Assembly: GCA_020435295.1 (NCBI GenBank)
Contig: JAGQZV010000004.1
Span: forward strand, 1 to 48,582
Length of the DNA: 48,582 nt
Reading direction: 5' to 3'
Source: Bdellovibrionales bacterium
Lineage (GTDB): Bacteria > Bdellovibrionota > FAC87 > UBA2466 > JACKAF01
Shown piece after piece: positions 1 through 48,582 of this stretch (within the stretch, counting starts at the first letter, position 1; every line of letters starts with the position of its first letter). A program made the position numbers and the translations under genes. Under the pieces are notes generated by a model. The model did not search any database. It was not told where the DNA came from and saw only the letters and a list, made by a program, of their open reading frames with translations.

Positions 1-2072
1 GTCGCATCCGTAAAAAGGTTTCCACTGTCGATTACTCTTACTTTGAAAGAGTGCTCTCCCAAATTTGAGTTCTTGGGGACACCTGTTACGATTCCGTCAG
101 TGGTCAGATTTAGCCACGTGGGTTTTCCGGACAAGATCGTGAAGGAAAGTTTCTCGTTCGTGTCTATGTCCCGTACGAAGGGTTTGAGATCTTCGGAATA
201 CAGCGCGTCTTCCTTGGCGCTGGGAAGGCGGACTGGATCGGCGGTCCATTGCGGTTCGTGGTTGGTGTGATCTACCGTGACAATAACAGTGGCCTCTTTG
301 GACGCGCCTGCCTTGTCACTCACTTTCACCACGATGGTGTTTTCACCAATGTTGGACTGTCCGGGAGTTCCCTTTAGTACCCCTTGGGGCGTAATTCCTA
401 GCCAGTTTTCGCCGGAGACTTTCTGGAATAGGAGCGGGTCGTCGGCATCTACGTCCTTTGCATAATTTGCGATCGACTCCTCATAGAGGACGTCTTCTTT
501 TGCCGACAGGCGTATGGGATTCAATACCCAGTACGGTGCATGGTTAACGTGTTTGACTGTGATTTTTACATCGGCAACGGCGTTGTGGCCGGGCTGTCCG
601 TCGGAGACTCGGATGCGGAAGGTTGTTTCCCCCAGATCGTCCTTGGTTGGGGTGCCGCGCAAGTCGCCGTTGGGGGTGATCGTCACCCAGGTACGACCCG
701 TCGAACTCAGTAGTGCGAAAGTAAGTGGATCGCTGTCTGCATCTTCGACGTACGGGGCGAGCGAGCGTGCATACAAGCTATCTTCGGACGCTTCTGGCAA
801 AATTGTAGGATCGGCTTTCCAGCGCGGGGGCGCATTTGTTTTGTCGACCGTTACGATGATGCGCCCGCGGACCTTGTACACCCCGTCCGTTACTTCCGCG
901 GTCCAGGTTTTTGTGCCGCCATCGTTTTGCCCGGGTGTTCCTTCAAAGCTGCCGTCGAGAGTCAAGTTTGCCCACCCGGGACCGTCGACGATACGGAACG
1001 AGAGTTTGTCCCCGTCGGGATCCACGACTGATCGTTGCAGATCCTGTTTGTAGAAAATGCCTGTTCTCGCGCGCGGCAATTCGAGCGGATCGGTTACCCA
1101 CTGTGGCGGGCGGTTCAGATTTTCTATGGTGAACTGGGCCGTGGTGCGTGCCTCAAGGACTTTCCCATTATCAGTGAAAAAGACGCGCAGGCCGACTTGG
1201 GCCTGTGTGCTGCCATCATGTGGCGGTGTACCAGAGAGTAAACCCGAGGAGCTATTGACGGTCACCCAGGTCGGTCCGCTGGTTTTTTCGAAACTTAGGG
1301 GAATTGGTTCGTTGTGAACAACGTGTGCGCGCAAGTCTTGGGCGTAGGGCTCTCCCTGCGTGGCGGTGGGAAGCAGCAGCGGGTTGGCGTCCCACTTGGG
1401 CGCTTGAGCGTCGCCTTTTATCACTTCACCATTGGCGAAGGTCGATGCGGATCCCCCGGAGGGGTGAATCGCGCGAAATACGATGTTTCTAAACTTCCCA
1501 ATATGGGCAGCCTCAGGGACGCCCGAAAGCGTGCCGTTGGCACTTAATTTGAGCCAAGGTGCGTTTTGTGACAATCCGGTTTCGGTGAAGGTCAGCGCAG
1601 TAGAATTATCGGCCGCCGTCACGTGTTGCCGAAGATCCAATTGGAAAGTTGCGCCTTCTTTGATTTCGCCAAGAAAGAGTTCGGCGGGGGCATTTTTCCA
1701 CTCAGGAATGATCTGGACCTGTAGGATGACTTGAGTGGTGTCCGCCTGCTCGCCGTTCCTGCATTGCACGGCTAGATTGAATCGGTGGGCCCCGACGGCA
1801 GAAAGAGGGGCTGTGCCGGTTAACTTTTCGTTGGTTTTGTCTACTGTTAGCCAGCTCGGTGGTGTAGGAGAACCAAATACTCCCCAATCCAAATCCTCAC
1901 CCACTTGGGGATCCGAAAGCAGCGTCCGAAGGCTGATGTTTTGGGCTTTAGACGCCGCAATAGGTAGTGTGACCGGATTCGCGCTAAACTTTGGATCGCA
2001 CGCTGCCGAAGCTTTCTGCGAAAAGCAAAAAACTAATAAAGAAAGCCATACAAGATAAAAACCCCTCTGCAT
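1..2072 (-). CDS. Secreted He_PIG/cadherin-like repeat protein, C-terminus off the window
   Basis: The frame stays open from an ATG at 2072 to the left edge, giving about 690 residues with the C-terminus missing. The first 25 residues form a signal peptide (MQRGFYLVWLSLLVFCF, cleavage near ASA/AC). The mature protein starts CDPKF and continues as about seven units of 85-95 residues. Units typically open with PxWxxxPxxLP and carry an Asp-rich step (DxDxDPLTF), a W, a GTP tripeptide and a closing VxVxD strand. That is the He_PIG/cadherin-like immunoglobulin fold of surface proteins, probably with calcium sites between units. The N-terminal 200 residues clearly match those of the next gene upstream (2368-6312), so the two are tandem paralogues. 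Likely role is surface adhesion or a structural envelope fibre; the ligand is unknown. The missing C-terminus prevents a statement about anchoring. Confidence 0.85.
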   Translation of the reverse strand, partial: MQRGFYLVWLSLLVFCFSQKASAACDPKFSANPVTLPIAASKAQNISLRTLLSDPQVGEDLDWGVFGSPTPPSWLTVDKTNEKLTGTAPLSAVGAHRFNLAVQCRNGEQADTTQVILQVQIIPEWKNAPAELFLGEIKEGATFQLDLRQHVTAADNSTALTFTETGLSQNAPWLKLSANGTLSGVPEAAHIGKFRNIVFRAIHPSGGSASTFANGEVIKGDAQAPKWDANPLLLPTATQGEPYAQDLRAHVVHNEPIPLSFEKTSGPTWVTVNSSSGLLSGTPPHDGSTQAQVGLRVFFTDNGKVLEARTTAQFTIENLNRPPQWVTDPLELPRARTGIFYKQDLQRSVVDPDGDKLSFRIVDGPGWANLTLDGSFEGTPGQNDGGTKTWTAEVTDGVYKVRGRIIVTVDKTNAPPRWKADPTILPEASEDSLYARSLAPYVEDADSDPLTFALLSSTGRTWVTITPNGDLRGTPTKDDLGETTFRIRVSDGQPGHNAVADVKITVKHVNHAPYWVLNPIRLSAKEDVLYEESIANYAKDVDADDPLLFQKVSGENWLGITPQGVLKGTPGQSNIGENTIVVKVSDKAGASKEATVIVTVDHTNHEPQWTADPVRLPSAKEDALYSEDLKPFVRDIDTNEKLSFTILSGKPTWLNLTTDGIVTGVPKNSNLGEHSFKVRVIDSGNLFTDA

Positions 2073-2106
2073 CACCGCCCCCAAACTACAGGTGATCCCA
2101 TTTACT

Positions 2107-2123
2107 CCGACTCTAGAAGTCGG
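2107..2123. repeat. Small hairpin in the leader of the first repeat-protein gene
   Basis: CCGACT (2107-2112) and AGTCGG (2118-2123) form a perfect 6-bp inverted repeat with a 5-base loop, 35 bases upstream of the minus-strand start at 2072. It may be a leader hairpin or an operator; no T-tract follows on the minus strand. The rest of 2073-2332 holds no gene I can support. It contains a run of eight G at 2293-2300. Confidence 0.35.
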
Positions 2124-2332
2124 CTTCATTTTAATGGTAGGTTTCTGTCATCCTTAAGGAAAACCACAAAACCTTGAACAACGGTTAATACGGAAGTTGC
2201 CTCTTACTCAGTTGATTCGTTGCTTCAATCAAAATGGTAGAGGTGTTGCTTCCTCCACCTGACCCCATACTTGCGGCCATTATATGCATGATGGGGGGGG
2301 CACGGCTATTGAAGAAAGGCGAGCAGGCGCGT

Positions 2333-2354
2333 CAAAATGTGGTGCGATGCACCA
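2333..2354 (-). terminator. Probable intrinsic terminator of the large repeat-protein gene
   Basis: Fourteen bases past the TAA at 2368, the minus strand reads TGGTGC-ATC-GCACCA followed by CATTTTG. This is a 6-bp stem with a tight loop and a short T-run. It would separate the transcript of 2368-6312 from the paralogue at 1-2072. Confidence 0.5.
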
Positions 2355-2367
2355 TTCCAGGGTGTGC

Positions 2368-5300
2368 TTAGCGTGATAGCGCGACGCGTTTTGTTTTCTG
2401 GTCGGTGAAGTATTCGATAACTAGATAGTCATCCGGGCTAAGCTCATCGACATCGATGTTGTTCCAGTGAATGAGCACCGACGGCGGGCTGGCTTTGTAG
2501 CTCCACTGATCCGTGGGTTGATTTGTGTTCCCCGTGAGAACTTTGCCGGCCAGCGTTATGGTGATTTTTGCGGGATCGTTTGGTGGTGGGTTCAGAGTGA
2601 ACTCCTTTTTGGCGTAGATATATGCCCGGGTAATTACTGTTTTCGCGTAATCTTTGAGGATGGCGCCCATAGAGTAGTTCCAGTCCTCGCCGTGATAGTT
2701 TTTTCCGCCCGTAGCGTTTACCACCACACTGTAGGCGTTGGCGGGGCCGGCCTGACTAGGCTTGATCGAACTCAGGGAAGAATCACGGGGGGTAATTCTA
2801 GAGACGTGGTAAGGCTTTTTCTTGGCGGCGTGCAGACTCATGAACCTGTTTGCAAATCCGTCGGGTGTTTGGCTGGACGTAAAGTAGCGGTAGTGGTCCC
2901 TTTGGCAGGTGGCGATGAGCACGTCCATAGGCACCTGATCCACGAAGTAGTCCCGCTCGTAAATTTGGCTAAAGCCTTTTATTCGATCGTAGAACCGCTG
3001 CATCGACCACAGCGGAGTGCTCAAACAGTTGTCCGTCCAGTATTCGTTGTTAAATGAAAAGCTATCGGGCTGCGTTCTATTACGGAAATCTTGAATGTGA
3101 TCCCTATCCCAGCGCAGCAGCATGTCTCCCTGGTAATTCATTGTGGGCGAACCATCGAAATTTCTGGCATCGGAGGAAATAAGAATTCCTGTATGGTGGA
3201 TGTCGGCGTCGTTAAGGACATTGTAGTAGTGATCAATGCAACAACCGAGAGATGAGACAAGATTTCCGCTGTAGTCAGAAAGGTCCAGCACCCACAGGTT
3301 TTCAACTTTAGCGCCTGCTACCGGATCGCCGATGCGAATGCGCCGCTCCTGTTTACCCTGTAGCACCCTGAGGCGAATCTCCGTAAAAGCGCCTAGCTGC
3401 GCATTGCGTGCCTCCATTTGGAAGGTATGCAATCCAAGATCGCCCGCGGAAGGGGTACCCGCGATACAGCCGTTTACTTTGCAGGTGGCAAAGCCCGGCT
3501 GCCCGGTGCAGCTAAATGTCAGCGGTTCATTCTGCGGATCCTTGGCAAAGCCACTTACACAATGCTCAAAGGGTTCATCAACACGGGCGATGAGTTCAAT
3601 AGGGTTCTTGGTCCAGTAAGGGGGATCAAGTTTTTTCAGTACTCGAATAGAAGCCTGTCCGTCCACTTGGTAGGTACCGTCTGAGACGCGAAAGTGGAAA
3701 ATGTGGTCGCCCACATCCTTGCGTTTGGGTGAAAGCGTGAGCGTACAGTTTCCTGTGAGGCTGACCCAGTCGAAGGCATCAAGAGGTGTACACAACAACG
3801 GATCGTTGTCAGGGTCTTTGATCTTTCCGGTGCTTACCCAATTCTCTGTCAGGTTCTCATTTTCAAACATGATGTAAGCGATTTCCGGATCGATGACTGG
3901 GGGCTGGGCTCCTGGTAATACTTCACCCACGCCGTTTACTGGCACCGAGACAGTGCCGTCGTTGACTACTAGAATGGTGGTGAAAGAGCCGATGTCTGCT
4001 TTGGATGGTATACCGGTTACGATTCCGTCCGCCGAAACCTGTAGCCATGCCGGACCGGCACCTGCTTGTTTGGAGAAGGTGAGAGCGTCATTGTCATCAT
4101 CCACCACGTAGGGCTTGATGTCGACGTGCAAGTTCTCCCCGACGCGTACTTTTCCCAGCGGGATGGGGTTGCGCGTCCAGCGTGGGGGGGCATTCACTTT
4201 GAGTACGGTGATTTGGACCGTGACGTCTGCGAACTCTCCCTTAGGATCGCTGACTCGCGCCTTAAATGTTTTTGTCCCGACGTCGGTGCGTTCGGGAGTG
4301 CCCCATACAGCTCCGCTGTCGCGTACGTTTAGCCAACTAACTTCTGCCGCATTTACTTTTACGAAAGTTAGCGGATCGTTATCGGCATCGATAGCGTAAC
4401 TGGCTAGGCTTTGGTTGTAGGCTTTTCCCTCTGTTGCATCCGGGAGAATAATGGGGTTTTTTGTCCACGCCGGTTTGTGGTTGATATCAATGACGATGAC
4501 GGTGACCGTTGCTTCATCGTATAGGCCACCTTTATCCGTAACGCGTACAATGAATTGGTTCTCGCCTACGTTTGCTTGCTTCGGAGTTCCGCCGAAGTTG
4601 GTTCCATCAGGGGTGACGGTTGCCCAGTTGGAAGGAGGGTTTGCGGAACGAATTTCAAACGTTAGCTGTTCGTCCGGATCGGAATCCACGACGAAACGGG
4701 CGATATTTTCGGCGAGCAATTGATCCTCGTTGACCTGGAAAACGGGATCGAGAATCCAACGAGGAGCGTGATTTGTTTTGTCGATAAGTACCAGCACTTC
4801 GGCGTCGTCGAAGTGGCCCGGGTTGCCGTCAGCGACACGGATGGTGAATTTCTGCAGCCCCACGTCGTCTTTGGTAGGCGTGCCGACTAGGGCCCCACTG
4901 CTGTTTACGCTAGCCCAACTCGGGCCGCTTAAGATAGTAAAAGCCAAAGGATCGTTGTCTGGATCCGTTGCGTGGGTTTTGAGATCCTGCGAATAAAATT
5001 GGTCCTCTTTCCCGTCAGGTAACACCGTGGGTTTAACGAGCCAGTGGGGGGGCTCGTTTGACTTGATTACTTTTACGATGACCGTGGCTCTATCGGTGGC
5101 CCCATCGGGGTCGCGTACCTCGACGGTCCACTTGTTCTCTCCGACGTTGCTTTTTGCGGGGGTCCCGGAAAACTTGCCGTCGGTAGTGAGCTTGGCCCAT
5201 GTGGGGCCGTCCACGATCGTGAAGCTCAAGGTGTCGTTGTCTGCGTCACTTACTGCGGATGCGAGGTTTTGCACCGGATAGCTGACGCCCGTGAAAGCGT

Positions 5301-6312
5301 CGGGGAGCAGAATCGGATCGCTTAGCCACTCTGGTGCGTGATTCACCTTTAGTACGTTGAATTCGAAAATGGTCTCATCTGCGTAGGTGTTGCCATCTTC
5401 TACGAAAAAGACCCGAGCGCGTAAGGAAACGTGGCCTACATCGGTGCGTGTGGGAGTGCCAGTCAGACGACCTGTCGAGGTGTCCATTTGGAGCCAGGTG
5501 GGTCCCGACAGGCGTTCAAACTGCAGCGGGTTTTGTTCTGCGCTGACGACATAGAGCGCGGTGGGCTCGTCATAGTGAACGCCTTCATTCACGTCGGGAA
5601 GCGAAATCGGATTCTTCGTCCATTTCGGTGGCTTGACGTATTTCTGTACTGTGCCGTTGGCGTGGGTTTCCGCGCTTCCGCCTGAGGGGTGAGTGGCCGT
5701 GAAAACGATTCCGCTAAACGCTCCGACGAGTGAGTGATCCATGGTCCAAGGTGGTGTTCCGTGAAGTCTTCCGCTCGATTCCAGAACGAGCCAGGGGGCG
5801 TTTTGTTCTAAGCCGGTCGCTGTGAATGTGACGTTCGGGTTATTGTCCGCCGTAGTGATGTGATCCTTCAGGTTGATATCCAAAGTTCCGTCTTCGGGGA
5901 TGTCTCCCAAGAAGAGCTCGTTCGGAGCGTTTTTCCACTTGGGGACGATAAGAACGTGAATTCGTATTTGTGCAAAGGCGCCGTTGTCCCCACACTGCAC
6001 GCTGAGATTGAAGCTGTGGGTGCCGGAATCGTTGACGGTAGGTGTCCCGCGAAGCGTTTCGCCCGGGGCGGGGATGGGTTCTAGCCACGCGGGGGGAGCC
6101 GCACCAAAGGTGGCCCAGTCCAGCGCCTCACCGGGGAGCGGATCAACGAGCAGCGACCGCAGCCCTACTTCGAATAATTCGCCAGCAGCGGTGTTTAGAT
6201 TGAATTCAGTCGTGGTGAACTTGGGATCGCATACGGCCTCTGCTCTGGCCGAGAGGCCCCAGCAGAGGTTTAATAACGCCAACACTACTCCCAGGCGAGA
6301 AATGGTGCGCAT
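2368..6312 (-). CDS. Giant secreted He_PIG/cadherin-like repeat protein with VWA-like C-terminal module
   Basis: This encodes 1314 residues. The ATG at 6312 follows AAGGA at 7-base spacing. A signal peptide (residues 1-25, LCWGLSARAEA) is followed by CDPKF and about ten units of 85-100 residues. Units open with PxWxxNPIxLPD and contain DxDNDPLTF, SGxxW, GTP and VRVxD, which fits the He_PIG/cadherin-like family. From about residue 985 the repeats stop. A roughly 330-residue tail has the layout of a VWA domain plus extension seen in deltaproteobacterial surface proteins: a hydrophobic strand ending in DLSDYSG, then HTGILISSD, then a beta-rich end (ITITLAGK, DQWSY, YLVIEYF). The metal site is degenerate, because DxSxS reads DLSDYS. 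Likely a surface adhesin or envelope scaffold. The tandem paralogue lies downstream at 1-2072. VWA assignment is inference from pattern. Confidence 0.85.
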   Translation of the reverse strand: MRTISRLGVVLALLNLCWGLSARAEAVCDPKFTTTEFNLNTAAGELFEVGLRSLLVDPLPGEALDWATFGAAPPAWLEPIPAPGETLRGTPTVNDSGTHSFNLSVQCGDNGAFAQIRIHVLIVPKWKNAPNELFLGDIPEDGTLDINLKDHITTADNNPNVTFTATGLEQNAPWLVLESSGRLHGTPPWTMDHSLVGAFSGIVFTATHPSGGSAETHANGTVQKYVKPPKWTKNPISLPDVNEGVHYDEPTALYVVSAEQNPLQFERLSGPTWLQMDTSTGRLTGTPTRTDVGHVSLRARVFFVEDGNTYADETIFEFNVLKVNHAPEWLSDPILLPDAFTGVSYPVQNLASAVSDADNDTLSFTIVDGPTWAKLTTDGKFSGTPAKSNVGENKWTVEVRDPDGATDRATVIVKVIKSNEPPHWLVKPTVLPDGKEDQFYSQDLKTHATDPDNDPLAFTILSGPSWASVNSSGALVGTPTKDDVGLQKFTIRVADGNPGHFDDAEVLVLIDKTNHAPRWILDPVFQVNEDQLLAENIARFVVDSDPDEQLTFEIRSANPPSNWATVTPDGTNFGGTPKQANVGENQFIVRVTDKGGLYDEATVTVIVIDINHKPAWTKNPIILPDATEGKAYNQSLASYAIDADNDPLTFVKVNAAEVSWLNVRDSGAVWGTPERTDVGTKTFKARVSDPKGEFADVTVQITVLKVNAPPRWTRNPIPLGKVRVGENLHVDIKPYVVDDDNDALTFSKQAGAGPAWLQVSADGIVTGIPSKADIGSFTTILVVNDGTVSVPVNGVGEVLPGAQPPVIDPEIAYIMFENENLTENWVSTGKIKDPDNDPLLCTPLDAFDWVSLTGNCTLTLSPKRKDVGDHIFHFRVSDGTYQVDGQASIRVLKKLDPPYWTKNPIELIARVDEPFEHCVSGFAKDPQNEPLTFSCTGQPGFATCKVNGCIAGTPSAGDLGLHTFQMEARNAQLGAFTEIRLRVLQGKQERRIRIGDPVAGAKVENLWVLDLSDYSGNLVSSLGCCIDHYYNVLNDADIHHTGILISSDARNFDGSPTMNYQGDMLLRWDRDHIQDFRNRTQPDSFSFNNEYWTDNCLSTPLWSMQRFYDRIKGFSQIYERDYFVDQVPMDVLIATCQRDHYRYFTSSQTPDGFANRFMSLHAAKKKPYHVSRITPRDSSLSSIKPSQAGPANAYSVVVNATGGKNYHGEDWNYSMGAILKDYAKTVITRAYIYAKKEFTLNPPPNDPAKITITLAGKVLTGNTNQPTDQWSYKASPPSVLIHWNNIDVDELSPDDYLVIEYFTDQKTKRVALSR

Positions 6313-6482
6313 CGTCGATTCCTTTTTTTTGAAACGATCTAAGTAAGTCGTGAGTATTCGAAGTATGTCTATTCTATCAGTGCATACGGAGAGTTTGCGT
6401 CGAAAGTGTAGAAATATTGTTACTGACGGTTAAGGCTTTGTTCCGCGACTTGGAACGCCGAGGGGTGAAACGTTGGGGGAAT

Positions 6483-6545
6483 CGCCTAGCCCCTTGTGTA
6501 GACGCATTCCGCCGCCGCGCAACGCGTTATATAAAGGGCTAGGCG
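6483..6545. repeat. 10-bp inverted repeat around a 43-base spacer
   Basis: CGCCTAGCCC (6483-6492) and GGGCTAGGCG (6536-6545) are perfect inverted arms. The spacer contains ACGC and GCGT that could pair further inside. It starts nine bases after the TAA of the 186-residue gene and may act as a transcript end or stability element for it. It lacks a T-tract, so a mobile-element remnant is also possible. The rest of 6313-6482 holds the leader and presumably the promoter of the giant gene at 6312; I see no gene there. Confidence 0.5.
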
Positions 6546-6553
6546 AGGAGAAT

Positions 6554-7114
6554 TTAAGGCAGTTTTAGGTCCTTAAAAGCTTTGTCGTTGGGACAGTTTT
6601 CATCGAGAAAACTAATGAGCCACTCCACCTCTTTTCCTTCGCGTTTGGACTCGTTCGCGGCGGCGGTGTAGAGCTGGATGATTTTTGGAACCGTATAGAC
6701 AACTTTTTCGCCAGCCGCTTCCGTGGTGACTAGTTCTAGTTTCACAGCCGCGTAACGAATGCTGGGTTCAAGGGCTTGGGCAAGAGGGGACGTGGTTTCC
6801 TGCAGCTTTGCGGCCACATCGATTTTCGCTTTGATCTCGTCCAAGTTCTCCCATTGCGCTTTTTTGCTTTTTGTCGTCGTGACATGAAACTCTTTATCGT
6901 CCAAGTCGTGGTTCACCATGACAATGCCTTCGGTGTAGAGCTGGCAGCTGGAGGAGGGGTGAGCCGGGTGAGTCCCGTTGATCCCTAGATCACCAATAAT
7001 TTTTATCAGTAGGGGACGGTTTGGTTCTTTCTGCTTTTCTTTTTGTTCCGCTTCTTGCGCAAATGTGGAACTGGATAGTAGGAAGACACAGAGCAAGCCA
7101 CCCAGGAATCTCAT
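6554..7114 (-). CDS. Small exported protein, function unknown
   Basis: This encodes 186 residues with a clear signal peptide (MRFLGGLLCVFLLSSSTFA, cleavage before QEAEQ). A short charged Lys/Glu linker follows, then a soluble domain. The mature protein has two cysteines: one in the first third (SSSCQLY) and one near the end (DENCP). They could form a disulphide in the periplasm. I recognise no family motif. It is a monocistronic-looking gene between the giant repeat protein and another small exported protein, and is followed by a long inverted repeat at 6483-6545. Confidence 0.7.
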   Translation of the reverse strand: MRFLGGLLCVFLLSSSTFAQEAEQKEKQKEPNRPLLIKIIGDLGINGTHPAHPSSSCQLYTEGIVMVNHDLDDKEFHVTTTKSKKAQWENLDEIKAKIDVAAKLQETTSPLAQALEPSIRYAAVKLELVTTEAAGEKVVYTVPKIIQLYTAAANESKREGKEVEWLISFLDENCPNDKAFKDLKLP

Positions 7115-7260
7115 TGGAACTCCTTCTCAAAAATTACTTCAGTTGTGTTCGAGGTTTTTGAGCCGCCCCTAAACCCCAAACCATGATTAACAACTGTAGT
7201 AATGCATAGCGACAACGTGAACGCAAGAGGAATTGCGCGTTGTGCCAAGATGGAGTGCGT

Positions 7261-7842
7261 CTACTTGCGTGTGGCCCCGGGTGCGAGGATGGGTAGCTCC
7301 GCGCTGGTTGGGGTGCCGCCGCCCATCCCTACGGCGCCCGCATAAGGGATTTCCAAAGAATCGCAGGAATTGCCCGCACAGATGGAAAAACCCTGCACGC
7401 GTCTGCCAATTTGCTCAACGTAGATGGTCTGTTCAATGTAGTAGCCCTCGGGAGTCAGAACCCACTCCTTTCTGGGAATGCGGGTTCGGATTCGCTCGCT
7501 AAAGACGATCCGCATGCCGGCGATGTGTTTTTCGTAACGACCATTGGTGTGGGTTTCCCACACTTTGTCCATAGTTACGACTCGATCGCCATCTGTTGTT
7601 TTTCCCTGAGTGTCTATTGGCAACTGGACGTGGCAGTTGGTGAGGTTCACCGTGGTTCCGGTGACGTCACCGCTTTCTTTGGCGATAAAATCCAAGTGTT
7701 GCTGGATACGTGGTTCGACAGTGGTGATGTCCCTCCACGCGGTCTGAGCGAATTCGGCGTCCTTGCAGGTGGAAGTTTTCCAAGCCGCGTTGGCGTTCAC
7801 GCAACAAGTAATGAGTAAAAGGCCCCAAAAAACAGACTTCAT
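7261..7842 (-). CDS. Exported protein, function unknown
   Basis: I place the start at the ATG at 7842 rather than the in-frame codon at 7866. It sits directly after a GGAGGGGAG ribosome site and opens a proper signal peptide (MKSVFWGLLLITCCVNANA). The protein has 193 residues. Four cysteines remain in the mature part (STCKD, TNCHV, SICAGNSCDS), consistent with two disulphides. A polar, strand-rich middle is followed by a Gly/Pro-rich tail. No family is recognised. It lies 73 bases downstream of asnS with no obvious terminator between, so it could be the last gene of the sec-asnS transcript. Confidence 0.7.
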   Translation of the reverse strand: MKSVFWGLLLITCCVNANAAWKTSTCKDAEFAQTAWRDITTVEPRIQQHLDFIAKESGDVTGTTVNLTNCHVQLPIDTQGKTTDGDRVVTMDKVWETHTNGRYEKHIAGMRIVFSERIRTRIPRKEWVLTPEGYYIEQTIYVEQIGRRVQGFSICAGNSCDSLEIPYAGAVGMGGGTPTSAELPILAPGATRK

Positions 7843-7915
7843 CTCCCCTCCAATCTCGCTCAGCATTACGGGGAGTGGCGGACGGCGTCAAGGAGCATCG
7901 AGTCTAGCCTAGTGC

Positions 7916-9205
7916 CTACGGTTCAAGCCGGTACATCATGCGCGGGAACGCGGCTGTTTCCCTCAGGTGGTCAAGTCCGCAGATCCACGAAAGCGTGCGC
8001 TCAACCCCGAGTCCAAAGCCGGCGTGGGGAACCGATCCGTAGCGGCGCAGATCCAAGTACCACTCGAAAGGTTCTAGGGGCAGCCCTTGCTCCTTTAGGC
8101 GCTTCACAAGGGTTTCGTAGTCGTCCTCTCTTTGGGAGCCACCGATGATTTCTCCGTAGCCCTCAGGAGCGATGCAGTCCATCGCCAAGGCCAGCTCTGG
8201 ATTCTGCGGATCTCGTTTCATGTAGAAGGCTTTGATTTTGGCCGGGTAACGGTGAATGAAGACGGGACGATCAAAGCTTTCGCCGATGATTGTTTCCTCC
8301 GGAGCCCCGAAGTCATCTCCGAATTGGACCGATTGCCCTTTTGCTTTTAGGAGTTCGACCGCTTCCGTGTAGGAAATTTTAGGGAACGGCGCTTTTACGT
8401 TCTGTAGTTTCGTTGTGTCGCGCTCAAGAGTCTGGAGTTCCACGGCGCACTCTTTTAGGACTCGCTGGATTGTGAATTCCAAAAAGCGCTCCGCCAGAGC
8501 CATGTCATCTTCAAGGTCGAAGTAGGCGGCTTCCGGTTCGACCATCCAAAACTCAGTCAGGTGGCGACGCGTCTTGCTCTTTTCCGCACGGAACGTTGGG
8601 CCAAAACAATAGACTTTGCCAAGCGCCATGGCGGCGGCTTCCGCATAGAGTTGCCCACTCTGGGAGAGGTAGGCCTTTTGGTCAAAGTACTCAGTTTCAA
8701 AAAGGGTCGACGTCCCTTCGCACGCATTCGGGGTGAAGATGGGCGAATCTACTAGGGCAAATCCTTCCTGAAAGAAAAAGTCGCGAATGGCGCGTATGTA
8801 GCTGTCCCGGATGCGAAGAATCGCCGACGGGCGTTTGCTGCGTAACCAGAGATGGCGCTTGGAGAGCAGGAAGTCTATGCCGTGATCCTTCTTTCCCAGC
8901 GGGTATTCCTCGGCCACATGAAAAACCTTTAGGTCTGATAACTCCAGTTCCACACCAATGGGAGATCTCTTGTCTTCCTTGACGAGGCCCGTGATGGAGA
9001 GACTTGTCTCCTGCGTTAGTTTTTCAAAGTTCTCGAGCACGGACTCAGGTACGTTGCCCTTAACAATTACTGCTTGGATTATGCCGGTGCCATCTCTAAA
9101 GATGAGAAACTTGATTTTTCCAGAACTGCGCTTGTTGTAGACCCAACCCTTGAGCGTTACCGTCTCACCAATGTGCCGATTTAGCTTGGAGATGCAAAGA
9201 TCCAC
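7916..9205 (-). CDS. asnS: Asparagine--tRNA ligase
   Basis: This 429-residue class II synthetase charges tRNA(Asn) in the cytoplasm. The N-terminal OB-fold anticodon domain ([18 protein letters not shown]) is followed by the catalytic core. Motif 1 lies around [17 protein letters not shown], motif 2 at [19 protein letters not shown], and motif 3 at [10 protein letters not shown]. The stretches [15 protein letters not shown] and [12 protein letters not shown] are typical of AsnRS and separate it from AspRS and LysRS. Length matches the family. Translation starts at GTG (9205), three bases after the secF stop, with an AGGAG site inside the end of secF. It is therefore the last core gene of the tgt-yajC-secD-secF-asnS operon. 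Confidence 0.95.
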
Positions 9206-9207
9206 GC

Positions 9208-10119
9208 CTAGCGGGCTCCTGACCTAGACTCAGCAACACCAGCGAGAAGCAGTGTCACCGAAGAGGCCACGTACACCGTGGAGTACGTACCTACCAAGAT
9301 ACCAATGCTTAGCGCGAGTGCGAAGTTTTCGATGTCGCCTTCAGTGAAATAAACAAACCCGAGCACAGAAATCAATGTGGTTAGCGACGTGATAATGGTG
9401 CGCGATAGCGTTTGGTTAATGGCCTTATTCAGCGTAGGGCGCAGGGGCAGAGCTGTACCTCCGAGCTTAAAAAGCTCGCGGACGCGATCATAAATGATGA
9501 TGGTGTCGTTTACGCTATAACCGGCCACCGTCAGCAAAGCCGCGACAGAGGCAATGGTGAATTCGCGGCCGCTAAATACATAGAACCCCGCGATGATAAT
9601 GAGATCGTGAACGAGCGCGATCGTCGCTCCCGGGGCGAAGCGGAAATCAAAACGGAACCAGATGTATATCATGATGAGAATGACAGAATAAAAAAGGGAT
9701 TTGAGTGCCGCCCATTTAAGATCTTGCCCGACCTTTGGGCCAACAACGTCCACTTTTTCAATCTCAACATGATCCTTGCCGACCTTGACAAGGATGCGCT
9801 CGGCGAGCGGGGTGATCTTCGATTCGTCTTCCACGGGGGGGGTTGTGATCATGTATTCGCGCTTTTCTTCCCCGAGCGCGACTACGGACGCATTGGATTG
9901 ACCAATGTCGTTGACGATGGTTCTTACCTCTTCAGCGGTTTTTGGTTCTGTGAATTTAACCTGAACCACGGTTCCACCCGTGAAATCGACGCCAAAGTTG
10001 AAACCCTTGGTGAAGACACCCGCCAAGCAGGCGATAACCGCCAAAGCGGATAAGGCCGTGAAGAATTTGGCTTTGCCGATGAAGTCTATCTGTGTGTCGG
10101 GCTTGATTAGCGTAAACAT
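9208..10119 (-). CDS. secF: Protein translocase subunit SecF
   Basis: This encodes 303 residues of the inner-membrane SecDF accessory complex that uses the proton gradient to help secreted proteins leave SecYEG. Six transmembrane segments are visible. The signature [18 protein letters not shown] follows the first segment, and [17 protein letters not shown] marks the conserved fourth/fifth segment region. It begins eight bases after secD ends. The overlap of its end with the asnS ribosome site indicates coupled translation. Confidence 0.96.
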
Positions 10120-10127
10120 AGTGTGCC

Positions 10128-11894
10128 TCAGATATTGATGGATTGCCGTCCCTTGGCTACCACGAAGTAATCAAAAAAGACGCGCGTCACAAAGACGGCC
10201 GTAAACATTGAACAAATAATGCCAATCAGCAGCGTTACCGCGAAGCCACGGATGGGACCATATCCAAAACTTAAAAGTATAACCGCGGCGATGATGGTCG
10301 TTAAGTTGCCGTCCAAGATGGCGCTCCACGCGCGGCCATAACCCTCAGCAATGGCAAGGCTTACCCCTTTACCGGCTCGTAGCTCTTCTCGAATGTACTC
10401 AAAGATAATCACGTTGGCGTCTACAGCCATTCCTAAGGTCAGCACCAACCCGGCTAAGCCGGGCAGGGACAACGTGGCTTCAAAGGCTGCCATGATTCCA
10501 AGCACGAAGATTCCGTTTAGCGAAAGGGCTCCGACAGCTACGATGCCCGCTACTCGGTAGTAGATAATGATAAATACGAGCACGGCCATAAAACCGATGA
10601 TAAGTGCGGTCAAGCCCGAGCGAATGGCGTCAGCACCCAGAGAGGGGCCGATGACGCGTTCTTCGAGAAACTGAAGGCGAGCGGGCAAGGCGCCGGATCG
10701 CAAAACCAGTGCCGTGTCCTTAGCGTCGTTGGTGACTTGTTGCGGGTTTCTGGAGCCACCCCCACCCATTTCAATGAGTCCTCGGTCTGTGATGCGAGCG
10801 TTGATCCGGGGGGCAGAGTGGACGTTGTTATCAAGCACAATTGCCATGAAGTGCCCAATGTTGGCACCGGTACCTTCGCCAAACTTATTTGCCGCTCCAG
10901 GGCTGACGGAGAAATTCACGACAGCCTCGTTTTTCTGGTTAAAGCCATAGTAGGCGTCATCCAGTTCATCGCCGGTTAGTATGGGCTTTTTCTCAAGCAA
11001 ATAGGGCGTGTAACTGACCTCTTTGGTGTTGATATCTTCTTCCTTTTTGAATCGTACTTCGCTGTCAGCGGGGATTTTCTTCCCTTCTTCTAAATAGCGA
11101 TTGAGATCGTTGAGGTGTTGGGCAATAGAGTCGGTGGGACCAAACTTAAGTTTCTTGTCTTTAACAAAGCTTGCGACCAATCCCTGCAACTCTTGAAATG
11201 TGGGCTGGCCTCCGGGAACTTCCGGACCACTGATCTCCATTTGGAAAGAGAGTCTTGCGGTGCGAGAGATAATGTCTTTTAAGCGCCCGATCTCGCGCAC
11301 GCCGGGAAACTGAACCAAAATGCGATCGTCTCCGTGGCGCTGGATAATGGGTTCAGCGATACCAAACTCGTCAATACGATTGCGAAGGGTTTCAAGGGAT
11401 TGATCGATAGCACGGGCGCGCACTTCGTTCATGTAAAGCGCGCTCATGCGCAGAGTAGCTTCTTTTTCGCTTTGTCCTTCAAAGTCAATGGTCTGCCCGA
11501 ATTGTCTTCCGATGATTTGATCAATCTTTTCCCATGCAGCATCGCTTGGGTAACTAATCTTAATGTAGGTATCTTGAGAAAGCGAAGTCGTTACGCCTTC
11601 GATTTTTTCTTGGGCGATTATCTCCTCCAGCTGGGATTGCAGCTTCTGAATTGCGCTTTTCTGAACTTCCTCAAAATCAATTCCCAACACTAGGTGGACG
11701 CCACCCCTTAAGTCCAATCCCAAGCGTAGCACCTCAGACGGAAACAAACTGTAGTACCAAGGATCCTCAGCCTGTTTTACGCGGGGAATGGGTTTGCCGG
11801 TTTTAAACTTGATAACCGTCGGGAAAAGTAGATAGGCGGCAAACAGAGTTGTTGCCACTACCAGGAAGATGCGCCAGTTGAGTCTCTTCGTCAT
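10128..11894 (-). CDS. secD: Protein translocase subunit SecD
   Basis: This 588-residue inner-membrane protein has one N-terminal transmembrane segment, a large periplasmic P1 region and five C-terminal segments. Family marks are LGLDLRGGVHLVLG after the first segment, SGALPARLQFLEERVIGPSLG before the second, and LGMAVDANVIIFEYIREEL in the proton-relay region with the conserved Asp. It partners SecF directly downstream and YajC upstream (11-base gap). Length is usual for SecD. Confidence 0.97.
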   Translation of the reverse strand: MTKRLNWRIFLVVATTLFAAYLLFPTVIKFKTGKPIPRVKQAEDPWYYSLFPSEVLRLGLDLRGGVHLVLGIDFEEVQKSAIQKLQSQLEEIIAQEKIEGVTTSLSQDTYIKISYPSDAAWEKIDQIIGRQFGQTIDFEGQSEKEATLRMSALYMNEVRARAIDQSLETLRNRIDEFGIAEPIIQRHGDDRILVQFPGVREIGRLKDIISRTARLSFQMEISGPEVPGGQPTFQELQGLVASFVKDKKLKFGPTDSIAQHLNDLNRYLEEGKKIPADSEVRFKKEEDINTKEVSYTPYLLEKKPILTGDELDDAYYGFNQKNEAVVNFSVSPGAANKFGEGTGANIGHFMAIVLDNNVHSAPRINARITDRGLIEMGGGGSRNPQQVTNDAKDTALVLRSGALPARLQFLEERVIGPSLGADAIRSGLTALIIGFMAVLVFIIIYYRVAGIVAVGALSLNGIFVLGIMAAFEATLSLPGLAGLVLTLGMAVDANVIIFEYIREELRAGKGVSLAIAEGYGRAWSAILDGNLTTIIAAVILLSFGYGPIRGFAVTLLIGIICSMFTAVFVTRVFFDYFVVAKGRQSINI

Positions 11895-11905
11895 GTGTTA
11901 TCCCA

Positions 11906-12271
11906 CTATTTGTTTGGCTTCAGCGAGTTCGCGCTTTCCAGAATCTGGGTGCGCAACATCTTGATGCAAACGTTATTGTCTACTTCAAGCGTTACTAACT
12001 TGTCGCTTAGATTCTTGATCGTGCCCACAATACCCGCGTTGGTGATGACCATTTCGCCCTTTTTGAGTTCTGAAAGAAACTTCTGCTGGGCTTTTTGTTT
12101 CTTCTGTTGAGGGCGGATAATAAGGAAGTAGAGAATGCCGAACATTAGAATCATCGGCACGAACGGACCAAAGCCACCTTGCGGCCCAACCGGAGCGCCA
12201 TCTGCGAGGGCGAAAGGGGCCAAGGCATGCCCGGCAATAATTCCGAAAAGGCTGTGTCGGATTCGATTCAT
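11906..12271 (-). CDS. yajC: Preprotein translocase subunit YajC
   Basis: This encodes 121 residues: a Gly/Pro-rich N-terminal stretch after a first hydrophobic segment, then the YajC transmembrane helix (FVPMILMFGILYFLIIRP). The invariant RPQQKKQK follows, then a cytoplasmic domain starting LKKGEMVITNAGIVGTI. YajC binds SecDF. The first residues (HSLFGIIAGHALAPFALA) resemble a signal peptide, which makes the protein slightly longer at the N-terminus than the usual form. The ATG overlaps the tgt stop by four bases. Confidence 0.94.
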   Translation of the reverse strand: MNRIRHSLFGIIAGHALAPFALADGAPVGPQGGFGPFVPMILMFGILYFLIIRPQQKKQKAQQKFLSELKKGEMVITNAGIVGTIKNLSDKLVTLEVDNNVCIKMLRTQILESANSLKPNK

Positions 12272-13443
12272 TCTTCTCTCTCCAATAACGTGTGGCCGTC
12301 GTCCGCTTCGTCTGTTTGGCTTGCACTTCTGCCATAACCGACTGCAAACTGTGGTTTGAGTCGCCGGTAAAGCTCGACAAAAGTGCCGGCCTTGATGGCG
12401 TCCCGCGCCGTTCGCATAAGGCGATGATAATAATGGACATTATGCAGGGTTGCAAGACGACAACCCAGAATTTCTCGGGTCATAAAAAGGTGGCGTAGGT
12501 AGCCCCGGGAATAGCGGCTGCAGGCCGGGCACGCGCAGTTCTCGTCCACAGGATTTTTGTCTAAAGCGTGAACTTTATTCCGAATATTGAGTAGCCCCGC
12601 GTCGGTGAAAAAACCACCGTTTCTCCCGTTGCGCGTCGGCAGGACGCAATCAAACATATCGACACCGCAGCGAATGGCCTCTAGTAGGTCCAGCGGCGTG
12701 CCGACCCCCATTAAGTAATGGGGGAGGGCGGTGGGGAGACGGGGCGCTAGATCCTCTAGAACCCGAACCATCTCGGTGTGCGGTTCACCCACGGAGAGGC
12801 CGCCAATTGCAATCCCATCAATAGGTAGCGATTGGGTGAGCTCTAAACTGCGCTGCCGTAGCGGGACAGACGTCCCCCCTTGAAGAATTCCGAATATGTT
12901 TTGGGTCGAAAGGCGGGGCACGGCGAGAAAACGCTGGGCCCATGTGTAGCTGCGCTCGACAGCTTTTTCTAGCGCTTGTTCGGTGCTTGGTAACGCCAGA
13001 CACTCGTCGAGCACCATCGCGATGTCGGAGCCTATCACCTGCTGAATCTCAGCCGATTTTTCTGGGGTTAGATCGACCAGATCCCCGTTCAAATGGGAGC
13101 GAAACGTTACGCCGCGATCGTCAAGCTTTTGCATCTTACCTAAGCTAAAAACCTGAAAGCCACCACTGTCGGTCAAAATAGGCCCGTCCCATGCCATAAA
13201 AGGGTGCAGACCGCCAAAGTGTTTAAGGATCTCCAGTCCCGGTCGCAAATAGAGGTGGTACGTGTTGCCAAGGAGGATCTGGGTCCCCCACAGGGGCAGT
13301 TCGGCGGCTTCTACTGTTTTTACCGCGCCGACCGTTCCCACAGGCATAAAGACGGGTGTTTCTACGGTGCCATGGGCTAGATGAAGCCGCCCGGCCCGAG
13401 CAAATTCCTCTCGGGCTAAAATTTCAAACTTTGTGCTTGCCAC
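12268..13443 (-). CDS. tgt: tRNA-guanine transglycosylase
   Basis: This 391-residue cytoplasmic enzyme swaps guanine-34 of GUN-anticodon tRNAs for the queuosine precursor preQ1. The TIM-barrel active site shows DSGGFQVFSL with the catalytic Asp and DMFDCVLPTRNGRNG with the nucleophilic Asp. The zinc site is CACPAC with a following His in LHNVHYY. It starts at GTG (13443), only 15 bases from the divergent Nudix ORF, so the promoters must overlap coding sequence. It heads the tgt-yajC-secD-secF order that is conserved in many bacteria. Confidence 0.96.
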   Translation of the reverse strand: MASTKFEILAREEFARAGRLHLAHGTVETPVFMPVGTVGAVKTVEAAELPLWGTQILLGNTYHLYLRPGLEILKHFGGLHPFMAWDGPILTDSGGFQVFSLGKMQKLDDRGVTFRSHLNGDLVDLTPEKSAEIQQVIGSDIAMVLDECLALPSTEQALEKAVERSYTWAQRFLAVPRLSTQNIFGILQGGTSVPLRQRSLELTQSLPIDGIAIGGLSVGEPHTEMVRVLEDLAPRLPTALPHYLMGVGTPLDLLEAIRCGVDMFDCVLPTRNGRNGGFFTDAGLLNIRNKVHALDKNPVDENCACPACSRYSRGYLRHLFMTREILGCRLATLHNVHYYHRLMRTARDAIKAGTFVELYRRLKPQFAVGYGRSASQTDEADDGHTLLEREE

Positions 13444-13458
13444 TGTGGCAACTCTTGT

Positions 13459-13950
13459 ATGTTAGGATTGGCGAAAACACAATCCAGGGGATTGAAGTTG
13501 GAAATAGTTCCCTACGCGGCAGTAAACGCCGCCATCTTTAACCAAGACCGCAAGATCCTGCTCACCCGGCGCGATCCCGCGATCCGCGAGGGCGGCAAGT
13601 GGTGTTTGCCTGGGGGCCACCTGGACGGTGGGGAGGACTGGGTATCTGCCATCAGGCGCGAGATTTTGGAAGAGACGGGTCTTGTCATAAAAAAGCAGGA
13701 GCTTGCCGGTATTTATTCAGACCCGAGTCTGACCGTTACTGAGTCCCCTTTGCGCCATACTGGGCACTATGCGCAATTCTTGGTTGCCCTATTTATTGTG
13801 ACCGAGTGGCAAGGTGAAGTGAGGCAGACGAAAGAGGTGGATGCTTGGGACTGGTTTGACGCGCAAACCTTACCGGCACCCATGATTAAATCTCACCCCA
13901 TCCGCGTACATGATTCGTTTCAATTTAACGGAACAGTGTTTGTCCGTTAG
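13459..13950 (+). CDS. Nudix hydrolase
   Basis: Up to 163 residues with the Nudix box GGHLDGGEDWVSAIRREILEETGL (Gx5Ex7REUxEExGU, all key residues present) at about residues 52-74. Such enzymes hydrolyse nucleoside diphosphates linked to another group; the substrate cannot be read from the sequence. The size and the WCLPGGHLDGGE start resemble the MTH1/ADP-sugar-type group. The ATG at 13459 has no ribosome site. A TTG at 13498 preceded by AGGGG at 7 bases would give a protein starting MEIVPYAAVNAA and may be the true start. Its last 26 bases overlap the convergent gene at 13925. Confidence 0.88.
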   Translation: MLGLAKTQSRGLKLEIVPYAAVNAAIFNQDRKILLTRRDPAIREGGKWCLPGGHLDGGEDWVSAIRREILEETGLVIKKQELAGIYSDPSLTVTESPLRHTGHYAQFLVALFIVTEWQGEVRQTKEVDAWDWFDAQTLPAPMIKSHPIRVHDSFQFNGTVFVR

Positions 13951-14194
13951 TTTCTGTGTAAGGTCGCAAACATTCGGTGCGAGCCGGATCGCATGGGTCC
14001 CCGTGATTTTCTACGAGATTGGGTTCGCTCTCTTCCGGCACTTCAACCGAAGTACGCTCTTGTTGTTGGCGCAACGGTTCAGAGATCTGATTGTCCAAAT
14101 CCAGTAGGTTTTCGTCCTTAAGGACGTCCGAGTTGGCAAACGCTGGTGCGACCGGATAGAGCAGAAAAACGGCGAGTAGAAGATGTTTCATCAT
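13925..14194 (-). CDS. Small exported protein directly downstream of rnpB
   Basis: I take the ATG at 14194. It opens a good signal peptide (MMKHLLLAVFLLYPVAPAFA) and gives 89 residues. The longer in-frame reading up to 14296 would translate the 3' part of rnpB and is not credible. The mature part is acidic and Gln-rich, with a cysteine pair (DPCDPARTEC). No family is recognised. The start lies 18 bases past the RNase P RNA 3' end. A perfect TATACT lies six bases before the ATG, so the messenger probably begins at or next to the start codon (leaderless). Confidence 0.65.
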   Translation of the reverse strand: MMKHLLLAVFLLYPVAPAFANSDVLKDENLLDLDNQISEPLRQQQERTSVEVPEESEPNLVENHGDPCDPARTECLRPYTETNGQTLFR

Positions 14195-14200
14195 TTCCGT

Positions 14201-14206
14201 AGTATA
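14201..14206 (-). promoter_or_regulatory. -10 box for a probably leaderless transcript
   Basis: TATACT on the minus strand (14206-14201) is followed by ACGGAA and then the ATG at 14194. The expected transcription start falls on the A of that ATG. A weak -35 candidate (TTACGG, 17-base spacer) lies inside the 3' end of rnpB. Confidence 0.45.
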
Positions 14207-14212
14207 AACGAA

Positions 14213-14635
14213 GGAGAGTTTTCCCGTAAGCCGGATTCTGTTTGGGCTTTCAAGAGAGGCTTCGAAAACATCTCTTAAAAAGCCCATGACGGACATTCGT
14301 CTAGACCTGCTGTTGCCGGCAGGTTCAAGCGATCTACCCGGGGACCTCGCGTGGGCCGCGCGGAAGAAAAACTTCCTCCCCTGTTTGATCTTGCACCCCG
14401 TAGAGCTTACCTGATTTCACTACAGCAGCTGGCGGCCATCAAAAGTCGTAACCTGTAGCTTGCCGCCGATCCCTTCTTTGCCAAGGAATGGGATATGGCC
14501 CTGTACTTCCTTTCTGTTGCGCTGGTCCGCAACTCACGTTGGACGGGTGTTACCCGCTACGGTGGCCCGTTGGTGTCCGGACTTTCCTCGAAGGAGCCTT
14601 AAGCATTGCCTCCGCGTCCATCGGGAAAACTCTCC
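14213..14635 (-). ncRNA. rnpB: RNase P RNA, type A
   Basis: This is the catalytic RNA that trims tRNA 5' leaders, about 423 bases. The ends pair perfectly as helix P1: GGAGAGTTTTCCCG at 14635-14622 and CGGGAAAACTCTCC at 14226-14213. In order from the 5' end the conserved blocks are GAGGAAAGTCCGGACACCA, CAACAGAAAG, GGTAAGCTC, GCAAGATCAAACAGG, GGGTAGATCGCTTGA, GACGAATGTCCGTCA and ACAGAATCCGGCTTAC. Together these are diagnostic of bacterial type A RNase P RNA. A good promoter precedes it at 14643-14672. Confidence 0.97.
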
Positions 14636-14642
14636 AGCCCTA

Positions 14643-14672
14643 TAGATAGGAAAAAAGCCTGCCTTTCGTCAA
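14643..14672 (-). promoter_or_regulatory. Sigma70-type promoter of rnpB
   Basis: The minus strand shows TTGACG (14672-14667), an 18-base spacer and TATCTA (14648-14643). The predicted start, about seven bases on, coincides with the first base of helix P1 near 14635. Confidence 0.7.
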
Positions 14673-14780
14673 GTCCTGGCCCCTCTGTGTCGCACGCGGG
14701 CTTTGTAAAGCGTCCTTTTTTTGTGCTTTGAGCTTGACCCTGGGCTAAGACGCCCGCAACGTAGAGGTTTTGTCGCTGGA

Positions 14781-15923
14781 ATGCGAATGGGCAAAATTTT
14801 TGACTTCCCTTACCGGACGGTCGCTGAGATCAATTTACAAGCGCTTGTAAAGAACCTGGTTTCATTGCGTTCTTCGTGCCGCAAAGAAGTAATACCTGTA
14901 GTCAAGGCGGACGCGTACGGGCACGGAATGGTGCCTATCGCGAAGGTCTTGCTCCACCGTGGCTGTTGCGAGGCGCTCGCGGTAGCGACTTTGGAAGAGG
15001 CGATTGAACTGCGAAACCAGTTTAACCGCCGTTTTTCCATTCTCGTTTTAAGCGGCTTTCTGCCGCACCAGGTCGATGCCTACTACCGCTACAACTTGAT
15101 TCCTGTTATTCACAGCTTGCCGCATCTTAAATCACTCCTTCACCGCAGTCAGTTGCCGCCCGTTCACCTCAAACTCGATTCCGGAATGAACCGGCTAGGG
15201 ATTAAACCCAACGAAATGCCAGATGCTATTGAGACGCTAAAGAAGTTGCCCGACAAGCTTGCGGGCTTTGCTACCCATCTTGCAGACAGCGAGGACACGA
15301 AATCTCAATTTATTGACGAGCAGCTTTCTGTTTTTGAACATTGGTGCCAAGAGTTGCGTAGCCGACGCCTTTTGCAAACGGACGCGCGCATTCACTTTGC
15401 CAACACAGGGGCGGTGTTGCGAGGCAAAGCCTCGTTTTCGACAGCGGTACGTCCCGGAATAGCGCTTTACGGGATCTCCCCGAATTCCTCTTTAGAGGCG
15501 GGACAACAGCTAGTTCCAATTCTGCAGTGGAAAACGCGGATCCTGGCGATCAAGGCGCTGCATGAGGGAGATACGGTGGGCTATGGCCGAGCCTATGAAG
15601 CCCATGAGGGCGAGCGCATTGCTTTGGTTTCCGTCGGGTATGCGGACGGGTACCCACGGTTGGCGAGCAACCGCGGGCATGTGCTTATTAACGGTCAGAA
15701 GGCGCCGATTCGAGGGTTGATCTCCATGGACTTGCTTGCCGTTGACGTCACACATGTCGATGGGGCGAGAGAGGCCGGTCTGGTTTGCTTGATTGGGCAG
15801 GATGGAAAACAGAGGGTCAGCGCGTGGGACATTGCGCGCTGGTCAGAGACGATTCCTTATGAAATTTTGTGCGGACTCTCCAAACGGGTGCAAAAGATCT
15901 ACTTTGATTCAGAGGCTACGTAG
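14781..15923 (+). CDS. alr: Alanine racemase
   Basis: This PLP enzyme interconverts L- and D-alanine for peptidoglycan. VVKADAYGHG carries the PLP lysine, GYADGYPR the catalytic tyrosine, and VRPGIALYGISP and ISMDLLAVDVT are family marks. The open frame reaches 14721, but I start at 14781 (MRMGKIFDFPYRTVAEINL), which gives 380 residues, the usual size. The ATG at 14787 is an equal candidate because a GGA sits six bases before it. The end overlaps the convergent phosphatase gene by 25 bp. Many bacteria have SMDM or SMDQ where this reads SMDL; the effect is unknown. Confidence 0.93.
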   Translation: MRMGKIFDFPYRTVAEINLQALVKNLVSLRSSCRKEVIPVVKADAYGHGMVPIAKVLLHRGCCEALAVATLEEAIELRNQFNRRFSILVLSGFLPHQVDAYYRYNLIPVIHSLPHLKSLLHRSQLPPVHLKLDSGMNRLGIKPNEMPDAIETLKKLPDKLAGFATHLADSEDTKSQFIDEQLSVFEHWCQELRSRRLLQTDARIHFANTGAVLRGKASFSTAVRPGIALYGISPNSSLEAGQQLVPILQWKTRILAIKALHEGDTVGYGRAYEAHEGERIALVSVGYADGYPRLASNRGHVLINGQKAPIRGLISMDLLAVDVTHVDGAREAGLVCLIGQDGKQRVSAWDIARWSETIPYEILCGLSKRVQKIYFDSEAT

Positions 15924-17086
15924 AGTGTATTGCCCTCCACCAGCATCTGTATCAGTGTGACGTCGTCTTTGAGCGGCGAAGTCTCCACGAATTTGTCCAC
16001 TCTACCAAGGATCTCATTTTGAACTTCCTGCGGATCGGGAATGGGGTCCGCTCCGGATAGGATGCTTGAGAGCGTTGTCTTTGTAGACTGGCTGCCAAGC
16101 ACCGCTTCTAGTCCGTCAGAGTGCAGCAGCAGCAGATCCGCCGGTTTTAAGGTAATGAAGCTTTCTTTGAAACTAAAATCGTTGGCCTCTCCGAGCGCGG
16201 GATTTGGAGAGGTCGAAAGCGGAGTGGCCTCACCCAGGCGCCAAAGTAAAGGTGTAAGCGAGCCTGCTGACGTGTATTGGAACGTTAGCGAAGTGCGATC
16301 CAATATTCCATAAAATACAGAGAGGGAATTCATTTCCTTTTTGTGAACTTGCTGGATTTCCGTGTTCAGGTGTTGAACGAAGGACTTGGAATCGGGGAAA
16401 AGGTCCTTCATCTCCTCAAGCCGGATCTTTATGAGTACGGTGAGCAGAGCGGCCGCCATTCCGTGGGTTTTGGAGTCCGCGATAAGAAAGCCGTACCGTT
16501 TTTTGTCGCCGAATTCAAAAATGTCATAGTAGTCACCGCCAAAACCGCTCGCTGGCTTGTATTTCGTTACGATCCGGACGCCGGGAATTTTAGGCGTCTT
16601 CTGCGGGAGAAGCGAACGTTGAATGTTTGAAGCAAGCGCTACGTCTTTTTCAAATTGGGTAATCAGCTGCGTAGCTTTCGCCGAGATCTCCTCATACTCT
16701 TCGCGGAGTTTCTCGTATCCCTTTTCGATTTCGATCGAGTGTTTTTGCTGTGCAATTTGTTCTAAGAACTTCTTAAGGGTCAGGCCAAGTTGAATTTCCC
16801 AGATTGGGAGAGACCACATCGCATCGGCGTGAAAGTCCCGGCAGGCTTGGAGAAGGGGCGTATTTTGAAACCACTCGGATCTAAAGATAAGGGCGCACCA
16901 TGTGTCGGGGAAGCGTTGCCGAAGCCGGGACAGCTCCTTTTGCGCACCGGTTTCCGTAGGGTGGTAGACGATCGCGTCTGCGGCGCCTTGTGGCAGACTC
17001 TTGTCACACGAGAACTCTATTCCATTGGAACGTAGTGTTTCCAATAGGTGCTCGTTTGGAGTGATGCCAACAAAAATGAGTCGCAT
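15899..17086 (-). CDS. SpoIIE/RsbU-type serine phosphatase with degenerate receiver-like N-terminus
   Basis: This encodes 395 residues. Residues 1-115 look like a receiver fold (MRLIFVGITPNE, then alternating strands and helices), but the phosphoacceptor position reads IVYHPT with no Asp. A coiled coil follows (QQKHSIEIEKGYEKLREEYEEI). The PP2C-like SpoIIE domain then shows GGDYYD, ADSKTHGMAAAL, SDGLEAV and KDDVTLIQM, so the metal-binding aspartates are kept. Such proteins dephosphorylate anti-sigma-factor antagonists in partner-switching cascades. No RsbV/RsbW-like partner is seen in this window. It lies one base after the LapA-like gene, in the same operon as the HIT gene. Confidence 0.88.
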   Translation of the reverse strand: MRLIFVGITPNEHLLETLRSNGIEFSCDKSLPQGAADAIVYHPTETGAQKELSRLRQRFPDTWCALIFRSEWFQNTPLLQACRDFHADAMWSLPIWEIQLGLTLKKFLEQIAQQKHSIEIEKGYEKLREEYEEISAKATQLITQFEKDVALASNIQRSLLPQKTPKIPGVRIVTKYKPASGFGGDYYDIFEFGDKKRYGFLIADSKTHGMAAALLTVLIKIRLEEMKDLFPDSKSFVQHLNTEIQQVHKKEMNSLSVFYGILDRTSLTFQYTSAGSLTPLLWRLGEATPLSTSPNPALGEANDFSFKESFITLKPADLLLLHSDGLEAVLGSQSTKTTLSSILSGADPIPDPQEVQNEILGRVDKFVETSPLKDDVTLIQMLVEGNTLYVASESK

Positions 17087-17087
17087 A

Positions 17088-17636
17088 TCAGGGTAAATCG
17101 GAGGGAGACTTGATTTCTAGATCAACGCGGGTCAGGTCTTCGTCCTCTTTCTCCTCGTCTTGCGGTTCAAAGGGGGCGTGCGGAGGAGGAGGCACTTGGC
17201 TTAAACCTACGCCAGGGTGGGGCAGCTCTTGCTCTTCCTCATACTCCTCTTCTTTGATGTCGTCCTCAGCGGTGTACCCGTCTCCTGCGAACCCACTTGT
17301 GGGGGCTTCGCTCTGAGTGGATGGGGCTGAAATCGAGTCGCTCAGAACTTCCCTGAAGCTTGTGTTTGTCTTTTGTCCGAGCTCCTCCAGTTTCCGCCGC
17401 AGGCTTTTGTTTTGAAGGTAAAGCACAACGAGCTCCAGAACGCAGAGAATTCCCGCTACTACCATTCCTACGAGTGCACTCGTAAGGATGATAAAACCAA
17501 GAGCGAGCGGGGGGCTTTCATATTGGTTAAAAAAGCGTATCACCATCTCGTCGGGGTTATTCTGAACGAAAATGACGCCGATGTAAGAAAAAACGATAAG
17601 GACTAAGAATAGTGGGATGATCTTTAAGCCTCTCAT
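17088..17636 (-). CDS. LapA-like (DUF1049) membrane protein with acidic tail
   Basis: This encodes 182 residues. Two transmembrane segments (IIPLFLVLIVFSYIGVIFVQNN and LALGFIILTSALVGMVVAGI) are separated by a short loop, which fits the LapA/DUF1049 layout. A coiled coil (LQNKSLRRKLEELGQ) and a long disordered tail very rich in Glu, Asp and Pro follow. In other bacteria LapA-family proteins relate to lipopolysaccharide assembly. The acidic tail of about 100 residues is longer than the minimal family form. It is four bases from the HIT gene stop and almost touches the phosphatase gene start. Confidence 0.8.
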   Translation of the reverse strand: MRGLKIIPLFLVLIVFSYIGVIFVQNNPDEMVIRFFNQYESPPLALGFIILTSALVGMVVAGILCVLELVVLYLQNKSLRRKLEELGQKTNTSFREVLSDSISAPSTQSEAPTSGFAGDGYTAEDDIKEEEYEEEQELPHPGVGLSQVPPPPHAPFEPQDEEKEDEDLTRVDLEIKSPSDLP

Positions 17637-17639
17637 GGT

Positions 17640-18134
17640 TTAAGCCTTCTTGTGGAAGTTCTCCTTTATTGCGTCGTAAGTCGCCAATAGATGCTGAGGC
17701 AACGACTTGGTTTCCGATAGTACTGGCATGAAATTCGTATCCCCATTCCACCGGGGAACCACGTGCAGGTGCAGGTGTGCGGGAATACCGGCACCGGCTG
17801 CTCGCCCTTGGTTGAGGCCGACGTTAAAACCATCCGGATGGAACGCCCGTTCAAGAGCGTCCATGGCGGCAGAGGCGCCCTCCATTAGCGCATGCAGTAC
17901 GCTGGCATGGAGGTCCGTAAGCGCGGCCTTGTGTTCTAGGGGAATGATCATAAGGTGGCCGCTGTTGTACGGGTATTTATTTAGGACTGTGTAGACTGCC
18001 TTGCCTTGGTCCACTATGAGGGCCTCGCGGGGATTTGCTTTGCTTGGCAGTTCACAGAATACACAGCTGTCGTTTTTTTCTTCCGGCTGCAGGTATTCCA
18101 TGCGCCAGGGCGCCCATAAGACTTTCTTGCTCAT
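17640..18134 (-). CDS. HIT-family nucleotide hydrolase/phosphorylase
   Basis: This encodes 164 residues. The HIT motif HLHLHVVPRW (His-x-His-x-His) lies near residue 125. The N-terminal WAPWRMEYL and CVFCELP, with its CxxC zinc half-site, match the Ap4A hydrolase/phosphorylase-like branch of HIT proteins. NSGHLMIIPLEH is also characteristic. It likely cleaves dinucleoside polyphosphates in the cytoplasm; the exact substrate is not readable. First gene of the HIT-LapA-phosphatase run. Confidence 0.9.
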   Translation of the reverse strand: MSKKVLWAPWRMEYLQPEEKNDSCVFCELPSKANPREALIVDQGKAVYTVLNKYPYNSGHLMIIPLEHKAALTDLHASVLHALMEGASAAMDALERAFHPDGFNVGLNQGRAAGAGIPAHLHLHVVPRWNGDTNFMPVLSETKSLPQHLLATYDAIKENFHKKA

Positions 18135-18197
18135 AAGAGTTTCCCGACTACTTATCGGAATCCTGAAGAAATAGGGGTAACGCGGCGGGTTAATAGC

Positions 18198-19469
18198 TTA
18201 GTAGGCGTAGTCTTTCCACTCCCCGGGGAGTTTGTGGTAGGTGACTGCGGTGTGTTGGTTTGGAGAATATTTTTCTAGAAGGCCGGCATCGATTAGGTCC
18301 TGGCGGAATTTTCGGTTGTCGTGGTTGAAGTTCTGAACTTCCCCAGAGCTATTCACGAAGTTCTTGTTATCAAACGGGTGCCAAGAAAAGGCGTCATCCT
18401 GTCCCCAGAGTTCCCCGTAGGCGATGATGTTCGGGTAGTAGTCTCTAAACGGTCGTCCCGCATCTTTGTGGCAGCGGTTGCAAAACTCTTCGTTCACTTC
18501 AAACATGCCCGCGTCGTAGTTCTTTGGAACAATGGAGAATTCTGCCTGCGTTGAGGGCGCAAAGGTTTTAAGAGCCCCGCTTTCTTTCCACGAGTAGAAG
18601 CGAGCGGATTCAAAAACGGTATCCATTAAAAGTTCCTTGAGGATTGAGTTGTCGTCCAACGCGGGAATGTAGTCCATGGCCCCTTTCACCGCAGGGAATG
18701 AACCGGCAAAATGGGTGTTAGAAAGAGTAAACGGCGTGAGGGTGTTTGGATTTCTTAAATGTGAGATCAGGCTGGAGAGGGACGCGGAGCTACGCCACTC
18801 AGGTTTTTCGAGGCGCTTAGTTTCCAGAGCGTCGGCCAACTTGTCTGCGTACGGGAAGGGCCGATAGATATCCACCGTCCAGGTATCTAACTCGCGAATC
18901 CGGGTACGGATTTCGAACGGGTACCAGACACCTTTCTCGTCGATCATAAAGAGGATTTCTCCGAGTAGTGTTCCTTTGGGAAACATCCACTCTATGCGAT
19001 GGGTAATGTAGTTGGGTTCGCGCTTCCACCATACCACGGGCAGGGGCTTGCCGTTCTGTTTGGGTACGCGCCAAAAGTCTACGACGAAGGTATTGGTAGG
19101 AGAATCAGGCATCCCGACTCGTCCGAAGGGAAAATGAAATTGCCCTTTGCGCACGAAGGCTTGAGCGTGCCCGCCAGGAACGGCCAGGTCGATTAGCCCA
19201 TGGTCGATGGTGTTGGGGCGAAAACCAATCGGCAATTGGTTGTTGTCTCCAAACGAGTCCTGGTAGCCCGGGATGATAGAAAGAGCGTCGTACCACAGTG
19301 TGTTTTCGCTGGTTAGAATCTCCTGTAAAGCAGGATTAAATACCCTTGGAAAGCGCTGACGAAGCTCGGCGAGGCGCTCGGCCGGCATGATATCAACGAG
19401 GCGTTTGGCGTGTGCGTAAGGACTCAACAAAGTACAAAAGACACCTGCCCAGAAAACAAAAGTTTTCAT
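18198..19469 (-). CDS. Exported protein with a single CXXCH haem-binding motif
   Basis: This encodes 423 residues. The signal peptide is MKTFVFWAGVFCTLLSPYAHA. The mature protein is rich in aromatic residues and has one cytochrome c motif, C330-N-R-C333-H334, in EEFCNRCHKDAGRPF. A possible axial Met is not obvious. No other family motif is recognised. The position suggests a periplasmic haem protein or a protein with a degenerate cytochrome segment. It is one of three exported proteins in the window that carry exactly one CXXCH. Confidence 0.72.
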   Translation of the reverse strand: MKTFVFWAGVFCTLLSPYAHAKRLVDIMPAERLAELRQRFPRVFNPALQEILTSENTLWYDALSIIPGYQDSFGDNNQLPIGFRPNTIDHGLIDLAVPGGHAQAFVRKGQFHFPFGRVGMPDSPTNTFVVDFWRVPKQNGKPLPVVWWKREPNYITHRIEWMFPKGTLLGEILFMIDEKGVWYPFEIRTRIRELDTWTVDIYRPFPYADKLADALETKRLEKPEWRSSASLSSLISHLRNPNTLTPFTLSNTHFAGSFPAVKGAMDYIPALDDNSILKELLMDTVFESARFYSWKESGALKTFAPSTQAEFSIVPKNYDAGMFEVNEEFCNRCHKDAGRPFRDYYPNIIAYGELWGQDDAFSWHPFDNKNFVNSSGEVQNFNHDNRKFRQDLIDAGLLEKYSPNQHTAVTYHKLPGEWKDYAY

Positions 19470-19607
19470 GATTAGCCCCGTGGTTGGTGGTGTGCCAATA
19501 GATCTTGCCCATTAGAATTAGTTTACGGTGGGGGCAAGGTTGCGGGAGTAATTAGCGAGATCTTAGCTTAACGGGAGTTAACGCGATGGCGCCATGCGGC
19601 GTGTGTG

Positions 19608-20801
19608 TTACTGCACGTAGATGGGGTTATAGAAGGTAAATGGTATCCATTCGTCCACCAGCAGGGAAAAACGGCTGTGGATCTTGGCCCAAACCTCTAC
19701 GCGGTAGGTACCTGGTTCGGTAATCCGATTGGAACTGGCGGTCTCACGCCCGTTGCGAAGCAACTTTACGTTCAGCGGGTACGGAAACCCATCGGGCGTT
19801 TGCACCTCGGAAACGCATCCCCCGTCCGAGAGGGGAATTTCTTCGCCGCAATGGGCCACCTTATCCCCACAGCGTAGGGTCCAGTTACTATTCTGGAACG
19901 GGTACAGGTAATCAAAGACCATGGCGACTCGACCCTTTTGGATTTGTTCATAGGTTTGGCGCTTACGCTCGTCGTACGTGTCGGCCCGTGGTCGATCGAG
20001 GAACACGATGTTGCTCGCTAGCTTGAAGGTTTCCCGGTATGTTGGCCACAATACTTGCACGTTCTTGCTGAGTTGTACATTTTCATGGGTGTCCTGCGCC
20101 AACAGGCCTACATGATTTTTCGATACACTATTCATGTTGTCCCAAATCTGGAAATTTTTCGGGTTTACTTTCAGCAGACGGAGCATGGATACGAATTCGT
20201 TTAACGGGTAGAGGAGCAACGTCACGAAACTACTTCCCCAGTCAGTATTGAGCTGTTCGCGCCACACACTGTCCAGATTGATGACTTCCACGCCTTTGGC
20301 AAACAGATCCAGTCTCTCCCACGGGCGTTTCACGTTGGTGGGGTGGGCGATTACCTGAAAAGTTCCCTCTGCCATCGGAATCTTCTGAATTAATTGGCGA
20401 AGCGTTTTCTCTTCGATTTCACGATCCGGCGTGTCCGCTGCCGTGGTGTGGGACAAGAAACTTACGGCGTGGCCCATTGGCAGTGAAGCCTCAGTTTCTA
20501 CATAGAGGTCGACCGCTCCATACTGTTTGTCCAGGCGCAGGTGATGGCCTTGAAGCGAGTTGTGATCGGTAACGACGACGAAGTCTAGTGCCGCCTGGTT
20601 GGCAGCCTCAGCGATGTGCTCGAGGGAACCGGTGGCGTCATGGGAGAATTGCGAATGTACATGGTACACACCACGCAGGTAATTTCCGGGCTCGCGCGCG
20701 ATCCTTGTCGGAAAAAGCGAATAGAGTTCAAAACAAAAAAGAACCGGAACAAGCCACCAAAAGACTCTAGGCTGGATCGCAATAAAGGAAATGTGTTTCA
20801 C
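19608..20801 (-). CDS. Exported or membrane-anchored PHP-family metallohydrolase
   Basis: This encodes 397 residues. A hydrophobic N-terminus (FWWLVPVLFCFELYSLF) acts as signal peptide or anchor. The PHP metal ligands are all present in order: HVHSQFSHD, VVTDHNS, a Glu in VETEAS, MGHAV, VIAHPT and DTHE. The last 100 residues form a beta-rich extension (TVEV-type strands ending in YVQ). PHP proteins hydrolyse phosphoesters. Location outside the cytoplasm is unusual for the classical members. It overlaps the GT39-like gene by four bases, so the two probably work on the same envelope glycan or lipid. Confidence 0.85.
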   Translation of the reverse strand: MKHISFIAIQPRVFWWLVPVLFCFELYSLFPTRIAREPGNYLRGVYHVHSQFSHDATGSLEHIAEAANQAALDFVVVTDHNSLQGHHLRLDKQYGAVDLYVETEASLPMGHAVSFLSHTTAADTPDREIEEKTLRQLIQKIPMAEGTFQVIAHPTNVKRPWERLDLFAKGVEVINLDSVWREQLNTDWGSSFVTLLLYPLNEFVSMLRLLKVNPKNFQIWDNMNSVSKNHVGLLAQDTHENVQLSKNVQVLWPTYRETFKLASNIVFLDRPRADTYDERKRQTYEQIQKGRVAMVFDYLYPFQNSNWTLRCGDKVAHCGEEIPLSDGGCVSEVQTPDGFPYPLNVKLLRNGRETASSNRITEPGTYRVEVWAKIHSRFSLLVDEWIPFTFYNPIYVQ

Positions 20802-22272
20802 TTGCTGTACTTCACGATGTCTAGGGTTCCGAATAGTTTGCCCCCGATTACGCTCGAATGTGTCTTTAGCAGTTCTTCACTATTAAAACAGGCAACCCAC
20901 GCGCTGGGGATCGGCTTATTCGTTGCGACAAGGACGGTTGGAAATGTGCAGGGGTCCACCTTTTCGTTGCTAAACTCGCTACTCACGATTGCTTGGGAAA
21001 ATTGGTACGCGGAAAAACCCCTATACCGCAGTCGTGCCGTAAGCGGGCGGCTCAAGCTAAAAACGGGAACATCTGGGTCGAGAGAACTTTCCACGCGATG
21101 TTGAAAATCTGGGTCTTCAAAATAACTCTCCGAACCCTGGCTGTCGCGAGCGATAAATTGCCACGGGGTAGAAGGGTGCACGACACTAAGTGCTGTTGTC
21201 ATCCAGGCTGGTAAAAACATCAGCGCCACAAATCCCCTAACCGCACCCCGGAAGGATGAGCCGTCGATGACCCTTTGGGCCAGGCACCAAAATGCCACAG
21301 AGGCTACGAGTGGCCACAAAGGATCGACATCTTTGGTGAACGCTTTGTAGCCAAACCACAAGGCGGGCAAAATGTACAAGTAGAAGTGTGCGTTGAGCGC
21401 GGGATTTTCAGAGGTGCCGCGCGGCCGTAGCAGTACCCACGGTAAGAGCACCATGGGGGCTGCACCGAGCAGGATCGTTTGCATCCATACATTGGAAAAA
21501 AATCGGGAAAGAGAGAAGCCCTGGCTGGACAGAGCACTGTTCCAGTGTCGAAGAAAAGGCTCGAAATGCAGAAGTTGATTGTAGTGCAGCAGACTGGCAC
21601 AAACTAGGCTTGCGATGAGTAGCTGGCCAGAAAATCCAAGAATCCACGCTTGAAAGCGATAGTGCACCAGTAATAGCACTAGGGTGCAGGGTACGACAAA
21701 GAGCATGGTGTATTGGCTGAGGGTACCAAGTCCTAAAAGACAACCTCCCACCACCCACTGCAACGCGGATACTGGGTTCTTTTTGTAGACTCGACTGACA
21801 GGATCGGCCTCCCAGCTGCTTAAAATGACGTTGACCCGCCGAAGCCATACCAAATACAGCGTCCAGAAAAACACTAAAGGAACTTCCGGCCCCATGTGTA
21901 AGCCGTAGAGCATGATGAGCGGGGTGAACGCAAAAAGAGACAGGACGAATTTGCGTCGTACAAAAGAGCCGAGCACCCAGAGTACGACGAGCCAGCTCAG
22001 GCACGCGGTAAAACGGATGCCAAAGGGGTGATTTCCAAAAATAGAAGTTGAGAAAGCGATCCAATAGGCGACCATTGGCGGGCCATCGAGGTAGCCACTC
22101 TTTAGGTGCTGTGCCCAGTTCCAATAGTAAACTTCGTCATTCGTGAGCGGGACCCACGGAGAAAGCACAAGGTGCAAAACGGTAATGAGAAAAATGAGAA
22201 GCAGGTAGCCTTGGCTAGAGAGCGCGATCGTCCAATGAGAGGACAGGTCTTCGTGCTGCGAGAGCTTCGTCA
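20798..22272 (-). CDS. GT39-like (ArnT/PMT-type) membrane glycosyltransferase
   Basis: An integral membrane GT-C enzyme of about 490 residues with ten or more hydrophobic segments. Near the N-terminus, LTNDEVYYWNWAQHLKSGY and LDGPPMVAYW hold the catalytic Asp-Glu and the GYxDxPP motif of lipid-linked sugar transferases. The frame is open to an ATG at 22348, but that would overlap gcvPB by 134 bases with no ribosome site. I use a TTG at 22272 (58-base overlap) as the likelier start; this is uncertain. The C-terminus is a soluble periplasmic domain. The sugar donor and acceptor are unknown. Confidence 0.82.
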
Positions 22273-23708
22273 ACTTTTCCCACGATTGTTTTTGTTGGTG
22301 CGTCGGCAAATGTTTCCTCACCCGATTCAATACGATCGGCGATGTCATTCATTGCAGCAATAAAACGGTCCAAGTCCTGCAAGCTTTCCGTTTCCGTTGG
22401 TTCTATGAGCATCGCTCCGGGCACAACCAAGGGGAAGTATATCGTGGGAGGGTGAAAACCTCTATCCATCAAGGCTTTTGCAATTTGCAGGGTCTTCACG
22501 CCGCCCACCTTAGCTTGTAGCGCATCACTCACAACAAATTCGTGGAAACTGGGGGCGTCGTGGCTAAGCTTAAATCGTTTCGAGAGCTGGTGCTTGAGAT
22601 AGTTCGCGTTAAGAACTGAGGCGCGTGCGATAGCCCGAAGCCCCTCCGCACCATGATGCCGAATATAACAAAGCGCTCGAACCAGCATCCCGAAATTACC
22701 AAATGCCCCTTTTACTTTCCCTATAGATTCCGGCAGGTACTCGACAGAATACTTGGAATCAGTGTGCACCACTCGCGGATTGGGCAGATACGGCGCCAGA
22801 TGTTCTCGCACTGCAACCGGTCCGGCCCCTGGGCCACCACCACCGTGAGGCGTTGAAAACGTCTTATGTAAGTTGAAGTGCATGACGTCGACACCCATAT
22901 GACCCGGCTTTGCCATGCCGACGATAGCGTTCATGTTGGCGCCATCCATGTAGACTTGTGCCCCCACGCTGTGCACGACTTCTGAGATTTCTAGTATGTT
23001 GGTTTCAAAAAGGCCCAGTGTATTGGGATTAGTGATCATGATGGCAGCGATGTCTCGGCCATACTTCTCAACCGCCTCACGAACTGTATCAACGCCAAGT
23101 ACTCCAGTTTTTGAGGAGGGCAGAGTAATGGTTTCATAGCCCGCCAGGGTGCAGGAGGCAGGGTTTGTACCGTGAGCTGTGTCCGGTACAAGCACGTATT
23201 TTCTTCTGCTTCCGTGGTGTTTGTGAAAGGCGTGGACAAGGGCGAGGCCCGTAAACTCTCCCACGGCGCCAGCGGCCGGCTGTGTGGTGCACGCGTCTAG
23301 CCCGGCTATTTCGCAAAGTAGCCGCTCCATCTGATAGATGATTTCAAGCGCTCCTTGGCTCACTTCCGCGGGAGCGTCAGGGTGGATATCGGACAGGCCG
23401 GGCAGGGCGGCCACTTCCTCGTTGATCCGCGGGTTGTATTTCATGGTGCAGGAACCCAGTGGGAACATGCCGGTATCAATAGAGTAGTTCCAACTTGATA
23501 GACGCGTGAAATGTCGAACGACGTCTAGTTCGCCTACTTCCGGCAGTTCGGCAGGGTGTGAACGGCGCAGTGACTTCGGGCTAACCTCTGGGACTTCTAG
23601 GTTGGGCAGTCGGTACCCTTCACGCCCAGACGAAGATCGCTCAAATATCGTGTCTTCGCGCAGAATCAAACCGGTGGTTGCGTGTGAGTGGTAGTCTTTT
23701 TCAGCCAT
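22215..23708 (-). CDS. gcvPB: Glycine dehydrogenase (decarboxylating) subunit 2
   Basis: This is the PLP-bearing half of the two-part P-protein; it decarboxylates glycine and hands the aminomethyl group to GcvH. MHFNLHKTFSTPHGGGGPGAGP carries the PLP lysine. GTNPASCTLAGYET, PNTLGLFE and SYTRQ-region equivalents fit the family. I start at ATG 23708 (MAEKDYHSH) because GAAGG lies eight bases before it and the ATG overlaps the gcvPA stop. The open frame extends to a TTG at 23723. Length 497 residues. The C-terminal end overlaps the glycosyltransferase frame. Confidence 0.95.
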   Translation of the reverse strand: MAEKDYHSHATTGLILREDTIFERSSSGREGYRLPNLEVPEVSPKSLRRSHPAELPEVGELDVVRHFTRLSSWNYSIDTGMFPLGSCTMKYNPRINEEVAALPGLSDIHPDAPAEVSQGALEIIYQMERLLCEIAGLDACTTQPAAGAVGEFTGLALVHAFHKHHGSRRKYVLVPDTAHGTNPASCTLAGYETITLPSSKTGVLGVDTVREAVEKYGRDIAAIMITNPNTLGLFETNILEISEVVHSVGAQVYMDGANMNAIVGMAKPGHMGVDVMHFNLHKTFSTPHGGGGPGAGPVAVREHLAPYLPNPRVVHTDSKYSVEYLPESIGKVKGAFGNFGMLVRALCYIRHHGAEGLRAIARASVLNANYLKHQLSKRFKLSHDAPSFHEFVVSDALQAKVGGVKTLQIAKALMDRGFHPPTIYFPLVVPGAMLIEPTETESLQDLDRFIAAMNDIADRIESGEETFADAPTKTIVGKVDEALAARRPVLSLDDRAL

Positions 23709-25062
23709 GGGATAAACCTTCAATTAGCGTATCGAGGTCGCGCTTTTTGTGCTTCGGGTGCACACAAACCAGGAGAGACTGAGCGAACGTCTCATCACCA
23801 CCCATTTTGGGTTGAAGTGGGATGCCCGCGGCGACACCCCTCTTTAGCAGAGCATCGAAGCGCGCTTTGAGGTTGGGAACTTCAAACACGCCCTCGCGGT
23901 AGTGCAGCGAATTTTTGAACTTTAGCGGGATGCCAACGCCCTCCAGTTCCTTTCGCAAGTATTCAAACAGCGAATGGTTCATGAGGCCAAGCCGCTCGAA
24001 GCCCGTCTTGCCAAGAAAACTTAAGTAAATTGTCGTTCGCAGCGCGATGAGGCCTTGATTGGTGCAAATGTTTGAGGTGGCCTTTTCTCGGCGAATGTGT
24101 TGTTCGCGAGTGGCCATCGTAAGAGTGTAGGCGCGCTGGCCCCGCGCGTCCTGGCTTTCGCCGACGAGTCGCCCGGGCATCTGCCGGGCGAAATCCCTGC
24201 GGGTCGCAAAAAAACCAACGTGTGGCCCCCCAAAAAGCATCGGGGTTCCCAACTGGTGCGCTTCGCCTACTACGACGTCTGCGCCGAGCTTTCCAGCCGG
24301 CTCGAAAATGGATAATGCGGAGAGATCCGGCACGGCGACAATTAGTAGGCAACTGTCTGGGAGTTCGGCTCGCAACGAGGAGAAGTCGTCGACGATTCCA
24401 AAATAGTTGGGCACGGCGACAATTACGGAGCACGGGTTGTGTTCTTTGACCAACTCAACGAGATGGTTGCGGTCAAGTGTGCCGTCAGAGGCCGAAGCAA
24501 TTTCTATTGGTGTCGGTGCGTGGCAGCTAAGGTAAGCGTTGGTAACTTGCTTATAGTCAGGTGGCAAATTTCCCGCTATCAGGGTTTTGCCTTTGGGCTG
24601 ACGCTTCAGCCTCAACGCCATCAGCGCAGCCTCGGCGGTAGCTGTCGCACCGTCGTACATAGAGGCATTGGCGACATCCATTCCGGTGATCCTACAGATC
24701 ATTGTTTGGAACTCAAAAATCGCCTGCAATGTCCCCTGGCTGATCTCTGGCTGGTACGGCGTGTAGCAGGTGAGAAATTCACCGCGCAGCACCAGTTGGT
24801 TGACGATAGCTGGAATAGTATTGTCATAGGTGCCACCTCCCAAGAAATGGCATCTAAGACCAGCGTTCTTGGAGGCAAGGGACCCGAAATATTCCCGAAG
24901 TTCATGTTCACTTAGCGCCCGCGACATGTCTCCGAGATTCAATTTGGCACTTTCGCGGATTTTGGGGGGAATGGACGAAAACAGATCATCCGTACTGGTG
25001 GCACCCAACGTAGAGAGGATGCGTTTTTCTTCTTCGGTAGTTAAAGGGATGAAAGAACTCAT
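23701..25062 (-). CDS. gcvPA: Glycine dehydrogenase (decarboxylating) subunit 1
   Basis: This 453-residue partner of GcvPB forms the alpha2beta2 P-protein typical of the split-P organisation. Family marks are IPLTTEEEKRILSTLG at the start, FLGGGTYDNTIPAIVNQL, FLTCYTPYQPEISQGTLQ and NASMYDGATATAEAA. The Lys of the PLP site is naturally absent from this subunit. It lies 42 bases after gcvH and overlaps gcvPB by eight bases, so expression is coupled. Confidence 0.95.
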   Translation of the reverse strand: MSSFIPLTTEEEKRILSTLGATSTDDLFSSIPPKIRESAKLNLGDMSRALSEHELREYFGSLASKNAGLRCHFLGGGTYDNTIPAIVNQLVLRGEFLTCYTPYQPEISQGTLQAIFEFQTMICRITGMDVANASMYDGATATAEAALMALRLKRQPKGKTLIAGNLPPDYKQVTNAYLSCHAPTPIEIASASDGTLDRNHLVELVKEHNPCSVIVAVPNYFGIVDDFSSLRAELPDSCLLIVAVPDLSALSIFEPAGKLGADVVVGEAHQLGTPMLFGGPHVGFFATRRDFARQMPGRLVGESQDARGQRAYTLTMATREQHIRREKATSNICTNQGLIALRTTIYLSFLGKTGFERLGLMNHSLFEYLRKELEGVGIPLKFKNSLHYREGVFEVPNLKARFDALLKRGVAAGIPLQPKMGGDETFAQSLLVCVHPKHKKRDLDTLIEGLSHG

Positions 25063-25104
25063 AGGCTCCGGCCGTTCTAGCTGAAGAAGCGCGCACTTCG
25101 TTAG

Positions 25105-25491
25105 TTAGTGCCCGCTCTCTTCCACAAATTTTTGGTAGTCCTCAGGAGAAAGAAGTTCTCCCTCTTTAATCTCAGAAACTTTTACTTTGAGCATCCAGGC
25201 TTTTGCATACGGATCTTCGTTTAACCACTCGGGGGAGTCGATAAGAGCTTGGTTCATCTCCAGTATTTCCCCGGAGCACGGTGCATACAAGTCGCTTACT
25301 GCTTTTACCGACTCGACGACTCCAAAGGTCTCGCCCTGTATCAGATTAGATCCCGCACTTGGCAGCTCCACGAACGTGATGTCTCCCAAGGATTGTTGAG
25401 CAAAATCCGTTATGCCGATTACCGCTGTGTCGTTCTCTAGGCGTAGCCATTCGTGCTCTTTGGTATAACGCAGCCCATCTAGTACACTCAT
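25105..25491 (-). CDS. gcvH: Glycine cleavage system H protein
   Basis: A lipoyl carrier of 128 residues that shuttles the aminomethyl group between P, T and L proteins. The lipoylation site is the Lys of ESVKAVSDLYAP. YTKEHEWLRLE at the start and GITDFAQQSLGDI are typical. I start at ATG 25491 (MSVLDGLRY), with AGAGG six bases before. The frame is open to 25506. First gene of gcvH-gcvPA-gcvPB, with its own promoter at 25518-25545. Confidence 0.96.
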   Translation of the reverse strand: MSVLDGLRYTKEHEWLRLENDTAVIGITDFAQQSLGDITFVELPSAGSNLIQGETFGVVESVKAVSDLYAPCSGEILEMNQALIDSPEWLNEDPYAKAWMLKVKVSEIKEGELLSPEDYQKFVEESGH

Positions 25492-25517
25492 ACGCACCTC
25501 TCCCAATAGTCTGCCTT

Positions 25518-25545
25518 AAGATAGAGTAAATGCCTGCTTAGTCAA
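25518..25545 (-). promoter_or_regulatory. Sigma70-type promoter of gcvH-gcvPA-gcvPB
   Basis: The minus strand has TTGACT (25545-25540), a 16-base spacer and TATCTT (25523-25518). The predicted start near 25511 leaves a leader of about 20 bases before the gcvH ATG. That is too short for a glycine riboswitch. Confidence 0.65.
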
Positions 25546-25546
25546 G

Positions 25547-25564
25547 AAAAACGCCGCTTTGGCG
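25547..25564 (-). terminator. Weak intrinsic terminator after the 734-residue CXXCH gene
   Basis: Minus strand CGCC-AAAGC-GGCG followed by TTTTT, 13 bases past the TAG at 25577. The stem is only four GC pairs, so read-through into gcvH is possible. The T-run ends just before the -35 box of the gcvH promoter. Confidence 0.4.
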
Positions 25565-25576
25565 CCGCACGGATGG

Positions 25577-27781
25577 CTACGGTAAGCGGCCTTCTAGGAA
25601 CTGCTCTAGCGCGGCAAACCCTGTTGGTTCCCCGGCGAGTGCCTCGCGCAGACTGGGGCCTGAGGGCATTTTACCGTCTAGACCCGCGGACTGGTAAAAG
25701 GACTTTAGATTCGAGACAGACACGGCTGCGTGGCACTTCACGCAAGCGGACGAGGCGAGAACGATTTCTACCTTTGCCGTGAGTTCCGTGCCACTTGCCG
25801 GAACTCTGACTGGGGTGTTTTGCAGCCCGGCGGGGACTAAGCTCGCCCTTTTGCCGATGTGGGTAGCGCTCCCGTTAGAGACCGTCCCGGTCCCGAGCGA
25901 GTTGCTTTTGTCCTCTCCATCAGGGGCGTAGTACACGCGCGTGGCTTTGTCAGCTAGGTGAGTGGAATGGCTGCGAGGATCGCGCACAAAACTTTGAAAC
26001 CGGGTGCGGGTTCCGAAATGGGTGGCTGATTTAAAAGCGTGGTTTTCGGTATCCCTTTGCGAAAAACGCGCTAGAGCCGCAAAGATCTCCTCACCTTGCC
26101 CGAGTATTAGCGTTTGGGAGACGGGCTGCTCCGAGGAAACTCCGGCATCGCGTGTCACGAGATCCAGGCTCCAGTCCAGCGTTACGGGATCCTGGTGCCC
26201 CAAAATCTTGGCCAGTGTTATCGCTTCGTCAAAGGCGGCCTGGCGTTCGGTTTTCGGTAGGCGGCTATCGAGGGCGCTTAGGACGCGTTCGCCTAAACGA
26301 TCCATCAGGTTTTCCTGCTGGTAGCCGCTTTTGGACGGATCAAGCATCCAGCTACGTGCTGCCTCTAGCCTCCCTGGATCTTTGGCGGCCTCGATCCAGT
26401 TTTGGTATTCTCTATATCGGTCCTGATCCTTTTTGAGCGCGGTTTCAAAGGCGCTTCTAAAACTTTGTTGCCCCTCACAATTGGTCTCGATCGGAGCTTC
26501 TGCTTTTGGATCGCGGCTGTGCAGGGCAAGGGCTGCAGCACAGCTAACGCGCTTTTTGTATACTGCGGCGTCACCTGCGGTTGGGAGGGCTTTTGATCGA
26601 GCTAGTTCGCCAAGCACCACGGTGTTGGAAGCGCCAAGAAGGTGCGCGAGACTTTTTGCCGCCTCCTCGGCGCTAGCAACGACTTTGCTTTCTTCGGCGA
26701 GCAGAAGTTCTGGCCTCATGTTTCTAAAGTCCGAGCGAATAGCACTTCCAAGCGGATCAGCTTCGCTGTTTTGGTTTACGCGACGGACGAGTTCCCTACG
26801 CGCTGTCTGCGAGGGCTCCGTAGCGTAAGCGCGACGCCGTAAATCCCCTACGTTCTCTTGATTTCGAAGGTCGCTGAGGGCCCGCAGCGTTCGGTACCCA
26901 ACATCGCGGAGGCCAAATTCCTTCCATCTTGTGGCGGCAGAGATATCTTTTGAGGTAGCCCGTCCCAATATTCCACCGTCATTTAATGTCGAGCTGTAAA
27001 AGCGCTCGACGAAGGTTCGAGCGGCGTCGCTTCTTAGTTCGCGTGTGTCGCGATCCTCGCCAGCAGTGTTCAGGTCTACTAGCAAATCTTCAATCTGTCG
27101 GGGGCTTGCATCCGCATACTCCGCCCAGTGTTTGGCGGCTGCCGTTTCTTCCGGGGCGGGCACGCGCCGCTTGCGCACCTTGTTTAGGTGCGGCTTGCCG
27201 AGCGGGTCCTCGGCCGGCTCCAGCCGTTGCTGGCTTTGCGGTGCACGAGCAAACAGTGCTTCTTGTTGCTGTTCCTCACGTGCCTGGCGCAAGGTGTCCA
27301 GACTTGGCTGAACAAGCGCGGAATAACGATCTGCAAAGTCATTGAGAAAGTCACCGTCTTGACTCTGCCTGGGATCCACAGGCCGTCTTTTCCCATCAAT
27401 TATCTTGAGAGCCTCGGAGGCTGCCAGTGTTAGATGACGAGTGAAAGCGGACTGCCCGCCGGAAAGCTGTTGAGAGCGGCTGTCCCGTTTGGATTGGTGC
27501 TGGAGTTCGCTGAGCTTTTGGGCGCTCTTGGTATAGAGCAATTGGGCAAAGCCATCTGCCGCGGCACCTGACGACGGACCACCCCGCAAATGGGAATCGG
27601 TTGCGATGCGAGCGGCTAAGGTCGCGGGATCGGATACATCGAAGTATTCCACTAGCGCAGCGCGGACGCCCTCGCTAAATTCATCGGTGAATGCCCGTTG
27701 TGGTACGGTGAGGAGCAAAAGAGCGAGAGCGGTATGTGTGAGACAGTGCACGGTCACCCTCTCTACGTTCAATCGGCTCAT
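25577..27781 (-). CDS. Large exported protein with C-terminal CXXCH segment, function unknown
   Basis: I start at ATG 27781 (MSRLNVERVTVHCLTHTALALLLLTVPQRAF, a signal peptide with an N-region), because GGTGGA lies seven bases before it. The frame is open to 27898. The protein has 734 residues. Residues 40-560 are mostly helical, charged and Arg/Glu/Gln-rich. One cytochrome c motif is present, C680-V-K-C683-H684, followed by KSFYQ and a possible ligand Met in DGKMPSGPS, a class I cytochrome-like tail. Same architecture as the gene just upstream (27974-29542). No enzyme motif is recognised. Confidence 0.75.
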   Translation of the reverse strand: MSRLNVERVTVHCLTHTALALLLLTVPQRAFTDEFSEGVRAALVEYFDVSDPATLAARIATDSHLRGGPSSGAAADGFAQLLYTKSAQKLSELQHQSKRDSRSQQLSGGQSAFTRHLTLAASEALKIIDGKRRPVDPRQSQDGDFLNDFADRYSALVQPSLDTLRQAREEQQQEALFARAPQSQQRLEPAEDPLGKPHLNKVRKRRVPAPEETAAAKHWAEYADASPRQIEDLLVDLNTAGEDRDTRELRSDAARTFVERFYSSTLNDGGILGRATSKDISAATRWKEFGLRDVGYRTLRALSDLRNQENVGDLRRRAYATEPSQTARRELVRRVNQNSEADPLGSAIRSDFRNMRPELLLAEESKVVASAEEAAKSLAHLLGASNTVVLGELARSKALPTAGDAAVYKKRVSCAAALALHSRDPKAEAPIETNCEGQQSFRSAFETALKKDQDRYREYQNWIEAAKDPGRLEAARSWMLDPSKSGYQQENLMDRLGERVLSALDSRLPKTERQAAFDEAITLAKILGHQDPVTLDWSLDLVTRDAGVSSEQPVSQTLILGQGEEIFAALARFSQRDTENHAFKSATHFGTRTRFQSFVRDPRSHSTHLADKATRVYYAPDGEDKSNSLGTGTVSNGSATHIGKRASLVPAGLQNTPVRVPASGTELTAKVEIVLASSACVKCHAAVSVSNLKSFYQSAGLDGKMPSGPSLREALAGEPTGFAALEQFLEGRLP

Positions 27782-27973
27782 CGCAGGTTCCACCTTATTA
27801 TGCTGCAACGGTGATGCCAAAGTGAGTGCGAGCGAGACCCGATGAATACGTCTAGGGTTGTTACAACTATGAGGAGGTTGGAAGAGTGCTAATAGCAAGT
27901 CAGTGAAAGCAAAGAGTTATGGTCTCTCGTAAAGAGAGTGGTGGTAGTGAGAGGTATACAAACACAGGGCTGT

Positions 27974-29542
27974 CTATTGCAGCTTGGCCCACTGTTTGAG
28001 CTCTTCCACCTGAGCGGCATCCAAAATGGACGCCAACGCGGTGCCGTCCGGCATCGTGCCGCCCTCGTGGAGAAGACTGAACAGTTGCTCTGGCGTTTTG
28101 GGAGCGTGGCAGCCCGTACAGCGGCCATCGTTAGACACGGTATCGGCGACAGAATCCTTGGCGGTGTCGCGTGCAGAAAAATCGCCGCCGCCGCCACGAC
28201 GGGTGATGACCGGGCTATATGGGTACCCGAATTGAGCAAAAAGTTGCCGTTGCTGTGCAACCTGCGCTTGCGCCTGTGCTCGCCTGACTAGGAAAGCATT
28301 ACGAATGGCATTCTGCGCCTGATTGAAAGCCGCTTGCCGTTCTTGTGCGTTTCGGCTTGCGAGAAACTGCTGTTGCGCCTGTTGCAGCTCTTGTTGGGTC
28401 GCTGTAAAAGGGCCCGGCGGCAGCGCTTGCTGACCTCTGGGCGGGGAAAGGGTGGTTTGCAGCGCTTCAGACGCCTGCCGTTGTTGCAATTGCGCGAGCT
28501 GATCTTGGGCCAGTTGGGGGGCCGATACCGGTGTGGTAGCCGCGGTCGGGACTGCCCCAGCGGGAGGTTTCAATTCGAAGTCTCCGTTGCGATAACGATC
28601 GGCCCATTTTGCTATCGTATTTTGAATCTCCTCGTCGGTTTTGCCAAATTTCACCGGAAATTCTTTCCCGTTTTGATCGTAGAGCTTAATCAAGTTGTCA
28701 GGCCCACTGCCGACGGCACGTACGGCTTTGTTGGCGCGCTCTGGCGATTGTGTCGTAAAATAGGTGGGTAATGCGGCAAAACTATCGATTAGCGTTTTCT
28801 TGGCTTGCTCATCACCGTTAGCCGCTTTGTCGACTAATGCGTCAAAGTCATGAACGCGCTCCACCTTGTCGGCGAATTCTTTGGCAAAATCTTGCTTGAA
28901 AGCTACCATTTCACCTTTGCCGGAAGGTTCCCCGTAACTGTCCCCTTCTTTCAACATTTTTTCCGCTTCTTCTGCGGCCCAGTAACCGAGCTTGGCATAT
29001 TCTAGAGCGGTTAGTTCCTTGTTCGTTAGTTCTTTGGACTCTTTCTTACGTTCAAGATCGTTCATTTCAGTTTCAAACTGACTTTTCTTCTTGGCGATGC
29101 GCTCAAGCAGAGGATCTTCTGTGGTGCCGGGCATGGATCCGAGAAGTTCGGCAAAAGCACGGGCCGAAAACCGATGGCTGTCCGTTTTACCTTTGCCACC
29201 GAGTAAGGGGCTAGTGTTGATGCCTTCTGCTGCTATGATAGCCCAGTCATCCTTGCCTCCCAGTGCGTTTTTGAAATCTTTGGCAACCTTTTGGACCAGA
29301 AAGTCTTGGCTGCGTTCAAATCGGGCTTGGCGAAAAGTTTGCGGATCCTGTGCCCGGGCAGCGTAGATGGTAACAAATGCTTGGGTGATCAGTGAATTGG
29401 GAGGGGCGAGGGCGCGAAACTGAGCGGGGTCCCCGCTTCCCCAGCCCGAGGACGTATGGGAAACCGCAGCGGGAGACGGAGTCTGCAAAAATAAGAGTGC
29501 GGCGAGCAAAACGAGATGCGCAGCGAATCTGACGTACACCAT
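27974..29542 (-). CDS. Exported Gln-rich protein with C-terminal single-haem cytochrome c-like module
   Basis: I start at ATG 29542 (MVYVRFAAHLVLLAALLFLQTPSPAA), with AGGGA seven bases before it. The frame is open to 29608. The protein has 522 residues. A helical charged region is followed by a long Gln/Ala-rich stretch (residues about 350-450). The C-terminus is a minimal cytochrome c: C475-T-G-C478-H479, then GGTMPDG with a possible axial Met, then the closing helix AAQVEELKQWAKLQ. The haem module suggests periplasmic electron transfer or redox sensing. It precedes the 734-residue CXXCH gene by 192 bases. Confidence 0.78.
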   Translation of the reverse strand: MVYVRFAAHLVLLAALLFLQTPSPAAVSHTSSGWGSGDPAQFRALAPPNSLITQAFVTIYAARAQDPQTFRQARFERSQDFLVQKVAKDFKNALGGKDDWAIIAAEGINTSPLLGGKGKTDSHRFSARAFAELLGSMPGTTEDPLLERIAKKKSQFETEMNDLERKKESKELTNKELTALEYAKLGYWAAEEAEKMLKEGDSYGEPSGKGEMVAFKQDFAKEFADKVERVHDFDALVDKAANGDEQAKKTLIDSFAALPTYFTTQSPERANKAVRAVGSGPDNLIKLYDQNGKEFPVKFGKTDEEIQNTIAKWADRYRNGDFELKPPAGAVPTAATTPVSAPQLAQDQLAQLQQRQASEALQTTLSPPRGQQALPPGPFTATQQELQQAQQQFLASRNAQERQAAFNQAQNAIRNAFLVRRAQAQAQVAQQRQLFAQFGYPYSPVITRRGGGGDFSARDTAKDSVADTVSNDGRCTGCHAPKTPEQLFSLLHEGGTMPDGTALASILDAAQVEELKQWAKLQ

Positions 29543-29888
29543 GTAACTATCCCTCACTAAGACCGTCGCAACACAGCTCGTATACGGCCGACGGTCCGAC
29601 CTAACCAACTACTGCGTTAGACTGCAACCCGAGTGCCAAGAGGGGACGTCTTAGTCGGTTGGGGTCGGCGCGTGCGTGAAAAAGCAGGCTTACGCGCGAT
29701 GATTGTGGTGACGAAATGCGGCCCTTGACGTTGGGCAGTACGAAAAGCGTTCGCTTATCCCTTTAGAATACGGTCGGGTGTCGCCGTTAACTAGAGAGAA
29801 TTTCTTAAAGAAAAGCAATTCGTGCAGGAGGCCCAGTTTTGACTGCATTCTAGACAGTTCAGTGAGCACAAAAATGGGGGCCGCAAGC
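29543..29888. other. Intergenic region between the YwqK-like gene and the cytochrome-like gene
   Basis: This stretch of 346 bases has no gene I can support. A perfect 8-bp inverted repeat, GACCGTCG (29561-29568) and CGACGGTC (29589-29596), lies 19-54 bases upstream of the gene starting at 29542 and may be a leader hairpin. A 52-codon minus frame is open at about 29690-29848, but it has no ribosome site and no protein-like composition. Confidence 0.4.
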
Positions 29889-30956
29889 CTATTGCGTTTT
29901 CTTTTGCGATGCTGCCGAACGGTCGGGCTTCGTTTCTTTTGCGGCATCGGCGGTGGCGGCAGGGGTGGCAGGGGTGGCGCGCCGTGGGATCCAAACGCCA
30001 TCCGCGAAGTTGGATCGAGCTGTTACAGAGCCTTTTTCATCGTACCGGATCCGTGTGCCGTCCAGCTTGTCCGCGCGGTACGTTCCTTCTTCGGCCAGTT
30101 CTTTGTTTTCGTAAAATATCTTGTACGGGCCATTTTTCTCGCCGCGGGAGTACGAAAATGACTCCTTAAGCGTGCCGTTGGGATAGTAGGTTCGCGTGCT
30201 TCCGTGAAGCCGATCGTTTTCGTATTTTGCATCTTCCGCGAGGTATCCCTCAATATCGTAGCTGCGGGAGAATCCCTGCAACTTGTCGGCCTCGTACTCT
30301 TTTTCCGCTTTTAGCCGCCCGTTTGGGTAATAGGTGCGCTCGATGCCTTCTTTTTGGTTGTTTTGGTATGGGCTAACGGTTCGGCTTCCGTCGGGAGTGT
30401 AGGTGGTGATAGTGCCGTGAAGCTTATCATCTCGGTAAAAGGCCCGCTCCTTTAGACTGCCATCTTCGTAAAAAATCTTGCGCAGCCCGACGCGTTTGCC
30501 ATCGGCAAAAAGGCCCTCAGATCGGAGGCGGCCATTTTGATAATATTCCCGTGCAACACCATTATAAGCGAGTCCGCGAACATGGGCCTCAATGCGCAGA
30601 AGCCCATTTTGGTACGTTCTTAGTATGCCCAATCGTTCGCCGTGCTCGTATTGAACCTCGTATTGAAGCGTTCCATTTTCTTCGGAATATACCCGTTCCC
30701 ATCCGTGTATTTCTCCGGAGTCGTAATCTACCTCGTTTATTAGTACGTGTTTCTGATTGAAGTGCTTCAGACGGCCATGGAGTTTTCCATCTCGACAGAA
30801 CCAACTCGACTGTGTGGATCCGTCCTTATACAAGCGTGAACGTGCACCGTCCGCTCCTTCGCACGGGTAGGTCGGGTCGGGAGACTCTGGGCCTGCTGCC
30901 CACGTGCTGGCGCACACCCACACAACAGCAACCAGAATGCTCGATTTGGAAAAAAT
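29889..30956 (-). CDS. Exported MORN-variant (YwqK-like) repeat protein with a non-standard start
   Basis: The body is about twelve repeats of roughly 23 residues of the form YxxGxLxxExxYxxGxxHGxxxxY, the MORN_2 pattern of YwqK-family proteins, then a Pro/Ala/Lys-rich tail. The first standard start, GTG 30923, begins in the middle of a hydrophobic segment. Reading the same frame upstream to ATT 30956 gives FSKSSILVAVVWVCASTWA, a complete signal peptide, and GGGGGGA lies just before it. An ATT or ATC start is therefore likely, though GTG 30923 or a CTG in between cannot be excluded. It follows gcvT by 24 bases. YwqK proteins are often named antitoxins, but nothing here supports a toxin partner. 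Confidence 0.8.
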   Translation of the reverse strand: MFSKSSILVAVVWVCASTWAAGPESPDPTYPCEGADGARSRLYKDGSTQSSWFCRDGKLHGRLKHFNQKHVLINEVDYDSGEIHGWERVYSEENGTLQYEVQYEHGERLGILRTYQNGLLRIEAHVRGLAYNGVAREYYQNGRLRSEGLFADGKRVGLRKIFYEDGSLKERAFYRDDKLHGTITTYTPDGSRTVSPYQNNQKEGIERTYYPNGRLKAEKEYEADKLQGFSRSYDIEGYLAEDAKYENDRLHGSTRTYYPNGTLKESFSYSRGEKNGPYKIFYENKELAEEGTYRADKLDGTRIRYDEKGSVTARSNFADGVWIPRRATPATPAATADAAKETKPDRSAASQKKTQ

Positions 30957-30980
30957 GATTTCCCCCCGCAGCGGAGCGGC

Positions 30981-32075
30981 CTAGCTCTGCGTGCTGCGCT
31001 TAACAAAGGGCAGGGGGACGATTTCTGCGTCCACCGTAGACTGCCGAATCTCTACTCGGCATTTCTGCGGGGAATCAAAACCGGGCTTCAAAAAAGCCAA
31101 TGCAATTGGAGAGTTAAGGTGAGGGCTAAAGACGCCGCTTGTCACAAATCCGATCGCGTCGGCGTGCGCGTCCAACACGCGGTAACCTTCGCGGGCCATT
31201 CGTTTGTCGTGGATTACAAGGGCTCTTAGTTGGTAGTCGGGCCCAGTTCCAACGATGGAGGCAAGCGCGTGTTTGCCAATGAAATCCGCCTTATTGAGTT
31301 TTACGACCCACCTCAAACCGGCCGAAATGGGATTGCGTTCTGCGCTGAGTTCGTGCCCGTACAAAGCGTAACCCATCTCCGTACGTAGTGTGTCGCGCGC
31401 ACCGAGGCCGGCCGGGATCAAAGGGGTTCCCAGGACCTTGGCTGCTTCGAAGAGGGCGTTCCAGATTTTTTCTGCAGCTTGGTTGCGTACATAGATCTCA
31501 AAACCGTCTTCACCGGTGTAGCCGGTGCGCGAAAGGTACACCATTTCCCCTGCGAGCGGCACCTCGGCGGCCCAGTAATATTTCAAACTGTCGATAGCAC
31601 CCCCGAGTTGCTTCACCACAGCGGCCGCTTGCGGGCCTTGTACGGCGATTAGTGCGGTGTCCTCGCTTTCATCTTCGAGAGAGAGCGACTGCGGTAGGTG
31701 CTCTCTCAACCAACCGAAATCCTTCTCTCGATTTGCGGCGTTAACGCAGATATAGGCCCTCTGCTCGTCGCGTCGGTACACAACCAAATCGTCGATTGCG
31801 CCACCATCGGGCGCGCAAAGAATATTGTACTGTGCTTGGCCGATCTTGAGCTTAGCCAGATCGTTCGTGACGAGCCGATCGAGATTCTCTAATCCCCCTT
31901 TGCCACTTAGTGAGAACTGCCCCATGTGGCTCACATCAAACACCCCCCCCACAGAGCGTACAGCAAGAGTCTCTTGGATCACGCTAGTGTACTGGACGGG
32001 CATTTCGTAGCCCGCAAACGGGACCATTCTAGCTTTGAGCTGTAAGTGTACGTTGAATAGAGGCGTCTTTTTCAT
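30981..32075 (-). CDS. gcvT: Aminomethyltransferase (glycine cleavage T protein)
   Basis: This 364-residue enzyme transfers the methylene group from aminomethyl-GcvH to tetrahydrofolate and releases ammonia. The start TPLFNVHLQLKARMVPFAGYEMPVQY and the blocks GVFDVSHMGQF, RTGYTGEDGFEIY, LGARDTLRTEMGYALYGHEL and KPGFDSPQ are diagnostic. Its first 47 bases overlap the end of the metF-like gene, so translation of the two is coupled. A run of eight G (31943-31950) covers codons 42-44. The other gcv genes lie more than 5 kb downstream on the same strand. Confidence 0.96.
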   Translation of the reverse strand: MKKTPLFNVHLQLKARMVPFAGYEMPVQYTSVIQETLAVRSVGGVFDVSHMGQFSLSGKGGLENLDRLVTNDLAKLKIGQAQYNILCAPDGGAIDDLVVYRRDEQRAYICVNAANREKDFGWLREHLPQSLSLEDESEDTALIAVQGPQAAAVVKQLGGAIDSLKYYWAAEVPLAGEMVYLSRTGYTGEDGFEIYVRNQAAEKIWNALFEAAKVLGTPLIPAGLGARDTLRTEMGYALYGHELSAERNPISAGLRWVVKLNKADFIGKHALASIVGTGPDYQLRALVIHDKRMAREGYRVLDAHADAIGFVTSGVFSPHLNSPIALAFLKPGFDSPQKCRVEIRQSTVDAEIVPLPFVKRSTQS

Positions 32076-32949
32076 TTTCGATCCTGTCTCTATAGGCTTT
32101 TACTACGGCCGGTATGAGGTGTTCCTCTCGGACCGACATAAGATGGAATCCGTCTACGAATGGCCTCACCCTTAGCATGGTTTCTACGGCGAAGTCGATG
32201 CCCGTCTGAGTGGCATTCTTCGAATCGGCAAAACGCTGAAGAACGGCTTTGGGAACTTGGACTCCCGGGAGGTTTTTATCGATATAGTCGAGCATGTGGT
32301 AGGAGTCGAGAATCAATATTCCGGCCAACAACCTGGCTCCCAGGGGCTTTGCTTTTGCCAAGAAACTGGCGAAATCATCCAAGTCATAACTTGCTTGGGT
32401 TTGAAAGAAACGAGCTCCAGCGGCGATCTTTTTTTCCATTCGCGTAAACTGGGAAGCACTCCGCAGCGTGGGATTTACCACTGCACCCACAAAGAAATCG
32501 GTGGCTTTGTTCATCTTGTTACCCGCCACGTCTTCGCGGCGCTGGAGCGTTGAGACTAACTTGAGCAGGCCGACTGCCTCCATTTCAAACACGCTTTTGC
32601 TCTGCGGGTGGTCCCCAACTTTTACGGGGTCTCCGGTAAGGCAAAGTAGATTTTGGATGCCTAGGGCTGCGGCGCCCATCAAGTCTGACTGCAAAGCGAT
32701 TTGGTTTCGATCCCGGCAGGTCAACTGGAACACCGGTTCAAACCCGTGATCGAGCAAGATTCGGCACGCCGCCAGGCTGGACATTTTTACAAGTGCACGC
32801 TGACAGTCGGTGATATTGATGGCGTCGACATACGGGCCGATGCTTTGCGCGTGGGCGATCATCTTCTTGATCCCCGCTCCTTTTGGCGGGGTGATTTCGC
32901 CGCTGATTACGAATTTCCCGGAGGCAAGCTTATCCGCTAGTTGGCTCAT
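32029..32949 (-). CDS. metF: Methylenetetrahydrofolate reductase (MetF-like)
   Basis: This 306-residue flavin enzyme of the TIM-barrel MTHFR family reduces methylene-THF to methyl-THF for methionine synthesis. Visible marks are SGEITPPKGA with the catalytic-region Glu, QLTCRDRNQIALQSDLMGA, LLCLTGDPV and KIAAGARFFQTQASYD. It is close to the E. coli MetF in length. The overlap with gcvT ties production of methylene-THF from glycine to its reduction. Confidence 0.9.
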   Translation of the reverse strand: MSQLADKLASGKFVISGEITPPKGAGIKKMIAHAQSIGPYVDAINITDCQRALVKMSSLAACRILLDHGFEPVFQLTCRDRNQIALQSDLMGAAALGIQNLLCLTGDPVKVGDHPQSKSVFEMEAVGLLKLVSTLQRREDVAGNKMNKATDFFVGAVVNPTLRSASQFTRMEKKIAAGARFFQTQASYDLDDFASFLAKAKPLGARLLAGILILDSYHMLDYIDKNLPGVQVPKAVLQRFADSKNATQTGIDFAVETMLRVRPFVDGFHLMSVREEHLIPAVVKAYRDRIENEKDASIQRTLTAQS

Positions 32950-32997
32950 GCCAAACTAAGGTAGCGCAATTGGACGGGGGTGGCAGCTTTTTTTTGG

Positions 32998-33360
32998 TTA
33001 GCTGGCTTGTGCTTCCTGCGTGGTCTCTTCCGCCACTGGAGGTGCGGAGGCTATTTTTTTCACATAGTGCTGAATGTAGTGCTCTTCGCAGTACCCGTGC
33101 CGGTTGATGACTGTGGGTCGGTGACACTCGTTCTCTTTGCACGCCCGGTACCGGACTTTTCCGTACTCGCCGTGGCGCCACTTTCTGTAGTGTTTGCGGC
33201 AGTATCCCTTGGCCCGGTAGCTTTGCTTACACCCCTCAATTTTACAGGCTCTTATCTTTTCTTTCTTCTTGTGCTTTGCCGCCGCTTTCTTGGGCTTCTT
33301 GGCGGGCGCTTCGGACTTCTTGGGTTTCTTTTCTGCTTTTTCTTTTGTTTTTTCGGCCAT
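32998..33360 (-). CDS. Lysine-rich protein with two zinc-finger-like CCCH motifs
   Basis: This encodes 120 residues with GGGAG six bases before the ATG. Residues 1-36 are a Lys/Ala/Pro/Glu tail like that of bacterial histone H1-type proteins. Two motifs follow: C-x4-C-x9-C-x2-H (CKIEGCKQSY to CRKHY) and C-x4-C-x11-C-x2-H (CKENECHRPT to CEEHY), each ending in an aromatic and a basic patch (RKWRHGEYGK). Similar GCxxxHxxxGxCxxHYxRW segments occur in uncharacterised bacterial and phage proteins. Together this suggests a small nucleic-acid-binding protein. Function is inferred only from composition. Confidence 0.8.
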   Translation of the reverse strand: MAEKTKEKAEKKPKKSEAPAKKPKKAAAKHKKKEKIRACKIEGCKQSYRAKGYCRKHYRKWRHGEYGKVRYRACKENECHRPTVINRHGYCEEHYIQHYVKKIASAPPVAEETTQEAQAS

Positions 33361-33419
33361 GGAATTCTCCCATGGACTCTTCGGTTAGATTTTGATCTGG
33401 ATATATACGCGGCGCGGCG

Positions 33420-34616
33420 TCAGATGTGCAGGGTCTCGACTAGCCAGTTGTTAGGGGCTTTTAGGCGGTTTCGGTGTAGGACGCTTGCGTCCAGCGTTGA
33501 AAAGCCCCCGTCTAGTATCAATTCCCCGAGTGCGAGTGCGGCACCATAACTCTGCATTACACCTCGGCCCGTAAAAGAATGTGCTTCAAAAACGTTTGGC
33601 AGACCAGGGACGTCCCCTAGTACGCCGGATTTGTCGGGCGTGTAATTGTACATGCCTGCCCAGCCGCTGATTTGTTTAAGGCGTTCAAAGTAAGTCGAAC
33701 GTTCGTAAAGAGCTGGCCAAATGTGGTCTTCAAAAAAAGAAGAATCGTAGTTGAAGTTATAGCCGGGCTTTTCGTGAGGGATAACGAATCCGGAAAGTAG
33801 TTTCCCTCCTTCGGGATGGAAGTAGACGCGGGAACTATCAACCACCATTCCAAAGTTTCCAAAGGAAAAGTTTTCCGCCTCAAAAAAGCTGATTTGGCGG
33901 CGAACGGGTTCCAGGACTTCTCGCAGTTCGGTTAGCGGGGTCACCTGCTGTGCCCACGCCCCGAGTGCCACGACAACTTTGTCCGAAATCCAAGACTCCG
34001 CTGTTCCGCCCGGCGTTTGAGGTGCCTTCAATCGTTGCTGTGCAGTAGGGCGATCTCCGAGTGACTCCACCAAAACTTGCACCCGACCGGACTCGATTTT
34101 GAGTGCCTGGGCCCACTTGAAATCGTGAAATCTAACACCCTTTGCCTTGGCTTCTTTTCTGAAAAAAACTTTTGCTGCGTTTGAATTTATCAAACCGTCA
34201 CGTGGGCCGAAAATTCCAAAGGCGAGGTCTTCAGTTTTATCTAGAAACGGGTATCGCCGCCGAATTTCGTCGACTTCGAGGCGGTGGTATTCGGTGCGGT
34301 TGCGACGGGCTCGCTCTAAGAGTGCGTTGCCACTTTCTGCGTAATCTTTTTTCTGAAGCCATAGGTAGCCTTGCTCCCGGAAACCTACTTCTTCTTTATA
34401 CCTTTTGAATAACGCAATCGTATGGCGGGCAAGTTCCACGTTTACGGGGTGCTGCCACAGGTGGCGCACACCTCCCGCATTGCGTTCTGTGCTGCTCAGT
34501 TCTCCTTCAAGATCCACGTCGAGAACATGAATGTCTGACTGACCGCGTCGACTCAGCTCGTAGGCTACAGCGCTTCCCACGATTCCCGCCCCCAAGATTA
34601 AAAACTGGCACTGCAT
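33420..34616 (-). CDS. FAD-dependent oxidoreductase of the DAO/FOXRED1-like family
   Basis: I start at ATG 34616 (MQCQFLILGAGIVG), which gives 398 residues. The frame is open to 34733, but that part would overlap the divergent promoter and gene. The Rossmann FAD site is GAGIVGSAVAYELSRRG. STERNAGGVRHLW, EPVRRQISFFE, WAGMYNYTPDKSGVLG and SFTGRGVMQSYGAALALGELI fit the FOXRED1/sarcosine-oxidase branch. The cysteine that binds flavin covalently in monomeric sarcosine oxidase is Gly here. Substrate unknown; N-methyl or amino acids such as sarcosine or glycine would fit the neighbourhood but are inference. Confidence 0.85.
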   Translation of the reverse strand: MQCQFLILGAGIVGSAVAYELSRRGQSDIHVLDVDLEGELSSTERNAGGVRHLWQHPVNVELARHTIALFKRYKEEVGFREQGYLWLQKKDYAESGNALLERARRNRTEYHRLEVDEIRRRYPFLDKTEDLAFGIFGPRDGLINSNAAKVFFRKEAKAKGVRFHDFKWAQALKIESGRVQVLVESLGDRPTAQQRLKAPQTPGGTAESWISDKVVVALGAWAQQVTPLTELREVLEPVRRQISFFEAENFSFGNFGMVVDSSRVYFHPEGGKLLSGFVIPHEKPGYNFNYDSSFFEDHIWPALYERSTYFERLKQISGWAGMYNYTPDKSGVLGDVPGLPNVFEAHSFTGRGVMQSYGAALALGELILDGGFSTLDASVLHRNRLKAPNNWLVETLHI

Positions 34617-34672
34617 TCTCTTGCCGATATCGGAATCTGTGCGCCTTGGCAAGTAATCCGCAGTTGCCGCAA

Positions 34673-34701
34673 TTGACCCCGGTATCTGTAGCGGATAAAA
34701 T
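34673..34701 (+). promoter_or_regulatory. Sigma70-type promoter of the lipoprotein gene
   Basis: TTGACC (34673-34678), a 17-base spacer and TAAAAT (34696-34701). The start is predicted near 34708, which leaves a 16-base leader before the ATG at 34724. It overlaps the region upstream of the divergent FAD oxidoreductase. Confidence 0.65.
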
Positions 34702-34723
34702 TCAGTGAATACGGAATCCAGAC

Positions 34724-35188
34724 ATGAAAACAAAAATCGTCGTGCTCACCTTGGTGCTTTTTTTGGGAAGTTCTTGCAATCGTTTTTCGGTCACTCACAA
34801 AGGAAAAGCACCGGACGAGGTGGTTAAGAGTTTTGTAGAATTGAGTGCAACCTCAAAGGATCTCTCCGATCGGCGCCGGCTAGCGGATTTCTGTGCGGGC
34901 GAGTTGCGCCGGGCTTTTGAGCGGATGACCGATGAGGCCTTCAAGCTCTCCTATACTACCAGTCAGCTTAATATTAAGGAGTTTTCGGTAGTGTCTTCCG
35001 CAATCGTCGAGCGGCAGGCCACGGTGCGTTACCGCGTAGTTGTGGAAAATGGGACCGGCACGGATCCGACCTTGGAAATTAATGAGCGCGAAGTCGAGCT
35101 GACTGAAAACAGGGGCGCGTGGTTTCTGGAGAACATCCGGCCCTACGGCAGCGACCAAATTGCCTTCACCCACGGTATGATTTTCTAG
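34724..35188 (+). CDS. Probable lipoprotein, function unknown
   Basis: This encodes 154 residues. The signal sequence MKTKIVVLTLVLFLGSSC ends in a cysteine that is probably lipidated, although the lipobox (GSSC) is not the classic LAGC. The mature domain starts with a helix (DEVVKSFVELS, RRRLADFC) followed by strands (ERQATVRYRVVVENGTG, REVELTENRGAWFLENI). This resembles the NTF2-like/DUF4878 fold found in small lipoproteins. It is divergent from the FAD oxidoreductase and stands before acpP. Confidence 0.7.
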   Translation: MKTKIVVLTLVLFLGSSCNRFSVTHKGKAPDEVVKSFVELSATSKDLSDRRRLADFCAGELRRAFERMTDEAFKLSYTTSQLNIKEFSVVSSAIVERQATVRYRVVVENGTGTDPTLEINEREVELTENRGAWFLENIRPYGSDQIAFTHGMIF

Positions 35189-35315
35189 TCTCGGCCGCGG
35201 GCACTGTTAAGTGGTTGACCTTCCTTAAATTTCCGTACATTCTGCTGCCTTCGCTGTAAACAAGCGGGGTGGATTTCCGGCCGGCAAAGCCAAATTTGCT
35301 AGTTAATCTGGGGGC

Positions 35316-35344
35316 TTGCATGTCGTGGGGCCCGGTGCTAGAGT
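35316..35344 (+). promoter_or_regulatory. Probable promoter of the acpP-fabF operon
   Basis: TTGCAT (35316-35321), a 17-base spacer and TAGAGT (35339-35344), about 27 bases before the acpP ATG. A second candidate, TTGACC near 35216, lies further upstream with a poorer -10. Confidence 0.5.
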
Positions 35345-35371
35345 CCGCCAATAATTTGTGGAGGAGCGTCT

Positions 35372-35605
35372 ATGTCCATTGAAGAAAAGGTAAAAAACAT
35401 AATTGTGGAGCAACTTGGAGTGGAAGCCGAAACCGTGACCCCCGAAGCCTCCTTTATTGATGATCTTGGTGCGGACTCGCTGGATATTGTTGAATTGGTC
35501 ATGACGATGGAAGAAGAGTTCGATCTGGAGATTCCGGACGAAGACGCTGAGAAGATCAAGACGGTTAACGACGTCGTTAATTATATCAAAGCCAAAGTAA
35601 ACTAA
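35372..35605 (+). CDS. acpP: Acyl carrier protein
   Basis: This 77-residue acidic four-helix carrier has its phosphopantetheine site at the Ser of [11 protein letters not shown]. The start [15 protein letters not shown] and the end [10 protein letters not shown] are standard. GGAGGA lies eight bases before the ATG. It shuttles acyl chains in type II fatty acid synthesis and is followed directly by fabF. Confidence 0.97.
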
Positions 35606-35615
35606 GGACGAGCCC

Positions 35616-36860
35616 ATGCGTCGGGTCGTAGTGACAGGTTATGGGGCGATTAGCCCGGTCGGCAACTCTGCCGAGGCCAACTGGAAGGCCTTGATGGCGG
35701 GGGAATCCGGCATCGGTCCCATTACGCAATTCGATTGCAGCCAATACGCTTCCCGTATCGCTGGAGAAGTAAAAAACTACGATCCGAAGAGCCACTTTTC
35801 AGTAAAAGAACTGAAAAAAATGGATCGCTTCATACAGTTTTGCCTCCTTGCCGGAGCGCAAGCTGTGCAGGCCTCGGGACTAGATTTCGAGAAGGAAGCG
35901 GCCAAGGAGCGCCTGGGAGCTTGTATCGGTGTCGGCATCGGCGGTCTCATCGAAATCCAAAACTGGTACCGAGAGATTCTGGACCGTGGGCCTCGTCGTG
36001 TGACTCCGTTTTTCATCCCTTCCATTATCGCCAATCTGGCGCCAGGGTTTTTGGCGATTCGTTATGGGCTTAAGGGACCGAACACTGTGATCACTACCGC
36101 CTGTTCGTCCAGCGCCCATGCGATCGGAGAATCTGTTAGGACTATCCAGCGAGGCGATGCGGATCTGATGCTTGCAGGCGGTGCGGAAGCGGTTGTTTGC
36201 GAGCTGGCGTTTGCGGGATTTTGCGCGGCGCGGGCGCTTTCTACTCGAAATGATGAACCGGAACGCGCCAGTCGGCCCTATGATAAGGATCGAGACGGCT
36301 TCGTGATGGGAGAGGGGTCGGCGGTGCTGGTCCTTGAGGAGTTGGAGCGAGCACAAAAACGGGGCGCGAAAATCCTTGCCGAAGTGGTGGGGTATGGATC
36401 CAACTGCGATGCGTTTCATATTACGCAACCGAGCCAGGATGGAGAAGGGGCCGTACGTTGCATGCGCCTCGCTCTAGACAGCGCTAAGCTCAAGCCGGAG
36501 CAGATTGATTACGTAAATACCCACGGTACGAGCACTCCGATTGGGGACGCGATGGAAACCCAAGCCATCAAGACGGTTTACGGTGACTGGGCATACAAAC
36601 TTGCCGTGAGTTCCACCAAATCGATGACGGGGCATTTGCTGGGTGCTGCGGGGGCATTGGAAGCAATGTTTTGCGTGCAAGCGCTGGAAAATCAAGTCGT
36701 GCCGCCGACCATCAATCTGGAAAACCCCAGCCCGGAATGTGATCTAAATTATGTGCCTAACGAACCTCAAAAAAGATCGGTTCGGAGTGTGATGACGAAT
36801 TCTTTCGGGTTTGGTGGCACCAATGCGACGTTAATTTTTAGTCAGCTAAATGATGCATAA
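35616..36860 (+). CDS. fabF: 3-oxoacyl-ACP synthase II
   Basis: This 414-residue condensing enzyme elongates acyl-ACP with malonyl-ACP. The catalytic triad is visible: Cys in TTACSSSAHAIGE, His in NTHGTSTPIGD and His in KSMTGHLLGAAGA. The ending FGFGGTNATLIF is typical of FabF. It starts ten bases after acpP with AAGGA before the ATG. Confidence 0.97.
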   Translation: MRRVVVTGYGAISPVGNSAEANWKALMAGESGIGPITQFDCSQYASRIAGEVKNYDPKSHFSVKELKKMDRFIQFCLLAGAQAVQASGLDFEKEAAKERLGACIGVGIGGLIEIQNWYREILDRGPRRVTPFFIPSIIANLAPGFLAIRYGLKGPNTVITTACSSSAHAIGESVRTIQRGDADLMLAGGAEAVVCELAFAGFCAARALSTRNDEPERASRPYDKDRDGFVMGEGSAVLVLEELERAQKRGAKILAEVVGYGSNCDAFHITQPSQDGEGAVRCMRLALDSAKLKPEQIDYVNTHGTSTPIGDAMETQAIKTVYGDWAYKLAVSSTKSMTGHLLGAAGALEAMFCVQALENQVVPPTINLENPSPECDLNYVPNEPQKRSVRSVMTNSFGFGGTNATLIFSQLNDA

Positions 36861-37329
36861 GCTTCCCAATAGAGTATTTCTGGGAGGTGACCATGGAGGC
36901 TTCAAACTAAAGAAGCGTCTCATGGAAACCCTGCCGCGCGAATTTCCAGATCTTCAGTTTGAAGACTTGGGGACTTACGATGAGACGTCGGTCAACTATC
37001 CTGAGTACGCCGCCAAAGTTGCTCGCCGAGTTTCAGGGGGGGAAGGTCGTGGCATTTTGATCTGCGGCAGTGGCATCGGGGTGTGTATTACCGCCAACAA
37101 GTTTTCGAACGTGCGTGCCGCCTTGGCGTGGGATCTTGCCTCTGCGCGGCTCAGTCGCGAACACAACGATGCGAATATTCTTTGCATGGGAGAGCGCCTG
37201 CTTGATTCAGAGCTCGCCCTAGAGATCTGCAGGACGTGGCTTGGTACCGAATTTGAGGGTGGACGGCACCAACTGCGTGTCGACATGATTCATGAATTGG
37301 AAAAAGGACAGAGTGGTGGAACATCTTAA
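36850..37329 (+). CDS. rpiB: Ribose-5-phosphate isomerase B
   Basis: This 159-residue enzyme interconverts ribose-5-phosphate and ribulose-5-phosphate. [26 protein letters not shown] with the catalytic Cys region, and [13 protein letters not shown] are the family signatures. It overlaps fabF by 11 bases. The C-terminal tail beyond the core is about ten residues longer than the E. coli enzyme. Confidence 0.94.
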
Positions 37330-38551
37330 GAAAACCGATCCCGAAATCTATCAAGCCGTCTGTTCTGAGATCAAGCGGCAGCAGAAAAGTCTAGAGTTGA
37401 TTCCGAGTGAAAATTCTACCTCGCTTGCTGTGATGGAAGCGATGGGTACGGTACTGACCAACAAGTACGCGGAAGGTTACCCTAGCAAGCGCTATTATGG
37501 CGGTTGTGAGTTCGTTGATAAGGCAGAGGACTTGGCCATTGGGCGGGTGAAGGCATTATTTGGCGCCGAGCATGCGAATGTGCAGCCGCACTCGGGGGCC
37601 CAGGCCAATATGGCGGTTTATCTTACTGCACTGGAAGCTGGCGATACGATTCTTGGCATGGATCTTAGCCACGGTGGGCACCTTACGCATGGTTTCAAAG
37701 TGAACTTCTCCGGCATTTTGTATAAGGGAGTGGCCTATGGTGTGCGCGAATCCGACCAACGCATTGATTTCGATCAGGTGCGTGAACTCGCGAAGAAGCA
37801 CCGCCCCCGTATTCTCGTTGCGGGTGCCAGCGCGTATCCGCGCATCATCGATTTTCAAGCCTTTGCTAGCATCGCCAAGGAAGTAGACGCTCTTTTGATG
37901 GTTGATATGGCGCACATTGCGGGGCTCGTTGCGGCAAAGGTTCACCCCTCACCTGTGCCGGTGGCGGATTTTGTGACAAGTACCACGCACAAAACCCTTC
38001 GGGGGCCTCGTGGTGGATTCGTGTTAGCCAAAGAGATGTTCAAAAAGAAACTCGATAGCCGCGTATTTCCGGGTATGCAGGGTGGACCGTTGATGCACGT
38101 TATCGCCGCCAAAGCGGTGTCTTTCTTGGAGGCTAGCAGGCCGGATTTTGTTGACTACCAAAAAAACGTGGTGGGGAATTGCCAGGTCCTCGCGGGTGCG
38201 CTGATGGAGGAAGGCTTTAAGCTCGTCAGCGGAGGGACTGATAACCATCTGCTTCTTATTGATCTGCGTAATAAAGGCATTACCGGAAAGGATGCCGAAG
38301 CGCTTTTAGATCAAGTTGGTCTAACTGCGAACAAAAACACGGTGCCGTTTGAAACCGAAAGTGCTTTTGTGACCAGCGGTATCCGGATGGGAACCCCTTG
38401 CATTACTACGCGTGGGATGGGGCCGGACGAGATGCGGCGACTAGCTAAGCTCATTAGCCGAGTGCTACGTGAGGGTGAACCCTCTTTCATGGACGTGCGA
38501 AGGGAAGTTGCAGACCTCTGTGAGCAATTCCCTTTGTACCCAGAGTTATGA
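37316..38551 (+). CDS. glyA: Serine hydroxymethyltransferase
   Basis: This PLP enzyme converts serine and THF to glycine and methylene-THF. [26 protein letters not shown] and the PLP lysine in [13 protein letters not shown] are diagnostic. The frame is open from ATG 37292. I prefer GTG 37316 because AGGA lies seven bases before it and the overlap with rpiB is then only 14 bases. This gives 411 residues ([15 protein letters not shown]). It feeds the same folate pool as gcvT and metF elsewhere in the window. Confidence 0.95.
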
Positions 38552-38976
38552 GTAAGTCTCGTCGTCAATCGCGCGAAGACGCGCTTAAGATACTCTACCT
38601 GCGGGATCTGAACTCCGAGTTGAGCGCCGAGATGGCTGTTTCCTACTTTGAAAATTTTTTTTCAAAGAATAAAGTTGCAGACGCCTTCACGAAGGATTTG
38701 GTCATGGGAGTGAGCGAGAAACTTCAGTTTCTGGACGAAACCATTGCAAAACTGTCGGAAAATTGGAGGCCTGAGCGGATGGCTGCGGTGGATCGGAACA
38801 TTCTGCGCCTTGGTCTTTATGAGTTGAACTTCCGCCACGATGTGCCAGCGACAGTTACCATCAACGAAATGGTCGAGCTAGCCAAAGAGTTTGGAGCGGA
38901 GCACAGCTCTGCGTTTATCAACGGCGTTTTGGATCGGGCCTCAAAAGGCCTCAACTTGCCGCAGAAGGCCCCGTAG
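38548..38976 (+). CDS. nusB: Transcription antitermination factor NusB
   Basis: This 142-residue all-helical protein joins NusE on boxA RNA to prevent early termination in rRNA operons. [14 protein letters not shown] at the start, [12 protein letters not shown] in the middle and [16 protein letters not shown] with SAFINGVLD near the end are the NusB signature. It overlaps glyA by four bases (ATGA). Confidence 0.94.
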
Positions 38977-39011
38977 CCTTGCCTCAGATTTTGAGTTAGA
39001 CTGTCTAAGCT

Positions 39012-39470
39012 ATGAAAGCTGAACTCGTCTCCTTGGACAAGGGGCCTGAAGTAATCTTGGAGAGTGAAGCGGATTGCCTGTGGTTGTGGATCTCCCCTCG
39101 AAGTGCCCCTATCCCTCCGTCGGGTATTGCCCTGCAGAGAATTGACTGGAAATTGCAGGGGCTCATCTCCCGGTACCTGTTTGATTTCGGCTATGGGGCT
39201 TCCCGTCACACGACTTTTCTTCCGAGCATGAAACGATTGCGAATTCCGTACGTGGCCATCGACTGCCAGAAGACGTTCGATATCGATCGGTTTTTTGGAA
39301 ATGTGGAAGGGCTTCAGTTGGAACGCGTGTTTTGTTTGTGTGAGACGGAGGAGCAAGTCGAATACTTCAAAAAGGCAGTCAGCAAACTCAAGGCGGGAAA
39401 GCACTTGAAGAAGGTCTTTGTGGCCGCCGATCTAGACTCGCAGGCTCTTGAATCGGGAAGCAGCTCTTGA
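39012..39470 (+). CDS. Unknown cytoplasmic protein coupled to hflX
   Basis: This encodes 152 residues without signal peptide or membrane segment. It alternates strands and helices (VILESEADCLWLWISP, GLISRYLFDFGYGASRHTTFLP, PYVAIDC, RVFCLCETEEQVEYFKKAV, KVFVAADLDSQALE). No family is recognised. Its TGA overlaps the TTG start of hflX, so both are translated together. A perfect dyad, TTAGAC-T-GTCTAA (38996-39008), sits just before the start and could be an operator. Confidence 0.72.
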   Translation: MKAELVSLDKGPEVILESEADCLWLWISPRSAPIPPSGIALQRIDWKLQGLISRYLFDFGYGASRHTTFLPSMKRLRIPYVAIDCQKTFDIDRFFGNVEGLQLERVFCLCETEEQVEYFKKAVSKLKAGKHLKKVFVAADLDSQALESGSSS

Positions 39471-40765
39471 CTAGCAGTTTTACCCGCACCGTTAGAACCC
39501 GCGAGAGAGAGCCGGTACTGCTCGCCGGGGTGCAACTGCCCCCGGAGACCGACGAAGGCATGCACAACTCAATGGAGGAATTGGCGCGCCTGGTGGACAC
39601 CGTCGGCGGACGGGTGGTCGATCGGACCGTTCAAAAGCGCTACGCGCCGGATCCGGGTACCTTCATAGGACGCGGTAAGGCCGAGGAGATTGCCGAGCGA
39701 ATTAAGGAGCTAGGCTGCAATCTGGTAGTTTTTGACAATGAACTTTCCGGGGGCCAACAGGAGAACCTGGAGCAGATCTTGAAGGCTCGCATTGTCGATC
39801 GGACTGGCGTGATTCTGGATATTTTTGCTAAGCACGCTCGCAGCAAGGAGGCCAAGCGGCAGGTAGAAATGGCCACGCTGCAATACGTAGCGTCGCGGCT
39901 TACCCGTCGTTGGACTCACTTAGGGCGACAAAAGGGTGGTATCGGGCTTAGAGGACTCGGGGAAAAGCAGATCGAGTTGGATAGGCGCCAGATCCGTACG
40001 CGAATTGCCCGTCTAAAAAGGGAAGTTGAACATTCCGCCCAGGATCGAGCGACCCAGAGGTCGCACCGTGATAAGTTTTTGCGTGTAGCGATTGTCGGGT
40101 ATACCAATGCCGGTAAGTCCACACTCATGAACGCGCTGACGACAGCGGAGGTGCTTGTTGACGACCAATTGTTTGCTACACTGGACTCGACCGTGCGAAT
40201 CATCGATCCGAAGACCCGTCCTCCAATCTTGCTCAGTGATACGGTCGGTTTTATCAAAAAGTTGCCTCACACGCTGGTAGCTTCTTTTCGATCTACACTT
40301 CAGGAAGTCATCGAGGCGGATCTGTTGCTCCATGTGGTGGATCTTTCGTCCCCCACTTATGAAGAAGAGATAGAAGTCACAAAAACCGTATTGGAGGAGA
40401 TTGGCGCGGGCAGCAAGCCGAGAATGCTGGTTTTTAACAAAGTAGACCAAGTGAAGGACTTTTTGCTACCGAAGCTTCTCGCCCGCCGTCACGGTGCTAA
40501 ACAAGTAATCTCCGCTCTGAACCCAGAAGACGCCAAGCGGCTGCGTGAAGCCATCTACGAGTTTTTTGAAAAGGACATGGTCGAAATGACGGTAATCGTG
40601 CCGTATTCGAATACGTATCTCCAGTCGCAAGTACACCAATTTAGCAAAGTACTCGAAACACGGTACGTGGACGAAGGCGTGTGTATTAAAACGCGAATCA
40701 TGCGTGCGGACGCCAATCGACTAAAACTCGCAGATTATGTACTTGTGGAGGAGAACACCCCGTGA
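39467..40765 (+). CDS. hflX: Ribosome-associated GTPase HflX
   Basis: This 432-residue GTPase can split or rescue stalled ribosomes under stress. The HflX N-terminal domain (TFIGRGKAEEIAERI, FDNELSGGQQENLEQ, RSKEAKRQVEMATLQY) leads to a coiled linker with GGIGLRGLGEKQIELDRR. The G domain follows: GYTNAGKST, DTVGFIKKLPH and NKVD. It starts at TTG and overlaps genes on both sides by four bases. Confidence 0.95.
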   Translation: MTSSFTRTVRTREREPVLLAGVQLPPETDEGMHNSMEELARLVDTVGGRVVDRTVQKRYAPDPGTFIGRGKAEEIAERIKELGCNLVVFDNELSGGQQENLEQILKARIVDRTGVILDIFAKHARSKEAKRQVEMATLQYVASRLTRRWTHLGRQKGGIGLRGLGEKQIELDRRQIRTRIARLKREVEHSAQDRATQRSHRDKFLRVAIVGYTNAGKSTLMNALTTAEVLVDDQLFATLDSTVRIIDPKTRPPILLSDTVGFIKKLPHTLVASFRSTLQEVIEADLLLHVVDLSSPTYEEEIEVTKTVLEEIGAGSKPRMLVFNKVDQVKDFLLPKLLARRHGAKQVISALNPEDAKRLREAIYEFFEKDMVEMTVIVPYSNTYLQSQVHQFSKVLETRYVDEGVCIKTRIMRADANRLKLADYVLVEENTP

Positions 40766-41709
40766 AAGTCGTGCTAACGCGCCACCTTCCCGGGAACCTG
40801 GGTCCACTCCATAAGGCTTTCGATGAGGTCGCCATCCTAGAAGGCGAAAATCCATTGGAGAACGCCTCCAACAAAGCCGCTTTCCGATCGGCTGACGTCG
40901 CTATTTGCACAATCACGGAAAAAATCGGGGCGGATCTTCTCGGAGATGCTTTGCGGTGCTTGATTACGTACTCGGTGGGAGTGGACCACATTGATTTGCC
41001 TGCAACAAAAAGGCGAGGGATTCGCGTTTGCCGCACCCCCGATGCCTTAACAAATGCGACGGCCGATCTGACTTGGGCGTTAATCCTGGCCGGCTCCCGC
41101 GAAATAGTGGCGGGGGAGAGGTTGATGCACACCGGTGGGTTTTTCGGATGGCGTCCGGAACTACTTCTCGGCCGAGCGGTTAATGGGGCTACGTTGGGCA
41201 TCGTCGGGATGGGCCGGATTGGCCGCGCAGTAGCGCGTCGCGCTCGTGGTTTTTCTATGCCTGTTCTCTATACGTCTCGTACGCGGGTTAGCGAAGTGGA
41301 GTCCGAACTGGGGGCGGAGTGGGTAGAGTGGGGGGAACTTCTCGAGCGATCAGACATTTTAACGCTTCACTGTCCGCTCACGGAGGCGAGCCGCCATTTG
41401 ATTGGCGAGGCTGAACTGTTGCGAATGAAGCCAGACGCACTATTGGTGAACACCTCCCGAGGAGCCGTAATTGATGAGGCGGCATTGACCGCTCACTTGG
41501 GCTCGCACTCTGACTTTCGTGCGGCGCTGGACGTTTTTGAACGGGAACCCGAACTTTCCCCTGGTCTTTTGGCTTGTCGGAATGCGCTGTGCTTGCCGCA
41601 TTTGGGATCCGCCGATCGCCCCACGCGGGAGCGGATGACGGGAATTTGTGTGTCGGAAGCAATAGCCTTTGCGAACGGCGCTCCACTCAGGTATGAGCTA
41701 AAGGAATGA
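40762..41709 (+). CDS. D-2-hydroxyacid dehydrogenase (glyoxylate/hydroxypyruvate reductase-like)
   Basis: This encodes 315 residues. The NAD(P) site is GIVGMGRIGRAVARRA, and catalytic residues are Arg in NTSRGAVIDEAAL, Glu in FEREPELSPG and His in CLPHLGSA. VGVDHIDLPATKRRGI is the usual N-terminal mark. The closest functional group is glyoxylate/hydroxypyruvate reductase, which would link to glycine and serine metabolism; phosphoglycerate dehydrogenase is less likely without an ACT domain. It starts at GTG overlapping hflX. Confidence 0.9.
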   Translation: MKVVLTRHLPGNLGPLHKAFDEVAILEGENPLENASNKAAFRSADVAICTITEKIGADLLGDALRCLITYSVGVDHIDLPATKRRGIRVCRTPDALTNATADLTWALILAGSREIVAGERLMHTGGFFGWRPELLLGRAVNGATLGIVGMGRIGRAVARRARGFSMPVLYTSRTRVSEVESELGAEWVEWGELLERSDILTLHCPLTEASRHLIGEAELLRMKPDALLVNTSRGAVIDEAALTAHLGSHSDFRAALDVFEREPELSPGLLACRNALCLPHLGSADRPTRERMTGICVSEAIAFANGAPLRYELKE

Positions 41710-42527
41710 GCGGGGAAGAGAAGAATATCACCATATTTGTTCTTTCGGATGGCACCGGAGAGACTGCCGAGCAACTGATTAATGCCGCGCTGGTGCAGTA
41801 TGAGCGGAGCGGGCTGCGCATTTTTCGTTACAAGAACATTCGTACCGAACAGCAAGTAGGCCAGGTATTTGAGGAAGCCTTCGACTCTAACGCGATTGTA
41901 GTGTACACGGTTGTTTCCGAATCCTTGCGAACGTACATTAAGAAAATTTCGGACGAAACGAAAATCCCGGGGGTCGATCTGCTCGGCCCATTGATGGATA
42001 GGCTTTCGACCTATTTGCGAAAGGACCCGCACTCTAAGCCCGGGCTCTTTCACCAGGTGAATGAGTATTACTTCAAACGCATCGAAGCGATTGAGTTTAC
42101 CGTGAAGCATGACGACGGCCGGTATTCTTCCAACCTGGAGAAGGCGGACATTGTTCTCGTTGGGTTGTCCAGAACCAGCAAGACCCCTCTAAGCGTATAC
42201 TTGTCGTATAAGGGGTGGAAGGTAGCCAATGTCCCCATTGTTAAGGGCATCGCAATGCCCAAGGCCCTTTTTGAAGTAGATCAACACAAAATCATTGGGC
42301 TCATGATAGATCCGCACACGTTGGTACAGATCCGCCGGGAAAGACTCGTGCGAATGGGTGAAGATCCTACCGGAGACTATGCGAGCCTGGACCACGTCGT
42401 TGAAGAGATTGAGTATTGCAAAGAAATCTTTCGAAAAAACCGCCATTGGCCCGTCTTTGATGTGACGAACAAAGCTCTGGAAGAGACCGCTACGGAAGTC
42501 GAGAAATATATTCGCCTACAGCCTTAA
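41706..42527 (+). CDS. Pyruvate, phosphate dikinase (or PEP synthase) regulatory protein
   Basis: This 273-residue bifunctional kinase/phosphorylase of the DUF299 family switches PPDK or PEP synthase on and off. FVLSDGTGETAEQLINAAL at the start, the P-loop GLSRTSKTPLSVYLSYKG and KGIAMPKALFEVDQHKIIGL are characteristic. The target enzyme is not in this window, so PPDK versus PEP synthase cannot be decided. Last gene of a chain of four-base overlaps from the unknown gene at 39012. Confidence 0.93.
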   Translation: MSGEEKNITIFVLSDGTGETAEQLINAALVQYERSGLRIFRYKNIRTEQQVGQVFEEAFDSNAIVVYTVVSESLRTYIKKISDETKIPGVDLLGPLMDRLSTYLRKDPHSKPGLFHQVNEYYFKRIEAIEFTVKHDDGRYSSNLEKADIVLVGLSRTSKTPLSVYLSYKGWKVANVPIVKGIAMPKALFEVDQHKIIGLMIDPHTLVQIRRERLVRMGEDPTGDYASLDHVVEEIEYCKEIFRKNRHWPVFDVTNKALEETATEVEKYIRLQP

Positions 42528-42738
42528 GACAGGGTGTGTGTAACTATCCCGGATTTCATGGCTTCTTCTCGAATACGCCCACTGGCTTTACAGATCGTGA
42601 AGCTCAATCCAAATTCTGTAACTAGGATATTTTATTAGCCTCTGCCGCGTTGTCTGGGAGTGCGCGACCAAAAGTATGACGCGTACGGTCTGTGTGCATG
42701 GCGGATTTCAAGCGCGAAGAAATGGCATCGCCCTTGCT

Positions 42739-43128
42739 TTAGTAAAGTCCAACGGTGATTAGGTAAGACCAACTTCCGATGTGGAACGTTTCGGTGAAGA
42801 GTGGATCGTTTGTTGGGGCTCCAAGTTTTTGTGAGAGTTTTAGGTTTTGCCGCGTCCCTACCCCCCAAATAAGCTCTCGAAAGAGAGCAGACAGATATAG
42901 CTCGGTGAGGTGGATTGGGAAATTCGTCTCACCGGGCGACTGTCACCTCGCTCTGGTGTTAACAAAAAAAGTTAATAGATTCCGATAAATGAAATCCGTG
43001 CTCCGTTCCGCGTTAACGCTATTTGGTTGCGTCATTGTCAGCTTGGTGCGGGTTCCAATACGTTGTTCTGTAGGGGCGTTGCGGAGTCCCAGCACAAACT
43101 GGCCACCCAAGCCGGACCGCAATAAAAG
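42739..43128 (-). pseudogene. Remnant of an outer-membrane-type protein with an in-frame TGA
   Basis: On the minus strand one frame is open from just after TAA 43131-43129 to TAA 42741-42739, except for one TGA at 42945-42943. Both parts read like one protein: GLGGQFVLGLRNAPTEQRI and STDFIYRNLLTFFVNTRAR before the TGA; FPIHLTELYLSALFRELIWG and TFHIGSWSYLITVGLY after it. The end in alternating hydrophobic residues and a final Tyr fits the last strand of a beta-barrel. No start or signal peptide remains. The flanks 42528-42738 hold nothing I can support. A sequencing error or genuine decay are both possible. Confidence 0.45.
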
Positions 43129-43153
43129 TTACTTAGTCAGACATAGGTTGACC

Positions 43154-43193
43154 AAGGGAGTGTTTCCAACGTGAAGGCCGGAGGCACTCCCTT
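43154..43193 (-). terminator. Hairpin just after the 566-residue gene, possible terminator
   Basis: AAGGGAGTG (43154-43162) and CACTCCCTT (43185-43193) form a perfect 9-bp stem, three bases beyond the TAA of the minus-strand gene. No T-tract follows, so it may stabilise the messenger rather than terminate it. Confidence 0.4.
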
Positions 43194-43196
43194 TCC

Positions 43197-44897
43197 TTAT
43201 TTGGAGTCTTCCTCTTTTTCCTTCTCTTTGAGGCCTAGCTCCTCTTCCAAGATGGCCAGATCCGCCTCGCCAATTTCAAGTGCGGGATCCAATTTCTTCT
43301 CCCGTACTAGTTGGCGAGTGGTTGCAATAAGTTCTTCCAGCTTTTTTCTTTGATCGGCTACTTTTGCAATCTTTCGAAACGTGTCGATCGCCGCATGAAA
43401 TTCCTTTATTTTTTTCATCGCAAGCTCAAATGAGTCCGCTGACTTCACTGCAAGCGTGTCGGTAAAGCCCCCCTTTCCGTCTAGCTTTTCGCCTAGCAGA
43501 TCTTCCAGTGTTGGTCCGGCAGCGAATTCATCCGAGAATTCACGAGCCGCGATAAGGACGTCCTTCCAAAATTCCCGGTAGAATTCAACCGACAGTAGCC
43601 CCTCTTTGGTGAAGAGCGGGGTGTCCAAGTCCTTAGAAACCACCTGGATAGCTTTAGACATGATGGCCTGGATGAGATCTTGATGAGCCTTGTTTCTGAA
43701 TGAAAAGGGGCAAGCAAAGCCGAAGTTGTCTTTGTATTTCTGCTGTAACTCCCACCACTGGAGCTGAATCATGAGAATCATGGCATCTGCATTGACGGTC
43801 ATTTCTCGCCGAGCTTGTTCTTCCGCGTCCTGTTTGATTTGGCTATTGGCTTGGGCCGCGATAACAGCGTTTTCGTCCTTAGCACTTTCGCGCCGGTGCA
43901 AATACCAAACGGTACCTGCCGTCGCCGCGATCAAAATAACGTATCGGGCCCGCCACAGCGCATTTCCCGTAAAAGAAAATACTTTGCCCGGAGCCGTTTT
44001 CCAGGTCAGCGGAGGACGGGCGAGTCGATACCCGAGTGTTCTCAACGAGTCCAAAGCGGCAACCGCCGGTGTTCGTTTTAGCAGATTCAGTTCGGCCAGA
44101 AGTTTTTGCGGGTTGGCAATGCGGCGCGCGAGACGGCTTCCTTTCTGGATCTGTGTGGTGATGGAGCTTAATGTTTTCATTCGAATGCCCACCCCAGCTG
44201 CTCGCGTACCAAGTGTGGCGGACGCCTGCTCTGCTTTTACGAGCGCAGCGTCCAGTTCTGCCTGAAGTTTCTCGAAATCAACAACGGCGCGCCCCCCGTC
44301 GGCGGATTGCTTGAATAGCGAGGCCGGTACCAGCGCGTTCGGTGAGCCAGGGATTTTTCGCATTTTTGCGGCGTAGCGCGCATATTTTGCGTTCACTGTT
44401 GCGGCCCATTCCTTAAACGCAAGATCGTCCGCGACGCGGATTCCCTGCTCGTAACGAGCAAGAGTGCGTTCGTATTCAGCAACGGCTTGGCTGAAAGTCT
44501 TAAATTCGGTGCTGCTCCGAAGTCCTTTAGCAGCGAATAGTTGGGCTTTGGCTCCGTCTAGGACTTGTTTTGCGCCGGATAGCCGGTACGCCGCAAAAAT
44601 GGAGGCCGCAATGGCTACCGTTGAAAGCCCATAGTCGAGAGGCTCATTCCACATGTCGGAAGCGAATTCCTGAGCGTAGCCGAAAAATCCCTTCATCTCC
44701 TGCTGACGCAGAAGCTCCTCCTCATCGGGTGTTTTAGTAGGTCCGGCGTCTACCGCTTTTTCCGGCTGACTAGCTACCTCGTTCACCTTTTTTTGCGCTG
44801 GTGGATCTTCGGCACGCGCAGGTGGCAGTACAATCGATAGTTGAAAGGCCAATGCCAAGCTGAGGCACTGTTTTGCTAGGCTCGTACGTGTACCCAT
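43197..44897 (-). CDS. Large exported or membrane-associated protein, function unknown
   Basis: I start at ATG 44897, two codons inside the longest frame, because AGAGG then lies six bases before it; this gives 566 residues. A signal peptide (residues 1-29, ending LPPARA) is followed by a Pro/Lys/Glu linker. Then come a helical domain with a hydrophobic stretch near residue 90 (STVAIAASIFAAYRL), long helices, and a transmembrane segment near 315-336 (YVILIAATAGTVWYLHRRE). A helical C-terminal domain ends in an acidic Glu/Lys tail. No family is recognised. It is divergent from the giant gene at 45086, and the two share a layout of exported helices plus hydrophobic segments. Confidence 0.75.
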   Translation of the reverse strand: MGTRTSLAKQCLSLALAFQLSIVLPPARAEDPPAQKKVNEVASQPEKAVDAGPTKTPDEEELLRQQEMKGFFGYAQEFASDMWNEPLDYGLSTVAIAASIFAAYRLSGAKQVLDGAKAQLFAAKGLRSSTEFKTFSQAVAEYERTLARYEQGIRVADDLAFKEWAATVNAKYARYAAKMRKIPGSPNALVPASLFKQSADGGRAVVDFEKLQAELDAALVKAEQASATLGTRAAGVGIRMKTLSSITTQIQKGSRLARRIANPQKLLAELNLLKRTPAVAALDSLRTLGYRLARPPLTWKTAPGKVFSFTGNALWRARYVILIAATAGTVWYLHRRESAKDENAVIAAQANSQIKQDAEEQARREMTVNADAMILMIQLQWWELQQKYKDNFGFACPFSFRNKAHQDLIQAIMSKAIQVVSKDLDTPLFTKEGLLSVEFYREFWKDVLIAAREFSDEFAAGPTLEDLLGEKLDGKGGFTDTLAVKSADSFELAMKKIKEFHAAIDTFRKIAKVADQRKKLEELIATTRQLVREKKLDPALEIGEADLAILEEELGLKEKEKEEDSK

Positions 44898-45085
44898 ACC
44901 CATCCTCTCTGGAATGTCTTTTCGTTAGTGTGTTTTATACAAGCAATAGCGGATAACGGACGAACGTTACCATAATTCTATTGCGCGACGCGACAAAAAA
45001 TGTATATCATGGCTCTACTTTAACTATCTATCCAAATTACCTAATTAAATCGCTGCTATAGCAGTGAGACGCTGTAGGGGGTTCT
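44898..45085. promoter_or_regulatory. Divergent regulatory region with palindrome
   Basis: For the plus gene, TTGCGC (44981-44986), a 16-base spacer and TATATC (45003-45008) form a plausible promoter. On the minus strand TATAAA (44938-44933) is a -10 candidate for the other gene. A perfect 12-bp palindrome CTGCTATAGCAG (45053-45064) lies in the leader of the plus gene. An imperfect dyad, GGATAACG and CGTTACC (44951-44971), lies between the promoters and could be an operator. Confidence 0.45.
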
Positions 45086-48000
45086 ATGGGCTCGCGTGTA
45101 CTTTGGATTGCTTTGCTGATTCAGTTTTCCTCCGGTGCAGAGGCTTCCTACGTAGAAGACGCGCACAAAATCATCTGGGATACCCACAAGGAGTACCAAT
45201 CTTTCGAAAAAGGTGAGGGAGACAAAGAGAAGCTACTTGCCGGTGCGAAGTCCCGCCTCGAAGAAATCAAGAAACTGGACGTAGATTTTGTGGGTACCGT
45301 GCAGGAAATCCTGGAGAGCCTGCACTATTTGTCGCCGTCTTATCGTTGGCTGCGCGCACTGCGCTTGGATGTGGATAATACCATCGCAGCGGTGTCCGAC
45401 ACTCTAGTACGTAAAGAATCTAAGGTAGATCTGGATCCCGAAAAGGTAGGAGGGATTAGTCTTGAGGCGATTGATCCGCATACTCATGATCTCATCAACG
45501 CGCACACTAGCCATGCAAACTACACTCCTGTCGTCAGGTTGCTTCAGGCTTGCGCCTTCAACGTGCGACTCCAGGAAGCGTACTTAAAGAACTCGGATAT
45601 GGGAGCTGTCCTAGATGGGGAAAAGCCCCACTTGCATTGGTTTGACTTCATTCAGATCCACGAACACATGGTGTACGCGATTAATGTGCTTCGAAGATTT
45701 TTCCCACTCTTTCCAGATCCTAGTTTCGGCGTGCTGATGGCGAAGGATGCGGGCGACAAGGGCTTTGATGGCCTTTCGGCCTACTGGACAGAGAAGGTAC
45801 AGGCGACGATGACCGCTCCCACACGCAAATTGCCCGAGCCCGTTGCCGAAAACATTAAAGTGTCGGTCCATATCGTCGCTCACGGCGTCTCTATGGTGGA
45901 GCGCTATCGCCAGAGGTTCTTCCCGAAGTTTGATAACGACGCCGAAGGCGTCTTTTTCTCGAATGCTCTGTTTTCAGTACGGGGGGCGCACGCCTGCCTT
46001 GCCCTTGCAAAAGGCTATTCTGATTACGTGGGGGCGCCGTGCGACTTTGCAGGCTTTAAGAAAGCCTTGGTGCAATACATTAAGTACTACGATCAACTGG
46101 CAGATCATGGGGTGCTGGCGCTAGCTTTGCAGCACATTTTGGATTACCTCGATGAGGCTGATGGGGCCCGCGGCATTGGGCGCCTAAAACGTCGGCTTTT
46201 GGACATAGCAGTAAAGAGCCACGTGAACTCAAAAATCGCTGAAGTCTGGCCCAAGCTCATAGACGCTCTCTTTGATGAGACTCTAGATCCCAAAAAGGGT
46301 AAGAATCTGAGAGGGCTACTTCTCGACGACAGCCCGTCGCCTTTAGCCATATACGGGTTATTGAAAAAGGCGTTTTTGAGCGTCGGGGTAGGCGTTTGCC
46401 GTGACGGAGAAAAGCAACTTCGGGAATGTGGCGGCTTTGAGGATTTTCAACCAAACATGGTAGTAGCTCAAGACCTCCTTAAGGGTTTTGAGGTACATGT
46501 GGAAAAAGTTCTGAAGGACAGCCCGCTCGCAGGTTCGATGGAGCAGAAGCTAGCGACGCTTAGTAGGAAAATAAGTTACCTGGATGCAAGTCGGAGCAGT
46601 TGCAGCGCTTACGTCAAACCCACAGCGGAGGACAAACAGAACGCTTCCTGGGTGCAATACTCCGAGGGGTTTGCTTCACACGATGCGGGCCGAGAGGCTT
46701 CGGCGAATGGGTATCACAAGATGATTTGGGTGCATAAAACGAGCGTTACTAACGCTGTAAGCATTCAGGAGGAAGTCGAGTGGCCCAAGAAACAGCTAGC
46801 AGGCCTATCGGTGGTCGCGGCGGTGCAGACCATTCTTCCCAATGTTGTTCATACGCAGATGCTGATTAATGACGGGCGTCTAAAATCTTCAGAGATAACT
46901 GAGCTCGGAATTTCGCTTCCGAAGAATCCCGCTGTGGAATATGTTGCGGCTCGCTACGCTTATCCAGAGTTTAATGCAGTTTCTGCCCAAGCCAAGGCTG
47001 CGTTTATCGATATGCTCCAGCGTTACGCGTGGAAGTACAAACTATTGCAGTTCGAAAAAGACAAACCACTCACTTCAGAGGCGATCGCCCAGGAATTTGA
47101 AAAGCGCTATGATGAGATAGCCGTTCACTATCGAAAGCGTCACCAAGCAGAAATGTACGTAGCCGCGAAGGCGATTCAGAAGTTTGACAAGATGCTCGAT
47201 GATTTTCGCCAACCTGTGTATTACGTCCCACCGGATGCACCCGCAGCCATATACGCGCTTACCGGCGATCCTAAAGCGTCAGCGTTCACGGGTGGCGTCA
47301 AAGAGGATCAGAAGCAAAATAGCACCATTGCGTACTTGGTAGACATGCTCAAGTATGATTTTCTCCTGAACAAGCTGAAAGACAGAAAAGCCGCGCAGGC
47401 AGCGATGAAGAAGACAGTTTTATCGACGGAGGAGTTTCTTGAGTCGTTCAAATTGTACGGGACGAAGTACGCTGGTGCCTACTTGGTAAAGGAATGGTAC
47501 TGGAAGGAAGAGAACCGCGCCACGCTTACAAAGCTCTATGAACACGGCCTTAATATTTGGTACAAGCGGCGTGAGTATTTGGAGTATGCAAAAGATGTGC
47601 TCTTTTACCAGTTTCCGGCTCTAAAGTGGAAGGACGCGTGGAAAGAGTACGATGGATCGGATGCTTCCTACCGGTCCGTACTGCGTGCGTTTCAGGCTAA
47701 TGCTGTTTCTCAGGCGAATCGGTACGCTAGACTAGGTGCTGACAAGGACGAAGACGAAGCGGTCAAAGTGATTCTAGCGGATGTGGTTCCGAATCTGCCG
47801 TTGATGGATATGGTGCTGCGCACTTTTCCTCAATTCAAAAAAGCACTGTGTTTAGAGCAAATCGCCAGAAATTTAACTGAAGAGCGGTTTGATACGGTTC
47901 TCTATTCTGTCGAAGGAGCCGCTGCGGTGCTGTGCTTTGTCCCTGTGTTGGCTCCGGTGGCTGGGGTTGTCACCGTGGCAACGATAGGTGTTGGCTTGGT

Positions 48001-48582
48001 CGCGCACGGGCATCGAGCCTATGTGAAGTACAAAGAAATTGAGAACGCCCGGTTTTTTGAGTCTGCCGTCGGCCCCCAAGTGGATCCGGAGCAGCTAGAA
48101 AACAACATGCTCTACTACCGGGAGATGAACGATGCGTACGGACAAGCGTTGGGCCTGTTTGTAATCGATAGCGTCACGGCGGCAGCGGTGGCGATAAAGC
48201 CTATTCGTGTGGCAGTTGGTGAAGGTCTGAAAGGGATCGGAAGAGGAGCGCGAGCCTACGGACCACCCGCGTGGTCCTATGCGAGGGCGTTTCCGGGGCG
48301 CGTCGCAACAATTTGGAAGGCTGCTTCGAGGGAGGCGCTCAAAGAAGGCGTCCGAGCTGCCATGAACCCCTTCGTCCGTTGGGGCGTAGCGCAAAGATGG
48401 GCGACACGTACTTTGGCAAGTCGCCTCAGTGTCCTGTTCCGCGTGAATTCCACTTGGCTGCCCTTAGGCCGGCGCGTGGGCGCTATCTTTAGCCATACCG
48501 GGAAAGGTCTTTTGGAAATAGTGGCCCACCACCCGTGGAGTCTTTTTGGACACCAATGGGCGCGTACGCCGCTTTCGGTGGG
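45086..48582 (+). CDS. Giant exported protein, function unknown, C-terminus off the window
   Basis: The frame is open from ATG 45086 to the right edge, 1165 codons, with AGGGGG five bases before the start. Residues 1-20 are a signal peptide (MGSRVLWIALLIQFSSGAEA). Residues 21-930 are soluble, mainly helical, and rich in Lys, Glu and aromatic residues; no repeats or known motifs are seen. Hydrophobic stretches lie at about 944-972 (VLCFVPVLAPVAGVVTVATI) and 1021-1037 (GLFVIDSVTAAAVAI). A basic, Arg/Ala/Gly-rich region follows. A large envelope protein or secreted effector would fit, but this is inference. Opposite strand to the exported gene at 43197-44897. Confidence 0.8.
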   Translation, partial: MGSRVLWIALLIQFSSGAEASYVEDAHKIIWDTHKEYQSFEKGEGDKEKLLAGAKSRLEEIKKLDVDFVGTVQEILESLHYLSPSYRWLRALRLDVDNTIAAVSDTLVRKESKVDLDPEKVGGISLEAIDPHTHDLINAHTSHANYTPVVRLLQACAFNVRLQEAYLKNSDMGAVLDGEKPHLHWFDFIQIHEHMVYAINVLRRFFPLFPDPSFGVLMAKDAGDKGFDGLSAYWTEKVQATMTAPTRKLPEPVAENIKVSVHIVAHGVSMVERYRQRFFPKFDNDAEGVFFSNALFSVRGAHACLALAKGYSDYVGAPCDFAGFKKALVQYIKYYDQLADHGVLALALQHILDYLDEADGARGIGRLKRRLLDIAVKSHVNSKIAEVWPKLIDALFDETLDPKKGKNLRGLLLDDSPSPLAIYGLLKKAFLSVGVGVCRDGEKQLRECGGFEDFQPNMVVAQDLLKGFEVHVEKVLKDSPLAGSMEQKLATLSRKISYLDASRSSCSAYVKPTAEDKQNASWVQYSEGFASHDAGREASANGYHKMIWVHKTSVTNAVSIQEEVEWPKKQLAGLSVVAAVQTILPNVVHTQMLINDGRLKSSEITELGISLPKNPAVEYVAARYAYPEFNAVSAQAKAAFIDMLQRYAWKYKLLQFEKDKPLTSEAIAQEFEKRYDEIAVHYRKRHQAEMYVAAKAIQKFDKMLDDFRQPVYYVPPDAPAAIYALTGDPKASAFTGGVKEDQKQNSTIAYLVDMLKYDFLLNKLKDRKAAQAAMKKTVLSTEEFLESFKLYGTKYAGAYLVKEWYWKEENRATLTKLYEHGLNIWYKRREYLEYAKDVLFYQFPALKWKDAWKEYDGSDASYRSVLRAFQANAVSQANRYARLGADKDEDEAVKVILADVVPNLPLMDMVLRTFPQFKKALCLEQIARNLTEERFDTVLYSVEGAAAVLCFVPVLAPVAGVVTVATIGVGLVAHGHRAYVKYKEIENARFFESAVGPQVDPEQLENNMLYYREMNDAYGQALGLFVIDSVTAAAVAIKPIRVAVGEGLKGIGRGARAYGPPAWSYARAFPGRVATIWKAASREALKEGVRAAMNPFVRWGVAQRWATRTLASRLSVLFRVNSTWLPLGRRVGAIFSHTGKGLLEIVAHHPWSLFGHQWARTPLSV

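Follow-up and report, generated by a model that had tools for sequence, protein, structure and literature searches.

Genes and features at the locus

The window (the whole stretch of DNA analyzed, 48,582 nucleotides) carries on its reverse strand two intact open reading frames of similar design, hereafter ORF A and ORF B, as well as a third gene whose product contains a CXXCH motif. These genes, their parts and nearby predicted signals are as follows:

27974..29542, reverse strand: ORF A, 522 aa, intact; exported protein with signal peptide, helical head, Gln/Ala-rich linker and cytochrome c tail
29468..29542, reverse strand: ORF A signal peptide, about residues 1-25 (N-terminal hydrophobic maximum and sequence)
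28580..29341, reverse strand: ORF A head, residues about 68-321 (hhalign E 2.5e-9 to the family head)
28157..28579, reverse strand: ORF A low-complexity Q/A/P linker (from sequence; modelled as part helical, part disordered, at low confidence)
27977..28156, reverse strand: ORF A cytochrome c tail, residues 463-522 (alignment and tail profile)
28106-28120, reverse strand: ORF A CXXCH, here CTGCH, residues 475-479 (motif scan and family alignment)
28052..28054, reverse strand: ORF A Met497 in MPDG, predicted distal haem ligand (all 13 aligned sequences have Met here)
25577..27781, reverse strand: ORF B, 734 aa, intact; exported, designed as ORF A with ~340 aa extra
26666..27691, reverse strand: ORF B N-terminal extension (PDB and Pfam searches gave no homologue, nor did profiles for residues 1-380)
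26045..26665, reverse strand: ORF B segment, about residues 373-579, collinear with the family head (hhalign, not confident)
25580..25774, reverse strand: ORF B cytochrome c tail (CVKCH, 25730-25744; Met705 of MPSG, 25667-25669)
25550..25566, reverse strand: terminator-like hairpin 3' of ORF B (consensus scan; such sites are not clearly above shuffled expectation)
25545: promoter-like TTGACT between the ORF B hairpin and gcvH (consensus scan only)
18198..19469, reverse strand: third CXXCH protein, with CNRCH at 18468-18482 (separate order-wide family)

ORF A and ORF B both begin with a hydrophobic signal segment, and a purine-rich sequence resembling a ribosome site lies 5' of each. Each protein contains a single CXXCH near its C-terminus, with 43 (ORF A) and 50 (ORF B) residues from the motif to the end of the chain, and 18 and 21 residues, respectively, from the His to the downstream Met. 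As a DNA pattern, CXXCH has four matches in the window vs. 2.1 expected, so that the motif by itself is no proof; the evidence lies in its C-terminal placement, since among 20,000 shuffled versions of each protein, none of ORF A and two of ORF B had a CXXCH within the last 80 residues. The open reading frames, signal segments and motif positions thus bear out an earlier note on this DNA, which had described two exported proteins ending in a CXXCH and a Met.

An order-wide family of head-plus-haem-tail proteins

Single-sequence searches with ORF A or ORF B across 97 relatives returned nothing convincing, and ORF A had no tblastn match on plasmids. The route into the family was synteny: the gcvH neighbourhoods of sister-family genomes were read, and these contain an exported protein of ~400-450 aa with a C-terminal haem motif. 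When the heads were searched separately, as the earlier note had suggested, a head-only profile built without the window's sequences recovered members in 13 of the order's 15 genomes, ORF A among them at E = 2e-7. One of these genomes, G013, holds a second copy (506 aa, CMKCH), while this profile found no member in G007 and G009. Among the 369 phylum genomes searched, the family was absent from all 354 outside the order; the sole match there in this phylum-level search lay in G072 and was a SNF2-type helicase once read. A full alignment of nine sequences was nowhere conserved enough for a search for related loci, for which a genus-level alignment was used. Where records of the relatives are named, they are environmental genomes under the labels Bdellovibrionales, Bdellovibrionaceae or Deltaproteobacteria.

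The head of ORF A aligns collinearly with the family profile over residues 68-321, with an hhalign score of 54.8 compared to 14.0 ± 2.3 (maximum 21.7) for 200 shuffles. At the sequence level, ORF A is clearly a secure member of an order-wide head-plus-haem-tail family, whose aligned members share about 20% identity overall.

The third CXXCH protein had been taken by the earlier note as another example of the same design, and this did not hold. Its motif is internal, and R, YG, WG.D and FSxHP motifs, one invariant His included, come after it. These conserved residues differ from those of the head-plus-tail proteins, and the protein belongs to a family of its own, with relatives in 12 of the 15 order genomes, in which the CXXCH is retained in every homologue covering the site and longer members have a second CXXCH. 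Pfam and PDB searches with this protein gave no match, and it represents a putative, separate and undescribed family of haem proteins.

Genomic neighbourhood

In five sister-family genomes (G004, G005, G008, G011, and G014) the family gene lies between gcvT and gcvH, the same slot that ORF A occupies, and in G013 it lies upstream of gcvH on a contig that stops short of gcvT. Within genus g2 (G001, G002, G006, and G010) it instead adjoins alr, away from gcvH, and in the stretches read the gcvH of this genus has no gcvT or gcvP neighbours. Neither gcvH nor alr was found on the stretches bearing the family gene in G003 and G012. Across the loci read, the neighbours thus include gcv genes, alr, metF and others, and no partner gene is constantly adjacent.

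The enzymes of glycine cleavage are cytoplasmic. Because the family product has an export signal, and because its gene sits beside alr in genus g2, a functional tie to glycine cleavage was rejected: the position next to the glycine cleavage genes described earlier is real, but it does not amount to a stable functional link.

ORF B as a probable diverged paralogue

Alignments to the family suggest that ORF B is a probable diverged paralogue of the ORF A family, with ~340 extra residues at its N-terminus. It is collinear with the full family profile across the entire head (hhalign score 41.7, E 1.5e-4, about residues 373-579), scored 27-46 against other profiles, and had a mean alignment score to 12 heads of 55.8, above all of 60 shuffles (41.0 ± 2.6, maximum 52.1). 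It also adjoins ORF A on the same strand, and the two tails resemble each other (score 46, with 12 of 1000 motif-preserving shuffles equally high). The alternative that ORF B consists of two or three head repeats found no support when tested.

The match to the head-only profile is weak (score 25.1, E 0.019, shuffled maximum 20.9; overall, head-only scores of 25-36 and hhalign probabilities of 2-26%), and the 340 additional residues match nothing. This would fit an unrelated exported protein outside the family that gained a similar tail, a reading which we consider possible but less likely given the collinearity, the scores above shuffling and the adjacent position of ORF B. The earlier proposal of an undescribed family that couples a large head to a minimal haem tail holds for ORF A, through the head-only profile and the conservation of the family, and extends to ORF B as a probable member; as to role, the findings agree with the redox and the haem-sensing readings of that note alike.

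The haem tail and its maturation

When ORF A was aligned with 12 orthologues, all 13 sequences had the second Cys, the His and the Met, and 12 of the 13 had the first Cys, in keeping with the suggestion that CXXCH and Met would be kept among homologues. The exception at the first Cys is G011, which has a CX4CH, while 14 of the 15 proteins examined have CX2CH. In all 15 proteins a Met lies 18-45 residues past the His, and the tail extends 41-59 residues after the His; in 13 of them the cysteines of the haem motif are the sole cysteines of the mature chain. An N-terminal hydrophobic signal segment is present in 15/15 (weakest in G014, where the start is uncertain), and no clear second transmembrane segment was seen in any of the 15.

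The tail of G013 passes the Pfam cut-offs of both PF13442 (30.3 bits, cut-off 27) and PF00034 (25.1, cut-off 21.3), and that of G008 reaches 22.0 vs. 21.3 for PF00034. The tails of ORF A and ORF B fall below every Pfam cytochrome c cut-off. A tail profile, in which ORF A is itself one row, finds ORF A in its genome at E = 9e-16, and the PDB entries matched by the family profile either are c-type cytochromes or contain a cytochrome c, among them CcoP and haem-tethered copper nitrite reductases. These profiles suggest a tail of the common class I cytochrome c type.

The machinery for haem attachment is represented in the window's own genome by ResB (PF05140) at the end of contig C259 and by a C-terminal fragment of CcsA (PF01578) at the start of C121, with the WWD-type motif WGWDPKE. 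From this gene content, the genome is able to make c-type cytochromes through System II (ResB/CcsA), and COX1 matches point to haem-copper oxidases. Across the order, ResB was found in 14 of 15 genomes; G003 has a family gene with no ResB detected, and this metagenome-assembled genome is perhaps incomplete. Loss of CXXCH among homologues or lack of a maturation system, either of which the earlier note held would speak against its idea, therefore does not apply: the motif is conserved and the maturation genes are present.

For the one pair of sequences compared, dN/dS was 0.16 in the head and 0.54 in the tail, which indicates a stronger constraint on the head and, for this pair, suggests that the faster-evolving tail may not be the essential part. 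Together with its short length and the CX4CH member, this could be read as a degenerate or non-functional cytochrome remnant in which the CXXCH is a relic. We consider this very improbable: the His, second Cys and Met are kept in all aligned members despite about 20% identity, hardly any further cysteines remain in these proteins, and CX4CH is a functional variant known elsewhere.

The head and the function of the family

To look at the head, a representative of the family was modelled with AlphaFold on a seven-sequence alignment. In this model, helices are confident from about residue 23 to 180 (block pLDDT 70-95). They are followed by a low-confidence strand hairpin and helix, by a linker that is disordered, and by a tail of three helices with pLDDT of about 50. 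The model of ORF A is poorer, with the same order of elements, and overall confidence is low for both. Foldseek searches of the two models against the PDB gave nothing at E ≤ 0.001, the head profile gave nothing against the PDB at E ≤ 1, and no match to the head was found in Pfam or NCBIfam, consistent with the earlier description of a body without known domain. Pfam matches to DUF3336, SbcC Walker B, TFIIA and TEA were weak, far below cut-offs, and were set aside. As modelled, the head is all-alpha and has no recognised fold, and with the fold searches empty, its function rests on inference.

Invariant or near-invariant columns of the head are Arg, Lys, Asn, Trp and Phe, and no invariant column is Cys or His. 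Such residues, in a layout like that of the three-domain copper nitrite reductase (PMC7201279), might be expected of an enzyme of a new type for which the tethered haem would be its own electron donor or acceptor. This reading appears unlikely, as invariant columns lacking Cys and His leave no usual redox metal site, PDB, Pfam and NCBIfam hold no match, and several near-invariant polar residues are replaced in ORF A (R142, N178, R200, D242, and R251 in G001 numbering). A head with neither a conserved Cys nor a recognisable cofactor site most likely binds a periplasmic partner.

Our leading reading, still a tentative one, treats ORF A, and with it probably ORF B, as a monohaem c-type cytochrome of the periplasm, with a docking head and a tethered electron-carrying haem. 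The sequences themselves support an export signal, a family, a conserved haem site and the presence of maturation genes. Starting from the signal peptide, which would export the chain to the periplasm, we infer haem loading and its axial ligands, docking to a partner, and electron transfer with its direction of flow. ResB/CcsA (System II) would attach haem to the CXXCH, and the His and the downstream Met would serve as its axial ligands. The long flexible linker would tether this haem module to the all-alpha head, and the head would most likely dock a periplasmic partner; the tethered haem could then swing in, with electrons passing between the partner and the respiratory chain.

The main rival holds that the head does the work, e.g., chaperoning or stabilising an envelope or surface protein, and that the haem module is a sensor of redox state, gas or haem, or else a stabiliser of the head. 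The head is indeed the more constrained part and bears no metal-site signature, no redox partner gene is constantly adjacent, and TfcP offers a precedent (PMC8833165). On the other hand, every member keeps the Met, usually the mark of a high-potential electron carrier, where TfcP has a distal Cys, and because of this conserved Met we regard a sensor or stabiliser as possible but the less likely of the two.

A broader proposal, which we offer as speculation, is that one Bdellovibrio-like order has a new class of periplasmic proteins, whose novel all-alpha fold recruits a specific envelope or respiratory partner and whose minimal tethered cytochrome c switches or powers that partner, ORF B being a tandem duplicate evolving a second, larger head. 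The tail is of a kind already known, while the head and the head-tail combination appear to be undescribed. The family is lineage-restricted and occurs in nearly every genome of an order which, per its named records, is known only from environmental genomes, and in it a haem module of very small size is attached to a conserved helical domain that matches no known fold. For otherwise hypothetical proteins this provides a testable haem prediction. Should the head prove to dock a partner, identifying that partner would bring to light a so far unrecognised route for periplasmic electrons, or a redox switch, in Bdellovibrio-like bacteria.

Comparison with known systems

Class I cytochrome c domains (PF13442 Cytochrome_CBB3 and PF00034 Cytochrom_C) share with the family tail the CXXCH, a short helical domain, the downstream Met and a C-terminal helix. 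The family tail differs in being very short, below cut-offs in ORF A and ORF B, and fused to an unrecognised all-alpha head.

A haem module at the end of a larger protein is found in the three-domain haem copper nitrite reductase of the Ralstonia pickettii type, where a C-terminal class I haem domain is carried on a linker (PMC7201279). The layout of body, flexible linker and C-terminal haem module is common to both, and the PDB profile matches to these reductases align at the tail. In contrast, the family head is all-alpha in the model and has no copper ligands, cupredoxin fold or sequence match to them.

TfcP of Myxococcus xanthus is an exported noncanonical monohaem cytochrome c with a distal Cys ligand and a potential near -312 mV; it acts to stabilise PilY1, and a respiratory role is unlikely (PMC8833165). 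It resembles the family as an exported monohaem cytochrome c with an additional domain, and its role is accessory and probably non-respiratory. However, TfcP combines its distal Cys with an extension C-terminal to the haem domain, whereas the family has a conserved Met and an N-terminal head; TfcP also shares its gene cluster with PilY1 and minor pilins, and the family loci showed no pilus context.

The best PDB profile match at the family tail is CcoP of the cbb3 oxidase. CcoP is dihaem, membrane-anchored and associated with the oxidase, whereas the family protein has a single haem motif and is predicted to be soluble and exported.

Other CXXCH proteins

18198-19469, minus strand: third CXXCH protein of the window, exported, with an internal CXXCH

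This protein belongs to a separate, order-wide family of exported proteins, in which invariant motifs (R, YG..WG.D and FS.HP) lie downstream of the internal CXXCH, and the longer homologues (at loci L011, L012, L013, L016 and L020) carry a second CXXCH. Searches of the window's protein against Pfam and PDB gave no match. Elsewhere in the same genome, a protein on contig C69 (L084:964-2082) includes three cytochrome c-like modules, with CASCH, CASCH and CVLCH respectively, and in every module an MP motif comes after this sequence.

Gene neighbourhoods around gcvH

15899-25491: gcvH, glycosyltransferase-like membrane protein, PHP/CehA-type metallohydrolase, HIT protein, small membrane protein, SpoIIE-type phosphatase, alr
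29889-30923: exported protein with MORN/YwqK-like repeats, between gcvT and ORF A (an exported protein with a C-terminal haem tail)

The order of the gcvH-to-alr block is kept across most of the order, both with and without gcvP genes. At four loci of genus g2 (L039, L040, L041 and L044), gcvH is retained with conserved flanking genes and has no adjoining gcvT or gcvP. For genome G009, from which the ORF A family is absent, the gcvT-gcvH slot is occupied by a different small exported protein (L045:8498-9013), which lies in the opposite orientation.

In the sister-family loci read, the MORN/YwqK-like repeat protein was not seen at the position that it has in the window, between gcvT and the ORF A gene. 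Among NCBIfam models, it weakly matched the LIC20035 family adhesin, under the cut-off.
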